The notes beneath the pieces are model-generated. The model had not been told where the DNA came from. It worked only from the letters and a program-made list of their open reading frames with translations, and did not search any database. A DNA stretch of 64,000 nt, from NCBI GenBank assembly GCA_021778845.1, contig JAJYBU010000009.1, positions 1 to 64,000 of the forward strand, read 5' to 3'. Shown piece after piece: positions 1 to 64,000 of the stretch (positions are counted from its first letter, which is position 1; each line of letters starts with the position of its first letter). The position numbers and the translations under genes are program-made. Origin of the DNA: Acidobacteriota bacterium. GTDB lineage: Bacteria > Acidobacteriota > Terriglobia > Terriglobales > Acidobacteriaceae.

Positions 1-1
1 A

Positions 2-106
2 GCGCGCACCCGCGAAGCCCTCGATCAAGCCATTGCAGACCTGCTGCCACACATCACCGCCGAAGATGCTCAAGCCTGGTTCAGGCTCCGCCTCGGCACA
101 TTATAG
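2..106 (+). CDS. C-terminal fragment of a CDS truncated by the window edge (ARTREALDQAIADLLPHITAEDAQAWFRLRLGTL*); possibly IS630-type transposase C-terminus
   Basis: Open frame from base 2 to TAG at 104-106; the family guess rests only on weak C-terminal resemblance. Confidence 0.4.
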   Translation, partial: ARTREALDQAIADLLPHITAEDAQAWFRLRLGTL

Positions 107-231
107 TAACTATAATATTGCTCTAGTGTAGAAATGGGGATCTTCTCTGGCGCTCTATTTCATAGATTCGGTTCTTCAGAACTTGAATCAGAGCGGATCT
201 TCTCCAGCTTCCATATTTCTGCGGTGGCTGT

Positions 232-390
232 TTATTTAATGGCAGCCTTAAATTCATTCCAGTACTTACCCCAGAGCAGGAATACCAGCCCGAACACGGC
301 TGCGATGATGCAGCTCTGCGATATCGGGTGACGAACTAACCAGTCGTGGACATGACCTAACATCGCTTGCCTCAGCTTGCCTTTTTCCAT
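232..390 (-). CDS. Small single-TM protein, 52 aa (MEKGKLRQAMLGHVHDWLVRHPISQSCIIAAVFGLVFLLWGKYWNEFKAAIK)
   Basis: Read manually; below the ORF-track length cutoff. Central hydrophobic helix, ATG start, co-oriented and 16 bp downstream of glmS. Confidence 0.5.
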   Translation of the reverse strand: MEKGKLRQAMLGHVHDWLVRHPISQSCIIAAVFGLVFLLWGKYWNEFKAAIK

Positions 391-406
391 CTATCAATTT
401 TTGAAA

Positions 407-2386
407 TTACTCCACCGTGACGGACTTGGCGAGGTTACGGGGTTGGTCTACGTCGCAGCCGCGGCGGACGGCGATGTGGTAGGCGAGGAGTTGGAGGGGG
501 ACGACTTCGAGGATCGGGAGGAGGAGCTCGTGGGTCTGGGGGATGTGGATGACGTGCTCGACTAGTTGGCCGATGTGGGTGTCGCCTTCAATCGCGATGG
601 CGATGACGCGGCCAGAGCGGGCGGTGACTTCCTGAATGTTGGAGAGCGTCTTCTCGTACTTGAGGACGCTGCTGGGGTCGTTGGGGTCCTGAGTGGCGAT
701 GCAGACGACGGGGAGGCTTTCGTCGATGAGGGCGTTGGGGCCGTGCTTCATCTCGCCGGCGGGATAGCCTTCGGCGTGGATGTAGGAGATCTCCTTGAGC
801 TTGAGGGCGCCTTCGAGGGCGATGGGGTAGTGGATGCCGCGGCCGAGGAAGAGGAAGTCGCGGGCGTTGGAGAAGCTCTTGGCCAGCTCGTGGCACTGGT
901 CGTCTACAGTCCGCAACACTTCTTCAAGCTTGGCGGGGATTTTGGAGAGCTCGTTGACGAGGTAGAGGGAGTGCTCAAAGGTGATGGTGCCGCGGACCTG
1001 GGCGAGATAGAGGGCAAGGGTGAAGAGCGCGGTGAGCTGGGCGGTGAAGGCCTTAGTGCTGGCGACGCCGATCTCGGGGCCGGCGTTGGTGGTGATGACG
1101 CCAGCGGCGAGACGCGTGACGGCCGAGCCGACGACGTTACAGATGGCGAGGGTCTTGGAGCCTTTGGCGATGAGTTCGTGCTGGGCGGCGATGGTGTCGG
1201 CAGTTTCACCGGACTGCGTGATGAGGAGGCCGAGGCCGGTGGCGTCGGGGATGGGGTCGCGGTAGCGGTACTCGCTGGCGTAGTCGACATCGACGGGGAG
1301 GCGGGCGAGACGCTCGATCATGAACTTGCCGGCGAGGCCGGCGTGCCAGCTTGTGCCGCAGGCGGCGATGGTGATGCCGGTGGCGGCTTTGAACTCCTCG
1401 GGGGTGATGCGCATGTCGGGGAGGAAGATGCGGCCGGAGTCGAGGGAGACGCGGCCGAGGGTGGTGTCGCGGACGGCGCGGGGCTGCTCGTTGATCTCCT
1501 TGAGCATGAAGTGCTTGTAGCCGGCCTTTTCGGCCTGGATGGGGTCCCAGGTGATGCGCTGCGGATGGAGGGTGCGGGGGTTGCCGGCGAAGTCGGTGAG
1601 GGTGATGCCGGAGGTGGTGAGGGTGGCGACTTCGCCGTCCTGGAGGAAGTGGATGAGGCGGGTGTGGTGGAGGATGCCGGGGACGTCGGAGGCGAGGAAG
1701 AACTCGCCGTCGCCGATGCCGAGGACGGCGGGCGGACCCATGCGCGCGGCGACGAGTTTGTCGGGCTCGTTGGCGGAGAGGACGCCGATGGCGAAGGCGC
1801 CGGTGAGACGGGCGACGGCGCGGCGGACGGCCTCTTCGAGGGGTAGAGAGGACGGGGCGGTGAGGACGGTCTCGGCGGAGTTGGAGTCGGCGGCGGCGGT
1901 TGCGGGGGGAGCTGCAGGTCTCTCCACTCCGCTGCGCTCCGGTCGAGATGACAGAGTTTGGGCGGCGAGTTCGAGCTCGTCCTGGATGACGTGGGCGATG
2001 ATTTCGGTGTCGGTTTCGCTGGAGAACTTGTGACCCTTGGCGATGAGGGCGTTCTTGAGCTGGAGATAGTTTTCGACGATGCCGTTGTGCACCACGACGA
2101 GGGTACCGGTGCCGTCGCGGTGGGGGTGGGCGTTTTCTTCGGTGGGACGGCCGTGCGTTGCCCAGCGGGTGTGGCCGATGCCGTAGGTGCCGTGGACAGG
2201 GTCTTTGGCGAGAATGTCGGCGAGGTTGCGGAGCTTGCCGGGGGCGCGACGGAGTTGGAGGGGATGGCCGCCTCCAGCGACGGCGATGCCCGCGGAGTCA
2301 TAACCGCGGTACTCGAGGCGGGCGAGGCCCTCCATGATGACAGGGACGCAGGGCTTGGGGCCGATGTAACCGACGATTCCACACAT
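407..2386 (-). CDS. glmS: Glutamine--fructose-6-phosphate aminotransferase (isomerizing)
   Basis: Starts MCGIVGYIG (catalytic Cys1 motif); two SIS domains; C-term [15 protein letters not shown]. Start moved from 2491 to 2386. Confidence 0.97.
1912..1959. repeat. Dispersed repeat family A, copy A1, inside glmS
   Basis: ctgcaggtctctccactccgctgcgctccggtcgagatgacagagttt; 45/48 identical to 63934-63981. Confidence 0.85.
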
Positions 2387-2465
2387 ACCTACAGAGTGTA
2401 GAGGATAGAAGGTAGAGGATAGACGGAAAAACGCTGGCCGTTGCCTGAGGGCTAACTGATGCTCA

Positions 2466-2507
2466 CCCCACCCATGCGCAAAAGCGCGCATGGATGGGGC
2501 CCCCGGG
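2466..2507. repeat. Dispersed repeat family C, copy C1, intergenic glmS/GH79-like
   Basis: ccccacccatgcgcaaaagcgcgcatggatggggcccccggg, with inverted arms atgcgc/gcgcat. Confidence 0.75.
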
Positions 2508-2518
2508 ATTTGTGGCCG

Positions 2519-4030
2519 CTAGGGGCGGGCGGCGTAGAGGAGAACGGCCGTGGCTGGCGGGACGGTGGATATTTCGCGGTTGGCGGAGGGTTCGGAGAGC
2601 TGGACGTGGGTGGAGTCGAGCGCGGAGGCGGTGAGGGTGGGGCCCTGGCGGTAGTTGGGAAGGTCGATGTTGAGGGGTTGGTGAGCGTCCTTGTTGATGA
2701 TGGCGACGACGCGCTGGCCGGTGGGGAGCGTGGCCGCGTAGGCGGTGGCGTTGACCGGGCCGGGGTTGAAGTCGATGGGGAAGGTGGTGGCTCCGGCGAA
2801 GTGGCCGGCGAAGAGCATGCCGTAGGCTACGGGTTCGAGGATGTAATTGTCGCCAATGTGGGCGATGGGGGTGTAGTAGGGGTGCGGGTGTTTGGATGGG
2901 TCGCCGTGGGCGGCGAGGACGAGGTCGTCGCCGGGGAGATGGCCGCCGAGGGAGTTGCCGACGTACTTGCCGTCGCCGCCGTGGAGGTTGATACCGGCGT
3001 AGCCGCGGGTGGCGAGGTCGAGGAAGTAGTCGGCGGACCAGAGGCTGGCGGCGAAGACGTCGGATACGCCGGGTTTGCCGCCACGGTAGCAGGTGTTGCC
3101 CTCGGTCATGCGGTAGGGGACGGTCTTATGCTCGCCAGCGGAGAGACGCGCGGCGGCGGCGCGGATGTCGTGGGCGAGCTGGCCGACGCGGGGGTTGGCG
3201 GTGAGGATGTAGTCGATGGTCATCTGCGGGTTGGAGGGCGGGCCGCCGATGTAGTAGTGGTGCGAGAGGGCGGCGACGTCGGGAGGATTGGCCAGCGCGA
3301 GGAGACGGGTGACGACGGCGGCGTACCAGTCGGGATTGCCGGCAGTGTCGGGGAGACCGAAGCGGGCGCCGGGGACGCGGGCACGGATGGCGTTGGCTTC
3401 GGCGAGCCACTCATCCATGTAGAGGTCGGCGGACCAGGTTTTGGGGTCGCGGAGATGGCTTTTGAAGAGGTCGGGCTCGTTGCCGAGCTGGAAGTATTCG
3501 AGCTTGGTGCCGAGGGTCTGGGCGACGAAGGCGGCTTCGTCGGCGGCGCGGGCCGGGGTGTTGGTGCCGAGGTTGATGCCGTAGAGACAGGTCCAGCCGG
3601 TGCGGTCGAGGAAGGCGCGCAGATTCTGGATGGCCTCGGGGGTGATGGGATAGGCGAGGGCGGAGGTGGGCTCGCCGCCGCCGGTGTCGCGGACATGGAT
3701 GGCGGGAGGTGGAGTGGAGGGCGTGGGCTTCCAGTAGCCGATGTCGGAGGTGTTGCCGCCGATGCGCAGGACGCCGTTGGGCGAAAGAGCGCGGAACTGC
3801 TCGATGAGGCCGGTGTTTTCAGGGGAGAAGAAGGAGGGTTCTGTGAGTTGGTTGGTCTCGTAGGAGAGGCCGATGAAGTTGTCGGGGATGCGCGGGCCGG
3901 GCTCGCCGGGGTGGAGCTTGAGGGTTGCCGTGGTGGTGGTTGTGGTGGCCTGTGCGAATGCGTGGAGGCTGGGAAGGGCGGCGGTGGCGGCAGAGGCGAG
4001 AAGAAAGCGGCGACGGTCCATAGACTTCAT
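2519..4030 (-). CDS. Tat-signal glycoside hydrolase, GH79/heparanase-like
   Basis: MKSMDRRRFLLASAATAALPSLHAFA Tat-like signal; LRIGGNTSD and QLGNEPDLF motifs typical of GH79/clan A TIM barrels. Confidence 0.65.
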   Translation of the reverse strand: MKSMDRRRFLLASAATAALPSLHAFAQATTTTTTATLKLHPGEPGPRIPDNFIGLSYETNQLTEPSFFSPENTGLIEQFRALSPNGVLRIGGNTSDIGYWKPTPSTPPPAIHVRDTGGGEPTSALAYPITPEAIQNLRAFLDRTGWTCLYGINLGTNTPARAADEAAFVAQTLGTKLEYFQLGNEPDLFKSHLRDPKTWSADLYMDEWLAEANAIRARVPGARFGLPDTAGNPDWYAAVVTRLLALANPPDVAALSHHYYIGGPPSNPQMTIDYILTANPRVGQLAHDIRAAAARLSAGEHKTVPYRMTEGNTCYRGGKPGVSDVFAASLWSADYFLDLATRGYAGINLHGGDGKYVGNSLGGHLPGDDLVLAAHGDPSKHPHPYYTPIAHIGDNYILEPVAYGMLFAGHFAGATTFPIDFNPGPVNATAYAATLPTGQRVVAIINKDAHQPLNIDLPNYRQGPTLTASALDSTHVQLSEPSANREISTVPPATAVLLYAARP

Positions 4031-4109
4031 GGATGGAAGCATACCGCAGCGGATGCAACTCTCTCTATAGCGGGATGCAACGGCCGGGCTGAGAGCGTGG
4101 GGATGAGGC

Positions 4110-4958
4110 TCAGGGCTGGAAGCGGTGAATGGGAGGGACGCGGAAGGGAGTGACCACCGAGCTTTGGTTGACGGGCACCACAACTGGCCGGGGTGCCGGC
4201 CGGGGTGCCTGCTGCACGGCGGGCTGCGGTGCTGGCGGCGGTGCTGTTTGCACGCTTGGCGCGGGAGGGGTGGGAGGCGTCACTTGCGCGGATTGCGGTG
4301 CCAGATGCGCTGCCGTTGCGGGAGCCGGCGCGGGCTGGAGCTGCGACTGGGTTATGGGTTGCTGCGCGGGCTGGGCGACGGGTTGGCTCGCAGGCTGAGC
4401 GGCGGGTTGCGGGGCGGGTTGCGGGGCGGGTTGAGCGGCAGGCTGAATTGCTGCGGAGGCGGGCGAGACGCCGTTGGACGACGGGTTGATCTTCAGATCG
4501 ATGGGGTGCATGGCCGAGACGCCGACGAAGATCATGGAGGCGAGAAGGATGACGCCGCCGGGGGCGAGACGCTTCATGCTGTTGGAGTAGTCGGTGACCT
4601 TGCCGGTGGCGTCGATGGAACCCTGAATGCCGACCAGGAAGAGGGCGAGGCCGAGGAAGGCGAAGAAGATGCCAGCGACCATGCCGCAGGATTGCAGAAA
4701 CATGCGGTTCTGGGCCATGTGCAGACCGAGTACGGTGGCCAGGTTGCCGCTGTTGCCGGAGGCGATGTAGGAGTCGAAGTGGCGCTCGAAGGAGAGCGTG
4801 GAGTCCAGCGAGTAGCTGAAGACGTAGAGGATGGTGAAGATCATGCACACGCCCGCGCAACCCAGGGCTGCGAAGACGCTGTAGCGGATCAGCGGGTCGC
4901 GGGTCTGTGCCGGGGAGTTTTGCTTCGGTCCATCGGGTGATGCGGAGTCGTTCTCCAT
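4110..4958 (-). CDS. Membrane protein (four predicted TM segments) with Pro/Ala/Gln-rich C-terminal tail
   Basis: Hydrophobic segments followed by (AQPAPQPA)n low-complexity tail. Confidence 0.7.
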   Translation of the reverse strand: MENDSASPDGPKQNSPAQTRDPLIRYSVFAALGCAGVCMIFTILYVFSYSLDSTLSFERHFDSYIASGNSGNLATVLGLHMAQNRMFLQSCGMVAGIFFAFLGLALFLVGIQGSIDATGKVTDYSNSMKRLAPGGVILLASMIFVGVSAMHPIDLKINPSSNGVSPASAAIQPAAQPAPQPAPQPAAQPASQPVAQPAQQPITQSQLQPAPAPATAAHLAPQSAQVTPPTPPAPSVQTAPPPAPQPAVQQAPRPAPRPVVVPVNQSSVVTPFRVPPIHRFQP

Positions 4959-5235
4959 GTCTCTTTATGGGTCAGGCTAAAGAATAAGGAGCGACTGCCG
5001 ATATGTAAAGGCTGATTGTGGGCAGAAACGATGAGAGGAACTACAAAGTCGTAACTGGTGAGGATTACCAGGAAGACATTACCGGCAGCGAACCGGACAT
5101 CTAAGGATGAGGGGGAGGATTGGAGATTAGGGAGGACTGGGGTATTGCCGAGACGGGATTGCTGCAAGGGCACCCATCCTGACGATGGTGCTGCCAGAAC
5201 GAATGGGGCAGCGGGCCGAGATGCGGGGGTACGCG

Positions 5236-5682
5236 TTAGTTGCGGCGGAGATGCTTGATGAGCTGGGTGGGGTGGAGGGGCTTGGCGAGGAGTTCGAAGT
5301 GATAACCGCGGTGGCTGGCGCGGGCGAGGATCTCGACGGTGGCAGCCTGGCCGCTGAAGAGGATGATGCGGGTATTGGGCAGGAACTTCTGGATGGCGAT
5401 GGCTGCTTCGACGCCGTCGAGGTGGGGCATGAGGACGTCGGAGAGGATAAGGTCGGGGACGATGCGGCGCGCTGCTTCGATGGCTTCCCTGCCCCCGTAG
5501 ACGGCCTCGGCGACGAAGCCGCTGCGGTTGAGGATCTGGACGATGGTGTCGGCGATGAGGGGTTCATCATCGACGACGAGGATCCGTGGGGGAGCGGTCT
5601 CGCGCGTGGTGGAATCGTCTGCGAGAGAGGTGGGGTGATGCGAACCGACGCGCGAATCGCTGGAAGGACGGTTGGTTTGCAT
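5236..5682 (-). CDS. Single-domain response regulator receiver protein
   Basis: ILVVDDEPLIADTI...DLILSDVLMP...LLAKPLHPTQLIKHL. Confidence 0.9.
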   Translation of the reverse strand: MQTNRPSSDSRVGSHHPTSLADDSTTRETAPPRILVVDDEPLIADTIVQILNRSGFVAEAVYGGREAIEAARRIVPDLILSDVLMPHLDGVEAAIAIQKFLPNTRIILFSGQAATVEILARASHRGYHFELLAKPLHPTQLIKHLRRN

Positions 5683-5809
5683 GGGGGGCCCTGCGCTGCT
5701 GGTGGTGAGCGTTAGATCTAGTCTATCGGAGTATGCGGCGCGATACCAGAAAAGGAGATGAATTCCTGGCCGGGAGGCTTGACGGCGAAGCTGGGGGTGA
5801 CAGGGTCAG

Positions 5810-7549
5810 TCAGGCGGGGAGATGGAGGGCGAGTGCTTCTGGCGGGAGATCTGTCGGCGGCGAGTTGGCGGGAAGGAAGACGCGGAAGATGGTTCCGGCC
5901 GGGTCGCCGACGCGGGTGCGGAAGCGGATGCTGCCGCCGTGCTTTTCTACGAAGCCGCGCGTGACCCAGAGGCCGAGGCCGGTGCCGACGGAGAGTTTGG
6001 TGGTGAAGAAGGGCGAAAAGATGCGCTGGCGAACGGAGAGTGGGATGCCGGAGCCCTCGTCGGAGACGAGGATGGAGATGCCGTTGCGGCGGCCGCGGAG
6101 GTGGCGGCCACGGACATGGATGCCGCCGGGCTTGATGGTGGTGGCGAAGGTGAAGGAGTCGATGGCGTTGACGATGAGGTTGGAGAAGATCTGGCGGACT
6201 TCGCCCTGCAGGCCGTAGATGCAGAGGCCGGGTTCGAGGTCGAGGGTGCAGGTGATCTTGCGGGAGATCATCTTGCGGGCGAAGAGATCGACGACGCCGT
6301 GGAGGAGTTCGTTGACGTCGATCTCGGAGGGGAGGGTGGTATCGCGGTAGAAGCCGAGGGTCTGCTGGGCGATCTGGGCGACGCGGGCGAGTTCGGTATC
6401 AGCGGTTTCGAGCAGGAGTTGGACGGGCGGAGGGACGGCGGGGTCGGTGCGGGAGAGATAGATGAGGTTGGTGACGGCCTCGAGGGGATTGTTGATCTCG
6501 TGGGCGATGGTGGCGGCGAGGCGGCCGGTGGCGGCGAGTTTTTCGCTCTGGCGGAGGGCAGACTCCTGGGTTTTGCGGGCGGTGATGTCCTGCACGGTGC
6601 CGACCATGCCGGCGATCCGGGAGGAGCCGGGGGTGAAGGTGGCGATACCGCTGGCGGAGACCCAGGTCTGGGAGCCGTCGGGGCTGTCGATGCGGTACTC
6701 GACGCTGTAGAGGCCGCCGGAGGCGACGCAGCGTTCCATACTCTTGAAGGCTTTGGCCTGGTCCTCGCTGAGTACGATGCGCTGGCGGAGGGCGGTGCGG
6801 GTGATGGGGGCGTGGGGTGCGGTGTGGAAGAGCACGGCGGCACGCTCGTCAAGGTCGAGAAGGTCGGTGGCGCGGTCCCAGATCCAGGTGCCGAGCTGGG
6901 CGGCGTCGAGGGCCTGGTGGAGACGGTCGGAGGTCTGGCGCTGGAGGGTGCGGGCGGCGTCGACGTGGGAGATCTCGTTGGTGAGGCTGTCAGAGAGGCG
7001 GACGTTGTCGATGGCGACGGCGGCCTGCGAGGCGATGGTGGCGACGAGGTCTTCGCTGGCCTGGGTGAAGACGCCGGGCTCGGGGTGGCCGTAGATCATG
7101 CAGCCAAGCACGTGGCCTGCACGGCTGCGCACGGGAACAGCAAGGTAGCTGCGCACGGGAGGGTGGCCGGGAGGCTGGCCGGCGAAGGGAGGGTTTTGGC
7201 CGTAGCGGGGATCGAGGGTGATGTCGTCGGAGCGGAGGATCTCCTGGGCAATGAAGCTGACGTTGAAGATGCCGGAGGGACGCGGCATGGGGAGAGAGGC
7301 GAAGCGGCTGGAGTCCGCGCCGGAGACCTTGTAGAGACTGTAGGGCGCGCCGATGTCATCAGAGCTGTTGTAGAAGAAGGCTCCGAACCGGGCTCCGCAG
7401 AGATGCAGTCCCGCGTCAAGAGCGGCCTGGACGATGACGTCAAGTGACCGCTCGGAAGCAAGCATGAGCCCGGTCTCGATGAGAAGTCGGAGCTGCTGTT
7501 CGGTTTGCGAGGCCGCAGGCGACGACGCCTGCGTTATGGCGGAGTCCAT
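5810..7549 (-). CDS. GAF/PAS sensor histidine kinase
   Basis: GAF-like N-term, PAS region, AATIAHEINNPLEAV H-box, N/G boxes (SNLIVNAIDS, GSGIPLSVRQRIFSPFFTTK). Confidence 0.93.
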   Translation of the reverse strand: MDSAITQASSPAASQTEQQLRLLIETGLMLASERSLDVIVQAALDAGLHLCGARFGAFFYNSSDDIGAPYSLYKVSGADSSRFASLPMPRPSGIFNVSFIAQEILRSDDITLDPRYGQNPPFAGQPPGHPPVRSYLAVPVRSRAGHVLGCMIYGHPEPGVFTQASEDLVATIASQAAVAIDNVRLSDSLTNEISHVDAARTLQRQTSDRLHQALDAAQLGTWIWDRATDLLDLDERAAVLFHTAPHAPITRTALRQRIVLSEDQAKAFKSMERCVASGGLYSVEYRIDSPDGSQTWVSASGIATFTPGSSRIAGMVGTVQDITARKTQESALRQSEKLAATGRLAATIAHEINNPLEAVTNLIYLSRTDPAVPPPVQLLLETADTELARVAQIAQQTLGFYRDTTLPSEIDVNELLHGVVDLFARKMISRKITCTLDLEPGLCIYGLQGEVRQIFSNLIVNAIDSFTFATTIKPGGIHVRGRHLRGRRNGISILVSDEGSGIPLSVRQRIFSPFFTTKLSVGTGLGLWVTRGFVEKHGGSIRFRTRVGDPAGTIFRVFLPANSPPTDLPPEALALHLPA

Positions 7550-7697
7550 CGTTATTCTGATTGGATGCACGGAGGCAGGCTTCCGCCGTATGGCGTTTCA
7601 GCATGATTCACGGTGCGGCGAAGACGCCCGGTTGAGCCTGCGGAGACAGCGGCCGAGAGGGCAACGTCTTCGCGTTGCGCTGATGGCCGAGCGCGGG

Positions 7698-8384
7698 CTA
7701 GTTGCCGAAGTGCCAGTTGACACCGGCGCTTACCTGGATGTTTTTCTGCTGATTGGTGCCGCCGTTGGGGAGGTCGGTGATGAAGTAGTGCGACATCAGA
7801 CGCAGCTCAAAACGGTGGTAGATGTTGTAGTTGATGCCGCCACCGAAAGCATAGGTGAAGCCCGAAGCATTGCTGACCAGGTGCTGGCCGGAGGGATAGT
7901 CGCCGGCAGTGGCCATGGTGATGCCGACCAGACCCTCGCCGAAGATGCTTCCCCTGCGGGTCCAGATGGTGGGGGAGATGTGGCCGAGGCTGTAGGTGTA
8001 GCGGCCGCCGCCCATGAAGCTGGCCTGGTGGATGTCAATCTGGGTGCGGAGGTTGGTGACGGCCAGACCATTGAACGAGGCGACGGGGCCGAAGCCGTGG
8101 AAGGGGGAGTAAGCGAAGTCGACCGTGGCTCCGCGGAGGTAGAAGAAGTCAGTGGAGGAGGAGCCGACGAACTTGGAGCGCTGCTGGGTGAAGGTCATGC
8201 CCAGATCCATGGGGGTCTGCGCGCGGGCGGCGGGGATGAAGACGCAGGCGGGGAGCAGAAGCAGAAACAAGGCCACGGCCCGGCGCACGGCATGGGATGC
8301 AGGTCCGCGCCGGGACGCTGCTGCGCTCAGGAACCATGCTGAGCGGTTGGTTGCGGGCCGGGTAGGTGAAGCGGTCTGGCACAT
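7698..8384 (-). CDS. Outer membrane beta-barrel family protein
   Basis: Signal-like hydrophobic N-term ending AARAQ; alternating barrel-type strands, terminal GVNWHFGN. Confidence 0.7.
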   Translation of the reverse strand: MCQTASPTRPATNRSAWFLSAAASRRGPASHAVRRAVALFLLLLPACVFIPAARAQTPMDLGMTFTQQRSKFVGSSSTDFFYLRGATVDFAYSPFHGFGPVASFNGLAVTNLRTQIDIHQASFMGGGRYTYSLGHISPTIWTRRGSIFGEGLVGITMATAGDYPSGQHLVSNASGFTYAFGGGINYNIYHRFELRLMSHYFITDLPNGGTNQQKNIQVSAGVNWHFGN

Positions 8385-8402
8385 GCCGAGAGTTACTCCT
8401 GA

Positions 8403-11400
8403 TTACTGGACAGTGAGCGTGAGGTACGTGGACCGGGTGAGGTTGCCGGAGGTCGCCGTCACCGTTAGGTTATACGTCTGCGGGGTCTGACCATAGTACC
8501 CGGTGTTCGCAGCGGAGATACAGCCGGTGAGACCTGCGGTGAGAGCAAACAGCAGGCAGAGAGAGGCGAGTAGCGAGCCGAAGCGCTTGCGGCGGCGGAG
8601 CCAGGCCAGCGGCAGCACCAGGAGGGCCAGGGAGACGGGAGCATATCCGAGGAGCGAGCGATGCGCCGGGTGCGGTTGCTGATGCAAAGCGGCGACGATG
8701 GCTCCGGCAGCTACGCTGAGGGCTACGGGGGTGGTGCCGGAACCGGTGGCGACGCTGGTCGGGGTGAGCTTTCCGGTGGCGTTGGAGGGCAGGCCGGTGA
8801 CGGTGAGCGTGATCGGCGCGGGCAGGGTGGTGGTGATGATCGGCGTGAGAACCAGAGAGTAGGCCGCGGTGCCGCCGGCGATGGTGGTGCCGATGCTGGA
8901 GCTGCCGGAGGCTACGGTGAGGGTGAAGTCGGCGACGGTCTGCGCGTAGCCGGGGGAGGTGGCGGGCGCATTGGCGGTGTCGCCGGAGTAGGACGCAGAG
9001 AGGGTGTGCGTACCGGCGTAGACGAAGCTGGCGCTGATGCTGACGATGCCGTTGACGATGGCGCCGGTGCCGATGGGGGTGTTGCCGTCAAAGAAGCTGA
9101 CGGTGCCGGTGGGCGAGGTGCCGGTGGAGACGAGCGTGGCGGTGAGAATCGTCGGGTTGTCGAGCAGGATGGGATTGACGGAACTGGTGAGGGTGACGGT
9201 GACCAGGCCGAGAACCGTCTGCTGGATGGGCGCGGAGGTGGCGGGCTGGTTGTTGGCGTCGCCGGAGTAGACCGCCGTTAGTGTGTAGACTCCGGGAGTT
9301 GGGAAGTGCGCGACCAGGGTGGCAACGCCGCCGGTGACAGTGCCGGTGCCGATGGCAACGCCGTTGCTCTTGAAGATGACGGTGCCGGTAGCCCCAGTGG
9401 TGCCGGTGGACTTCACGATGGCGGTGAGGGTGGTGTTGGCGTTGACGCTGACGGGGTTGACCGAGGTGGTGAGGGCGACCGTGGTGGTGTAGAGAACGAC
9501 CTGCGTGAGCGGAGCCGAAGTGATGGTCTGGGTGAGCGTGTCGCCGGAGTAGACCGCCGTGAGGATGTGGTTGCCGGTGGTGGTGAAGTTGACCGAGACG
9601 CTGGCGGAGTTGGCGGTGAGGGGCGCGGTGGCGATGACGGTCGAGCCATCATAGAACTTGACGGTGCCGGTGGGCGTGCCGAGCGCGGTGAGGGTGGCGA
9701 TGAGGGTGGTCGACTGGCCGGGCAGAGAGGGGTTGACCGTGCTGGTGAGGCCAAGCGCCGCGACGTTGAGCACCTGCTGCGCGTAGGGGGCAGAGGTTGC
9801 GTTGGTGATGTTGGCGTTCGTGCTGGTGAAGACCGCCTTCAGCGTGTGCGTGCCCGCTGTGGTGAAGCTGATGGGAAGCGCGGCCGTGGACCCGGTCACG
9901 GTGACCGTACCGAGCGACGTGACGCCGTCGAAGAACTGGACGCTGCCGGCGATGGCTCCGAAGACGGGATTCGAGGTGATGGTCGCGGTGAGATTGGTGG
10001 ACTGGCCGACGAGGGACGGGTTGATGGAGCTGGTGAGGGTGAGAGAGGTGGCGTTGCCGACGATCTGGGTGAGAGTGGCGGTGCCGCCCTGGGTGTTGGA
10101 GGTGCTGGCGTAGACGGCCTTGATGGGATAGGTGCCGGAGGCGGCGAAGCTGTCAGCGATGCTGGCGGTGCCGATGGTGGCGGACTTGGAGACGAGCGGC
10201 GCGCTGCCGATGACCGTGGTGCCGTTATAGAAGGTGACCGTGCCGCCGGGAGTGACGGTGCCGGTGGTGGCGACGGTGAGGGTGAAGGTCGTCGATTCGT
10301 TGACGAGCGACGGATTGACGGTGCTGGTCAGGGTGAGAGTGGAGGGCTCAATGACGTTGATCGGGTTACTTATAGCGGTGCCGTTGGCGCCCGGGGGCAA
10401 CGAGGTGGGGTCGGCGGTGGCGGTGGCGGTCCAGATACCGTACTGGTTGAGTTGCAGGCCGGAGGTGGCGGGGATGACGAGGATGCCCTTGTCGGCAGCG
10501 GTCAGGGTGTAGACGCTGGTGTGCGTTCCGGTACCTGTGCCGCCCTGGTAGATGCCGGTGGAGTCCGAGGTGGTGAAGGTGACGTTGCCGACGTAGTCGG
10601 TGGCGACGGTGGTGCCGTCGGCCTGGAGAGCGGTGAGGATGAGCTCAACGGAGTTGCCGAGGAAAATAGTCGCGGGCGTGGCAACCAGGCTGAAGGACTT
10701 GACGGTGGAGAGACCGGTGCCGAGGAGCGTGGCGGTGCCGCCAGCGGTGAGCGTGCCGCCTGCAGCGGAGGTCGCGAGGATGAGATTGGCGGTGTTGGGG
10801 CCGACGACGGTGGGCTCGAAGTTGACGTTGTAGGTGCAGACCTCGCCGATGGAGAAGTTGTCGGACGGAGTGGGAGCGGCTCCGGAGCCGAGGGACGGGC
10901 AGAGTGCAGCCGCGGGGGAGACGGAGGCGCCGAGCAGGAACGCGGTGGGATCGGTGCCGGTGAAGTTGGGGTCGGGGCCGGCGGTGAGCGTGCTGAGGAT
11001 GTTGCCGGTCTCCTGCACGGTGAGGAAGGTGGTTGGGTCGTCGGTGGAGTCGAGTGTCCCGACCACGGTAGCGGTGGGGAAGGTGATGGTGGGCGAGGGG
11101 GATGGGCCGATGGGGCCGGAGCGCTCGACGACGATCAGGCCGAGGGTGGTGTCGCTGATGACGAGGTCGCCGTTGTATTGCGCGTTGGGCGACGTTTGCG
11201 GGCTTCCCTGGATGAGGACGCTGGCGGGGGTGGCGAGGGTGAGGCCGGGATCGGTGAGGACGAACTGGGCGCCGGTGATGGTGGATTCGACGACCCGGCT
11301 GTGGCCAGTGTCAGCGATGTAGAGCGTGCCCGCTGCGTCGACGGCGACGCCGGTGGGGTTGCTGAGCGTGAGGCTGCTGAGGGTAACTACGGTTGCGGTG

Positions 11401-12386
11401 TTGGAACCGAGCGGATTCTCTACGATGCGATTGTTGCCGGAGTCGGCGATGAAGAGATTGCTGTTTGCGTCGATGGCCAGACCTGTGGGACCGGAGAGGG
11501 ATGCGCCGGTGAGGGTCAGGGTGTTCGCAGACGTAGTGCCCAGGGGAAGCTGATAGATCTTGTTGTTGGTCGAGTCGGCGATGTAGAGATCACCGATGAG
11601 GTCGAGGGCAAGTCCTGTGGGCGTGGACAGCGTGACGTTGGAGATGATGAGAGGCGTGGCGGTGACCGGAGTGGCCGTCGGCACGATGACGTAGACCGAA
11701 GCGCCTGAGGAGACATAGAGGTTTCCGACGCCATCGATCACGAGGCCGGAGGTGGCGGTGACGGGCAGCGCGACCAGCTCGGAGTAGACGCCGGCTGCGG
11801 AGAGTTCAAGGATGCGGTTGTTGGTGACGTCGGTGAAGAAGAGATCGCCGAGGCCATCCTGCACGGCGGCACCCGCAGTAAAGGTGGCCGGGGTGAGGGT
11901 GGTGGCGCTGTTGGTGGCTACGACCGTGGCGGGCGAGAGGACTAACTGGGGTCCGACCCCAACGCCGGAGAGATAGATGGTGTTGACGACAACGCCGGCA
12001 CTATTGGTGATCAGGAGCGCGCCAAGACGCAGGCCAATCTGCGTGGGCTTGAAGGCGACAGTGACGGAACAATGGTTGGGTAAGGTGATCGTGCCGATGC
12101 AGCCGGTAGAGATGACGCTGAAGTCTTCGCCGGAAGTGCCCTCAGTGACCGCTGTGACGCTCGCGACGGTGACTCCGCCGGCGGGGCCTGTGAACGTCTT
12201 GCTAGAGATGCTGGTGGTACCGAGATTGACGTCGCCGAAGTCGATTGCCGTGCTTGGGGTGAGGCTCTGTCCGAAGGCTGAAGCTCCGAACACGCAGAGC
12301 AGCATCAGCAGAAGACAGGAACGTGCCGCCGCGAGCGAAATCCGGAGCTGGCTCGGTTGAGCTGCGCGCAGCGAGACAGTCATCAT
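8403..12386 (-). CDS. Large secreted/surface protein with NHL repeats and multiple bacterial Ig-like (Big_3_5 type) repeats
   Basis: Signal peptide; repeated LYIADSTNNKIYQLP (NHL); repeated TLTAVYSGDANNQPATSAP Ig repeats. Start chosen at MMTVSLRAAQ. Confidence 0.88.
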   Translation of the reverse strand: MMTVSLRAAQPSQLRISLAAARSCLLLMLLCVFGASAFGQSLTPSTAIDFGDVNLGTTSISSKTFTGPAGGVTVASVTAVTEGTSGEDFSVISTGCIGTITLPNHCSVTVAFKPTQIGLRLGALLITNSAGVVVNTIYLSGVGVGPQLVLSPATVVATNSATTLTPATFTAGAAVQDGLGDLFFTDVTNNRILELSAAGVYSELVALPVTATSGLVIDGVGNLYVSSGASVYVIVPTATPVTATPLIISNVTLSTPTGLALDLIGDLYIADSTNNKIYQLPLGTTSANTLTLTGASLSGPTGLAIDANSNLFIADSGNNRIVENPLGSNTATVVTLSSLTLSNPTGVAVDAAGTLYIADTGHSRVVESTITGAQFVLTDPGLTLATPASVLIQGSPQTSPNAQYNGDLVISDTTLGLIVVERSGPIGPSPSPTITFPTATVVGTLDSTDDPTTFLTVQETGNILSTLTAGPDPNFTGTDPTAFLLGASVSPAAALCPSLGSGAAPTPSDNFSIGEVCTYNVNFEPTVVGPNTANLILATSAAGGTLTAGGTATLLGTGLSTVKSFSLVATPATIFLGNSVELILTALQADGTTVATDYVGNVTFTTSDSTGIYQGGTGTGTHTSVYTLTAADKGILVIPATSGLQLNQYGIWTATATADPTSLPPGANGTAISNPINVIEPSTLTLTSTVNPSLVNESTTFTLTVATTGTVTPGGTVTFYNGTTVIGSAPLVSKSATIGTASIADSFAASGTYPIKAVYASTSNTQGGTATLTQIVGNATSLTLTSSINPSLVGQSTNLTATITSNPVFGAIAGSVQFFDGVTSLGTVTVTGSTAALPISFTTAGTHTLKAVFTSTNANITNATSAPYAQQVLNVAALGLTSTVNPSLPGQSTTLIATLTALGTPTGTVKFYDGSTVIATAPLTANSASVSVNFTTTGNHILTAVYSGDTLTQTITSAPLTQVVLYTTTVALTTSVNPVSVNANTTLTAIVKSTGTTGATGTVIFKSNGVAIGTGTVTGGVATLVAHFPTPGVYTLTAVYSGDANNQPATSAPIQQTVLGLVTVTLTSSVNPILLDNPTILTATLVSTGTSPTGTVSFFDGNTPIGTGAIVNGIVSISASFVYAGTHTLSASYSGDTANAPATSPGYAQTVADFTLTVASGSSSIGTTIAGGTAAYSLVLTPIITTTLPAPITLTVTGLPSNATGKLTPTSVATGSGTTPVALSVAAGAIVAALHQQPHPAHRSLLGYAPVSLALLVLPLAWLRRRKRFGSLLASLCLLFALTAGLTGCISAANTGYYGQTPQTYNLTVTATSGNLTRSTYLTLTVQ

Positions 12387-12917
12387 TCCTCCAACAAGGT
12401 CCTGCAGTGCACCAGACAAACTTATTCCCAAGGTTGATGAAAGCATGTAAACCGGCGAAGGAGGGTTGTGCCCCGACACCGGTCAACAGATAATCTTCCA
12501 GCCTTAGGCGATAGACAGTTTCCTACCCATACTAGATACAACGGCTCTGCAAAATCATAAGTCCAACGGCTCTGCATACCTTCTGCAGACAACGCATGCT
12601 GGCAAAACTTGAGGTAACGCGCCAAGAATACCATCTCCTAACGAGTAAATAAGAAATAACCCCCAAGGTGTTCCGGCGGGCGATCATCGACGACAGGGTG
12701 CCGAACCAGAATGGTGTATCTACACCATGCCTGATGAAGTGCTCAATGGGAAAGAACCAGAGAGGGTACGTTGCTGAGGCGGCGGGGAGATGGAGGCGGC
12801 GATTGCCGGAGATTCTGCGGAGTGGGTGCAGATGCTATTCTTCCCAAAAACCGGTTGCCGATAGAAGCCGTCCGCTGGGGCGGCCTGGGAGCCGCGGTGG
12901 CAGAGGAGGACGGAGAG

Positions 12918-13949
12918 ATGACGCCACAGGATGGGGAGTCGCCGAGAACGTTCATTGCGCCGGTGGGCGGAGCCGCGCAGGGCGGACCGGAGGTGGCGGC
13001 AGCCTATGGACTGCGACCACTGTCGACGGGCGAGGTGCTGGACAGGACGTTTTCGATCTACCGGGCGCACTTCTGGCTGTTTGCCGGGCTGGCGTCGCTG
13101 TCAGGCTCGTTCAGCCTGATACTGAATGCGGTGCAACTACTGGTACACCGCATGGTGCTGCTGCATCATGGCTTTCGGATCGCGGCGCTGGAGGCGCAGA
13201 TTGCGACGATTGCGATGACGGTGCTGATGCTGCCGGTGGAGGCGGTGGTGTACGCTGCGTCCGTGCTCGCGCTGTGCGAGGTGTACCTGGGCCGAGAGAT
13301 TCGGGTCAGGAAGGCGCTGCAATCGACGATGCAACGGTGGGCGCGATACGTTGGGATTGCGCTGTGGCAGGGCTGGAGCGCGGCGTGGCTGCTGACGCTT
13401 GTGGTGCTGCCAGGAGCGGTGCTGCTGGGCATGGCGGCCAGGTCGCCGATGTTCCTTGTGTTCGGGGCAACGATGGTGTTCGTGGGCGCGGTGGGAGGCG
13501 GCGTCTACGGCGCGATTGCATACATTCGAAACTCGCTGGGGATTCCGGCAGCACTGATGGAAGGCACGGGGGTGCGCGCGTCGATGCGGCGAAGCAAGGT
13601 GCTGGCGGCAGGGACGAAGGGCCGCATCTTCGTGGTGCTGTTGATTGCCGTGGCGTTGTATATAGTGGCCGGCGCGATTGAGTCGCCGATGGCGTTCTTC
13701 ATTGCGCGATCTCCGCTGCAGGATCATGTGCTTGCGCAGGCGTCTGTTCTGCTGATTGGATTTGTCGCGCACCTGCTGGTGTCGCCGGTGGCGCTGATTG
13801 GATTGACGCTGGTGTACTTCGATCAGCGCGTGCGCCTGGAGGCGTTTGACCTGGTGATGATGATGGGAGGGGGGTCTGCCGCGCCGGCTGCTGCAGCGAA
13901 CGCAGGCGGCGATGCGCACGAGTCGACGGGGAGCGATGGTCAAGGTTAG
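12918..13949 (+). CDS. Multi-pass membrane protein (glycerophosphodiester phosphodiesterase membrane-domain-like)
   Basis: RPLSTGEVLDRTFSIYRAHFWLFAGLA motif; several TM helices; first gene of the MoxR/DUF58 cluster. Confidence 0.65.
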   Translation: MTPQDGESPRTFIAPVGGAAQGGPEVAAAYGLRPLSTGEVLDRTFSIYRAHFWLFAGLASLSGSFSLILNAVQLLVHRMVLLHHGFRIAALEAQIATIAMTVLMLPVEAVVYAASVLALCEVYLGREIRVRKALQSTMQRWARYVGIALWQGWSAAWLLTLVVLPGAVLLGMAARSPMFLVFGATMVFVGAVGGGVYGAIAYIRNSLGIPAALMEGTGVRASMRRSKVLAAGTKGRIFVVLLIAVALYIVAGAIESPMAFFIARSPLQDHVLAQASVLLIGFVAHLLVSPVALIGLTLVYFDQRVRLEAFDLVMMMGGGSAAPAAAANAGGDAHESTGSDGQG

Positions 13950-14973
13950 TGGATACCGCATGATCGCCGCGATGCTGATGGTGATGGCGATGGGAGAGCC
14001 GCCTGCAGCACGTGCGGCAGCGCTGCAGACTGTTTCGGCGGCGGCGTTTCAAGCAGAGGTGGTCCGGCTCGAAGGAGTGGTGGCGCAATGCGCAGCGGTG
14101 GCGGCGTGCAAGGTGGAGAGCGTTGGCAATGATGTACAGGTGGACGATCCGGCGAAGGGCGGCTTCGAGGAGCACTGGGAGTGGCTGCGCGCTGCGTTGA
14201 AGACAGCGAAGACGGCGAAGGCTGGAGAGCGTGCGACGCTGATGCGGGAGGCAGAGGCGCGGCTCGCGGAGATGGCGCAGGAGAGTGTGGCGGCGTCGGA
14301 CACGCAACAGGACTTTAGCCATGCACGTGCGGTGGCGAACGCGGTTCTGGCGCGACCGGAGTTCCTGAGCGACGGCGGGCCGACGTGGTGGGACAGGGCG
14401 AAGGCCCGGATGCTCGCGTGGGTAAGCCGTTTCTTTGAAGGCGTGGTGAAGGTGGGCAGCGCTGCGCCGTGGCTGGGGACGCTGCTGGAGTGGGTGTTTT
14501 ACGTTGGAACTGCGGTGGGGTTGCTGTTCTTTCTGCTGCGGAATCTGGCGCGGCAGAGATTGCGTGTGGCGTTTGGCGGAGCGACGTTGCGCGCTGCGGC
14601 GTGGGAGAACGAAGCGGAAGACTGGGCACAATGGGCGGAGCAGCACGCGGCAGCACGCGAGTGGCGCGAGGCAGTGCACGGCTTGTACTGGGCGGCCATC
14701 ATCTTGCTGGAGGCTCGACGCGCGTGGCGGCATAATCCGACACGCACGCCACGCGAGTATGTGCTGCTGCTGAAGCGAGGGTCTGCGCAACAGAAGCGAC
14801 TACGCAGCCTGACCCAGATCTTTGAGCGCGTTTGGTATGGACTGCGCGAGGCAGATGAGGCGGAGTACATCGAAGCGCGCACGCTGTATGAGCAACTGGC
14901 GGCGAGCACGCTGGAGGCCGAGGACAACACGGTCGGCACAAGCGAAGCGCTTTCGACGGGAAGCGTGGCATGA
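13936..14973 (+). CDS. DUF4129 domain-containing membrane protein
   Basis: C-term EWREAVHGLYWAAIILLEARRAWRHNPTRTPREYV typical of DUF4129; operon context. Confidence 0.8.
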   Translation: MVKVSGYRMIAAMLMVMAMGEPPAARAAALQTVSAAAFQAEVVRLEGVVAQCAAVAACKVESVGNDVQVDDPAKGGFEEHWEWLRAALKTAKTAKAGERATLMREAEARLAEMAQESVAASDTQQDFSHARAVANAVLARPEFLSDGGPTWWDRAKARMLAWVSRFFEGVVKVGSAAPWLGTLLEWVFYVGTAVGLLFFLLRNLARQRLRVAFGGATLRAAAWENEAEDWAQWAEQHAAAREWREAVHGLYWAAIILLEARRAWRHNPTRTPREYVLLLKRGSAQQKRLRSLTQIFERVWYGLREADEAEYIEARTLYEQLAASTLEAEDNTVGTSEALSTGSVA

Positions 14974-16208
14974 GCCGGGGAGCGAGCGCATACGACCGCA
15001 GGATGCTGTTGACGCTGTGTCTCGTGATGGTGGTGATGATCATAGGCGTGAGTATCCTTGCGCCCCAGAGCGAGGAGGATAATCCGAGACCGACGACGAC
15101 CAACAGCGGTCCGCATGGAGCGAAGGCGGCGTATCTGACGTTTGAGGGCCTGGGGAGAAAGAGCACGGAGTGGAACCGCTCGCTCGAGGGATTGAATAAA
15201 GACGTGAGCGATGAGCAGGCTGCGCGCACTACGCTGATCCTGGCGGAGCCGGAGTACGATGCGACGGAACGCAAGGCGCTGGCCGCAGAGTTGAAGCAGT
15301 TTCTGGAGCGTGGTGGGCGCGTGCTGGTGACAGGACCAACCGGCGCGCTGCTGCTGCCGGACGGAGATGTGCAGGCTCCGGGATGGATCGAAAGCGGACT
15401 GTGCCATACGACGCCCGAGGGGCCGGGAACGCTGGCGCGCGCGGGCAGCGTGGAGATGGACGACAGCTCGAGGTGGGCTAGTGCGGGGCCGCAGTATCGC
15501 GTGGAGCAGAGATGCGGCGAGGACGCCGTGGTGGTGCGTTATGACGTCGGGAAGGGCGAGGCGGTGTGGTGGAGTTCGTCGGCTCCGCTGGAGAATGCGG
15601 AGTTGAGGAACGATGCAGACCTGCGGCTGCTGATGGCGACGGTGGGAAGCGGGCGCGATGTGGTGTTCGATGAGTCGCTGCATGGAGAGGTGAAGACGCT
15701 GTGGGATGCGGCGAAGGGGTTGCCGCTGCGCTGGCTGGCGGCGCAGGCGGCACTGCTGTTTGTGTTGCTGGTGGTGAGCTTTGGCAGAAGGCGCGGGCCG
15801 ATGCGATCGCCAGTGCAACTGCCGCGGAGTTCGCCGGTGGAGTTTGCCGTGTCGATGGGCGATTTGTATGAGAAGGCGGCGGTGAGCAGTGCGGCCATGG
15901 AAGCTGCAAAGCGGCGATTACTGCGGGTGCTGACGCGCGAGGCGGGGTTGACGCAGGGAACGGTCGAAGAGGGGCCGGAGGCGATTGCCGAGGCACTGCA
16001 ACTGCGGCTGGGCGGCGACTGGTCGCGACTGAGCGAGCACCTGCAAGAGGCGCAGAAGGCACAGCATGAGGCCATCGCGATGGGTAGTGCGCTGGCACTG
16101 GTGCGCGCGTTGAGCGAGGATGCAGAGAGCGTGCGGCAGAGCCTTGCCCCGGACGATGGGCGGCATGCGAGGTTGCAGGTTGAGTCGTTGTCAATGAGAA
16201 TTTCTTGA
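14970..16208 (+). CDS. DUF4350 domain-containing protein
   Basis: LKQFLERGGRVLVTGPTG; two TM segments; ATGA overlap with the previous gene. Confidence 0.8.
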   Translation: MSRGASAYDRRMLLTLCLVMVVMIIGVSILAPQSEEDNPRPTTTNSGPHGAKAAYLTFEGLGRKSTEWNRSLEGLNKDVSDEQAARTTLILAEPEYDATERKALAAELKQFLERGGRVLVTGPTGALLLPDGDVQAPGWIESGLCHTTPEGPGTLARAGSVEMDDSSRWASAGPQYRVEQRCGEDAVVVRYDVGKGEAVWWSSSAPLENAELRNDADLRLLMATVGSGRDVVFDESLHGEVKTLWDAAKGLPLRWLAAQAALLFVLLVVSFGRRRGPMRSPVQLPRSSPVEFAVSMGDLYEKAAVSSAAMEAAKRRLLRVLTREAGLTQGTVEEGPEAIAEALQLRLGGDWSRLSEHLQEAQKAQHEAIAMGSALALVRALSEDAESVRQSLAPDDGRHARLQVESLSMRIS

Positions 16209-16213
16209 TTTGA

Positions 16214-17206
16214 ATGGGAGAGCGAGTGAGCGAAGACGGTGCGGGTGTAGCGGCGGCAAACGAGTTGTTCACCAGAGGACAGGTGCAGATCGGGCGCGTG
16301 ATTGCGGGACAGCAGGAGGCCATTGCGCAGGCGTTGCTGACCATGCTGTGCGGCGGCCATGCGCTGATTGAAGGCGTGCCCGGAGTGGCCAAGACGCTGG
16401 CGGTGAAGACGCTGGCGCGATTCCTGGGGCTGGAGTTCCGGCGCGTGTCGGGAACGCCGGATATGATGCCCGCGGATATTTTGGGAACGAGCGTGTTCTC
16501 GCCCGCATTTGGCGAGCGGCCCGGCGAATTCAGCTTTCATCCGGGTCCGGTGTTCACGCAGTTTCTGCTGACCGATGAGATCAATCGGATACCGCCCAGG
16601 ACGCAGGCGGCGCTGTTGGAGTCGATGGAAGAACGACAGGTGACCGCGGACGGCGAGCGGCATGAGCTGGATAGATTTTTTACGGTGTTTGCGACGCAGA
16701 ATCCGGTGGAGTTTGAGGGCACGTACCCGCTGCCGGAGGCGCAACTGGATCGGTTTCTGTTGAAGATCAAGATGGAGTATCCGGAGTTGGCTGACGAGCG
16801 CGTGGTGCTGGAGCGTCACCATGCGGCGCTGGATAGTGAAGGGCTCGCGGAGACCTTGATTGAGCCGGTTCCGTTTGAGCTTCTGACGGCTGCGCGGCGG
16901 GAGATTCGTGCGGTGCGCGTGGAGCCGGCGATCTTCGATTACCTGCTCGCTGTGGTTCGCAGAACAAGGGCGTGGCCGACGATTGCGCTGGGAGCGAGCC
17001 CCCGGGCGAGTACGGGATTGCTGCTGGTGGCGAAGGCGTTTGCGGCGCGCGAGCAGCGGGACTTTGTGATTCCCGATGATGTGAAGGAGGCTGCTCTGCC
17101 GGTGCTGCGGCATCGGCTGGTGCTGCGGCCGGAGGCGGAGCTTGAAGGACTGGATGCGGACCGCGTGGTGAGGGATGTGCTCGCGGCTACCCAGGTGCCG
17201 AAGTGA
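16214..17206 (+). CDS. MoxR family AAA+ ATPase
   Basis: GGHALIEGVPGVAKTLAVKTLA, LLTDEINRIPPRTQAALLESMEE, FATQNPVEFEGTYPLPEAQLDRF. Confidence 0.96.
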   Translation: MGERVSEDGAGVAAANELFTRGQVQIGRVIAGQQEAIAQALLTMLCGGHALIEGVPGVAKTLAVKTLARFLGLEFRRVSGTPDMMPADILGTSVFSPAFGERPGEFSFHPGPVFTQFLLTDEINRIPPRTQAALLESMEERQVTADGERHELDRFFTVFATQNPVEFEGTYPLPEAQLDRFLLKIKMEYPELADERVVLERHHAALDSEGLAETLIEPVPFELLTAARREIRAVRVEPAIFDYLLAVVRRTRAWPTIALGASPRASTGLLLVAKAFAAREQRDFVIPDDVKEAALPVLRHRLVLRPEAELEGLDADRVVRDVLAATQVPK

Positions 17207-17292
17207 TACAGAAGAGATCCGGGATTGGCGCAAACCTCCGGGCTTTCGCGCCGCAGGCTGAAGCACTGAAGCCATTTGTGCGCTGACACGTT

Positions 17293-18780
17293 ATGCAGAC
17301 ATTGATTCCACCATCCGCGAGGGCAACGGCGAGGCCGCTGGGAAAGGGCGGGCGGGTGCTGGGCTATGGGCTGACACCGCTGGCGTTGGTGCTGCTTGCC
17401 GTGGGACTGGTGATGGCGGTGCCCGCGTTTTTTCATCCGCGACAAATTTATTTCATGCTCGGATGGGATGGACTGATCGCGCTGCTGGTGGTGGTGGATG
17501 CGGTACGGCTTCCCCGCCCTGAGCAGTTCACGGTGACGCGGACGTTTGTTGATTCTCCGCAGTTGGGGCGGGCTACGCGCGTGGAGTTGGCCGTGCGCAT
17601 GGAGGCCGATGGGATTGCGGATGTGCGGATGGTGGATGATCTGCACCCTGCACTGATGGCGATGCCGGTGGAACAGCGGGTCGAGGCGTTTCCCCACGAG
17701 GAGGCGGTGAGTGCGTCGACGATCTATCCGCGCGAGCGTGGAGATTTTACGCTGAGGTGCGTGTATCTGCGCTATCGCGGAGTACTGAGACTGGTGGAGC
17801 GTTGGGCTGTAGCAGAGCCGGTGGACGAGACTGCCCATGCGGAGGACGCCGCGCGGCAGCAGAGGGTGCGGGTGTTTCCAGCGCATGAGGATAGCCGCCA
17901 GAGTACGCAGTTTTATCTGCTGCGCGCGCGGCAGATTGAGATGCAGAAGCGCAAGCTGCAACTGCGCGGGGTGGGGCGTGAGTTCGAGAGCCTGCGGGAT
18001 TATCAGCCGGGCGATGAGCTGCGGAAGATTTCCTGGACGGCGACGGCGCGGCGCGGCAAGCTGGTGACGCGGCAGTTTACGGTGGAGCGCTCGCAGCAGG
18101 TGTGGATGATGCTCGATGCGGGAAGGCTGTCGCGGACGGCGTTTGAGCTGCGGCGCGACGGAGCCGAAGCCCTGGCTGAGACATCCGCAGAACGAGAGGC
18201 CTCACATCTGCTGACCGTGACACAGTTAGACCAGGCGGCAACCGCGGCGACGATGCTGGCGCGGGTGATCCAGGGGGCGGGCGATAAGTTCGCCATGATG
18301 GCGTATGGACGCGAAGTGCAGCAGTTGCTGCCGCCGGGCGCGGGCGCGATGCATCTGCGGCTGCTAATCGATCTGCTCAGCCAGACGAGGTCGGAGGCGG
18401 CGGAGGCGGACCATCTGAATGCGGTGGCGAGATTGAAGACGGCGCAGCGACGGCGCGGGCTGATCGTTTGGATTACGGAGCTGACGGATAGTGTGGGCAA
18501 GCCGGAGCTGGTGATTGCAGCAAGTGAACTCGGCAGGCGGCATCTGGTGGTGCTGGTGCTGTTGAAGCATCCGGAGTTGGAGGAGATGGCGGCGCGCAAG
18601 CCGAAGACGCGAGAGGAGATGTTCCATTCGGCGGCGGCGCAGGAGATGCTGGAACGGCGGCGCGAGACGATTGCACAGTTGGAGAGGCAGGGCGTGCTGA
18701 TCGTCGAAACCATAGCGGCCGAGGTGGGGATGCAGGCGGTGAGCAAGTATCTCGAGGTGAAGGCTGAGGGATGGTTGTAG
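17293..18780 (+). CDS. DUF58 domain-containing protein
   Basis: GREFESLRDYQPGDELRKISWTATARRGKLVTRQFTVERSQ. Confidence 0.95.
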   Translation: MQTLIPPSARATARPLGKGGRVLGYGLTPLALVLLAVGLVMAVPAFFHPRQIYFMLGWDGLIALLVVVDAVRLPRPEQFTVTRTFVDSPQLGRATRVELAVRMEADGIADVRMVDDLHPALMAMPVEQRVEAFPHEEAVSASTIYPRERGDFTLRCVYLRYRGVLRLVERWAVAEPVDETAHAEDAARQQRVRVFPAHEDSRQSTQFYLLRARQIEMQKRKLQLRGVGREFESLRDYQPGDELRKISWTATARRGKLVTRQFTVERSQQVWMMLDAGRLSRTAFELRRDGAEALAETSAEREASHLLTVTQLDQAATAATMLARVIQGAGDKFAMMAYGREVQQLLPPGAGAMHLRLLIDLLSQTRSEAAEADHLNAVARLKTAQRRRGLIVWITELTDSVGKPELVIAASELGRRHLVVLVLLKHPELEEMAARKPKTREEMFHSAAAQEMLERRRETIAQLERQGVLIVETIAAEVGMQAVSKYLEVKAEGWL

Positions 18781-18798
18781 CGATACAGCTGCCAGTTC

Positions 18799-19764
18799 TC
18801 AGTTGTCCGTTGCTGCTGACTTGCGGCCGCCTTCGGTGAGCCAAAGGATGAGGCCGGTGAAGAGGACGGCGCCGACGGAAAACTTGAGCGCGATGGGAGC
18901 GTGGGTGGGCGAGAGAAAGGCTTCGAGCGTGCCCGCGATGATGAGCAGAGGGATGGTACCGGCGACGAGTTGAACGGCTTCCAGGCCGGCGAGGGCGAGG
19001 GCGGCGCGGCGGCGCAGCATTCCGGGGAAGAGAATTCCTGCACCGAGTCGGAGGCCGGCGGCACCGGCAAACATGATGCTGGGAAGCTCAAGCGCGCCGT
19101 GCGCCGTCATGAAGCTGACCAGGCTGAGGAGCATGTGGTGCTGCGCGCAACAGGTGAGGACTGTGGCAATCTGCAGGCCGTTGCTGAACAGCAGATAGAG
19201 CGTGCCGAGGCCGGCGAAGATGCCGCCGGCAAAGGTGAGAAAGCAGACCGTGATGTTGTTGGTCATGATGCCGGAGGCGGCCTGCGGCTTGATGCTCAGC
19301 ACTCCTTCGGTCCACATCTGGTGATGTTCGATCTTGTTCATCATCTGGGGGCCGAGCATGAGAGCGGCAAAGTCCGGGTGAATGGCGGTGATAAGCGCGC
19401 CAAGCAGGCCGGCGAGCAGAAAAAGTGCGGTGGCCGCCAGAACGTAACCGGAGAGCCGGCGCAGCAGACGTGGGTAGCTGTAGGCCATGAATCGCCAGAG
19501 GGTTACGAAGGAGATGCGCTGACCGGAATAGACGTAGTTGTGGGCGCGTCCTACGAGGCGATTGAGATACTGCTCGAGGGTGCGGGAGCTGCGGTCGGAG
19601 CGCACGGCCGAGAGGTCGGCCGCGGCCTGGCGGTAGAGCAGGCCGAGATCGCGCAGGTCAGCGGGCGGGAGCGACCTGACACCACTGGCTTCAACCTGGT
19701 GAACGAGCGCGTCAAGCCGGTTCCAATTATTCTTGCGAGAATTGATCCAGAGATTCGAGAGCAT
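18799..19764 (-). CDS. Stage II sporulation protein M family membrane protein
   Basis: TM topology and HGALELPSIMFAGAAGLRLG motif of SpoIIM. Confidence 0.85.
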   Translation of the reverse strand: MLSNLWINSRKNNWNRLDALVHQVEASGVRSLPPADLRDLGLLYRQAAADLSAVRSDRSSRTLEQYLNRLVGRAHNYVYSGQRISFVTLWRFMAYSYPRLLRRLSGYVLAATALFLLAGLLGALITAIHPDFAALMLGPQMMNKIEHHQMWTEGVLSIKPQAASGIMTNNITVCFLTFAGGIFAGLGTLYLLFSNGLQIATVLTCCAQHHMLLSLVSFMTAHGALELPSIMFAGAAGLRLGAGILFPGMLRRRAALALAGLEAVQLVAGTIPLLIIAGTLEAFLSPTHAPIALKFSVGAVLFTGLILWLTEGGRKSAATDN

Positions 19765-19804
19765 AAAGACAGAGGGTAGAGGATACAGTCAGGGGTTCGC
19801 GATT

Positions 19805-20638
19805 ATGTCGAGTTTCGAGCAGCGTAACTTCAGAGACCAAGCAACTGCGGGGCAGGCTGACACGCATTATATCGACACGCCGGAGCAGGTGGAGTTGGAG
19901 TACAGCGTGGCCGGAGTGGGCAGCCGGTTTGTAGCCGTGCTGCTGGACATGTTGCTGTTAGGCGCGTTTGTTGTGGTGGAGCTTGCGGTGCTGGTGCTGA
20001 TCGGCGCCGCAAGCCTGGCTTCGCCCGCCGCGGGCAAGTTCGGAGTGGCTGCGGGCAAGTGGTTTCTCGCATTCATGATCTTCATCAACTTTGCTATCTT
20101 CTGGGGATATTTTGCGCTGTTTGAGGCGTACTGGCATGGGCAGACACCGGGTAAGCGGGCGATGAAGCTGCGCGTGATCAAGGACTCGGGACGGCAGATT
20201 ACGTTGTTTGAGGCGCTGGCGCGGAATCTGCTGCGCGTCATTGACTGGATGCCCAGCCTGTACCTGGTGGGCGTGATTACGATGCTGTGCAACAAGCGCA
20301 ACCAGCGGCTGGGCGACCTGGCTGCAGGAACGATGGTGGTGCATGAGCGGCTGGATGAGCCGTCCCTGCTGTATCAGACAGGCACGACGCAGGGGGCTCC
20401 GGTAGCTGCGGTGTTCCCTGCCGACGCGGTGGCGCGGCTCGACGCGCAGGACCTGATGGTGATTGAGACGTTCTTCGTGCGCATGCTTGACCTGCCCATG
20501 GAGACGCGGGCCGCTGTGGCCTACCGGATGGTAGCGCAGATGACGGCGAAGATGGGCGTGGCTGTGCCCGAAGTCAATCCGGAGCGGGCGCTGGAGTCGA
20601 TTGCGTATCAGATGCGGAGCGTCGGGCGGACGAATTAG
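19805..20638 (+). CDS. RDD family membrane protein
   Basis: GSRFVAVLLDMLLLGAFVV...WHGQTPGKRAMKLRVIKDSGRQITLFEALARNLLRVID. Confidence 0.92.
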   Translation: MSSFEQRNFRDQATAGQADTHYIDTPEQVELEYSVAGVGSRFVAVLLDMLLLGAFVVVELAVLVLIGAASLASPAAGKFGVAAGKWFLAFMIFINFAIFWGYFALFEAYWHGQTPGKRAMKLRVIKDSGRQITLFEALARNLLRVIDWMPSLYLVGVITMLCNKRNQRLGDLAAGTMVVHERLDEPSLLYQTGTTQGAPVAAVFPADAVARLDAQDLMVIETFFVRMLDLPMETRAAVAYRMVAQMTAKMGVAVPEVNPERALESIAYQMRSVGRTN

Positions 20639-20649
20639 GTCCGTCTACG

Positions 20650-20688
20650 CCACCCGTCCGCGAAGAGCGCGTATGAATGGGGTACCCA
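20650..20688. repeat. Dispersed repeat family C, copy C2, intergenic
   Basis: ccacccgtccgcgaagagcgcgtatgaatggggtaccca; same flanks as C1 and C3. Confidence 0.6.
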
Positions 20689-20701
20689 TATATTCCAAAC
20701 G

Positions 20702-20749
20702 CAACATTGAACCCCTCATCTCAGCAGCGAGATGTGGGGTTCAATGTTG
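20702..20749. terminator. Bidirectional hairpin terminator between convergent RDD and M61 genes
   Basis: caacattgaacccctcatctc / agcagc / gagatgtggggttcaatgttg: 21-bp stem with one mismatch, 6-nt loop. Confidence 0.8.
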
Positions 20750-20764
20750 TTGCGAGATTCAGGA

Positions 20765-22666
20765 CTACTTGATGAGTGGTTGCAGGATGTTGTCGAGGCG
20801 GTCTGGAACGCCGTCAGCGTGATCGAGTTGGGGGTAGCGCTCGCCGTTGTGGTAGTCGAGCGAGATGGTCTTGAAGTAGCCGGTATTTTCGACGATGAGG
20901 TTAATGGCGGGACCGCTTCCCCTGGCCCCATCGATAGCTGCGCGAAGCAGCCCCGGAGTGAAGGCGCGACCGTTGACGGCGATGATCTGGAAGCCGGGAG
21001 CGAGGCCGGCTTTGTAGGCTACGCCTCCGACGATGACATCGCCAAGCGTGCCGGCGGAACTTACCGTCAGGCCGAGCGAGTAGGTAGCATTGAGGCCGTC
21101 GCCCTCCATGAGTTGCGACCAGTAGTTAGGCTTGTCAGAGTAGGTGAGCTTGTAGCCGGAGAGAGCGTTGATGCCGGCGATCTCGGGGGCGTGGAGGTCG
21201 TTGGAGTCGAGACGAGCGCGCAGGAAGGTGGCCCAGTCATTGGGGACGACCGCGTTGAGGCCGGAGACGATGTCCTCGAAGGTGTAAGGGACGACCTTCG
21301 GCGGCGTGTTGCCGTCGAGACCTTCAAAGGCTGCGATGAAATCGTTGAGGCTCTTCTTGCCGCCGGTCTTCATGCGGATGGTCTCGTCGATTTCAAGCCA
21401 GAGGAGATCGCCTTCGCTGTAGTAGTCGACGTTGCGACGCCAGTTGTCATAGGAGCCACCGGCGTCGTAGAGCATCTGCGCGGCGCTGGCAGTGTCCTGC
21501 AGGTCGCGCCAGGTGCGGCCGGGGCGAGCATCGTTGAGGTCGGCGGCGATGGTCGCGAGGCGATCGCGGAAGACCTCCGGGCTCCAGATGCCGGAGCGCG
21601 CTGCCAGCACGTCGCCGAGGTAGTTGGTGAGGCCCTCATAGACCCAGAGCAGATTGCCCTTCATCGGTTCCTGGTAGTTGGGTGTGGCGAGGCCGGCAGG
21701 CCGGCGATACTTGCCGTTCCAGGAGTGCGTGAACTCGTGCGGCAGCAGATCCCCTTCCTGTGTGAAGGAGCCTTCGTCGATAAAAGTTTTCTCGGGAACG
21801 CGATCGTCGGAGGACTGGTGGTGCTCGAGACCGAAGTGCGCGACCTGATCAGAGAGCGTCACGAGGAAGTGGTAGGAGCCATAGTGGCGCGACTTATAGA
21901 GCGCACCCGTCTCGCGGATGAGCTTGGAGAACTGGTCGATGTGCTGCTGCGAGAGGGCGATGTCCTCGGGGCCGTCGCCGGCGAGGTCGAGGTAGTGCTT
22001 CGGCGTGACGTCGGGCGCGAGGTCGATCTCGCGGAACCAGCGGCCGGCGAGGACGGGCGAGTCGATGAGTTGCTCGAGTGAGACGGTCTGGAAGGAAGCA
22101 CTTGAAGAGGCTTCGGTGGCGCCAGCGATGGGCTCCAGTGCCGTGCCGAAGTGCCAGCCCTGAGGGATGGTAATGCTGGGAGAGACCATGATGTCGGCGA
22201 CTTTGGTGTGGGCAATGTCGCCGTTCAGCGGATAGACGAGGAGAGTGTTCCAGCTAAGCAGCGCGAGGTTGGCGCTGGTGGAGCCGCCCTCGGTGAAGTT
22301 TGCGGCGCTGGTGGCGAGGAAGTCCATCTTGACATTGAGTTGCGTAACGCCTGCGGGAATGGTGACGTGATAGCTGTACATGTCGACAAGGTCGCGCTCC
22401 CATTTGACCCGGGCTCCGGATGGCGTGGTGATGATGAAGCCAGCCTGGTTGACGATGGGGCCGGTGGGGCCGTGCTCGCCGGGGATCCACTCGGGATAGA
22501 CCAGCGTCATGGGACCAGGCTGCACGGGGATGGTCTCGGAGGCGTGCAGGATCTTACGCGGCGCGTCAGTGAGGTCGACGGAGATCGTAATGGGCGCGCT
22601 CTGTGCGCTGGCAGCAAGCGTGGCAGCACAGAGCGCGGCCAGGGAGATGAGACGGAACGGCGACAT
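20765..22666 (-). CDS. M61 family metallopeptidase (glycyl aminopeptidase-like, with PDZ)
   Basis: LLPHEFTHSWNGKYRRPAGL zinc motif; VYEGLTNYLGDVLAARSG; C-terminal PDZ-like region. Confidence 0.93.
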   Translation of the reverse strand: MSPFRLISLAALCAATLAASAQSAPITISVDLTDAPRKILHASETIPVQPGPMTLVYPEWIPGEHGPTGPIVNQAGFIITTPSGARVKWERDLVDMYSYHVTIPAGVTQLNVKMDFLATSAANFTEGGSTSANLALLSWNTLLVYPLNGDIAHTKVADIMVSPSITIPQGWHFGTALEPIAGATEASSSASFQTVSLEQLIDSPVLAGRWFREIDLAPDVTPKHYLDLAGDGPEDIALSQQHIDQFSKLIRETGALYKSRHYGSYHFLVTLSDQVAHFGLEHHQSSDDRVPEKTFIDEGSFTQEGDLLPHEFTHSWNGKYRRPAGLATPNYQEPMKGNLLWVYEGLTNYLGDVLAARSGIWSPEVFRDRLATIAADLNDARPGRTWRDLQDTASAAQMLYDAGGSYDNWRRNVDYYSEGDLLWLEIDETIRMKTGGKKSLNDFIAAFEGLDGNTPPKVVPYTFEDIVSGLNAVVPNDWATFLRARLDSNDLHAPEIAGINALSGYKLTYSDKPNYWSQLMEGDGLNATYSLGLTVSSAGTLGDVIVGGVAYKAGLAPGFQIIAVNGRAFTPGLLRAAIDGARGSGPAINLIVENTGYFKTISLDYHNGERYPQLDHADGVPDRLDNILQPLIK

Positions 22667-22757
22667 ACGGGAAACTCCTCAAATCAAGTTCATGGTGCGA
22701 CTTAGTTTACCTGTGCAGGCCAAAAAGAGACACGGCTCCGATAGAATTGGCGCACGC

Positions 22758-24257
22758 ATGATCCTATACGCAATTGTCCTCGGCCTCATCGTTGTAACGC
22801 TGCTCGGCGTATCACTGGCACGACTGAGCAGTATCAAGACCAAGGCCGACTACCTGGTGGCCGGCCGCTCGCTACCAGCATTTGTACTGGTGTTCACGCT
22901 GCTTTCAAGCTGGATCGGATCGGGCTCGCTGCTGGGCGGCGCGGAGAATGCATACAAGCATGGCTTCGCCGCACTGTGGCAGGCGGGGGGCGGATGGGCC
23001 GGGCTGATGCTGATTTATTTCATCGCACCGCGTGCGCGAAAGTTCGCAAAGTTCACCATTCCGGATCTGCTGGAAGCGCGTTATAACCAGACGGCGCGCG
23101 TGCTCGGTGTGATTGCCGTGTTGTTCACCTACACCGCGATCACCAGCTATCAGTTCATCGGCGGCGGCGACATTCTGCACCTCATCTTTCCGGTGCTGAC
23201 GGCGCGCGACGGCCAGTTGATCCTCGCTGGATTCGTGATCGTGTTTACGGCGATCGCAGGCATGGCTTCGGTGGCGTATATGGATGTCGTGATTGGCTTG
23301 CTGGCCACATTCACGATGATCGCTGCGCTGCCGGTGCTGATTCATCTGGCCGGCGGCTGGAGCGGGGTTCATGCCGCGGTTCCTGCGTCGCATTTCACAT
23401 GGTTCGGCGAGATACGCCCATTCACTAGCTACTACGTTGGGCCTGTGCTGGCCGACGGCTCGCGCGAAAAGGTTCAGTCTGCGTTTGAGATCTTTCTGCC
23501 CACGTGTCTGCTGATGCTTGGGAATCAGTCGATGTATCAGAAGTTTTTTTCGGCGAAGAACGAGAAGGCGGCAACACGCGCAACGGTGGGGTGGATTATC
23601 GGCACGGTGATTCTGGAGTCGATCATCGTTTCTATCGCGGTGGTGGGCTCGGCGATGTATCGCACCGGCGAGGTACATGCGCGGCCGCGGGAGATTCTGG
23701 CGTATACGGCGATCCATAGTTTTGGTGGCTGGAGCGGCTCCAAACTGCTGGCGATCCTGGGAGCGCTGCTGGTGGGCGCGATCTTCGCCAAAGTTGTGTC
23801 GACCGCAAACAACTACCTGTTCTCGCCCGCGACCAATCTGGTCAACGACATCTTTGTGCGCTATCTGAGACCCAATGCACCCAACAACCAGGTGCTGCTG
23901 GTGAGCCGCTTGATGGTGGTGGGACTGGGGGCGTGGGCGCTGTATCAATCGCTGGGGACGACCTCGGTGCTGAAGAAATCGCTGTATGCTTACACGATCT
24001 ACTCGGCGGCGCTGACGCCGGTGATTCTGGCCGCGTTTTTCTGGCGCCGCGCGACGGCGAAGGGCGCGGTGGCGAGCATTGCGGCGGGGACCGCCATCAC
24101 CGTGAGCTGGGACTGGGTGACGCCGCACCTTCCGGCGGGGATCGCCGCGCTGGATGCGATCCTGCCTGCGCTAATCGCCTCACTGATGTGCCTGTTTGCT
24201 GTAAGTCTGGCGACCGCGCCCCCCAGCGAGAGCCACTTGCGGCCGTTTGAGGAGTAA
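22758..24257 (+). CDS. Sodium:solute symporter (SSS) family protein
   Basis: KTKADYLVAGRSLPAFVLVFTLLSSWIGSGSLLGGAENAY; about 13 hydrophobic segments. Confidence 0.92.
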   Translation: MILYAIVLGLIVVTLLGVSLARLSSIKTKADYLVAGRSLPAFVLVFTLLSSWIGSGSLLGGAENAYKHGFAALWQAGGGWAGLMLIYFIAPRARKFAKFTIPDLLEARYNQTARVLGVIAVLFTYTAITSYQFIGGGDILHLIFPVLTARDGQLILAGFVIVFTAIAGMASVAYMDVVIGLLATFTMIAALPVLIHLAGGWSGVHAAVPASHFTWFGEIRPFTSYYVGPVLADGSREKVQSAFEIFLPTCLLMLGNQSMYQKFFSAKNEKAATRATVGWIIGTVILESIIVSIAVVGSAMYRTGEVHARPREILAYTAIHSFGGWSGSKLLAILGALLVGAIFAKVVSTANNYLFSPATNLVNDIFVRYLRPNAPNNQVLLVSRLMVVGLGAWALYQSLGTTSVLKKSLYAYTIYSAALTPVILAAFFWRRATAKGAVASIAAGTAITVSWDWVTPHLPAGIAALDAILPALIASLMCLFAVSLATAPPSESHLRPFEE

Positions 24258-24414
24258 GCTCGGGAGCGCAGGACGATCATGGCCGTTGAGGCGTACAAAT
24301 ACAGCGTTGCCGAAGGTGCGCGTGGATCAATGTCTCGCATGTTCTTTCTCGCATCTAACGGCGCAGGCAGTTGACCCGCAGAGGCCAAACGGCCAAACAA
24401 AAAGGAGATGAACC

Positions 24415-24987
24415 ATGGCTGCGACCAAGACCCCTATTGCAACCGATAGTGCCGCTGCATTGCATGGCCTGATCGGCGATGACGCTACCGCTATGTTTGA
24501 GAGCGATCTGAAGTTCATCGAGTCCAACCCCGCTGGTCGCGCCTCCAGTGAGCACATCGAGTTGCGCGATACCGACGACACCGAGGATAGCGAAGAAGAA
24601 GAGGATGAGTTCGAGGATGAAGAGGATGAGGATGAAGAGGATGAGGATGAAGAGGATGAGGATGAGGATGAAGATGAGGATGAGGATGAGGATGAGGAAT
24701 ATGGAGACGACGATGACGATGAGGATGGAGAGGGCGTACTGCGGGCGACAGGATCAACCAACGTGCGCGGGCCGGTAAAGAATGGAAAGACCGACGTGGA
24801 AGCGGAACTCGAAGACATGGAGGAAGAAGACCGCAGCGGCGCTGAGAGCATCGAGGAAGATGTGGAGGCAGGTGTAAACAGCGATGGGAGCGGGAGCGAC
24901 AATCCGCAGGTTGATCGCGCGATCGATGCGGCGCTTCGCATGAGCGCACTGACGGTGGTTGCTGCCGGATTTGCCGCGAACGCCTAG
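24415..24987 (+). CDS. Highly acidic low-complexity protein with long Asp/Glu tract
   Basis: aaggagatgaaccATG with good RBS; DDTEDSEEEEDEFEDEEDEDEEDEDEEDEDEDEDEDEDEDEEYGDDDDDEDGEG. Confidence 0.75.
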   Translation: MAATKTPIATDSAAALHGLIGDDATAMFESDLKFIESNPAGRASSEHIELRDTDDTEDSEEEEDEFEDEEDEDEEDEDEEDEDEDEDEDEDEDEEYGDDDDDEDGEGVLRATGSTNVRGPVKNGKTDVEAELEDMEEEDRSGAESIEEDVEAGVNSDGSGSDNPQVDRAIDAALRMSALTVVAAGFAANA

Positions 24988-25027
24988 ACTTTGGAGTAAC
25001 TAAAATCGCGGGGGGAATGAAGACAGC

Positions 25028-25498
25028 GTGAACGAGACGAAGAGACAACGATCATTGGCGAAGGGGCTGGCAGCGGGGTTGATCGCAGGACTGGCAGCGA
25101 CGGCGGCGAAATCCCTTGTGGAGATGGTCTTCCCGCCGCGCGTGCATGGAGAGCCGGATCCTCCGGAGGCTCTGGCAGAGAGGCTGGCCGGACACACTCT
25201 GGACCGCACTACGAAGGAGACGGCTGGACGGAGCATTCGCTGGGGGTTCGGCGCGGCTGCGGGCGCAGCGTATGGAGCGTTGGCAGAGTATTATCCGGCT
25301 GCGACGGACAAGGAAGGTGCAGCGTTCGGGCTCGCGTTGATGGCGCTCACCGAGGGAACTGCGCTGCCCGCCATGGGGGTTGCGGCACCGACTGAGGAGC
25401 AGACGCCGCGTGAACGCACCAGCGAAGCGACCAGCCATCTGGTCTACGGCCTGGTCGCCGAACGTGTGCGTCACACGGTGCGCGATCTGCTCGGATAA
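25028..25498 (+). CDS. YagU/DUF1440-like small membrane protein
   Basis: KGLAAGLIAGLAATAAKSLVEMVFPPR...GAAYGALAEY; hydrophobic periodicity. Confidence 0.65.
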   Translation: MNETKRQRSLAKGLAAGLIAGLAATAAKSLVEMVFPPRVHGEPDPPEALAERLAGHTLDRTTKETAGRSIRWGFGAAAGAAYGALAEYYPAATDKEGAAFGLALMALTEGTALPAMGVAAPTEEQTPRERTSEATSHLVYGLVAERVRHTVRDLLG

Positions 25499-25663
25499 GG
25501 GGTTTCAACCACCCCATTTCAGTGCCGTGAAACGATTGGGGAAGAATGCTTCATGCGATGGGATGCATGCACGGATTCAACGCAGGACGGCAGTGCTGGC
25601 GAACTAGACTTCGATTTATCCGCATGGATTTTCTTCGCGGGTGAAGGTGAAACTGCTTTGACT

Positions 25664-27256
25664 ATGCACCGCACTTCCAGCCGAGAGAAGCAAACCAAGC
25701 GTGTCGTCATTGTGGGAGCGGGTCCGGGCGGCCTGGCTACGGCGATGCTGCTGGCACGCTCCGGCATACACGTAACCGTCGTCGAAAAAAGCGCGCGCGT
25801 GGGCGGTCGCACGGCTACGCTCGAGCAGGACGGATTCAAGTTTGACATCGGTCCAACGTTCTTCCTGTACCCGCGGGTGCTGCGCGAGATCTTCGCCGAT
25901 GCTGGCTACGATCTCGATCGCGAGGTCCCGATGAAGCGCCTCGATCCGCAGTACCGGCTGGTGTTTGGAGACGGTGGCCAGATCGACGCGACCCCGAGTA
26001 TCGATCGCATGGAGCGGCAGATTGCGGCGATCTCTCCGCAGGATGCCGTGGAGTTCAAGAACTTTCTCACCCATAATCGCAAGAAGCTTGCGAGCTTCAT
26101 GCCGGTTCTTGAGACACCGTTTGAGAAGTGGAGCGACCTGTTGCGGCCGGAGATGCTGAAGCTGCTGCCTCTGATGAAGCCGTGGCTCTCGCTGGACGGC
26201 GACCTGCACACGCACTTCAAGGACGAACGCATTCGTCTGGGCTTCAGCTTTCAGTCCAAGTATCTGGGGATGAGCCCGTTTCGCTGCCCTTCCCTGTTTT
26301 CGATTCTCTCGTTCCTGGAGTATGAGCATGGCGTTTTTCACCCCATCGGAGGATGCGGTGCGGTGACTGCTGCGATGGCGCGCATCGCCCGGGAAATGGG
26401 CGTCGAGATCATGACGGAAGAGCCTGTCGAGGAGGTTCTGATCGATGGCGGGACTAACCCGCGTCGGCGCGGCAAAGCCGTCGGCGTGCGGACCTCGAAG
26501 CGCCGCATTCAGGCTGACGCCGTGGTGGTGAATGCGGACTTCGCCGAAGCCATGCGCAGGCTTGTGCCAAACAAGCATCGCCGCAAGTGGAGCGACGGCA
26601 AGATTGCCAGCAAGACCTACTCCTGCTCCACGTTCATGATGTATCTCGGGATCGATGGACGTTATGACGATGTGGCGCACCACACGATCTATCTGGCAGA
26701 GGACTACCGGCAGAATCTTCGCGACATCGAGGAGCTTCATCGCCTGTCGGAAAACCCTTCCTTCTATGTGCAGAACGCGTCGGTCACAGATCCAACGCTG
26801 GCGCCCAAGGGACAATCGACGCTCTACGTACTGCTACCTGTGACGCACGAGAGCGAGCTGGTGGACTGGTCGCACGAGACCGCGCGGTTCCGCGAGCTTG
26901 CGATTCAGCAGATGGAACGGATCGGCATCCGAGACGTGAAACGCAGGATTCGCACCGAGAAAATCCTGACGCCGCGCGGCTGGCAGAATGAATTTGGGCT
27001 CTTCAAGGGAGCAACGTTCTCGATGAAGCACTCGCTGGATCAGATGCTGCATCTGCGCCCTCATAATCGGTTCGAAGATGTGGAGGGCATGTATCTGACA
27101 GGCGGCGGCACGCATCCAGGCTCAGGCCTGCCAGTCATCTTCCAGTCGGCGCGAATCAGTTCAAAGCTGCTGCTGGAAGATCTGAATGTGGCACCACAGT
27201 GGGCGACGTCCTCGGATCTTGCGATGGACGATACTATGATGCAGGTAGCGTCATGA
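25664..27256 (+). CDS. CrtI/CrtN-type FAD-dependent carotenoid desaturase (1)
   Basis: VVIVGAGPGGLATAMLLARSGIHVTVVEK dinucleotide motif; YLTGGGTHPGSGLPVIFQSARISSKLLLED C-terminal CrtI motif. Confidence 0.88.
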   Translation: MHRTSSREKQTKRVVIVGAGPGGLATAMLLARSGIHVTVVEKSARVGGRTATLEQDGFKFDIGPTFFLYPRVLREIFADAGYDLDREVPMKRLDPQYRLVFGDGGQIDATPSIDRMERQIAAISPQDAVEFKNFLTHNRKKLASFMPVLETPFEKWSDLLRPEMLKLLPLMKPWLSLDGDLHTHFKDERIRLGFSFQSKYLGMSPFRCPSLFSILSFLEYEHGVFHPIGGCGAVTAAMARIAREMGVEIMTEEPVEEVLIDGGTNPRRRGKAVGVRTSKRRIQADAVVVNADFAEAMRRLVPNKHRRKWSDGKIASKTYSCSTFMMYLGIDGRYDDVAHHTIYLAEDYRQNLRDIEELHRLSENPSFYVQNASVTDPTLAPKGQSTLYVLLPVTHESELVDWSHETARFRELAIQQMERIGIRDVKRRIRTEKILTPRGWQNEFGLFKGATFSMKHSLDQMLHLRPHNRFEDVEGMYLTGGGTHPGSGLPVIFQSARISSKLLLEDLNVAPQWATSSDLAMDDTMMQVAS

Positions 27257-28746
27257 CAACGGCTGCTGAAGATCGTCAGAGGTCGAGTGCAACAAGCGCG
27301 CCGCGCTCTGGGCGCCCGGTGGCTTGTGATTTTGCGCAAGGAGGGACGCCAGCCGGCGGACGGGAATGCTGGACCGCCATGTCGTTGCAACAACGACTGC
27401 GCATACTGCGAGTGGCACGGCAACTCATGGCTGCCCGCGCAGAAGACTTTGCTGCTGCGATCTCACCTCACCTGGCGCGAAGCAAAGCGGACACGCTCGT
27501 CACTGAATTACTCCCACTGCTGGCCGGATGCAGATTTCTGGAGCGTGAGGCGAAGCGGATACTGGCTCCGCGAAAACTGGGACGCAGTGGCCGGCCGTTG
27601 TGGCTGGTCGGTGTCGCGGCAGAGATCCACCATGTGCCGCTCGGCCATGTGCTCGTCATTGGTCCATCGAATTACCCGCTGTTCATACCTGGACCGCAGG
27701 TTCTTCAGGCGCTTGCTGCGGGGAACACGGTGACGTGGAAGCCCGGCGTGGGTGGTGCCGCGGTGGCGCAACTAATGGCCTCGGTGCTGGCGGATGCCGG
27801 ACTGCCTGCTGGTGTACTCACCGTCACCGATGAGAGCGTGGAGGCAGCACAGCAGGCGCTGGCCGCGCGCCCCGACAAGGTCATCTTTACCGGCTCCTCC
27901 CGGACGAGCCAGAGCATTCTCACGCAATTGGCTGAGAGTTCGACGCCGGCCGTAGTCGAACTCTCCGGTGCCGATGCCATCATCGTGATGCCGTCTGCGG
28001 ACTTGCAGCGCGTGGCGAGATCCGTCGCGTTTGGCTTGCGATTAAATGGCGCCTCGGTGTGCATGTCCCCACGGAGACTGTTTGCAACACCGGCCACGCT
28101 GTCTGCACTGCGACCTCTTCTCTATGCGGAGCTAGCAAAGGTTCCGGGCGTCGCGCTGGATGCTGGAACGTCGGCACGGCTACGCACGATGCTGGACGAA
28201 GCTGTGAACGCCGGTGCGGAGGTGCACGGAGCCTTCCGGCCGGACTTGCAGCAGACGCTGCTCGTGGATCACGCCACGGCAAGCATGACCATCGCACGCA
28301 GCGACATCTTCGCGCCCGTGCTCTCGTTGATCGAAGCCGAGACGATGTTGCACGTGCCCGAACTCTACGCGCAGTGTCCCTATGCGCTCACTGCGTCGAT
28401 CTTCTGCGATAGAGCGAGCGAGAAAAAGGCGCGCATGCTCGCGCAGATATTGAAGGCTGGCAGCGTGCTGATCAACGACATCATCGCGCCGACAGCCGAC
28501 CCGCGCGTGCCCTTCGGAGGCCGCGGAGCCAGCGGCTACGGGCTTACACGCGGTGCCGAGGGTCTGCTCGAAATGACCGCAGTGAAGACGCTGCTGATAC
28601 GCCGCGGCGGCGTGATGTTGCACCTCGATCCGACCAGCAACGAGGATGAGTCGATGTTCGCAGGCCTCATCCGAACCATGCACGGCAACAGTTATGGGAT
28701 CCGCTGGACGGCGCTGAAGCAGTTGATCAAGTCAGCGCGGCGTTGA
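27253..28746 (+). CDS. Aldehyde dehydrogenase family protein (diapocarotenal dehydrogenase-like by context)
   Basis: VIGPSNYPLFIPGPQVLQALAAGNTVTWKPG, FTGSSRTSQSI, VELSGADAIIV, VPFGGRGASGYG; 4-bp overlap with upstream desaturase. Confidence 0.82.
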   Translation: MTTAAEDRQRSSATSAPRSGRPVACDFAQGGTPAGGRECWTAMSLQQRLRILRVARQLMAARAEDFAAAISPHLARSKADTLVTELLPLLAGCRFLEREAKRILAPRKLGRSGRPLWLVGVAAEIHHVPLGHVLVIGPSNYPLFIPGPQVLQALAAGNTVTWKPGVGGAAVAQLMASVLADAGLPAGVLTVTDESVEAAQQALAARPDKVIFTGSSRTSQSILTQLAESSTPAVVELSGADAIIVMPSADLQRVARSVAFGLRLNGASVCMSPRRLFATPATLSALRPLLYAELAKVPGVALDAGTSARLRTMLDEAVNAGAEVHGAFRPDLQQTLLVDHATASMTIARSDIFAPVLSLIEAETMLHVPELYAQCPYALTASIFCDRASEKKARMLAQILKAGSVLINDIIAPTADPRVPFGGRGASGYGLTRGAEGLLEMTAVKTLLIRRGGVMLHLDPTSNEDESMFAGLIRTMHGNSYGIRWTALKQLIKSARR

Positions 28747-28780
28747 GAGGTCATTTAGAAAAATTGATGGGGCAGGAGCA

Positions 28781-30343
28781 GTGAAGCGGATGCGCGTAGG
28801 TGTGATTGGATCAGGATTGGCAGGGCTGGCGGCGGCGTGTACGCTCGCAGCGCGAGGGCACGCAGTCGAGGTCTTCGAAAAGAATGAGTGGCTCGGCGGC
28901 AAGGCGGCACAGCTGCGCAAAGACGGGTTTCGCTTCGACATGGGGCCGACGATTCTGATTCAGCCGTCTGTACTGCGCAAGGTCTTCGCCGAGGCAGGAA
29001 AGAACCTCGACGACTATGTGGACATGGTGCGCCTTGATCCGCAGTGGCGCTGTTTCTTTGAGGATGGCGCAACAATCGATCTGCTCGATGACATGGGAAA
29101 GATGTCCGCGGATCTTGATAAGCGCTTTCCTGGCATGGGCGCGAAGTACACGCAGCTCATGGATCTATCGAAAGAGTTGCACACGATCAGCGACAAGTTC
29201 TTTTTCTGGAAGTCGGTGGGATCGATCAAGGACACCTTCGAAGTAGGCGGCGCATTCGACCTCAAGGTGCTCCGCGATGTGCTGAAGATGCGCATGGGAA
29301 AGACCGTTGCGGGGACCATCCGCGAGTTCATTCCCGAGCCCAACACGGCCCAGATGCTCGACCACATGGTGCAGTATGTGGGCTCGTCGCCGGACGCATC
29401 GCCAGCGATTCTCACAGCAATCGGCCATATGCAGGCGCAGGAAGGAATCTGGTATCCGATGGGCGGAACGCGCGCCGTGCCAGAGGCGATGGTGAAGCTC
29501 GCGACAGAGCTCGGAGTGATCTTCCACCGCAGCACCGACGTAGCGAAGATCCTCACTACCGGCGGTAAGCATGAAGCGGTTACGGGCCTGGTTACAACGA
29601 CTGGGCAGGCCTACGCCTTCGACGCGATCGTAAGCAACGAGGATGCGGTGCGTACGCATCGTGAACTGCTGGCGCGGACGGCCGCTGCGAGGGAGTTCGA
29701 GCACAAGCGCACGTATGAGCCTGCCTGCTCCGGCGTTGTGCTCTATCTCGGCTTGAAGAAGCGTTACGAGCACCTCGCGCATCACGACTTCGTCTTCTCG
29801 CGCGATCCGCATGAGGAGTTTCATCACATTTACGATCTCGGCGAGCCCGCTCCCGATCCCACCTGCTATCTCGCGTGCACAGCGGCGAGCGATCCAGCCA
29901 GCGCGCCCGAGGGTGGAGAGGCGATGTACGTGCTCGTGCACACGCCGTATCTGCGCCCGCATCATGACTGGGCGAAGATGCTTCCGGCCTACCGGCAGGT
30001 GATCCTCGACAAGCTGAAGCGCACCGCCGGATGCGAGGACATCGAAGAGCGCATCGTCTTTGAGAGTGCGTTGACTCCCCAGGACATCCACGATCGTTAT
30101 CGCGTCCTCAACGGCGCCATCTATGGACTTTCATCGCATGGGCGCTTCATGGGAGCGTTCAAGCCAGCCAACCGCAGCAGCGAAGTCGACGGGCTTTATC
30201 TCGCGGGCGGAGCTGCGCATCCCGGTCCCGGCATGCCGATGGTGATGATGTCGGGATGGATTGCCGCCGACTCGCTCGACGCCGACGCGAAGAGCGCAGG
30301 CTCTCGCCTCGCCCGCCGGAAGGACGCAGGCCGCGCAGCATAA
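28781..30343 (+). CDS. CrtI/CrtN-type FAD-dependent carotenoid desaturase/oxidase (2)
   Basis: GVIGSGLAGLAAACTLAARGHAVEVFEKNEWLGGKA; YLAGGAAHPGPGMPMVMMSGWIAAD. GTG start. Confidence 0.88.
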   Translation: MKRMRVGVIGSGLAGLAAACTLAARGHAVEVFEKNEWLGGKAAQLRKDGFRFDMGPTILIQPSVLRKVFAEAGKNLDDYVDMVRLDPQWRCFFEDGATIDLLDDMGKMSADLDKRFPGMGAKYTQLMDLSKELHTISDKFFFWKSVGSIKDTFEVGGAFDLKVLRDVLKMRMGKTVAGTIREFIPEPNTAQMLDHMVQYVGSSPDASPAILTAIGHMQAQEGIWYPMGGTRAVPEAMVKLATELGVIFHRSTDVAKILTTGGKHEAVTGLVTTTGQAYAFDAIVSNEDAVRTHRELLARTAAAREFEHKRTYEPACSGVVLYLGLKKRYEHLAHHDFVFSRDPHEEFHHIYDLGEPAPDPTCYLACTAASDPASAPEGGEAMYVLVHTPYLRPHHDWAKMLPAYRQVILDKLKRTAGCEDIEERIVFESALTPQDIHDRYRVLNGAIYGLSSHGRFMGAFKPANRSSEVDGLYLAGGAAHPGPGMPMVMMSGWIAADSLDADAKSAGSRLARRKDAGRAA

Positions 30344-30369
30344 ACGAGTCGCAAGTGCCACAATGGACT

Positions 30370-31215
30370 ATGCCGCCAGAACAGAAAGCCCGCGAGATTC
30401 CAAAGGTCTCGGCTGTCACGCTGCGGTTCTTTCAACGCATTGTGCGGGCTTACTTCCGCAGGCACTTTCGCGCGGTGATGGTGCAACATGCAGAGCATCT
30501 CGCCGACACGCAGGGACCGCTGATCGTGTATGCCAATCACTCGTCCTGGTGGGACCCTATGGTGTCGATCCTTCTAGCGCAAGTGCTCTTGCCAACGCGA
30601 AAACATTACGCGCCGATGGATGCGGCTGCTCTGGAGCGTTATCCCATTCTTCGCAGGCTGGGTATCTTCCCGGTGGAGATGGCGTCGGCTCGCGGAGCCG
30701 CTCAGTTTCTGCGAACATCGCAGGCCATTCTGGAAAGTGGCGGGGTTGTTTGGATTACGCCTCAGGGCCGATTCTCCGATCCCCGCGAGGCTCCGCTGAG
30801 ATTCAAACCGGGCCTTGGCACGCTGGCGACGCGCACGCCAGAGGTGACGTTGCTGCCACTCGCAATTGAGTACACATTCTGGGATGAGCGCCTGCCGGAG
30901 ACGCTGTTGTGCTTTGGCCAGCCGATCCGAATTGTGCCGGGCGTCAGCACGGAAGCTGCAACGCAACAGCTCGAGTTGGCACTGGAAGACGCAATGCGGG
31001 AGTTGAAGGCAGCTGCGATAGCCCGCGATGCAAGAGCGTTTCGCGTACTGCTGAGCGGAGGTCGCGGAAGCGGAGGCTGGTACGGCCTGGGCCGCCGCGT
31101 TCGCGCGCTCGTCACAGGGAAGACGCTGCCCATCGACCATACCGAACGCAGAGAACAGCCGATGTCGCTGGATGAATTGCGCGACCAGGCTACGAGGAAG
31201 AAATACCTGCAATGA
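30370..31215 (+). CDS. Lysophospholipid acyltransferase (PlsC-like) family protein
   Basis: YANHSSWWDPMVSILLAQ (HX4D box), ITPQGRFSDPREAPLRFKPGLG. Confidence 0.88.
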   Translation: MPPEQKAREIPKVSAVTLRFFQRIVRAYFRRHFRAVMVQHAEHLADTQGPLIVYANHSSWWDPMVSILLAQVLLPTRKHYAPMDAAALERYPILRRLGIFPVEMASARGAAQFLRTSQAILESGGVVWITPQGRFSDPREAPLRFKPGLGTLATRTPEVTLLPLAIEYTFWDERLPETLLCFGQPIRIVPGVSTEAATQQLELALEDAMRELKAAAIARDARAFRVLLSGGRGSGGWYGLGRRVRALVTGKTLPIDHTERREQPMSLDELRDQATRKKYLQ

Positions 31216-32426
31216 TCCTCATCGCGATGGCTACCTTACTTCTACTCTGTGCGGCTGTTCCAGCCGTGATGTTCGCGATGAATCTGCGACAGTATCGTGC
31301 GCCCGGATCTTATGCTCCTGCCACCTCGCGCGTCGCGGTGCTGATTCCGGCGAGGAATGAAGAGCAGAATATCCTCGCCTGCGTGGAGAGTGTTCTAGCC
31401 AACTGTGACGTAGAGGTAGAGGTTCTGGTGCTGGATGATGCATCGACCGACCGTACCGCAGAGATTGTGCGCAGGATAGCTCTGCGTGATGCGCGGGTTC
31501 GGCTGGTTGCGACACACAGCCTGCCCGCGGGATGGAATGGCAAGCAGCACGCCTGCTGGCTGCTCGCCAAGGAAGCAACCGCTCCGCAACTGCTGTTTCT
31601 CGATGCCGACGTGAGGATCAGGCCCGACACGCTCACGCGCTGCGTTGCCGAGATGCAAACGCGGAAGGTCGCGCTGCTCTCCGGATTTCCGCGACAGATC
31701 ACGGTTGGATGGATGGAGCAGATATTGCTGCCGCTGATCCACTTTGTACTGTTGGGATTTCTCCCCCTGGGACGAATGCGCGCGACGACAAAGCCCGCGT
31801 ATGCCGCAGGGTGTGGGCAGTTTTTCCTCGCCAACCGTGAAGCGTACTTCGCCAGCGGCGGACACGCTGCGATACGCGAGACGCGGCACGATGGATTGCG
31901 GCTGCCGCAGTTGTTTCGCTGTCACGGCTTTGGCACCGACCTTGTCGACCTCACGCAACTGGCTGAGGTGAGGATGTACGACTCGGCGAGTGCGGTGTGG
32001 ATGGGGCTGGCGAAGAATGCCACAGAAGGACTCGGCGCGCCGGCACGCATTGTGCCGGTGACGATGCTCTTGTTGCTGGGACAAGTATTGCCAGTGATGA
32101 TGGCTGCGCTGTGGCTGGCGTTTTGCGTGAGCAACGTCGTGATTGGCGCGACCTTCGATGATGCGCGGATGGCTTGGGTGGTGAGTGTGTTACTTGGCCT
32201 GGCGGTGATCGCGACCTATCTGCCGAGGCTGCTGGCAGTGCGTCGATTCAAGCAGCCACTCTGGTCCGCGCTGTTGCACCCGCTGGGAATCATGATGCTG
32301 CTGGCGGTGCAGTGGTACGCGCTGGCAAAGCAGATTCTCGGCAAACCCGTGACCTGGCGCGCACGCTCCTACTCCAACGGCGCCGGTAAAGAGATCACCG
32401 AAACGCAGAATCGCTCTACCATCTAG
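31212..32426 (+). CDS. Glycosyltransferase family 2 membrane protein (CrtQ-like by context)
   Basis: RVAVLIPARNEEQNILACVESVLA...VLVLDDASTDRTAEIV; ATGA overlap with acyltransferase; C-terminal TM segments. Confidence 0.88.
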   Translation: MILIAMATLLLLCAAVPAVMFAMNLRQYRAPGSYAPATSRVAVLIPARNEEQNILACVESVLANCDVEVEVLVLDDASTDRTAEIVRRIALRDARVRLVATHSLPAGWNGKQHACWLLAKEATAPQLLFLDADVRIRPDTLTRCVAEMQTRKVALLSGFPRQITVGWMEQILLPLIHFVLLGFLPLGRMRATTKPAYAAGCGQFFLANREAYFASGGHAAIRETRHDGLRLPQLFRCHGFGTDLVDLTQLAEVRMYDSASAVWMGLAKNATEGLGAPARIVPVTMLLLLGQVLPVMMAALWLAFCVSNVVIGATFDDARMAWVVSVLLGLAVIATYLPRLLAVRRFKQPLWSALLHPLGIMMLLAVQWYALAKQILGKPVTWRARSYSNGAGKEITETQNRSTI

Positions 32427-33106
32427 ACACCCTTCTTACGCGGGTCCCAGATGTACTTGTGGATTTGCAGACTGAGTCGCGCAGGCAGGCCGTCGGCGAG
32501 CATCCATTCGACAACGAGACGCGGATCCAGCGCGCAGTTTTCTGTGGAGCGCTGATCGCTCGGGGACTTCAGAAACGCAGGCGACAGCAGGATGTCGCCG
32601 CAGCGCACCGCAAGCCCATGCGTCTCGATGAAGTCGCGTGCGAATTCGTAGTCGGCGCGATCGGTGAGCACAAACTTCACCTCATCATGGGGCGTGAGCG
32701 CATCGAGGTTCTCCATGCGGAAGGTGTTTGCGGCTGCGCCAGCACCGGGACACTTTACGTCGACGATCTTGTGCACGGCCCTGGGCACATCGGCGAGTGG
32801 TTGTTCGCCGCTGGTCTCGATCATCAGGGTGTAGTTCTTCGCCAGCAGTTGGTCCATCAGTGGAAGCAGTTCGCGCGCTTGCAGCATGGGCTCTCCGCCA
32901 GTGAACTCGATCAGGCGGCAGGGCTCAAGCGCCTCGATCTGCGCGATAATCTCGTCTGCCGTGAACGGCTTGCCACCAGCGAAGGTGTACTCGGAGTCGC
33001 ACCACGCGCAGCGCAGGTTGCAGCCAGCCAGCCGCACAAATATGCATGGAACGCCCGCGAAGGAACTCTCTCCCTGCACCGATTTGTACAGCTCAATGAG
33101 ATGCAT
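32423..33106 (-). CDS. queE: 7-carboxy-7-deazaguanine synthase (radical SAM)
   Basis: MHLIELYKSVQGESSFAGVPCIFVRLAGCNLRCAWCDSEYTF. Confidence 0.95.
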   Translation of the reverse strand: MHLIELYKSVQGESSFAGVPCIFVRLAGCNLRCAWCDSEYTFAGGKPFTADEIIAQIEALEPCRLIEFTGGEPMLQARELLPLMDQLLAKNYTLMIETSGEQPLADVPRAVHKIVDVKCPGAGAAANTFRMENLDALTPHDEVKFVLTDRADYEFARDFIETHGLAVRCGDILLSPAFLKSPSDQRSTENCALDPRLVVEWMLADGLPARLSLQIHKYIWDPRKKGV

Positions 33107-33107
33107 G

Positions 33108-33500
33108 CTACTTCCCTGCTTCCCGTTCGTAGTATCGCGCAAAGCTGGTGTCGGTCTCGTACAGCGTGCAGTCCTTCACGCGCACACGGCCAGCGGTCAT
33201 CTCGCTCAACTGCGTCGCGGTCTTCTCAAAGAAGTAGCGCGCGAGGTTCTCTGCCGATGGATTGAGCGTCGTAAAGGGTTCGAGGTCATTGATCATCTGG
33301 TGATCGAGAAACTCGACCGTGGGGCGAAGCACCTGCTTGAGCAGCTTGAAGTCCAGCAGCAGGCCGGCCTCATCGAGTTCTTCGCCGATCAGCGTGACCA
33401 GCACGCGATAGTTGTGGCCGTGCGGGTTTTCGCACTTGCCGCGGTAGTTGCGAAGGTAATGGCCTGAAGAAAATCCGGCCTGTACCGTAACTTCGAACAT
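33108..33500 (-). CDS. queD: 6-carboxytetrahydropterin synthase
   Basis: MFEVTVQAGFSSGHYLRNYRGKCENPHGHNYRV...LLDFKLLKQVL; adjacent to queE. Confidence 0.93.
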   Translation of the reverse strand: MFEVTVQAGFSSGHYLRNYRGKCENPHGHNYRVLVTLIGEELDEAGLLLDFKLLKQVLRPTVEFLDHQMINDLEPFTTLNPSAENLARYFFEKTATQLSEMTAGRVRVKDCTLYETDTSFARYYEREAGK

Positions 33501-33580
33501 GGTGGGTGGGGCTCCAATGGGCGCCGCATTCGCGCCATCTCCCATTCTACCGGGGAACGCGGCTGCTGCGCCGGGCGAGG

Positions 33581-33835
33581 CTACTCGGAACGTCGGCGGC
33601 GCTTCTGCTGACGATCGCTTTCGTTCCGGCGTTCGGCCTGCTCGAAGAGCGCGCTGAGCACTCCGAGCAGTGTCACAATCAGCGCCACACACAGCAAAAC
33701 AACGCCGGTGGTACGCCACAGCGAGGCGTCACCGGGCGAGCCCGGCTGCTGTGCCACATTCGTAAACGACAGCACAATCGACACCAGCGAAAGCACGGCG
33801 AGCGTGGCGGCGAGGATGTAGAGATTGCGTCCCAT
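33581..33835 (-). CDS. Small two-TM hypothetical protein
   Basis: Two hydrophobic segments and a basic C-terminus (RRNESDRQQKRRRRSE). Confidence 0.6.
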   Translation of the reverse strand: MGRNLYILAATLAVLSLVSIVLSFTNVAQQPGSPGDASLWRTTGVVLLCVALIVTLLGVLSALFEQAERRNESDRQQKRRRRSE

Positions 33836-33853
33836 GCAGCTAAACCTAGGATA

Positions 33854-35947
33854 CTAGCGTCGCGCCACAGGCGTCTCCGGCAGGTCGAAGAAGCGCTCGA
33901 CCTGCGTGATGTCGTCGGTGCGGCTATAGGGCGGCAGCGAGTCGAGAAACGTCGCTCCGTAGCGCGTGGTACGGATGCGCGGGTCGAGCAGCATGAGCAC
34001 GCCGCGGTCGCTCAGCGAGCGGATCAGGCGCCCGAATCCCTGCTTCAGCGTAATCACCGCCTGCGGTACCTGGAAGTCGTTGAAGGCGCTGCCACCAGTC
34101 GCATTAATGGCGTCCGTCCGCGCCTTCATGATCGGATCGCTTGGCACTGCAAACGGCAGCTTATCGATGATCACGCAGCTCAACTGCTCTCCCTGCACGT
34201 CGATGCCCTGCCAAAAGGAGTTCGTCCCGAAGAGCACCGCGTTGGGCGTCTCGCGAAACTGCTGCAGCAGTACATGGCGCGGAGCCGAACCCTGCATCAG
34301 CAGTGGATACGGCAGTTGTGCGAGCAGGCGATCATGCAGCTCGCGCATCTGCGCGTGGCTGGTGAAGAGGCAGAAGGCGCGGCCGCGCGTGATCTCCAGC
34401 ACGCGTCGAATTCTCTCCGCAGCCTGCGGGAGGAAGTTGGCGTCACGCGGCGGCGGCATGCCCGGCGGCAGATAAAGCAGCGCCTGGGTTGCGTAATCGA
34501 AGTGACTTGAAACGATGAGCTCTTTGGGAAATGGAACGCCGAGTCGATGCTTCAGGTGATCAAAGCTGGGCGTTCCGTCCTGCGCCGCGACGGTGAGCGT
34601 AGCCGAGGTAAGAATGACGCTCGGGTAGCGCTCGAAGAGCGTCTCCGCCATCAGCGTTGAGACGTCAATCGGCGTCGCCTGGAGGTGCGTACTGAAGGAT
34701 TGGGCAGATGGAACAGCAGTGTCGCGCGCGTTGCGTGCGGCGTTGCGCATCCCGCTCGTAGCCCGACGCTCGATCCAGAAGACCGTGTTTGGGTCTGTCG
34801 ATTCGAGAAGAAACTTCAGGTGATTGCGAATGTCCGCAGCACGCTTGCGCAAGCCCGCAGCCTCGTCAACCTCCCGCAGCCTCTCAAGTTCACCCTCCAA
34901 CCGTTGCAGCGCATTTGTTGCCCCGATATAGGCATCGCCACGCGCTTCGAGAAAATCCGCGCGGTCGATAAATTCCAACCGGCCAAGGTCCGAAGGTCCC
35001 GCAGGCAGCGAGGCAAAGAACAGCTTGGAGCGCTCACGCACCGTCTGCGCCGCGCTCTCAATCGCGCTGGAGCTCGCACCCTTAGCGCGCAGAAGCAACT
35101 CAGTGTCGCGAGCCAGCTCATCGAAACGCGCATTCGAAAGCGCAATCCCAAAGTACTGGCTCGCAATGCTCTCTAACTCGTGCGCCTCATCGAAGATCAC
35201 TGCCGCAGCCTCTGGCAGAATCCCTGCATCGGACGCTCCCGCGGCCTGCTGCTTGATGGAGAGGTCGGCGAAGAAGAGGTGGTGATTGACGATCACAATA
35301 TCCGATTCCAGCGCCTTGCGCCGCATCGACGTGATGAAGCACTGCTCCCAGTTCGGGCACGTCTGGCCGAGGCAGACCTCACTGCGCGCATCCAGCTTGT
35401 TCCACAGCGAGGAACTCTCCGGCAGCGCATCCACCTCTGCGCGATCCCCCGTCTCGGTCGTCCGCTCCCACTGGAGAATCGAATGAAACTGCGAAATCTC
35501 CTCAAGTCCAGTCAGCAACGGATTGTCGCGCAGCGCATAGAGCTTCTGCTTGCAAACGTAGTTTGCACGGCCCTTCATATAGCAGACATTCAACGGCCCG
35601 AGCAGCGACTCAAGGAATGGTACGTCCTTGAAGTAGAGCTGTTCCTGCAAATTTTTGGTGCCCGTAGAGATGATGATGCGCTGCTTCTGCTCCCGCGCCC
35701 GGCACAACGCCGGCAGCAGGTAGGCGAGCGTCTTCCCGGTCCCGGTGCCTGCCTCAACGATCAGATGACGCCGATCGGCGAAGCTCTGCTCGATCGCTTT
35801 AGCCATTGCATACTGCCCTGGACGGTGCTCATACTCCAGCGACGACTTCGCCAGAATCCCTCCCGGGCGGAAAAAGTCATGGAGCGTCGGCAGCTTCTGG
35901 CCGGGCAGTGCGTCTTTCAGTACCGTCAGTGGGGTCGTGGAGGGCAT
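33854..35947 (-). CDS. ATP-dependent DNA helicase, DinG/YoaA family
   Basis: VEAGTGTGKTLAYLLPAL, VIVNHHLFFADL, IFDEAHELE, FGTNSFWQGIDVQGEQLSCVIIDKLPF. Start trimmed from 36541 to 35947. Confidence 0.93.
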   Translation of the reverse strand: MPSTTPLTVLKDALPGQKLPTLHDFFRPGGILAKSSLEYEHRPGQYAMAKAIEQSFADRRHLIVEAGTGTGKTLAYLLPALCRAREQKQRIIISTGTKNLQEQLYFKDVPFLESLLGPLNVCYMKGRANYVCKQKLYALRDNPLLTGLEEISQFHSILQWERTTETGDRAEVDALPESSSLWNKLDARSEVCLGQTCPNWEQCFITSMRRKALESDIVIVNHHLFFADLSIKQQAAGASDAGILPEAAAVIFDEAHELESIASQYFGIALSNARFDELARDTELLLRAKGASSSAIESAAQTVRERSKLFFASLPAGPSDLGRLEFIDRADFLEARGDAYIGATNALQRLEGELERLREVDEAAGLRKRAADIRNHLKFLLESTDPNTVFWIERRATSGMRNAARNARDTAVPSAQSFSTHLQATPIDVSTLMAETLFERYPSVILTSATLTVAAQDGTPSFDHLKHRLGVPFPKELIVSSHFDYATQALLYLPPGMPPPRDANFLPQAAERIRRVLEITRGRAFCLFTSHAQMRELHDRLLAQLPYPLLMQGSAPRHVLLQQFRETPNAVLFGTNSFWQGIDVQGEQLSCVIIDKLPFAVPSDPIMKARTDAINATGGSAFNDFQVPQAVITLKQGFGRLIRSLSDRGVLMLLDPRIRTTRYGATFLDSLPPYSRTDDITQVERFFDLPETPVARR

Positions 35948-36032
35948 CAGCTTACGTTGATCATATCCGCCGTTTGTTCGCCGTGCACTGCCCGATGCGT
36001 GCGACCATAAAAGAGACAGAGGTTTACGAGCG

Positions 36033-37913
36033 ATGGCACCGAAGCGCACCGAGAAGAAGCGGCTAGGCAAAAAACACCGCCAGGCGAGCACCCGGCCGAA
36101 GCTGGGCAGGACCGCGCCCCGCGGCACGGCGACTACTGGAGCGGTCTCGCCGAAGAAGCGCAAAGAACTCGCGGCGAAGAAAGCTGCAGCGACGAAGGCC
36201 GCAAAGACGCCGACCAAGAGCCCCGAGCGCGAGCACAAGGTAGTGCTGCGGAATCGTGAGGACGCCAACAGCCGAGGCCACGCCAGTGAAGCGCCAAAGC
36301 GTTTGCCACGTGTCGAAGCTGACACCGAGAGCGCAGCCGAGCAGCGTGCCTGGAAAGAGGCGGAGACGCTTGCATCGCGGCTGACGCTGGCTACAGACCT
36401 CGGCCACCGCGAGCCCGCACGGCTGCCGCTGGTCGCCATCTGCGGCCGTCCTAACGTAGGCAAATCGACCCTCTTCAACCGCCTCACGCAGACCCGCCGC
36501 TCGATCGTCGGCGATGAGCCCGGCATCACCCGCGACCGCATCTATGGCGACGTGGAGTGGGCCGGACGTGATGTGCGCCTGGTCGATACCGGCGGCGTCG
36601 TGCCTGACGATGAGGCGCTGATCCCCTCCGAAATCTTCCGCCAGGCCAAGGTCGGGCTGGAAGAGGCCGACGCGATCATCATGGTCGTCGACGGACGCAC
36701 CGAACTGGCCGCACCTGACGTCGAACTAGCGCGCCTGCTGCTGCGCGGCGGCAAGCCGATCTTTCTCGCGGTCAATAAAATGGACACATCCGAGATGTAC
36801 GCCGCCGCGGAAAACTTTCGCCGCCTGGGCTTCAGAAATGTGTGCCCCATCTCTGCCGAACATGGCTCGGGGATTGGAGATCTGCTCGATGAAGTGTGGG
36901 CAGCACTGCCGCCGGAGTTTGTCGCCGAAGAGCCGGAAGAGCATTACGAGGGTATCGAAGAAGAGATTGAAGAGGATATGGATGGCGGTGGCGACCCACT
37001 GCCGGGTGCGCAGACTCCGCCAGACGAAGTTTCGACTGGCCGCCGCCTGCGTTCGCACGGCGAGCACATCGCGCGCGAGACAAAGATCGCCATCATCGGA
37101 CGGCCAAACGTGGGCAAGAGCACGCTACTAAATGCGCTGACCGGAAGCGACCGCGCGATCGTGTCGCCCATCGCCGGAACCACCCGCGATGCCGTTGATG
37201 AGGTCGTCGAACGCGACGGCCACAGCTTCCGCTTCATCGATACCGCTGGCATTCGCCGCAAGGGTAAGACGAAGTTGATGGCGGAGAAACTCTCTGTCAT
37301 TATGAGCCGCAAGCACCTTGAAGCCGCAGACGTTTCACTGCTGGTCATCGACGCGGCGGAAGGCGTGGCCGCAGCCGATGCCAACATTGGCGGCTATGCG
37401 CACGAGAGCGGCCGCAGCGTCATCATCATCATCAACAAGTGGGACCTCGTCACCAAGGTCGGCCCCGACGGTAAAACCCTCTTTGACGGCAGCGCTCCCG
37501 CCGATAAAAAGCTCTACGAACAGCAGGTCCGCGACTCGCTGAAGTATCTCGACTACGCTCCCCTGCTCTTCGTCTCGGCGGCGGAGTCGAAGGGCATTGC
37601 GGAAGTCTTCAAGAAAGTCGAACTGGTTGCCCGCGAACGTCGCAAGCGCGTCTCCACCGGCGCCATGAACCGCTTCCTTGACAAGATCGACTTCCAGCGC
37701 GCCAGCGTCCCGATGAACCGGCGCGTGAAGATTTATTACATGACGCAGGCCGCGGTCGCGCCACCCACCTTCGTGCTCTTCACCGATCGCGACGTGAAGC
37801 TACACTTCAGCTATGAGCGGTTCCTCGCCAACGAGATCCGCGATACGTTCAAATTTATCGGCAGCCCCATCTGGTTCAAGGTGAAGGCCCGTAACAAAAA
37901 GAAGACGGAGTAG
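36033..37913 (+). CDS. der: Ribosome-associated GTPase Der/EngA with long basic N-terminal extension
   Basis: Two G domains (AICGRPNVGKSTLFNRL, AIIGRPNVGKSTLLNAL) and KH-like C-terminus. Confidence 0.95.
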   Translation: MAPKRTEKKRLGKKHRQASTRPKLGRTAPRGTATTGAVSPKKRKELAAKKAAATKAAKTPTKSPEREHKVVLRNREDANSRGHASEAPKRLPRVEADTESAAEQRAWKEAETLASRLTLATDLGHREPARLPLVAICGRPNVGKSTLFNRLTQTRRSIVGDEPGITRDRIYGDVEWAGRDVRLVDTGGVVPDDEALIPSEIFRQAKVGLEEADAIIMVVDGRTELAAPDVELARLLLRGGKPIFLAVNKMDTSEMYAAAENFRRLGFRNVCPISAEHGSGIGDLLDEVWAALPPEFVAEEPEEHYEGIEEEIEEDMDGGGDPLPGAQTPPDEVSTGRRLRSHGEHIARETKIAIIGRPNVGKSTLLNALTGSDRAIVSPIAGTTRDAVDEVVERDGHSFRFIDTAGIRRKGKTKLMAEKLSVIMSRKHLEAADVSLLVIDAAEGVAAADANIGGYAHESGRSVIIIINKWDLVTKVGPDGKTLFDGSAPADKKLYEQQVRDSLKYLDYAPLLFVSAAESKGIAEVFKKVELVARERRKRVSTGAMNRFLDKIDFQRASVPMNRRVKIYYMTQAAVAPPTFVLFTDRDVKLHFSYERFLANEIRDTFKFIGSPIWFKVKARNKKKTE

Positions 37914-37921
37914 ATCAACAA

Positions 37922-39292
37922 CTACGCCCGGCTGGTCGCCAGCCAGGCGTCCCAGGCCTCCAGCGCGCGCTCGCACTGAATCCGGTGACGTTCCTTCTTG
38001 TCGCGAATCTTCTTGCGCAGTTCCTCTTCGAGCGGCAGTAGCAGATCGAACGTGATATTCGCCGGCTGGAACTTCTTGTGCTCCGCATGCGTGATGTAGT
38101 GGGTCAGTGAGCCGTTGGCCGTGATACGTGGCACAGGCGTTGGCTGCAAGCCGCGGGCCAGCGCCGCGGCATATCGCCCCGCCAGCAGACCGCTCGCGAT
38201 CGACTCCGTATAGCCCTCAACCCCCGACAACTGCCCCGCAATCATAATGCTCGGATGCGCGCGCAGTTGCAGCGTCTCGGTCAGCAGCGACGGCGCATGA
38301 ATGTACGTGTTGCGATGAATCTGGCCATAGCGCAGAAACGTCGCGTGCTCCAGCCCTGGAATCATGCGCAGCACGCGCGCCTGCTCGCCGAACTTCAGAT
38401 GATTCTGAAACCCGACGAGGTTATAGCTGTCCGCACGCAGGTTTTCCTGGCGCAACTGCACGGCCGCATACGGCCATCGGCCCGTCTTCGGATTAGTCAG
38501 CCCCGCAGGCTTCATCGGCCCAAACCGCAGCGTGTCGCGTCCGCGCCGCGCTGTCTCCTCGATGGGCAGGCAGCCCTCGAAGTAGTTCATCGTCACCGGC
38601 GCGGCGGTCACTGCGCCGTCCGTGGGAAGCGCCTCCCAACTCTTTGCCTCTACGGTCTCCGCCGTCGTCAGCGCATCCAGAAACGCCTCATACTCTTCCT
38701 TCGTAAACGGGCAGTTGATATAGTCGGCCGTGCCCTTGTCCCAACGCGCGGCGAAGTAGACGCGATCCATGTCGATGGTGCTCGCATCGACGATCGGCGA
38801 GATGCTGTCGTAGAACGCAAGCTGCTCGGCACCCGTCAGCCGCTGCAACTCAGCCGCCAGCGGCGAACTCGTCAGCGGCCCGCTGGCCAGCACGGTGATC
38901 GTCTCGCCATCGGTCTCATCCAGCCGCGCCACCTCTTCGCGCCGCACCTCGATCTTTGGATGCGCCGCGATCAACTCCGCCACCCTCCGCGAAAACTCCA
39001 CGCGGTCCACCGCCAGCGCGTGCCCCGCAGGCACCGCGCTGGCATCGGCAGCCTGCAACAGGAACGATCCCGCCCGCCGCATCTCCTGTTTCAGCAGCCA
39101 CGGCGCCGTATTTTCGCTCTCGCTCTTCAGCGAGTTCGAGCACACCAACTCCGCAAACTCCCCTGTCTGGTGCGCCTCGGTCGAGCGCAGCGGCCGCATC
39201 TCCGACAGCACCACCTCGCAACCAAAACTCGCAGCCTGCAGCGCCGCCTCGGGGCCTGCCAGCCCGCCGCCAATCACATGAATCTTCTTCAT
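37922..39292 (-). CDS. trmFO: Methylenetetrahydrofolate--tRNA-(uracil-5-)-methyltransferase
   Basis: IHVIGGGLAGPEAALQAASFGCEVVLSEMRPLRSTEAHQTGEFAELVCSNSLKSE. Confidence 0.96.
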   Translation of the reverse strand: MKKIHVIGGGLAGPEAALQAASFGCEVVLSEMRPLRSTEAHQTGEFAELVCSNSLKSESENTAPWLLKQEMRRAGSFLLQAADASAVPAGHALAVDRVEFSRRVAELIAAHPKIEVRREEVARLDETDGETITVLASGPLTSSPLAAELQRLTGAEQLAFYDSISPIVDASTIDMDRVYFAARWDKGTADYINCPFTKEEYEAFLDALTTAETVEAKSWEALPTDGAVTAAPVTMNYFEGCLPIEETARRGRDTLRFGPMKPAGLTNPKTGRWPYAAVQLRQENLRADSYNLVGFQNHLKFGEQARVLRMIPGLEHATFLRYGQIHRNTYIHAPSLLTETLQLRAHPSIMIAGQLSGVEGYTESIASGLLAGRYAAALARGLQPTPVPRITANGSLTHYITHAEHKKFQPANITFDLLLPLEEELRKKIRDKKERHRIQCERALEAWDAWLATSRA

Positions 39293-39333
39293 CTCTGCTT
39301 AGGATACGTTCTTATCGGAATCGGCATACGTTC

Positions 39334-39840
39334 TTATTGCGCACCGTCGCCGTCAAGCGCAGCCAGCGCCACCAGCGGCTCTCCCGCCATTCGCATAATC
39401 CGCCACTCGGACATCATCTTTGCGCCAAGGTGCCGGTACACCGCAATCGCCGGCTCATTCCAGTCGAGCACGTCCCACTCCAGCCGTGGGCAGCCCTGAT
39501 CCACCGCAATGCGCGCCACCCGCGCCAGCAGTGCTTTCCCTATGCCCTGGCTGCGCAAAGCAGGCGTCACGTACAGATCCTCCAGTCGAATCCCGTGATG
39601 TCCCCGCCACGTCGAGTAGGTCGTGAAGTACAGCGCAAACCCCGCAGCCACGCTGTCGTATTCAGCGATGACCGCCGTATAGCGCGGCGTCTCGCCCCAG
39701 CCGTCGCGCAGCAGATCGGCCTCAGTGGCCACCACCGCGTCGGGCTCGCGTTCGTACTCCGCAAGCTCGCGGATAAAACCGAGAATCGTCGGCACGTCTT
39801 CGGCTGTGGCAGGTCGTATACGCAGTCTGGGTTCGGTCAT
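39334..39840 (-). CDS. GNAT family N-acetyltransferase
   Basis: LRIRPATAEDVPTILGFIRELAEYE...LEDLYVTPALRSQGIGKALLARVARIA. Confidence 0.92.
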   Translation of the reverse strand: MTEPRLRIRPATAEDVPTILGFIRELAEYEREPDAVVATEADLLRDGWGETPRYTAVIAEYDSVAAGFALYFTTYSTWRGHHGIRLEDLYVTPALRSQGIGKALLARVARIAVDQGCPRLEWDVLDWNEPAIAVYRHLGAKMMSEWRIMRMAGEPLVALAALDGDGAQ

Positions 39841-39914
39841 AAAAGGTGATCTTCGCTCCCTTCAATTATCCTCTTCTGGATGCAGCGAAAACAAAACAGG
39901 GTGGTCCGAACGTC

Positions 39915-41225
39915 ATGACGATGCTGGTTTACAGCGCGTTGCTGACCCTGGTGCTCGCGCTCAGTTCGCCCTGGTGGCTGCTCCGCATGGCCACGACGCA
40001 ACGTTACCGCGAGGGCCTCATCCAACGCCTTGGCAACGTTCCAGCTCACGTGCTCAGTGCGGTCCGCGGCAGGCGCGTGGTCTGGGTGCACGCGGTCAGC
40101 GTGGGCGAAGTGCTCGCCGCATCAAGGCTCATCGGAGGCCTCGAAGCCGCGCTGGGCGAGGACTTCCGCGTCGTCATCTCGACTACCACGCGCACCGGAC
40201 AGGCGCTCGCTCGCGATCGATTCGGAGCAGAGCGCGTGTTCTATATGCCGCTCGATTTTGCCTTTGCCGTGCGCTCATACGTGAATGCGCTCAAGCCGGT
40301 CGCGCTCATCCTGATGGAGAACGAACTCTGGCCGCGCATGCTGCATGAGTGCGCAGGCAGACACGTGCCCGTTGCAGTGGTGAACGCGCGCATAAGTGAC
40401 CGGTCGTTTGCGCGTGCGATGCGGATACAGTCAGTGTGGGGCCGTGTGATGCGCAAGCCAGCGCTGTGGCTCGCGCAGAGTGAAGACGATGCGCTGCGGC
40501 TCGTCATCGTCGGTGTTCGCGCAGAGTCGGTGCAGGTCGCCGGCAACATGAAGTACGACATTCGCGCACCGCAGCAGAGCCGCATCGCAGGGCTGATTCG
40601 GCAGGCTGCGAAGGGGCGCCCGATCATCGTCGCCGGCAGCACAGTCGAAGGCGTTCCATCCGAGGAAAAGTTGGTGATCGAAGCATGGGAGCAACGCTTA
40701 CAGCATCAGGCAAACGCTCTGCTGGTGCTTGCTCCGCGCCATCCCGAACGCTTCCAGACAGTCGAGTCGCTGCTGCAAGCGCATCGATACGCGAAGGCGA
40801 GCGCATGGGCCAACCAGGGAAATGACAACCCAGTCGCTCCTTCAACGATCGACGTAGTCCTGGTCGACACCATCGGCGATCTTGCAGCGGTCTACGCAAT
40901 CGCCGACGTAGCATTCGTTGGCGGAAGTCTGGTGAAACGTGGCGGCCACAACCCGCTCGAACCCGCACAGTTTGGCGTTCCCGTCGTGATAGGGCCGTCG
41001 TTTGAGAACTTCCGCGATATCGTTGCAACGATGCACGAAGCCGATGGAATTCGTATCGTAAAAGACAGCGACGAACTGGAGACGGCACTCGTGGAATTAC
41101 TGGCGAATCGGGAGCAGGCAAAGGCGATCGGAGAGCGCGGGCGGAAGGTTCTAGAACAGCAGCAGGGTGCTACAGCACGCACCGTAAAGGCGCTGGTTGC
41201 GATGATGCAGGGGGCAAAGCCATGA
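39915..41225 (+). CDS. waaA: 3-deoxy-D-manno-octulosonic acid transferase
   Basis: VWVHAVSVGEVLAASRLI, MENELWPRML, GGSLVKRGGHNPLEPAQFGVPVVIGPSFENF. Confidence 0.95.
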   Translation: MTMLVYSALLTLVLALSSPWWLLRMATTQRYREGLIQRLGNVPAHVLSAVRGRRVVWVHAVSVGEVLAASRLIGGLEAALGEDFRVVISTTTRTGQALARDRFGAERVFYMPLDFAFAVRSYVNALKPVALILMENELWPRMLHECAGRHVPVAVVNARISDRSFARAMRIQSVWGRVMRKPALWLAQSEDDALRLVIVGVRAESVQVAGNMKYDIRAPQQSRIAGLIRQAAKGRPIIVAGSTVEGVPSEEKLVIEAWEQRLQHQANALLVLAPRHPERFQTVESLLQAHRYAKASAWANQGNDNPVAPSTIDVVLVDTIGDLAAVYAIADVAFVGGSLVKRGGHNPLEPAQFGVPVVIGPSFENFRDIVATMHEADGIRIVKDSDELETALVELLANREQAKAIGERGRKVLEQQQGATARTVKALVAMMQGAKP

Positions 41226-42283
41226 GCACGCGCAGGCCATGGGCCAGACCGCTGGTACCGGTGTACGCCGCGGTGCTCAACGCCAAGGACGCTCTTCGTC
41301 GTGCCGGCCTGCTGCCTACGCACACGCTGCAATGGCCGGTCATCAGCATTGGCAGTCTCTCCGCAGGCGGCGCGGGGAAGACGCCCGTGGTGATTGCCCT
41401 GGCGAAGCTGCTGCACGAGAACGGCTGGACTGTCGACGTGCTCTCGCGAGGCTACGGTCGCGCCGGTCGCGGCATCGAGCAGGTGCGCCCCGGCTTCGAT
41501 CGCTCCGCCGAACGGTTTGGCGATGAACCCGTATTGATCGCCGCGCAAACCGGCGTCCCCGTGTGGGTCGGCGCAAATCGGTTTCGCGCCGGGGAACGCG
41601 CAGAGGCTGCAGTTAGCGTCAATCCGCGCAGCGCCCATCTGCTCGACGATGGCTTTCAGCACCGCCAGCTGGCGCGGACAATTGACATCGTGCTGGTAAC
41701 CGCAGAAGACCTCGACGATGCACTGCTGCCGACAGGCAACCTGCGCGAGATGCCCTCCGCGCTGCTGCGCGCCGACGTGGTGATCGTGCGCGAAAACGAG
41801 GTGCGCAGCGAGAGCACTGCGAACGGCGATGCTCCATCTGTCGGCAAGCGTGTCTGGGATCTGCTGCGCGAGCACGGCCAGATGTGGACTGTTCGCCGCA
41901 CACTGCGCTTCCCCGCTCCGCTGCGGGTCTTCGGCGCAGGTCTGCGCCCGGTTGCGTTCTGCGCCATCGCCCGGCCGGAAGACTTTGCGGCCATGCTGCA
42001 GGATGCTGGCTGCGGCGTGATAGAGACGGTTGCGTTTCCAGACCATCATCGCTATGGGCGGACCGACATCGACCACGTGATCGAAGTGGCCAGGAGCCTG
42101 AATGGATCGGGGTTTGTGACCACAGAGAAGGACGCCGTGAAACTGACCTCGGCGATGCGCGAGCGGCTGGAAGAGGTTGGCCCACTGATGGTCGTCGCGC
42201 TGGAGGCCGAGTTCGCCGACCCGAACGCAGTCCTGCGCGCGCTTGAAACGAAGCTGCTGGCAGTAGAGGTTCAGGCGCTATGA
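41222..42283 (+). CDS. lpxK: Tetraacyldisaccharide 4'-kinase
   Basis: VISIGSLSAGGAGKTPVVIALAKLL, LSRGYGR, LLDDGFQHRQLARTIDIVLV, FPDHHRY. Confidence 0.95.
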   Translation: MSTRRPWARPLVPVYAAVLNAKDALRRAGLLPTHTLQWPVISIGSLSAGGAGKTPVVIALAKLLHENGWTVDVLSRGYGRAGRGIEQVRPGFDRSAERFGDEPVLIAAQTGVPVWVGANRFRAGERAEAAVSVNPRSAHLLDDGFQHRQLARTIDIVLVTAEDLDDALLPTGNLREMPSALLRADVVIVRENEVRSESTANGDAPSVGKRVWDLLREHGQMWTVRRTLRFPAPLRVFGAGLRPVAFCAIARPEDFAAMLQDAGCGVIETVAFPDHHRYGRTDIDHVIEVARSLNGSGFVTTEKDAVKLTSAMRERLEEVGPLMVVALEAEFADPNAVLRALETKLLAVEVQAL

Positions 42284-43287
42284 AGATTCTCATCGTTCGC
42301 GTCGGCGCGATGGGCGACGTGCTGCACGCGCTGCACGCGGTCGCTGCGCTGCGCCTTGCCCGCACGGACTGGCAGATCGATTGGGTCGTCGATCCGCGCT
42401 GGGCTCCGCTGCTGGTGGACCATGAGGGTAGCGGCTCCATCGTCCACCGCGTCCACCTCGCCGAGACGAAGCTGTGGGCAAAATCTCCAGCGTCGACGGC
42501 CACGCTGCGCTCCATTCTCGCACTGCGCAGCAACCTGCGACGTGAGTGCTACGACCTCGCCGTCGACATGCAGGGCACCTTGCGGTCGGCCGTAATCGGC
42601 TGGATGACCGGCGCTCAACAATTTGCCGGCTACAGCGACCCGCGCGAGTCGCTGGCTGCACGGTTCTACTCGCGGAAGCTGACGCGCCGTGGCGCCCATG
42701 TGGTCGAACAAGGAGCAGCGCTGCTGGGCGATGCTTGCGGACTGCCGCTGGAGCCTGCCGGTGTCACCCTCCCCCGCAATCCGCACGCGGAGGCATGGGC
42801 CGAGGAGGAGGTGCGGTCGAGGCCTCTCCTAATGCTCGCTCCCGGCGGAGGGTGGGGGGCCAAGCACTGGCCGACGGAGCGGTTTGGAGAAGTAGCACGC
42901 GAAATGCTGTTGAGAGTGTCGGATTGCGTCGTAAATGCGGGTTCAGGCAACACCAGTTTGGCCGCCCGTGTGGTGGCCGCCAGCGACGGTGCGGCACGCA
43001 TTGCCGCCTGCGACGTCGCCCAACTCGTGGCCCTGATACGACGCACCGATCTGTTCCTCGGCGGAGACTCCGGACCCACGCATCTTGCTGCAGCACTGGC
43101 AGTTCCACTGGTCGCACTGTTCGGCCCCACAGATCCTGCACGCAATGGCCCGTGGGGGCCGGGAGCGAAGATCGTGCTGCGCGATGCGGCCTCCGTGACC
43201 AGTTACAAGCACGCCGATACCCTGGACCCAGGCCTGACAAATATTTCAACAAAAGCAGTAGTGGAAGCCCTCAAACGCCTGATTTGA
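42280..43287 (+). CDS. ADP-heptose--LPS heptosyltransferase family (GT9)
   Basis: MKILIVRVGAMGDVLHALHAVAALR; GGDSGPTHLAAALAVPLVALFGPTDPARNGPWG. Confidence 0.93.
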   Translation: MKILIVRVGAMGDVLHALHAVAALRLARTDWQIDWVVDPRWAPLLVDHEGSGSIVHRVHLAETKLWAKSPASTATLRSILALRSNLRRECYDLAVDMQGTLRSAVIGWMTGAQQFAGYSDPRESLAARFYSRKLTRRGAHVVEQGAALLGDACGLPLEPAGVTLPRNPHAEAWAEEEVRSRPLLMLAPGGGWGAKHWPTERFGEVAREMLLRVSDCVVNAGSGNTSLAARVVAASDGAARIAACDVAQLVALIRRTDLFLGGDSGPTHLAAALAVPLVALFGPTDPARNGPWGPGAKIVLRDAASVTSYKHADTLDPGLTNISTKAVVEALKRLI

Positions 43288-43299
43288 GAGAATGGACGC

Positions 43300-43890
43300 A
43301 TGGGTTCAGCAAACGGAACGAAATTGCAGACCAAGATACGCTGGCAGAAGATCGCGCGCAGAGTGCGTGTTCCGCTGGGGTTCGTCGTCGCAGCGGTGTT
43401 CCTGGTGTTTGCGCGCCCCAGTTGGCACACACTGGCGTGGAGCCTGCTGCTGGTGCTGCCGGGGCTGTGGCTGCGCGGCTACGCGGCCGGTTACGTGAAA
43501 AAGAATGCGGAACTGACCCGTACCGGACCTTATGCGTATACGCGTAACCCACTGTATTTAGGGTCGATGGGGATTGCAGCCGGCTTTGCGGTCGCGGCTG
43601 GACAGGTGTGGCTGGGGCTGCTTCTGGTCGTCCTGTTTCTTGCGATCTATGTGCCGACCATCCTCTCGGAGGAGACCTTTCTGCGCAGCGCATTCTCTTC
43701 TTTTGAGGAGTACGCGCAACACGTTCCACGGCTCCTGCCAAGGTTGACCGCAGCGCGTTTTGCCGATGCCAACGCCGGTGATGGCCGGTTTGCGGCGGAG
43801 CGTTACCGCCACCATCGCGAGTACAATGCTCTTATGGGCGCAGCCGCGATCTATGCGGCGTTGACGCTGCGAATGATTCTGAGACACTGA
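43300..43890 (+). CDS. Isoprenylcysteine carboxyl methyltransferase-like membrane methyltransferase
   Basis: LTRTGPYAYTRNPLYLGSMGIAAGFAVA...EETFLRSAFSSFEEY. Confidence 0.82.
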   Translation: MGSANGTKLQTKIRWQKIARRVRVPLGFVVAAVFLVFARPSWHTLAWSLLLVLPGLWLRGYAAGYVKKNAELTRTGPYAYTRNPLYLGSMGIAAGFAVAAGQVWLGLLLVVLFLAIYVPTILSEETFLRSAFSSFEEYAQHVPRLLPRLTAARFADANAGDGRFAAERYRHHREYNALMGAAAIYAALTLRMILRH

Positions 43891-43929
43891 CGCTTCGCAG
43901 GTGCGTCTAAACCCACGGGGGATGCTGAT

Positions 43930-44793
43930 TTGAAGGCCGTTTGGATGGCCCCTCTGTGGGTCTGGATCGACTCGCCGATGGTCGCCGCAATGATGGCAGC
44001 CGTTGCGTGGGTGATCTTTATGAGTTTTGCGCAGCCGGCACAAACGAGTGCGCAACTGCTCTCGAAACCAGCGGCACCTGTTGTCCAGCGCCCTATTCCT
44101 GTGCTCCAGCCTCCGCTTCCGGGCTTTGTGTATCCGCAACATGAGACGCTGACTTACACCGTGGATTGGCGCGTGTTTACGACGGGAACCGCGGTGTTCC
44201 ATCTCGATCAGGTGGGCGACATCCTCAAGATCTCGGCGACCGCAGACACTATCGGCGCAGTGAATATGCTGTTCCCTGTGATTGACCGATTTCAATCGGG
44301 CTTTGATCTGAAGACCGGCTGTTCGACCGGGTTCGCCAAGCAGACCCAGGAGGGTCGGCGCAAGATTGCCAGCGAGTTGACCTTCGACTACACCCACGGC
44401 AAGCAGACGTGGAATGAGCGGAATCTGGTGAAAGGTACGGCGACGCACAGCGTAGCCAACACTCCAGCATGCGTGACGGACCTTCTGTCCGGGCTTTTTT
44501 ATACGCAGTCCCAGACGCTGACGACGGGACAGATCGTGTATTTCCCTCTGGCGGACGCAGTGCGGACGGTGACGGTGGGGATGAAGGTGGAGGATCATGA
44601 AGAGATCAAGACACCCTCCGGGACGTTTCAGACCATCAAAGTGCAGGCGACCGCTGATGAGGGCGTCGTGAAAAACCGCGGCAGTATCTGGGTCTGGTAT
44701 ACCGACGACCCTCGGCATTTACCCGTGCAGATGCAAGCCCGGCTGTTCTGGGGCACGATTACGTTCCATCTGCAGTCGGTTGATTTGAAGTAA
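43930..44793 (+). CDS. DUF3108 domain-containing protein
   Basis: HETLTYTVDWRVFTTGTAVFHL...GSIWVWYTDDPRHLPVQMQARLFWGTITFHL; TTG start. Confidence 0.82.
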   Translation: MKAVWMAPLWVWIDSPMVAAMMAAVAWVIFMSFAQPAQTSAQLLSKPAAPVVQRPIPVLQPPLPGFVYPQHETLTYTVDWRVFTTGTAVFHLDQVGDILKISATADTIGAVNMLFPVIDRFQSGFDLKTGCSTGFAKQTQEGRRKIASELTFDYTHGKQTWNERNLVKGTATHSVANTPACVTDLLSGLFYTQSQTLTTGQIVYFPLADAVRTVTVGMKVEDHEEIKTPSGTFQTIKVQATADEGVVKNRGSIWVWYTDDPRHLPVQMQARLFWGTITFHLQSVDLK

Positions 44794-44848
44794 CCGATCC
44801 GCAGAGAATACAGAGAGCCGCGAGAGCGGAGACAGCGAGACGAACACT

Positions 44849-45142
44849 ATGAGCAACGAGACAGGCGTCGACGAGCAAGATGAGTTAGTGACGATCGCAA
44901 CCTTTCCTGAGCCGATGGAGGCCAACATGGCACGGTCCGCGCTGGAAGCAGCTGGCATCCCCGTGTTCATGGTGGGAGAGACAGCGAACAGCATGATTCC
45001 AGTAGCATTTGTTTCGCAACTACAGGTACACGTACAGGACGAGGCCGCAGCACGTGACCTGCTGCAGGCAATGGATAATGCGCCGGAGTCCCTGGAGTCG
45101 GTAACGGCTGCGGAGATTGCGGCAGAGGACAAGGGAAAGTGA
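44849..45142 (+). CDS. DUF2007-like small protein
   Basis: LVTIATFPEPMEANMARSALEAAGIPVFMVGE...AARDLLQAM. Confidence 0.75.
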   Translation: MSNETGVDEQDELVTIATFPEPMEANMARSALEAAGIPVFMVGETANSMIPVAFVSQLQVHVQDEAAARDLLQAMDNAPESLESVTAAEIAAEDKGK

Positions 45143-45867
45143 GTCGGCCAAAGGCTGTCGTCTGCTTGTCGGGCGGAATGGATTCCACTGTCTGCGCAAC
45201 GCTGGCGGCGCGAGACTATGACAGCTTCGGGTTGCACTTCAGCTATGGGCAGCGAACGCAGGCGCGCGAGCTAAAGGCCGCCCGCGAAGTGGCCAAGGCT
45301 GTGGGCCTGCGGGAGTTGATGGAACTGGAGACGGACCTGTTCCGGCGCATCGGCGGTTCGGCACTGACCGACGCGAATATTGCGGTGCCCGATGCTGCGC
45401 CTGAATCACAGCGGGATCATTCGGTTCGACAGGGTGAAGAGGTTCCAGTGACCTATGTGCCCTTTCGGAATGCACACTTTCTGAGCGCAGCGGTTAGTTG
45501 GGCTGAGGTACTGGGAGCGAAGACAGTATTCATCGGGGCTGTGGAGCAGGACAGTTCCGGCTATCCGGACTGCCGTCCGCAATACTACAAGGCCTTCAAC
45601 GAGCTGATTCAAGTGGGCACCAAAGAGGGCGAAATTGCGGTGGTTACGCCGCTGATCACACTTCGGAAGCATGAGATTGTAAGATTGGGAGTTGAATTGG
45701 GCGCTCCGTTGCATGTAAGTTGGTCGTGCTACTCAGGCGAAGTTGCGGCCTGTGGTGTGTGCGAAAGCTGCGATCTGCGGTTGCGAGCGTTTGCAGCAGC
45801 CGGTATATCCGATCCTATCCTCTACGCGCCAAAACGAACGGCACAAGATTACACGAACGCCCGCTAG
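45139..45867 (+). CDS. queC: 7-cyano-7-deazaguanine synthase
   Basis: KAVVCLSGGMDSTVCATLAARDY; zinc-binding CYSGEVAACGVCESCDLR. Confidence 0.95.
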   Translation: MSRPKAVVCLSGGMDSTVCATLAARDYDSFGLHFSYGQRTQARELKAAREVAKAVGLRELMELETDLFRRIGGSALTDANIAVPDAAPESQRDHSVRQGEEVPVTYVPFRNAHFLSAAVSWAEVLGAKTVFIGAVEQDSSGYPDCRPQYYKAFNELIQVGTKEGEIAVVTPLITLRKHEIVRLGVELGAPLHVSWSCYSGEVAACGVCESCDLRLRAFAAAGISDPILYAPKRTAQDYTNAR

Positions 45868-45902
45868 CCTAAGAGACTTCGGGCCGACTTGAAAGAAGGA
45901 CG

Positions 45903-47108
45903 ATGAAAATGACAGAAGCGTACAAGAGCTCTTTCTTTGCCAAGGCTGCGGGTTTAGCCGCCATGGTGATGCTAACGATCGCGCCGGCACTTGCCCAAAC
46001 TCCTGGGGCCACCGTGCATGGTCATGTCAGCAACCCCGCGGGACAGAACTTCTTTCCCGGCAATGTGAAGTTCACCAAGGACCAGACGGTAGCCTACAAG
46101 GATGAGAAGTTCGCCCCCATTGTGCCCATCGACAATGACGGTAATTACAAGGCCACGGGCGTCACGCCCGGCGATTACTTCGTGTATTTTGTGCAGGGCG
46201 ACAAGATTGCTGACCGGCTTGAACTGAAGGTGAAGGCAGAGGACACCGACCTGACGCTGAACGACGATATGTCGCGTCCGGAGTACATCAAGAGCATGAC
46301 GCCCGAGCAGCAGAAGGCGCTCGAGGAGTACAAGAAGAAGAACGCCGAGGTGGTGTCGGCGAACCAGGTGATCGCCAAGCTGAATGCGACGTTGAAGACC
46401 GTGCGCGCTGACCTGGCGGCGGCGGCTCCCAACAAGGACGATGTGAGCAAGGACGTCGCGAGCATGAAGGACGCGGTCGCTGCCAAGCCGGACGTGGGCC
46501 TGCTTTGGATTACCTACGGCGACACGCTGCTGGCGCAAGGTAGGCACCTGAGCACGGAAGACAAGAAGGCGGGCAAGTCTCCGCAGGCCGACGACGAGGT
46601 GACGAAGAACTACAACGATGCCGTGGATGCGTACAAGAAGGCCATCGCCCTGGATTCTGCCGGGGCCAAGCCTAACGTGACGGGGCTGGCGGCGGACTAC
46701 AACCAACTGGGGAATACCTATACGCAGCTCGGAAAGCCGGATGACGCGACCGCAGCCTTCGACAGCGCGGCCAAGGCCGATCCCACGAAGGCTGGCATGT
46801 ACTACAAGAATGAAGCTGCTGTGCTCTACAACGCCGGTCAGATGGATGCCGCGGACGCCGCCGCAAAGAAGGCGATTGCAGCCGATCCTACAGCGGCGGA
46901 CGCTTACTTTATCGAGGGACAGGCGCTGGTGACCAAGTCTGCTGTGGACCCGAAGACGCAGAAGCTGACTGCGCCTCCGGGATGCATTGAGGCCTATCAG
47001 AAGTTCCTGCAACTGGCTCCGAACGATCCGAAGGTTCCACAGGTTCAGGCTGTGCTGACGAGTCTGGGCGAGAAGATCGACACGACGTACAAGGCACACA
47101 AGAAGTAA
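45903..47108 (+). CDS. Secreted TPR-repeat protein with N-terminal carboxypeptidase-regulatory-like region
   Basis: Signal peptide; TPR-like helices (YNQLGNTYTQLGKPDDATAAFDSAAKADPTKAGMYYKNEAAVLYNAGQMDAA). Confidence 0.82.
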   Translation: MKMTEAYKSSFFAKAAGLAAMVMLTIAPALAQTPGATVHGHVSNPAGQNFFPGNVKFTKDQTVAYKDEKFAPIVPIDNDGNYKATGVTPGDYFVYFVQGDKIADRLELKVKAEDTDLTLNDDMSRPEYIKSMTPEQQKALEEYKKKNAEVVSANQVIAKLNATLKTVRADLAAAAPNKDDVSKDVASMKDAVAAKPDVGLLWITYGDTLLAQGRHLSTEDKKAGKSPQADDEVTKNYNDAVDAYKKAIALDSAGAKPNVTGLAADYNQLGNTYTQLGKPDDATAAFDSAAKADPTKAGMYYKNEAAVLYNAGQMDAADAAAKKAIAADPTAADAYFIEGQALVTKSAVDPKTQKLTAPPGCIEAYQKFLQLAPNDPKVPQVQAVLTSLGEKIDTTYKAHKK

Positions 47109-47121
47109 GTAGCGGGCAGGT

Positions 47122-47161
47122 GCGAACGCCCCGGCCGGTGGAAACTGGCCGGGGCGTTTGC
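47122..47161. terminator. GC-rich hairpin terminator after TPR gene
   Basis: gcgaacgccccggcc ggtggaaact ggccggggcgtttgc; about 15-bp stem with one mismatch. Confidence 0.75.
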
Positions 47162-47187
47162 GTCTCTGGCGGCGGGAGAGTCGGGCG

Positions 47188-48414
47188 ATGAGCGAGAGGG
47201 TTCTGACGTTCGGGCAGGCGCTGGAGGAGGTGCTGGCGCACGCTCAATCAAGCGTGGTCGCGCGCAGGGTGGAGACGGTTGCACTGCTGGAGGGAGCAGG
47301 ACGGGTGCTTGGGGCTGCGGTGGTTGCGGACCGGGATCAGCCGCCGTTCAACCGGGCTACACGGGATGGGTTTGCGTTGCGGGCGGGCGATGTGGGAGAG
47401 CCGCTGCGGGTTGTGGGCTCGTTGCGGGCGGGTGAGCGATGGTTGGGTGCGGCGCTGGCGAAGGGTGAGGCGATCGAGATTATGACCGGGGCTCCGCTGC
47501 CTGCAGGCGCGGATGCGGTGGTCATGGTCGAGCACACGATGGTTGCGGATGGACTGCTGCAGGTTGAGGCCGGGCGAACGTTACGCGAGGGAGAGAATGT
47601 GGTGCCGCGCGGCGCGGAGACGCGTACGGGCAATGTGGTGCTGCCTGCGGGGCGCGTGCTGGGTGCGGCGGAGATGGGCGTGGCTGCTAGCTGCAGCGTG
47701 TCGCAGGTGCAGGTGTTTGCTCAGCCGAAGGTGGCGATTGTGGCTACCGGCGATGAACTGGTGGAGTTGGATGAGCCGATGTCGGAGGTGCAGATACGGA
47801 ACTCCAACAGCTATGCGCTCGCGGCGCTGGTGAAGGCTGCAGGCGGTGTTGGCGAACGGCTGGCAATTGCGCGGGACACGCTGGGAGAGCTGCGGGCGCA
47901 GGTTGCGGAGGGCCGTGAGGCAGACCTGCTGCTGCTCACAGGCGGGGTTTCGATGGGCAAGTATGATCTCGTCGAGCAGGTGTTGGGTGAATTTCGAGCA
48001 GAGTTCTACTTTACCGGCGCGCTGATTCAGCCAGGAAAGCCGGTTGTGTTTGGGCGATTGCCTTCGGAGAAAGGTTGGACGTATTTCTTTGGGCTTCCTG
48101 GAAATCCGGTTTCAGCGCAGGTTTGCTTTCATCTTTTTGTGAGTCCGATGCTGCGCGCGCTGGCGGGACGAACGGAGATTGCGCCGGTGTTTGTGGAGGC
48201 TCGGCTGGCGGAGGAGGTGAAGGGCGGGGCGCGAATGACTCGGTTTCTGCCGGCGGAGTTGAGCGGCGGGTGGGATGGGGTGAAGGTGTCGGTGGTGGGG
48301 TGGCAAGGTTCGGGGGATGTGGTGGCCAATGCTCGCGGGAATGGGTATGTGGTGCTGCCGGCGGGGGTGGAGGACTTCCCTGCCGGGCTGACGGTGCGCG
48401 TGCTGCTGCGGTAG
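47188..48414 (+). CDS. moeA: Molybdopterin molybdotransferase
   Basis: DQPPFNRATRDGFALRAGD, IEIMTGAPLPAGADAVVMVEHT, VAIVATGDELVELDEP, LTGGVSMGKYDLV, FFGLPGNPVSAQVCFHLFV. Confidence 0.95.
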   Translation: MSERVLTFGQALEEVLAHAQSSVVARRVETVALLEGAGRVLGAAVVADRDQPPFNRATRDGFALRAGDVGEPLRVVGSLRAGERWLGAALAKGEAIEIMTGAPLPAGADAVVMVEHTMVADGLLQVEAGRTLREGENVVPRGAETRTGNVVLPAGRVLGAAEMGVAASCSVSQVQVFAQPKVAIVATGDELVELDEPMSEVQIRNSNSYALAALVKAAGGVGERLAIARDTLGELRAQVAEGREADLLLLTGGVSMGKYDLVEQVLGEFRAEFYFTGALIQPGKPVVFGRLPSEKGWTYFFGLPGNPVSAQVCFHLFVSPMLRALAGRTEIAPVFVEARLAEEVKGGARMTRFLPAELSGGWDGVKVSVVGWQGSGDVVANARGNGYVVLPAGVEDFPAGLTVRVLLR

Positions 48415-48424
48415 GATTGCCGCT

Positions 48425-48895
48425 ATGGGTGAGAAGCTGTCGCACTTTGATGATGCCGGGCAGGCGCGGATGGTCGATGTGGGAGCCAAGGCGGAGACGC
48501 GGCGGGAGGCTGTGGCTGCGGCGTTTGTTGAGTTGAATGCAGCGGTGTTGGCTGCGCTGCCGCAGAACCCCAAGGGCGATCCGCTGGAGGTGGCGCGGAT
48601 TGCAGGGATTCAGGCGGCGAAGCGGACCAGTGAGCTGATTCCGATGTGTCATCCGCTGGCGTTGAGCTTTGTGGACGTGCAGGCGACTGTCGTTGCCGGT
48701 GGGGTGGAGATTCGGGCTACGGCGGCTACTGTTGCCGGAACCGGGGTGGAGATGGAGGCGATGACCGCAGCGGCGGTCGCTGCGCTGACCGTCTATGACA
48801 TGACCAAGGCGCTGGATAAGGGGATTCGGATTCGGGAGATTGTGCTGCTGTCAAAGACCGGCGGGAAGAGTGGAACGTATACCCGGCCGGTATAG
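48425..48895 (+). CDS. moaC: Cyclic pyranopterin monophosphate synthase
   Basis: LSHFDDAGQARMVDVGAKAETRREAVA...IPMCHPLALSFVDV...GVEMEAMTAAAVAALTVYDMTKALDKG. Confidence 0.97.
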   Translation: MGEKLSHFDDAGQARMVDVGAKAETRREAVAAAFVELNAAVLAALPQNPKGDPLEVARIAGIQAAKRTSELIPMCHPLALSFVDVQATVVAGGVEIRATAATVAGTGVEMEAMTAAAVAALTVYDMTKALDKGIRIREIVLLSKTGGKSGTYTRPV

Positions 48896-48929
48896 GGCAC
48901 CCCCCTCCCCCCCCCCGTACTTTTTTGCG

Positions 48930-49020
48930 TAAAGTATTCCATTCAGGCTGGTTGCGGGATTTCTGGCGGTAAAGTATTCGATTCAGGTGGGTTGCGGGTA
49001 AGATATTGCATTGGTTGGGG
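48930..49020. repeat. Short intergenic direct repeats (29 bp twice plus a diverged third)
   Basis: taaagtattccattcaggctggttgcggg (48930-48958); taaagtattcgattcaggtgggttgcggg (48970-48998); taagatattgcattggttgggg (48999-49020). Confidence 0.8.
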
Positions 49021-49123
49021 TTAGGGTGGGCGCTTCGGACCTTGAGGGCGGGTTTGCCGTTGGCGCTTTTGGCTGTTAGTGGGTCTAGAACTGATTGCCA
49101 TCCGGTTTTGTCACCGGTTCAAG

Positions 49124-49160
49124 AAGCAGATTCCTCCGCTTCGCTACGGAATGACAACCA
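49124..49160. repeat. Dispersed repeat family D, copy D1
   Basis: aagcagattcctccgcttcgctacggaatgacaacca. Confidence 0.8.
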
Positions 49161-49378
49161 TCAAAATGGTTGCGACTACACCTGAAAGCGAACGGGTCTA
49201 GTTAAATTGTACGCACTCGGTGGGGGAGACTATGCCAACTTGCGAAATGGGAAATCGGCAGTGGGGACGCGGGGTTTGTGCGGTCTGGGGTCGCGTGGGG
49301 GGTTGACATGCGATTTTTGGGCTGTTTTCGCAGGAATTATTTTCGGGGAGGGTGGAGATCACGCCTTGTGGGCGCGGG

Positions 49379-49415
49379 AAGCAGATTCCTCCGCTGCGCT
49401 GCGGAATGACAACCA
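49379..49415. repeat. Dispersed repeat family D, copy D2, at the 3' end of egtD
   Basis: aagcagattcctccgctgcgctgcggaatgacaacca, followed by aaaaaagcaagtgcaagagc. Confidence 0.8.
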
Positions 49416-49440
49416 AAAAAGCAAGTGCAAGAGCCTAGGG

Positions 49441-50487
49441 TTAGAGGGTGTGGGCGAGGGTTAGAGCGAAGCTGCGGGTGGAGTCGTGGAAGGTGCAGGT
49501 GGGGGTGAAGCCGGAACGGGCGAGTTGGGCTTCGAGAGCCGCGTCGGTGAACTTGTAGCTGTTCTCGGTGTGGATGGTGTCGCCCTGGTCGAAGTGGATG
49601 CGGTGCCCGGCGATGTGGACCGTCTGGGGGACGAGGCTCTCGAGATGCATCTCAATGCGGCTCTCGGCGGCGTTCCAGCGGACGCGGTGGGCGAAGGCGG
49701 AGAGGCGGAAGTCGGCGTCGAGTTCGCGGTTGAGGCGGGTGAGGATGTTGAGGTTGAAGGCAGCGGTGACACCGGCGGCGTCATTGTAGGCAGCGAGGAT
49801 GGTGGAGAGGCGCTTCTGGCGGCTGGGCGCGAGGTCGGTGCCGAGGAGGAGGGCGTCGCCGGGCTGAAGGTGGGTGCGCAGGCGACGGAGAATGATGGTG
49901 GCTTCGTCGGGCGTGAAGTTGCCGATGCTGGAACCGATGTAGAGGGCGAGAATGCGGCTGCGGACGGCGGGTTGGGACGGCCTGCCCTGCGGGGAGATGG
50001 AGGGGTGGTCAAGGGTGTAGGGCTCGGTGATGTAGTTGGCGAGCTGGGGGTGGACGGTGAGGCCGGGGAGGGCGGCGGTTAGGGTGTCGGCGGCAGTGGT
50101 GAGGGCGGTGGGGCTGACGTCGATGGGCTGGTAGAGAAGCTCGGGCTGGAGGAGTGTTGCCGCGTGGAGGAGAAGGCCGGTCTTGGAGGCGGTGCCGGCG
50201 CCGAGTTCGGCGATGGTGAAGGGGTCGGGCGCGAGGAGGGGAAGGCCGCTGGGGGCGCCGGGGGTGAGGAACTGGCGGAGGATGTCGGCGGAGTGGGCGG
50301 CGAAGAGGGCGCGCTCGGTGCGGGTGAGGTAGTACTCGGGGAGGGTGGTGATCTGCTCGAAGAGAGCGGAGCCGCGCTGGTCGTAGAAGAGCCAGGGGGG
50401 GAGGGTCTTCTGAGGGTGGGCGGTGAGGCCGGCGAGAGCTTCGGTGAGGACGGCCTCGTTGGGAGAGACAGGGGTCGTGGTGGTCAA
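49441..50487 (-). CDS. egtD: L-histidine N(alpha)-methyltransferase
   Basis: PPWLFYDQRGSALFEQITTLPEYYLTRTERALFAAHS...ELGAGTASKTGLLLHA...YIGSSIGNFTPDEA; TTG start proposed, excluding the repeat-derived extension. Confidence 0.9.
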   Translation of the reverse strand: MTTTTPVSPNEAVLTEALAGLTAHPQKTLPPWLFYDQRGSALFEQITTLPEYYLTRTERALFAAHSADILRQFLTPGAPSGLPLLAPDPFTIAELGAGTASKTGLLLHAATLLQPELLYQPIDVSPTALTTAADTLTAALPGLTVHPQLANYITEPYTLDHPSISPQGRPSQPAVRSRILALYIGSSIGNFTPDEATIILRRLRTHLQPGDALLLGTDLAPSRQKRLSTILAAYNDAAGVTAAFNLNILTRLNRELDADFRLSAFAHRVRWNAAESRIEMHLESLVPQTVHIAGHRIHFDQGDTIHTENSYKFTDAALEAQLARSGFTPTCTFHDSTRSFALTLAHTL

Positions 50488-50574
50488 GGGAGGCCTCGTG
50501 GGGTGGGAGGGGGTAAAGCCCCGTGTGTAACGAGTTGAGCAGCGGAGACAGGTAAAAGCAACAGCAAAAGACAA

Positions 50575-50606
50575 AAGCAGATCCCTGCGGGATGACAACC
50601 AAAAAG
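50575..50606. repeat. Dispersed repeat family D short variant, copy D3
   Basis: aagcagatccctgcgggatgacaaccaaaaag. Confidence 0.8.
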
Positions 50607-50892
50607 CAACGGCAACGGCAAGAGCAACGGCAAGAGCAACGGCAAGAGCAACGGCAAGAGCAACGGCAACAGCAACGGCAACAGCAAAAGAAGAAGCAGA
50701 TCCCTGCGGGATGACAACCAAAAAGGCAACGGCAACGGCAACGGCAAGAGCAAGAGCAACGGCAAGAGCAAGAGCAACGGCAACGGCAACGGCAAGAGCA
50801 ACGACAACGGCAAGAGCAACGACAACGACAACGGCAACGACAACGGCAACGGCAAGAGCAACGGCAACAGCAACAGCAACGGCAATGGCAAC
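50603..50892. repeat. Hexanucleotide-period low-complexity array (ggcaac/ggcaag/agcaac units), interrupted by D4
   Basis: About 290 bp of 6-bp phased GGCAAC, GGCAAG, AGCAAC and GACAAC units, split by the D element at 50694-50726. Confidence 0.92.
50694..50726. repeat. Dispersed repeat family D short variant, copy D4
   Basis: aagcagatccctgcgggatgacaaccaaaaagg. Confidence 0.8.
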
Positions 50893-50958
50893 TACAGGGG
50901 TGCTTCGCCTTGCTCAGGAGGACGGGGCGGAGGTGGGTTGAGAGTTGGGGCGGGGCGG

Positions 50959-52371
50959 TTAGGCACCGTCGCGGGCGAGGCGGAGGCCGCTGAACTGCCA
51001 GCGGGTGGAGGGTGAGAAGAAGTTGCGGTACGTGGGACGGATGTGAAACCGCGGAGTGACGCAGGAGCCGCCACGAAGGACCATCTGGGAGCTCATGAAC
51101 TTACCGTTGTACTCGCCGAGGGCGCCGGGGAGGGGCTTGTAGCCGGGATAGCCCGTGTAGGGCGATTGGGTCCACTCCCAGACGTCGCCGAAGAGCTGCT
51201 GCGGATGCGCGAGGTCGGCGGTGGTGGAGGCGGGCTGAGGGTGGAGGTGCTGGGACTCGAACATGTTGGCGGGGCGAGGGGAGGGAGCAGACGCTGCTGC
51301 TCCGGCGGGGGATGCCAGAGCCGGAGGAGGCTGGACGGCGACGAACTCCCACTCGAACTCGGTGGGGAGGCGGTGGCCGGACCAGCGGGCGAAGGCCTCG
51401 GCCTCGAAGAAGCTGAGGTGGCAGACGGGAGTCTCGGAGAGTTCGCCGAGGGAGCGGAAGCCGTGCAGGGTGAAGATGCGCCAGCCGGAGGAGGTGGCGG
51501 AGTCGCGGACCCAGTAGAGCGGTGCCTGCCAACCTTCGGAGCGCATGGTCTCCCAGCCTTCGGAGAGCCAGAGCTCGGGACGGGAGTAGCCGTCGTCTTC
51601 GATGAAGGCGAGGTACTCGGCACAAGTGACGGCGCGGGAGGCTAGCTGGAAGGGACGAAGATAGAGGGTGTGGCGGGGGCTCTCGTTGTCGAACGCGAAG
51701 GAGTGGAGGTTGTTGGGGTCCGGGGTGTGGCCGACTTCGACGAGGCCGGGCGTGAGGGGCGAGCCGGGAGTGAAGCTGAGCCAGTGGAGCGGCGGCGCCA
51801 TGGTCTCGGATGAGCTGGGGGCGGAGGAGGATCTGGGCTCGGGGGGAGGGGGGTTCTTGTAGGCGGGGTGAAGGGGGTTGGTGAAGAAGGCGTGCTTGAT
51901 GTCGGTGGCGGCTAGCTCGAGGTGCTGCTGTTCGTGCTCGAGACCGAGGACGATCCGGCGCTGGGATTCATCCTGGGGGACGCAGCAGAGGAGCCGGGCG
52001 ATGGCCGCGTCGACGTGGCGGCGGTAGGCGAGGACCTGGTCAAGCGGCGGACGGGAGAACGAGGAGCGGAGTTTCTTCTCGGGCATGTCGCCAACAGCGC
52101 GGTAGTAGGAGTTGAAGAGCCAGCGGAAGTTGGGGTCGAAGGTCTGGTAGCCGGCGATGAACTCGGAGAGGACGAAGGTCTCGAAGAACCAGGAGGTGTG
52201 GGCGAGATGCCACTTGATGGGCGAGGCCTCGGGACAGGATTGCACCATCATGTCCTCCGGGGTGAGCGGGGTGCAGAAACGCATGGTGGCCGCACGCACG
52301 GTACGGAAGCGGTCGAGCAACGTTGCGGCGCTGGCGTGTGAGGGGGTGAGAGGTGTGGACTGAGTCAGCAT
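50959..52371 (-). CDS. egtB: Ergothioneine biosynthesis sulfoxide synthase-type protein (DinB_2 plus FGE-sulfatase domain)
   Basis: SPIKWHLAHTSWFFETFVL, GLEHEQQHLEL, HRLPTEFEWEF, GDVWEWTQSPYTGYPGY, MVLRGGSCVTPRFHIRPTYRNFF. Confidence 0.92.
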   Translation of the reverse strand: MLTQSTPLTPSHASAATLLDRFRTVRAATMRFCTPLTPEDMMVQSCPEASPIKWHLAHTSWFFETFVLSEFIAGYQTFDPNFRWLFNSYYRAVGDMPEKKLRSSFSRPPLDQVLAYRRHVDAAIARLLCCVPQDESQRRIVLGLEHEQQHLELAATDIKHAFFTNPLHPAYKNPPPPEPRSSSAPSSSETMAPPLHWLSFTPGSPLTPGLVEVGHTPDPNNLHSFAFDNESPRHTLYLRPFQLASRAVTCAEYLAFIEDDGYSRPELWLSEGWETMRSEGWQAPLYWVRDSATSSGWRIFTLHGFRSLGELSETPVCHLSFFEAEAFARWSGHRLPTEFEWEFVAVQPPPALASPAGAAASAPSPRPANMFESQHLHPQPASTTADLAHPQQLFGDVWEWTQSPYTGYPGYKPLPGALGEYNGKFMSSQMVLRGGSCVTPRFHIRPTYRNFFSPSTRWQFSGLRLARDGA

Positions 52372-52640
52372 GGTGCGCTCCGGTACTATTCGATGCTTCA
52401 GGCGCTTAGATGCTTCACCAAGAAAAGGTTGTTGCTCTGCAATTCAGGCGGGGCGGCGCGCGTTGCACCGTGGCTTGACGGTAAACCGATGAGCGAAGAA
52501 AAACAATGGCCGCCACCGGGAATGGGCCGATCGGGAGCGGCGGCGGGAATGCAGCAAAAGGGAGTGGGGCAGATTATTTGCTGGCCAGCGCGTCTTCTGC
52601 GCGGCGACGTCGTCTTTGTGTGTAGGAGTTCGAGGAGTGG

Positions 52641-53423
52641 ATGATGCGTCGTAAGGCGATGATGATGGCGGTGATTGTGATGCTGGCCGGTGCGGCCGCG
52701 CGGGTGCAGGCGCAGGCTGCCGGAGCAACGCAGCCGGGTCAACAGCAGGGCCAACAGCAGGGGCGTGGGGCGTTCGCGGGGATGCAGCGGGTGGCAGGCG
52801 AGGTGACGGCGGTGGCCGGGTCGACGCTGACGGTGAAGACCGAGGATGGAGCGACGATGCAGATTGTGACCACTGACAATACGCGCGTGATGAAAGGGCG
52901 CGGCGTGACGGTGAAGATTGCGGAGTTGAAGGTGGGGGATGGGGTGATGGCCGCGGGGATGCTGGATGCGCCGAAGAAGACGCTGCATGCGGCGGTCGTA
53001 TTTGCGACCGATGCCGCGCAGGTGAAGGCGATGAAGGAGAACCTGGGAAAGACGTACATCGTGGGGAGGGTGACCGCGATCGATATGGACAACGCCACGA
53101 TGACCGTGGAGCGGCCGGACCATGTGACGCAGACGATCGGGTTCGATGAGACGACATCGTTCCGGAGAGGCGGGCGTGGTGTTGGAGGCGGATTTGGTGC
53201 GAGTGGTGTGAGTGCGGCGCAGAGTGCAGCTCCGGAGACTGGCGGAGAGAGTATTACGCTGGCCGACATCAAGGTGGGTGAGGGCGTGCGCGGAACGGGA
53301 GCGGTGAAGGGCGGGAGATTCGTTCCGACGCAGCTAGTGGTGATGGAGAGGGTTGGGCGGCGGAATGGCGATGCGGCTTCGGGTGGGAATGCGCGACCGA
53401 GTAACAATCAGGCTCCGCAGTAG
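52641..53423 (+). CDS. Secreted DUF5666-like protein
   Basis: Signal peptide; RVAGEVTAVAGSTLTVKTEDGATMQIVTTDNTRV. Confidence 0.7.
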   Translation: MMRRKAMMMAVIVMLAGAAARVQAQAAGATQPGQQQGQQQGRGAFAGMQRVAGEVTAVAGSTLTVKTEDGATMQIVTTDNTRVMKGRGVTVKIAELKVGDGVMAAGMLDAPKKTLHAAVVFATDAAQVKAMKENLGKTYIVGRVTAIDMDNATMTVERPDHVTQTIGFDETTSFRRGGRGVGGGFGASGVSAAQSAAPETGGESITLADIKVGEGVRGTGAVKGGRFVPTQLVVMERVGRRNGDAASGGNARPSNNQAPQ

Positions 53424-53507
53424 TTTGCCGGTGAGATGGCGTGACGCTGTGCGTAGTGCGATCGAGCGGGCGGGGAAACGCCAGCTCGGGTGACGGGAGA
53501 GGTGTAG

Positions 53508-56500
53508 GTGAAGGGTTTGGAGATGAGGCGGATGCGCAGAGGAGCGGTGGGAGTTGCAGCAGGTGCGGTGTTGCTGATGGGGTGGGGTGCGGTGACGGCG
53601 CAAAGCACGGCGGTAGAGAGTGCAGCCGTGCAGGCTCCAACGACACAGGTGACGGCGGTGGCCGGGCAAGGTGGGACGATTGCAGGACACGTGGTTGCGG
53701 GTGCGGTGGGTAAGGCGGGAGGAGTTCCGCTGCCGGGGGTTGCGATCACGGCGACCAACACGCTGACGGGGAAGAAGTATGCGACGTCGACCGACATCGA
53801 CGGAGCGTATGCGATGGCGATACCGCGCAATGGGCGCTACGTGGTGCGCGCGGAGCTGGCCGGATTTGCGGCGGCGACGGCGGAGGATGTGTTGACCGGA
53901 GTGGAGTCTCAGGCGGCGGCACAGGGAATTCGGATTGTGCTGAAGGCGACGGACTTTGGGTTGGAACTGGCGAGTCGAGCCGCGGAGGCGGAGGCTCGAC
54001 AGAGTGGCGGCACGAGTGCGGGCCAGGGGTTGCAGGGGCTGAGCCTGAGCGCGGGCGAGAGTGTGATGGATGCGACGACGGGTGCGGGGAATACGGGCGC
54101 TGCGTTACCGACACTGGCGGGGATAGGAGACGATGCGACGGACTCAGTGGCGGTGACCGGGCAGACCGGACAGATGAATGGCCTGGCGAACTTCAGCGAG
54201 GATGAGATGCGGCAACGCGTGCAGGACGCTGTGGCGCGGGCTCGGCAGAGTGGGATGCTGCCGCCGGGAAGTGATCCGACGAATGCGATCGTAGGAGTGC
54301 TGGGCGGAATGATGGGTGGCGGCGGTCCAGGCGGACGCGGAGGACGTGGAGGATTTGGTGGAGCATTTCGGAACTTCAATCCTGCGCAGCCGCATGGGAG
54401 CGTCTTTTACATGGGGAACAATGCGGCGCTGGATTCGGCGCAGTGGTCGCCAACGTTGCAGCCGCAGACAAAGCCTTCGTCGTATACGAATCGGTATGGC
54501 GTGACGCTGGCGGGATCGCCGTATATTCCGGGATTGGTGAAGCCGAATACGAGTCAGTTCGTGTTCTTCAATTTGACGGGACAGAAGAATTTGAATGCGT
54601 TTCTGGGCGGGCCTTCTCGCGTACCGACAACGCTGGAACGGACGGGGGATTTTTCGCAGTCGACGCAGGTGGTAAACGGCGTGGTGAGGCCGGTGCAGAT
54701 TTATGATCCGTCGACGGGGCTGGCGGTGTTGAACAACAACCTGACGAATGCTGTAACGCCGATCTCGGCGCAGGCGCTGGCGCTGTTGCAGTATTATCCT
54801 GCGCCAAACATTGCGACAAATGCGCAAGGGTTCAACTACGAGACAATCGCAAATGCGGGCAACAACGTGGTCGCGATCAATACGCGGTATGTGCGCACGG
54901 TGGGACAGAAGTCGGGCTCGCCGTTTCCGATGTTTGGAGGCGGAAGAAACTCGAATCTGCCGGCGTCGCTGCGACAGAATATCAACATTGGATATAACTA
55001 CTCGCACTCTGCGAGTGATGTGCGGAACATCTTTCTGCCACTGGGTGGGACGACGGAGAGCGATGGCAATGCGCTGAATGCGGGGTACACGCTTTCGTAT
55101 GGAAGATTCTCGAATCATGCGATGGTGAGTTGGAATCGGATGAACTCGCAGACGCGCAATTACTTTACAGACACGGCAAACAATCCGACGCAGACTGCAG
55201 GAATCACGGTTCCAAATGAGTCGGGAGGGTTTGCCGATCCGCAGTTTTATAACGGACTGCCAGCGCTGAACATCAGCAACTTCGCGGGGCTGTCCAATTC
55301 GACGCCGAGCTCGTTGATTAATCAGACGATCGGGTTTTCGGACTTCGTTGCGTACCGGCACAAGAGACATAATGTGCGGCTGGGGCTGGATGTGAGGCGG
55401 GTGCAGGCGAACTCGATTGGCGGAAATAATCCACTGGGGCAGTTTACGTTTTCGGGATATGCGACGGAGAGCCCCGCGGATAAAACTGCAGGAAGCGCGG
55501 CGACGAGTGGATCGGGGTTTGCGGATTTTCTGCTGGGGCTGCCGCAGAGTACGGCGTTGCAGGCGGGGTTGTACAAGATCTATCTGCGCGAGAACCAGTA
55601 TGACTGGTTTGCGACCGATGACTTCCGCGTGGCTTCGAACCTGACGCTGAATTATGGCGTGCGCTACGAATATTTCGCGCCGTATACGGAGAAGAATAAC
55701 CGGCTGGTGAACCTGGATCACAATGCGGACTTTACCGAGGTGGATCCGGTGCAGCCAGGACAGGTGGGCAAGTATGAAGGCGCGTTTCCGAGCGGGTTGA
55801 TTGAGCCGGATCGGACAATGTTTGCGCCGCGATTCGGGATGGCGTGGACGCCGCGGCTGACGTCGACGCTGGGGTCGAGGCTGACGAGAGCGACGGTGAT
55901 CCGCGCGGGATATGGGATCAACTACAACACGGGACAGTTCGCTACGATGGCGAAGTCGCTGTCGTTCCAGCCGCCGTTTGCAGCGACCGAGACGAATGCC
56001 ATTGCTATCGCCAGCGCAACGAATCCTACGCCGACGGCTACGGGTTGCGTGACGACGACGACGACGACGACGGCGAACATGACGCTGGCGAATGGGTTTG
56101 GGTGCTCGACCGCCGATACGATTCAGAATAGTTATTCGGTGAACAAGAATTATCGGCTGGGAATGGTGCAGGCTTACAACATAAATATTCAGCGGACGTT
56201 GCCGCTGCAGATCGTGCTGAACGTTGGATATAGCGGAGCGAAGGGCAGTGGGCTGGATGTGATGGGGTCGCCGAACAGTACGCCCGCTGGGGTGACGACG
56301 CCGGGCGTGGCGCCGTTTTCGTATGAGACATCGGTGGCGGGATCGCATGCGAATTCGCTGGTGGTGAGCGCGCAGAAGCGGCAGCAAAAAGGGATTGCGC
56401 TGGGAATTACGTACACGTATGGACACTCGATCGACAATGCGTCGTCGGTGGGCGGAGTCAGCGCGACGAGCGTGCAGAACTTCCGGCGGCTGGATTTGGA

Positions 56501-57062
56501 AGAGGCCAATTCGTCGTTCGATCGAAGGCAGAGTGCGACGGGAAACTGGCTGCTGGAGCTGCCATTCGGGCCGAACCGCGCATATTTCAACAAGGGTGGA
56601 TTCTGGTCGCATGCGCTGGATGATTTCTCGCTGAGTGGGACGTTCACGTTCTCGACGGGCGCGTACTTTACGCCGTCGTATGCGGGGAGCCAGGCGGAAG
56701 CGGCTTCAGGTAATTTGTTTACGCTGCGTCCGGACCGAGTGTTTACAGAGTCATTGAAAGGACCGGGGACGGTTGGAAACTACTTCAACAAGGCGGCGTT
56801 TGTGGCGCCTGCAGGGGAGTATGGGACGGCATCGCGCAACTCGATTGAGGGGCCGGGGACGGTGGCGGTGAATGCGTCGCTGTCGCGGACGATGGAGTTT
56901 GGCGGAACGCGGTCGCTGGAGGCGAGAGTGACGGCGAGCAATGTGTTCAACACGGTGCAGTACAACGGGATCAATACGACGGAGAACTCGGCGAACTTTG
57001 GCGAGGTGACCAGCGCGGCTGCGATGCGGTCAGTGCTGGTGCAGGCGCGGTACAGGTTTTAA
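53508..57062 (+). CDS. TonB-dependent receptor, Oar-like, with carboxypeptidase-regulatory-like N-terminus
   Basis: GVAITATNTLTGKKYATSTDIDGAYAMAIPRNGRYVVRAEL; long outer membrane barrel; terminal VLVQARYRF. Confidence 0.9.
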   Translation: MKGLEMRRMRRGAVGVAAGAVLLMGWGAVTAQSTAVESAAVQAPTTQVTAVAGQGGTIAGHVVAGAVGKAGGVPLPGVAITATNTLTGKKYATSTDIDGAYAMAIPRNGRYVVRAELAGFAAATAEDVLTGVESQAAAQGIRIVLKATDFGLELASRAAEAEARQSGGTSAGQGLQGLSLSAGESVMDATTGAGNTGAALPTLAGIGDDATDSVAVTGQTGQMNGLANFSEDEMRQRVQDAVARARQSGMLPPGSDPTNAIVGVLGGMMGGGGPGGRGGRGGFGGAFRNFNPAQPHGSVFYMGNNAALDSAQWSPTLQPQTKPSSYTNRYGVTLAGSPYIPGLVKPNTSQFVFFNLTGQKNLNAFLGGPSRVPTTLERTGDFSQSTQVVNGVVRPVQIYDPSTGLAVLNNNLTNAVTPISAQALALLQYYPAPNIATNAQGFNYETIANAGNNVVAINTRYVRTVGQKSGSPFPMFGGGRNSNLPASLRQNINIGYNYSHSASDVRNIFLPLGGTTESDGNALNAGYTLSYGRFSNHAMVSWNRMNSQTRNYFTDTANNPTQTAGITVPNESGGFADPQFYNGLPALNISNFAGLSNSTPSSLINQTIGFSDFVAYRHKRHNVRLGLDVRRVQANSIGGNNPLGQFTFSGYATESPADKTAGSAATSGSGFADFLLGLPQSTALQAGLYKIYLRENQYDWFATDDFRVASNLTLNYGVRYEYFAPYTEKNNRLVNLDHNADFTEVDPVQPGQVGKYEGAFPSGLIEPDRTMFAPRFGMAWTPRLTSTLGSRLTRATVIRAGYGINYNTGQFATMAKSLSFQPPFAATETNAIAIASATNPTPTATGCVTTTTTTTANMTLANGFGCSTADTIQNSYSVNKNYRLGMVQAYNINIQRTLPLQIVLNVGYSGAKGSGLDVMGSPNSTPAGVTTPGVAPFSYETSVAGSHANSLVVSAQKRQQKGIALGITYTYGHSIDNASSVGGVSATSVQNFRRLDLEEANSSFDRRQSATGNWLLELPFGPNRAYFNKGGFWSHALDDFSLSGTFTFSTGAYFTPSYAGSQAEAASGNLFTLRPDRVFTESLKGPGTVGNYFNKAAFVAPAGEYGTASRNSIEGPGTVAVNASLSRTMEFGGTRSLEARVTASNVFNTVQYNGINTTENSANFGEVTSAAAMRSVLVQARYRF

Positions 57063-57091
57063 GAGCAGAGCGTGGAGCGCAGAGGATAGAG

Positions 57092-59233
57092 ATGCGGAGA
57101 TTTTTGGCGGCGATGATGGTTGCAGTGATGGGAGTGGGCGGGCCGATGGGGGCTGCGGCGCAGACGACTGCCGCGCAGGGTCAGGACACGGCCGCGATGC
57201 AGCAGGCGGGGGAGGGGACGTTCAAGCTTAGCTTGAATGCAAATATCGTGCTGACGAATGTGATTGTGCGTGACAAGAAGACGGGCGCTGTGGTGAAGGG
57301 ATTGAAGGCCAGCGACTTTACGATCTTCGAGGACAAGAAGCCGCAGAAGATTATCAGCTTCGACTATCAGAATGTGGATGAAGCTGCGGTGCTGGCGGAG
57401 AAGTCGACGGCCGGAGGAAAGGCTTCGGTGGCGGATTTGCTGCAGGGAAATTTTGCGGCGAGTCCGAAACAGTTGAAGGATCATCGGCTGATTGTGATCT
57501 TCTTCGACCTGAGTTCGATGCAGGATGAGGACATCGATCGGGCGGTGGATGCGGCGGACAATTATGTGAACAAGCAGATGCAGCCGGCGGACCTGGTGGC
57601 GTTGGTGAGCATGTCGACAGGACTGACGATGGATCAGGATTTTACGTCGAACAAGGCGGCGCTGCTGCGAGGGCTGGCGAGATATAACGGCACGGATGAG
57701 ACGGGGTTTGTGAATGGAACGACCGGATCGACGGATGGGACGCCGGACGATACGACTGCGTTTGCGGCTGACGATACGGAGTACAACAGCCTGAATACGG
57801 ACCGCGAACTGCTGGCGATACGAGCGATTTCGAAGTCGCTCGAACGAGTGGATGAGCGCAAGTCGATGCTGTATTTTTCTGGCGGGCTGACACGCAATGG
57901 GATTGAGAATGAGGCCAGCCTGCGGGCAGCGACCAACGAGGCGGCGAAGGCGAACCTGGCGATTTATTCGGTGGACGCGCGCGGGTTGCAGGCGCTGACT
58001 CCGGTGGGCGATGCGAGCCAGGGGAGTTTGCGCGGTAACTCGGCGTACAGCGGAGGCGCTGCGACGGCGCAGTTGAGTGCGAACTTTGGCTCGCAGGAGA
58101 CGCTGAGTACGCTGAGTGTGGATACGGGCGGAAAGGCGTTCTTCGACGCGAATGATTTTGCGCCGGCGTTTCAGCAGGTGGAGCATGACACGGAGGCTTA
58201 CTACTTATTGGGCTTCCACTCGACTAATCAGAAGCGCGATGGATCGTATCGGCACCTGACGGTGAAGGTCGATCGCAATGATGTGACGCTGCAATACAGG
58301 CCGGGGTATTACGCTGCGTCGGACTTCCAGCACCAGAAGACCGAGGACCGCGAGATGGCGCTGACAGAGCAGATGCGCAGCGATCTTCCGGCGACGGATG
58401 TAGCTGTGTATCTGCAGGCGCTGTACTTCAGAGAGGGCAGAGGTTCTTACTTTGTTCCGGTGAGCCTGATTGTGCCGGGCTCGCAGATTCCGTTTGTGCA
58501 GGGTGGCGATCGGGACAAGGCGACGCTGGACATTATGGGACAGGTGAAGGATGCGCAGGGGCTGGTGGTGGGCAATGTGCGCCAGACGGTGAAGCTGGCG
58601 GTGGATGCATCGCAGGAAGTGAAGCGGAAGAATATTCAGTACTCGACTGGCTTTGCGCTGGCGCCGGGAAAGTATCATCTGAAGTTTGTGGTGCGCGAAA
58701 ATCAGACGGGGAATATGGGGAGCTTCGAGACGGATATCCAGGTGCCGGATTTGAGGAAGGCTCCGCTGAAGATGAGTTCGGTGGTGGTGGCGAGCCAGCG
58801 CACGCCGGATGCGGAGAAACATGCGGCGAGTCCGCTGGTGCGCGAGGGATTGGAGTGGGTGCCGAATGTTGCGCATGTATTTCGCCAGGATCAGCATCTT
58901 TATTTTCTGTATGAGGTGTATGACCCGGAGAGAGAGAAAGGCGCCAAGGGCGATGCCGTCAAGGTGCTAACGAGTATCGAGTTTCTGAACAAGGGGACGA
59001 AGGTGTATGAGACGGCGCTGGTGACGGCGCACGCGATCAACGACGCGGAACATGATGCGGTGGCGTTTGAGTTCGATGTGCCGCTGGCGACGTTGAAGCC
59101 GGGAACGTATATCTGCCAGGTGAACGTGATCGACGACGCAGGTGGGAGCTTCATGTTTCCGCGGCTGGCGTTGAAGGTGACGCCGGCGGCTGTAGTCGCG
59201 GGACCGATGGCTGCAGTGTCCGCTGCACGTTAG
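57092..59233 (+). CDS. VWFA-related (Acidobacteria-type) domain protein (1)
   Basis: VIVRDKKTGAVVKGLKASDFTIFEDKKPQKI; DHRLIVIFFDLSSM; AYYLLGFHSTNQKRDGSYRHLTVKVDR. Confidence 0.88.
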   Translation: MRRFLAAMMVAVMGVGGPMGAAAQTTAAQGQDTAAMQQAGEGTFKLSLNANIVLTNVIVRDKKTGAVVKGLKASDFTIFEDKKPQKIISFDYQNVDEAAVLAEKSTAGGKASVADLLQGNFAASPKQLKDHRLIVIFFDLSSMQDEDIDRAVDAADNYVNKQMQPADLVALVSMSTGLTMDQDFTSNKAALLRGLARYNGTDETGFVNGTTGSTDGTPDDTTAFAADDTEYNSLNTDRELLAIRAISKSLERVDERKSMLYFSGGLTRNGIENEASLRAATNEAAKANLAIYSVDARGLQALTPVGDASQGSLRGNSAYSGGAATAQLSANFGSQETLSTLSVDTGGKAFFDANDFAPAFQQVEHDTEAYYLLGFHSTNQKRDGSYRHLTVKVDRNDVTLQYRPGYYAASDFQHQKTEDREMALTEQMRSDLPATDVAVYLQALYFREGRGSYFVPVSLIVPGSQIPFVQGGDRDKATLDIMGQVKDAQGLVVGNVRQTVKLAVDASQEVKRKNIQYSTGFALAPGKYHLKFVVRENQTGNMGSFETDIQVPDLRKAPLKMSSVVVASQRTPDAEKHAASPLVREGLEWVPNVAHVFRQDQHLYFLYEVYDPEREKGAKGDAVKVLTSIEFLNKGTKVYETALVTAHAINDAEHDAVAFEFDVPLATLKPGTYICQVNVIDDAGGSFMFPRLALKVTPAAVVAGPMAAVSAAR

Positions 59234-59611
59234 AAGGCGTCAGGTGCGGGAGCGATGGGTGCGGAGAGTTGCAGAGCGAACGTTTGCTCCTCGATTTTTG
59301 GTCGTCTGTGATTCCTGATCGACCATGAATTCCTGGTCGTCTGCGCCTTGATCTTCTGCATGCCGATGGTGCCTGCCGATCGGCGGGGATCTTTCAAGGA
59401 CGACGACAAACTGGTCGCCGCCAAGATTTGCGTCGAAGTTCGGCGGAAGGACTCGTCTTCTGCGCGGATGAACGGTATGTCACGCAATAAGAAGTTCACT
59501 GGGGGCGATTGGACGCGTCTTACTATGTGCAGGCCGCTGAACGAGGTAGAGGCTGCGCGTCTTTCGTTGCAGGAGACGACGACCTTGTGTCAGGCGGCGG
59601 GAGGATGCCGG

Positions 59612-60670
59612 ATGTCGATGAAGCGGATCTGGGTTGTGGGTGCAGGTTTTTTGGGCCTGTGGGTTGGGCTGTTGATGGTTCAGACGGGAAGCGCGTTGGC
59701 CCAACAGACGGCGGTGCAGAAGGATGCGCCGGGCAAGATCCATCTGGATGTGGCAGTGACGACGTCGAAGGGTGACCCGGCAGGAGCCCTGAGCAAGCAG
59801 CAGTTTACCGTGCTGGACAACAAGCAGCCACGCCGGATTGCATCGTTCGCGGCGGTGCGGGGAAAGGCGGCTGCGGTCGAGGTGGTGATCGTGATCGACT
59901 CGGTGAATACGCCGTATACGTACCTGGAATACCAGCGCAACCAGATTATGAATTATCTGCGCAGCGACGGAGGGAAGCTACCGTATCGGACGACGTTTGC
60001 GGTACTGACGGATACGAAGTTCGTGCTGAACGAGGGGGGCAGCAAGGATGGCAATGCCGTGGCGAATCAGCTGGCGAATACAGACATTGGGCTGCGGGAT
60101 GTTACGCGGAGCCAGGGATTCTGGGGGGCGGCTGACCGGATGACGATCTCGCTGAACGGACTGCGGAGTTTGACCCAGGTGGAGGAGAAGAAGCCGGGAC
60201 GCAAGCTGGTGCTGTGGGTGTCGCCGGGCTGGCCGCTGTTGTCGGGCCCGGAGGTGGAACTGGACGGGAGCCAGGCCGAAGAGGTATATCAGAACGCGAT
60301 TGAGTTTTCGAGGGAGCTGCGCAAGGCCGACATTACGCTCTACAGCGTGAATAGCTGGGGCGCGACGGAGTCCCTGGGTCGGGAGTTCTACTATGAGAGC
60401 TTTCTGGATGGGCTGAAGGGGCCGGGGGACGCAGAGTGGGGCAACCTGGCGCTACAGGTGCTGGCGGCGCAGAGTGGAGGGCTGGTGCTGAGCTCCAACA
60501 GCGTGATTGACATGATGAAGCAGTGCGTGGCCGATGCCAACCTGTATTACCGGATCGTGCTGAACGCGCCGCCTGATGAGAAGCCGAATACGTATCACCG
60601 GATAGAAGTGAAGGTGGCGCAGAGCGACGTGCAGGCGCGTACGCGCGCGGGCTACTACTCGCAGCCTTGA
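59612..60670 (+). CDS. VWFA-related (Acidobacteria-type) domain protein (2)
   Basis: MSMKRIWVVGAGFLGLWVGLL signal; EVVIVIDSVNTPYTYLEYQRNQI; LYYRIVLNAPPDEKPNTYHRIEVKV. Confidence 0.83.
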   Translation: MSMKRIWVVGAGFLGLWVGLLMVQTGSALAQQTAVQKDAPGKIHLDVAVTTSKGDPAGALSKQQFTVLDNKQPRRIASFAAVRGKAAAVEVVIVIDSVNTPYTYLEYQRNQIMNYLRSDGGKLPYRTTFAVLTDTKFVLNEGGSKDGNAVANQLANTDIGLRDVTRSQGFWGAADRMTISLNGLRSLTQVEEKKPGRKLVLWVSPGWPLLSGPEVELDGSQAEEVYQNAIEFSRELRKADITLYSVNSWGATESLGREFYYESFLDGLKGPGDAEWGNLALQVLAAQSGGLVLSSNSVIDMMKQCVADANLYYRIVLNAPPDEKPNTYHRIEVKVAQSDVQARTRAGYYSQP

Positions 60671-60711
60671 GGTTGATGCTGGGACGCGCTACTTTTATAG
60701 GGGCTCGCTAC

Positions 60712-60939
60712 CTATTTATAGGGGCAGTGGCGGCAGCCGGAGTTGCAGCAGTGGCCGCGGCGGAGATGATAGGCGGCGGTGAAGACGAGGGTTGGGCCTT
60801 CCATGTAGAAGTCTTCAGGGCGGAGCGGAGGCCTTCCCTCCGGGGCTAAAGCCCGCTGACTTTTTTCTCGCTCTACGGACGGGCTGAAGCCTGTCCCCTT
60901 CAATGCGTCTGAGCGCGAAGGATCGTTGCTGTCGCTCAT
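60712..60939 (-). CDS. DUF5522-like small Cys-rich protein
   Basis: RPEDFYMEGPTLVFTAAYHLRRGHCCNSGCRHCPYK; ATGA overlap with helicase stop. N-terminus partly encoded by a repeat. Confidence 0.75.
   Translation of the reverse strand: MSDSNDPSRSDALKGTGFSPSVEREKSQRALAPEGRPPLRPEDFYMEGPTLVFTAAYHLRRGHCCNSGCRHCPYK
60839..60905. repeat. Dispersed repeat family E, inside the DUF5522 gene
   Basis: ccggggctaaagcccgc...acgggctgaagcctgtcccc: imperfect inverted arms around gggct(t/g)(t/a)agcc boxes. Confidence 0.65.
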
Positions 60940-63900
60940 GAGAAGAGACCGGGGGAGGGTGCGGGCTGGGAGGTGCGGGAGGCGAGGGCTTCGGCGCGGA
61001 GCAGGTCGGAGATGCTGCGGGTGCGAGGGGTGCGAATGGGCTTGGCAGGGGCTTCGGATTCGGGGGAGGGGGGTTCGCTGGCGACGGAGCCGTTGAGGTA
61101 GGTGACGGCGCGGCCGGGGATGGCGGGGACGCGGTCGCCGGGGACGAGGATGCCGGCGAGGTTGAGTGGGTCCGCGGCAGCTATGGAGATGGCTGGTTCG
61201 GTGGCGCGGGCTTCGTGCTGTTTGCGGAATTTGCGGAGGCTGTCGACGGCTTCGGGGAGGGCGTACTGCTCGCCGAAGGGGCCGGAGATGAAGCGGCCGC
61301 CACGGATCTCGCCACGGGCTTCGAGACGGCGGAGGATGGGGAGGAGGTCGCGCCACCTGGGAGCGTTGGCTTCGCGGGCGAGAAGTTCGCGGAAGAGGAC
61401 GCCGTAGCGGCAGAGGAGGATGCGGGCGTGGGCGTCGAGTGCGGCGTCGGTGCGGCGGGCGTGGTCGATGGCGGCTTGCGACCCCACCCATGACGATGAT
61501 GCTGTCATGGATGGGGCACCCGGAATGGTCGCGAGGAGCGGCTGCGCCCCGGATAACAACGACCAGCGGCCGGCGGTGGTGCGGGCGGCGGCGCGCTTGC
61601 GGAGGGTCGGGGCGGCGGTAGTGGAGGTTGTCGCGGACTTGCGGCGGGGGTCCATCATCGAGCGGAGTTGGTCGAAGCCGTCGGCCGAGGCGAGGCCGGC
61701 GGTGGCGAGTTCCCAGAGGGCGGTGGTGGTTTGGAGTTTGGTGAGGCCTGAGAGGCGCTGAAGATCGGCGGTGAAGGCGGCGCCGTGGGCGGTGAGAAGC
61801 GCTCGGAGGGTTTGGGCTTCGGGCGAGAGGGATTGGGTGAGGATGGACTCGTCGATGGACTTGGAGGCGAGGGCGTGGTGGAGCCAGTCGGTGGAGTCGC
61901 GGAGGTAGAAGGTGATGGGCGCGGCGGTGGTGGGGATGACGCGGCGGGGCGCGGTTCTGGGCTGTGAGGATGGATCGTCGCCAGCAGAAACTGCGGGTCT
62001 CTCCGCTGCGTCCGCAAAGTACGCGGACTCCGGTCGAGATGACAACTTTGTGGAGCCACGAGATGACAAATTTGTGGAGCCACGAGATGGCAGAGTTGCG
62101 GAAGCGGGGGCCGAGGACCATGCGGGGTGGGGGGAGAGGCGGCCCCAGGCGATGACGCCGGCGAGGCAGAGGTTGTCGAGCCACTGGGAGTCGTAGTTGG
62201 CGACGCGGGCGGGAAGGAGGGTGCGCTCCCACTCGATGGCGGGGGCTTCGAAGCCTTCGAGTTGCTCGATGGCCGCGAGGACGGCTTCTTCGCCGGTGGG
62301 CCTGGGGTTGGCTTCGGTTTGCGGGGCGAGGTGGTGCCAGTCGAGGAGCCAGCGCATGAAGACGGTGGGCGTGACGGGCTCAACCTGCTTGCGCAGCGTG
62401 CCGAGGGTGAGGCGGTGGATGCGTTGCAGGATGCGGCGCTCGCACCACTCGGTTTCGTGAGGTGCTTCGGGGGACGGTGCGGGGTTTTCGAAGACGCCGC
62501 GGAGGGCGAGGCCCTGTAGCTCCATGGTGAGGAGAGACTGGAGGATGCTGGCAGCAGGAAGGTGGGTGAGTGCGGCGAGATGCGCGGCGGTGGTGGGGCC
62601 GAGGAGTTGGAGCCAGCCCTGAGTGAGGGCGAGCGTGGCTTCTTGCGGGCCCACGTGAGGCGACGATGGGGCACCCGGCTTCGTTGGCGCAGCGGGCGGA
62701 ATACTGAGATCCTTCGCTGCGCTCTGGATGACGGCGTCCAAAGGGTGGGCGATACAAGTGGGCCAGAGAGCGGCGGCTTCGGGGAGACGCTCGGTGGCGA
62801 TCCAGGCGGGCGAGCCGTCGAGGTCGATGCAGTGGGCTCGGCCTTGTTGGGCTAGGCGGTCGAAGAAGAGGGGCCAGTGGTGGGTGGAGCGGGAGATTGT
62901 CGCGGGTGTTGAAACCCAGGTCCGAGAGTCCGGACCCGGGGCACCCAGAGTGTCGAGGCAATGAAGAGGCAGCGCGATGAGTTGGAGGAGAAGGTCGTGG
63001 AGTTCGTGCTCGTCGCGGAGGTCGGGCCAGAGCTGGGTGCGGATGGTGGCGATGGCGGCGGGGTCGATGCGGCCGGGAGATTCAGGGAGACGCGAGGGGA
63101 CGTTGCCGCGCGTGGCGACGGCGCGGGCGCGGCGGGCGACGGCGTCCTCGGGATCGAGGAAGGCGTAGGGCATGGCGTGGATGAGCTCGTGCGCGAAGAC
63201 GGATGGGATGGGCGTGTCTATCGCCAAAGTACGGATAGCTCCGGAAGAGATGCCGCTGAGGACTTCGAGGAGGCCGTCGATGTCCATGGCCTCGGTGAGG
63301 GTGTCCTTCATGACCTCGCGGACGAGGGGGTGGTCGGGAATTTCGATGTCGCCGGACATGGTCTCGGGGCAGGCGGAGGCGTGGGGGAAGACGCTGGCGA
63401 GGAGGTCGTCGGAGCGGGTGCGCTGGATCTGCGGGGCGACGCGCTTTCCCTTCTGCATGCGCAGGAGCTGGAGGCTGCGGCCGGCGGCCCAGCGCCAACG
63501 ATTTTTGAAGAGTGGCGAGGGGATCGAGGCCTGCTCGAGGAGGTCGCGGGCGGTGAGGGTGGTGAGGAAGTGGAAGACGTCGGCGAGCGGGAAGCTGTGC
63601 TGCTCGGCGAGGGAGATGTTGATGCCGTTGTCAGTGGCGGCGGCCTGGAGTTCGAAGTTGAAGCCGCGGCAGAAGCGCTTGCGGAGGGCGAGGCCCCAGG
63701 CCTTGTTGAGGCGGCCGCCGAAGGGTGCGTGGAGGATGAGTTGCTGGCCGCCGCCTTCGTCGAAGAAACGCTCGGCGATGAGGGTGGTTTTGGTGGGGAC
63801 GGCGCCGAGGACGGCGCGGCCGTGGACGATGTAGGTGATGATTTGGAGCGCGGCGGAGGCGGAGAGGAAGCACTCGCGCTGGAGGAAGGCGATGGTGGCG

Positions 63901-64000
63901 TGGAGTTGGTGTTGGGGGTCATGGGGATCCGGACTACAGGTCTCTCCACTGCGCTGCGCTCCGGTCGAGATGACAGGGTTTAGAAGATGCGCGGAAGTTA
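60936..64000 (-). CDS. Lhr-type DEAD/DEAH helicase, C-terminal part; 5' end beyond window
   Basis: Frame open past the listed M at 63458 to the window edge. Lhr-associated motifs: FHFLTTLTARDLLEQASIPSPLFKNRWRWAAGRSLQLLRMQKGKRVAPQIQRTRSDDLLASVFP; RYGVLFRELLARE; RFISGPFGEQYALPEAVDSLR. Confidence 0.9.
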   Translation of the reverse strand, partial: TSAHLLNPVISTGAQRSGETCSPDPHDPQHQLHATIAFLQRECFLSASAALQIITYIVHGRAVLGAVPTKTTLIAERFFDEGGGQQLILHAPFGGRLNKAWGLALRKRFCRGFNFELQAAATDNGINISLAEQHSFPLADVFHFLTTLTARDLLEQASIPSPLFKNRWRWAAGRSLQLLRMQKGKRVAPQIQRTRSDDLLASVFPHASACPETMSGDIEIPDHPLVREVMKDTLTEAMDIDGLLEVLSGISSGAIRTLAIDTPIPSVFAHELIHAMPYAFLDPEDAVARRARAVATRGNVPSRLPESPGRIDPAAIATIRTQLWPDLRDEHELHDLLLQLIALPLHCLDTLGAPGPDSRTWVSTPATISRSTHHWPLFFDRLAQQGRAHCIDLDGSPAWIATERLPEAAALWPTCIAHPLDAVIQSAAKDLSIPPAAPTKPGAPSSPHVGPQEATLALTQGWLQLLGPTTAAHLAALTHLPAASILQSLLTMELQGLALRGVFENPAPSPEAPHETEWCERRILQRIHRLTLGTLRKQVEPVTPTVFMRWLLDWHHLAPQTEANPRPTGEEAVLAAIEQLEGFEAPAIEWERTLLPARVANYDSQWLDNLCLAGVIAWGRLSPHPAWSSAPASATLPSRGSTNLSSRGSTKLSSRPESAYFADAAERPAVSAGDDPSSQPRTAPRRVIPTTAAPITFYLRDSTDWLHHALASKSIDESILTQSLSPEAQTLRALLTAHGAAFTADLQRLSGLTKLQTTTALWELATAGLASADGFDQLRSMMDPRRKSATTSTTAAPTLRKRAAARTTAGRWSLLSGAQPLLATIPGAPSMTASSSWVGSQAAIDHARRTDAALDAHARILLCRYGVLFRELLAREANAPRWRDLLPILRRLEARGEIRGGRFISGPFGEQYALPEAVDSLRKFRKQHEARATEPAISIAAADPLNLAGILVPGDRVPAIPGRAVTYLNGSVASEPPSPESEAPAKPIRTPRTRSISDLLRAEALASRTSQPAPSPGLFS
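61481..61523. repeat. Dispersed repeat family C, copy C3, inside Lhr gene
   Basis: accccacccatgacgatgatgctgtcatggatggggcacccgg; arms catgac/gtcatg. Confidence 0.75.
61991..62053. repeat. Dispersed repeat family A variant, copy A2, inside Lhr gene
   Basis: ctgcgggtctctccgctgcgtccgcaaagtacgcggactccggtcgagatgac; arms gtccgc/gcggac. Confidence 0.8.
62037..62084. repeat. 24-bp tandem duplication adjacent to copy A2
   Basis: agatgacaactttgtggagccacg, agatgacaaatttgtggagccacg; a third partial unit starts at 62085. Confidence 0.9.
62647..62733. repeat. Dispersed repeats inside Lhr gene: diverged family C (62647-62679) and family B (62707-62733)
   Basis: gggcccacgtgaggcgacgatggggcacccggc; agatccttcgctgcgctctggatgacg. 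Confidence 0.6.
62911..62947. repeat. Diverged family C-like palindrome inside Lhr gene, copy C5
   Basis: gaaacccaggtccgagagtccggacccggggcaccca; arms ggtccgag/ctcggacc-type. Confidence 0.55.
63934..63981. repeat. Dispersed repeat family A, copy A3, inside Lhr frame
   Basis: ctacaggtctctccactgcgctgcgctccggtcgagatgacagggttt; 45/48 identical to A1. Confidence 0.85.

Follow-up and report, generated by a model that had tools for sequence, protein, structure and literature searches.

The egtB-egtD spacer array of a Granulicella genome as one copy of a genome-wide, REP-like mosaic repeat family

The genes egtB and egtD lie together on the minus strand of a 64,000-nucleotide stretch of DNA, hereafter the window, from a genome of the GTDB genus Granulicella (Acidobacteriota; 3.77 Mb in 79 contigs, one MAG, 89% complete). 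On the gene strand egtB is upstream and egtD downstream, and the spacer between them holds two copies of a small palindrome, termed D, each with an array of hexanucleotide units at its 3' side. The features of the locus, in window coordinates, are as follows.

49124-49165, plus strand: long-form D flanked by CATCAAAATG, without a hexamer tail
49379-49430, plus strand: long-form D with a short tail (CCAAAAAAGCAAGTGCAAGAGC)
49441-50487, minus strand: egtD, L-histidine N-alpha-methyltransferase (TIGR03438 above cut-off; start taken from alignment to relatives)
approximately 50551-50570, plus strand: short hexamer-like stretch (AAAAGCAACAGCAAAAG) 5' of the first D, read from the sequence
50575-50606, plus strand: D short form, copy 1; its minus strand reads TGTC-ATCCC-GCA-GGGAT-CTGC
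50605-50688, plus strand: hexamer array 1, 14 units of [AG]GCAAN
50694-50725, plus strand: D short form, copy 2, same sequence as copy 1
50725-50892, plus strand: hexamer array 2, 28 units
about 50892-50925, plus strand: degenerate C-type palindrome (CTACAGGGGTGCTTCGCCTTGCTCAGGAGGACGG) closing array 2, assigned by eye against C-type elements at other array ends
50959-52371, minus strand: egtB (TIGR03440 above cut-off)

An earlier note had described this spacer as two near-identical D elements, each followed by an array, and both its coordinates and its description are correct: the D copies at 50575 and 50694 are identical over all 32 nt, and the hexamer runs at 50605-50688 and 50725-50892 are uninterrupted. 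It had also placed a D element with the tail aaaaaagcaagtgcaagagc at 49379; element and tail are present there, but the palindrome is a longer variant (GCAGATTCCTCCGCTGCGCTGCGGAATGACAAC). Tandem Repeats Finder reports 50606-50892 as a repeat of period 6 with 47.8 copies and a score of 215, the highest in the window, and the two spacer arrays are also its longest T-free runs, at 173 and 107 nt, followed by one of 55 nt. A 34-mer hexamer pattern matched the genome 346 times against 5 matches for a reversed control, which places it far above chance. Around window positions 49060-49205, a long-form D core is centred in a larger, MITE-like imperfect inverted repeat (AGGTGTAGTCGC ... GCGACTACACCT), which recurs in the genome (loci L005, L007, L017, L020, L021 and L025) with no hexamer tail. 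Elsewhere in the window, a GAGGAT/GATGAA low-complexity array at 24591-24733, perhaps an acidic coding tract, holds the longest C-free run.

The array in the egt spacer belongs to a mosaic repeat family spread over the genome and is not a feature of the egt genes. Pattern searches located 70 D copies in the genome (41 long form, 29 short form), and an array search returned 61 matches that merged into 40 clusters. A D copy lies within 100 bp of 33 of these 40 clusters, and the array follows the orientation of D in all 33, an arrangement with a chance of about 1e-64 under a simple placement model. Element classes were assigned by patterns and by eye, and the E-values and other chance estimates likewise come from simple models. 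Nearly all remaining clusters border, as judged by eye, palindromes of the A type (GCAGGTTCCTCGCTGCGCTCGGAATGACAG) or C type (ATACGGAGATCCTTCGCTTCGCTCTGGATGACGG); the least clear case, cluster C76:34146, lies next to other repeats. Hexamer arrays at this cluster (L187) and at about 9.4 kb of contig C42 (L173) are bordered by a further repeat (GGGCTGAAGCCCCCTGCTAATCCG).

The association between D and its arrays is polar. Flanks were readable for 60 distinct D copies, and an array was counted where at least three RGCAA motifs fell within 60 nt; by this measure 13 copies carry an array solely 3' of D, no copy carries one solely 5', and the 5' side is hexamer-rich in 30. That D elements elsewhere might lack gcaac-type tails had been named in the earlier note as grounds for giving up its reading; the 3' side proved hexamer-rich in 43 of the 60, and the reading was not refuted. 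Next to D, the density of RGCAA reaches up to 50 times the window background. An isolated long-form D typically has unique DNA on its left and CCAAAAAGGCAA... on its right, and where several D copies form a cluster they are always arranged head-to-tail.

Within the arrays, neighbouring units resemble each other more than within-array shuffles allow, with z values of 9.1 at lag 1, 5.2 at lag 2 and 0.2 at lag 4. An excess at the first two lags and none at the fourth is as expected from slippage by one or two units, and it is the local duplication of neighbouring units by which slippage in bacterial VNTRs is recognised. The resemblance is graded along the array: adjacent-unit identity is 0.67 in units 1-3 past the element and 0.11-0.26 past unit 9, and the more uniform half is the proximal one in 21 arrays versus the distal one in 1 (p 1e-5). 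Related genomes display a weaker gradient, with the proximal half more uniform in 20 arrays versus 8. Anchoring on the downstream element makes the gradient disappear or tilt the opposite way (9 versus 17), which rules out an anchoring artefact. Three findings support the proposal of the earlier note that arrays extend from D's 3' tail: the adjacency of arrays to D throughout the genome, its strict polarity, and a homogeneity gradient beginning at the element.

Copies of the family also occur inside genes, in frame. In carB, 41 aa replace 3 aa of E. coli CarB when compared with the solved structure, and D plus tail gives ADSSAALRNDNQKSKGKGNGKSN. The affected loop is 55-59 aa long in 23 same-genus orthologues, 85 in the window genome and 102 in relative G019, so that array length differs between species at this site (one genome per species in the comparison), and each of the two D insertions carries its own version of the tail. 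The pair (L312, L313) occupies the same loop in two species, with an identical core and species-specific tails, and suggests independent insertion or concerted change. In rlmN, one loop carries insertions in seven Granulicella species (L342-L348), which differ in element type and frame, while most other species have no insertion there; the loop looks as if it had been repeatedly re-inserted or converted. For both genes, the in-frame placement was read from solved structures and orthologues. An amylase-like gene (L176), a hydrolase-like gene (L172) and an FtsQ-like gene (L179) have a similar look, mostly by eye. Some of the arrays lie within essential genes and leave the reading frame intact.

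The position of the spacer array between two co-directional genes of one pathway, with two weak terminator-like hairpins on the operon strand, could indicate that the array regulates the egtB-egtD operon or makes it phase-variable, and the earlier note had raised such a link to ergothioneine expression. Several lines of evidence stand against it. A like structure occurs at about 40 places in the genome, and gain or loss of a hexamer leaves the reading frame unshifted. Among relatives, 23 egtB-egtD pairs were located and 19 of their spacers read, and none of the 19 contains an expanded array. In this spacer a C-like element is present once in each of the relatives G020 (EgtD 86% identical) and G001, and single elements occur in a few others; the site has been occupied repeatedly, and the array is not conserved. 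Searches of the spacer returned no promoter and no Rfam match, its 2 terminator-like hits are at chance level (shuffled mean 1.2, sd 1.1), and the array strands show less structure than their shuffled counterparts. There is therefore no support for a conserved egt role, egt-specific regulation is rejected as the main explanation, and a regulatory element of this operon is decidedly improbable. Another idea is that the array encodes an N-terminal Ala-Val/Ala-Leu repeat of EgtD, a frame being open from 50721 across the array into egtD. T-free DNA, however, is open in all six frames through its composition alone, and most other arrays lie away from gene starts. EgtD homology (TIGR03438) begins at the usual start, which is residue 92 of the extended frame, and relatives start there as well; on these start sites the extension is rejected as hardly credible.

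Two further explanations concern the origin of the arrays themselves. They might have come first, as landing pads into which an orientation-specific, IS200/IS605-like transposase acting on single-stranded DNA inserts D. Such insertion would yield the fixed relative orientation seen in 33 of 33 clusters, the left end of D (AGCAGA) keeps the hexamer phase in several arrays, and many D copies, as counted above, have an array on the 5' side too. Insertion into existing arrays nevertheless predicts array flanks on both sides, against the 13 copies with a 3' array only, and uniformity peaks directly 3' of D. Nor are the elements in excess near Y1 transposase genes (0.063 versus 0.068 per kb), and landing pads are accordingly an unlikely origin. 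An assembly artefact, or a wrong array length in the MAG, could be suspected from the division into 79 contigs and from the array clusters C3, C5, C21 and C30 within 1 kb of contig ends. However, the same unit forms arrays in 16 of the 28 genomes compared within the genus, one of them the single-contig G002, and two cultured strains, Granulicella mallensis X5P3 and Granulicella sp. L46, contain the element-plus-array junction. An artefact is therefore very improbable, although exact array lengths in the window assembly may be off. Of 299 genomes from the class, 20 have hexamer arrays, and 17 of these 20 belong to the family of the window genome. A search across 85,462 species recovered the junction of element tail and array in 39 stretches; every one bears an Acidobacteriota title, with Granulicella, Edaphobacter and Acidobacteriaceae as the named carriers. 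In relatives the element tail with hexamers is dispersed, with 101 copies in G002 and 83 in G022.

The explanation that probably accounts best for these observations is one of palindrome blocks whose tails are lengthened by slippage beside the element, and the best reading of the whole is a REP-like mosaic family whose microsatellite tails grow in a polar way by slippage. The building block would consist of a small palindrome whose foot reads TGTC or CGTC, an A-rich linker 3' of it, and an [AG]GCAA[ACG] tail. Such blocks may transpose, dispersing between genes and, in frame, into gene loops. The tail would then lengthen as one or two units at a time are duplicated by strand slippage, mostly beside the palindrome, and proximal duplication would leave uniform units next to the element and older, scrambled units farther off. 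Duplication or re-insertion of whole blocks could generate the head-to-tail mosaics, of which the two D copies of the egt spacer are an example. The palindrome itself may provoke slippage, for example via stalled replication; stalling is uncertain because the hairpins are weak (z -1.7 to -0.3), and this holds for the folds of all element types.

The weaker gradient of other genomes counts against this explanation, and so does the composition of the unit. Arrays are built of [AG]GCAA[ACG], and interior units keep GCAA in 98-99% of cases, with A or G at position 1 and A, C or G at position 6, where T appears in 2 of 389 units, or 5 of 727 by another count. A fixed GCAA and a near-absence of T at position 6 are unlike the outcome of neutral mutation plus slippage. 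One array strand is accordingly close to T-free, and since every stop codon includes both T and A, T-free DNA is open in all six frames. Avoidance of stop codons is insufficient as the full cause of the missing T, since a T before G makes no stop and is also rare. In a relative, a long array (L201, G005:C94) is built of TGCAAG units; in that case, then, position 1 tolerates T. It is possible, though doubtful, that the tail is not passive and that its T-free unit is selected, or made by a copying mechanism, in a way that keeps six frames open. If this were true, a mobile palindrome with any length of tail could spread through coding and intergenic DNA and seed linkers in essential proteins.

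Among known repeats, the closest comparison is with the CGTC-tagged REPs (Di Nocera et al. 2013, PMC3733652), which are likewise small dispersed palindromes with several types per genome, no flanking transposase gene and some copies within genes. The unpaired foot of that class, CGTC or TGTC/CCTC, is present here, reading TGTC on the minus strand of the D and A types and CGTC in the C type, and the AT at the first two stem positions recurs in the pairs ATCCC/GGGAT, ATTCC/GGAAT and ATCC/GGAT. CGTC-tagged REPs have stems of 8-9 bp, loops of 4-5 nt and mostly head-to-head dimers, the head-to-tail order being called negligible (PMC3733652), whereas perfect stems here are about 5 bp (the short D has a 5-bp stem and a 3-nt loop), clusters are head-to-tail and the hexanucleotide tail is one-sided. 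Five phyla are listed for that class, Acidobacteriota not among them, and its mobilising enzyme is not known (PMC3733652). In the present genome a search of Y1_Tnp genes revealed no linkage of elements to its 4 Y1_Tnp loci, near which element density is that of the background, and on this ground a RAYT-driven REPtron is rejected. BIMEs and REPINs with RAYT transposases likewise form mosaic clusters of REP-like palindromes between genes, but the present family has a TGTC/CGTC and not a GTAG foot, no inverted pairs and no linked RAYT gene.

Neisserial intergenic mosaic elements (dRS3 plus RS repeats, PMC3898611) also alternate palindromes with repeat spacers; theirs are RS repeats of 30-160 bp, while the present ones are hexanucleotide microsatellites. 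Rickettsia palindromic elements (RPE) are in-frame palindromic repeats in genes that likely encode functional proteins (PMC3733652), a placement shared by the carB and rlmN copies; the present family differs in the expandable, T-free tail on many copies, and most of its arrays were seen between genes. No description of a growing hexanucleotide tail on elements of the REP, NIME or RPE type was found in the literature searched, from which subscription journals were mostly absent, and a search on palindromic or tandem repeats of Granulicella or Acidobacteria yielded no account of hexamer arrays. RepRanger (PMC12306157) covers Granulicella aggregans with counts only.

According to a 2025 survey, short tandem repeats are on average not enriched in bacterial genomes (PMC12699852), and its dozens of element-bound hexanucleotide arrays make the present lineage a useful exception to that average. 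Cultured Granulicella, whose rlmN and carB loops differ in occupancy, could serve for measuring movement, tail growth and tolerance in essential genes. In eukaryotes, the tails of retroelements seed microsatellites, a mobile core bringing a tail that acts as a seed at each new site. The replication biology differs, and the likeness is one of outcome only. REP-type palindromes and microsatellites, which are usually kept apart, are linked in this family by sequence evidence of polar seeding.
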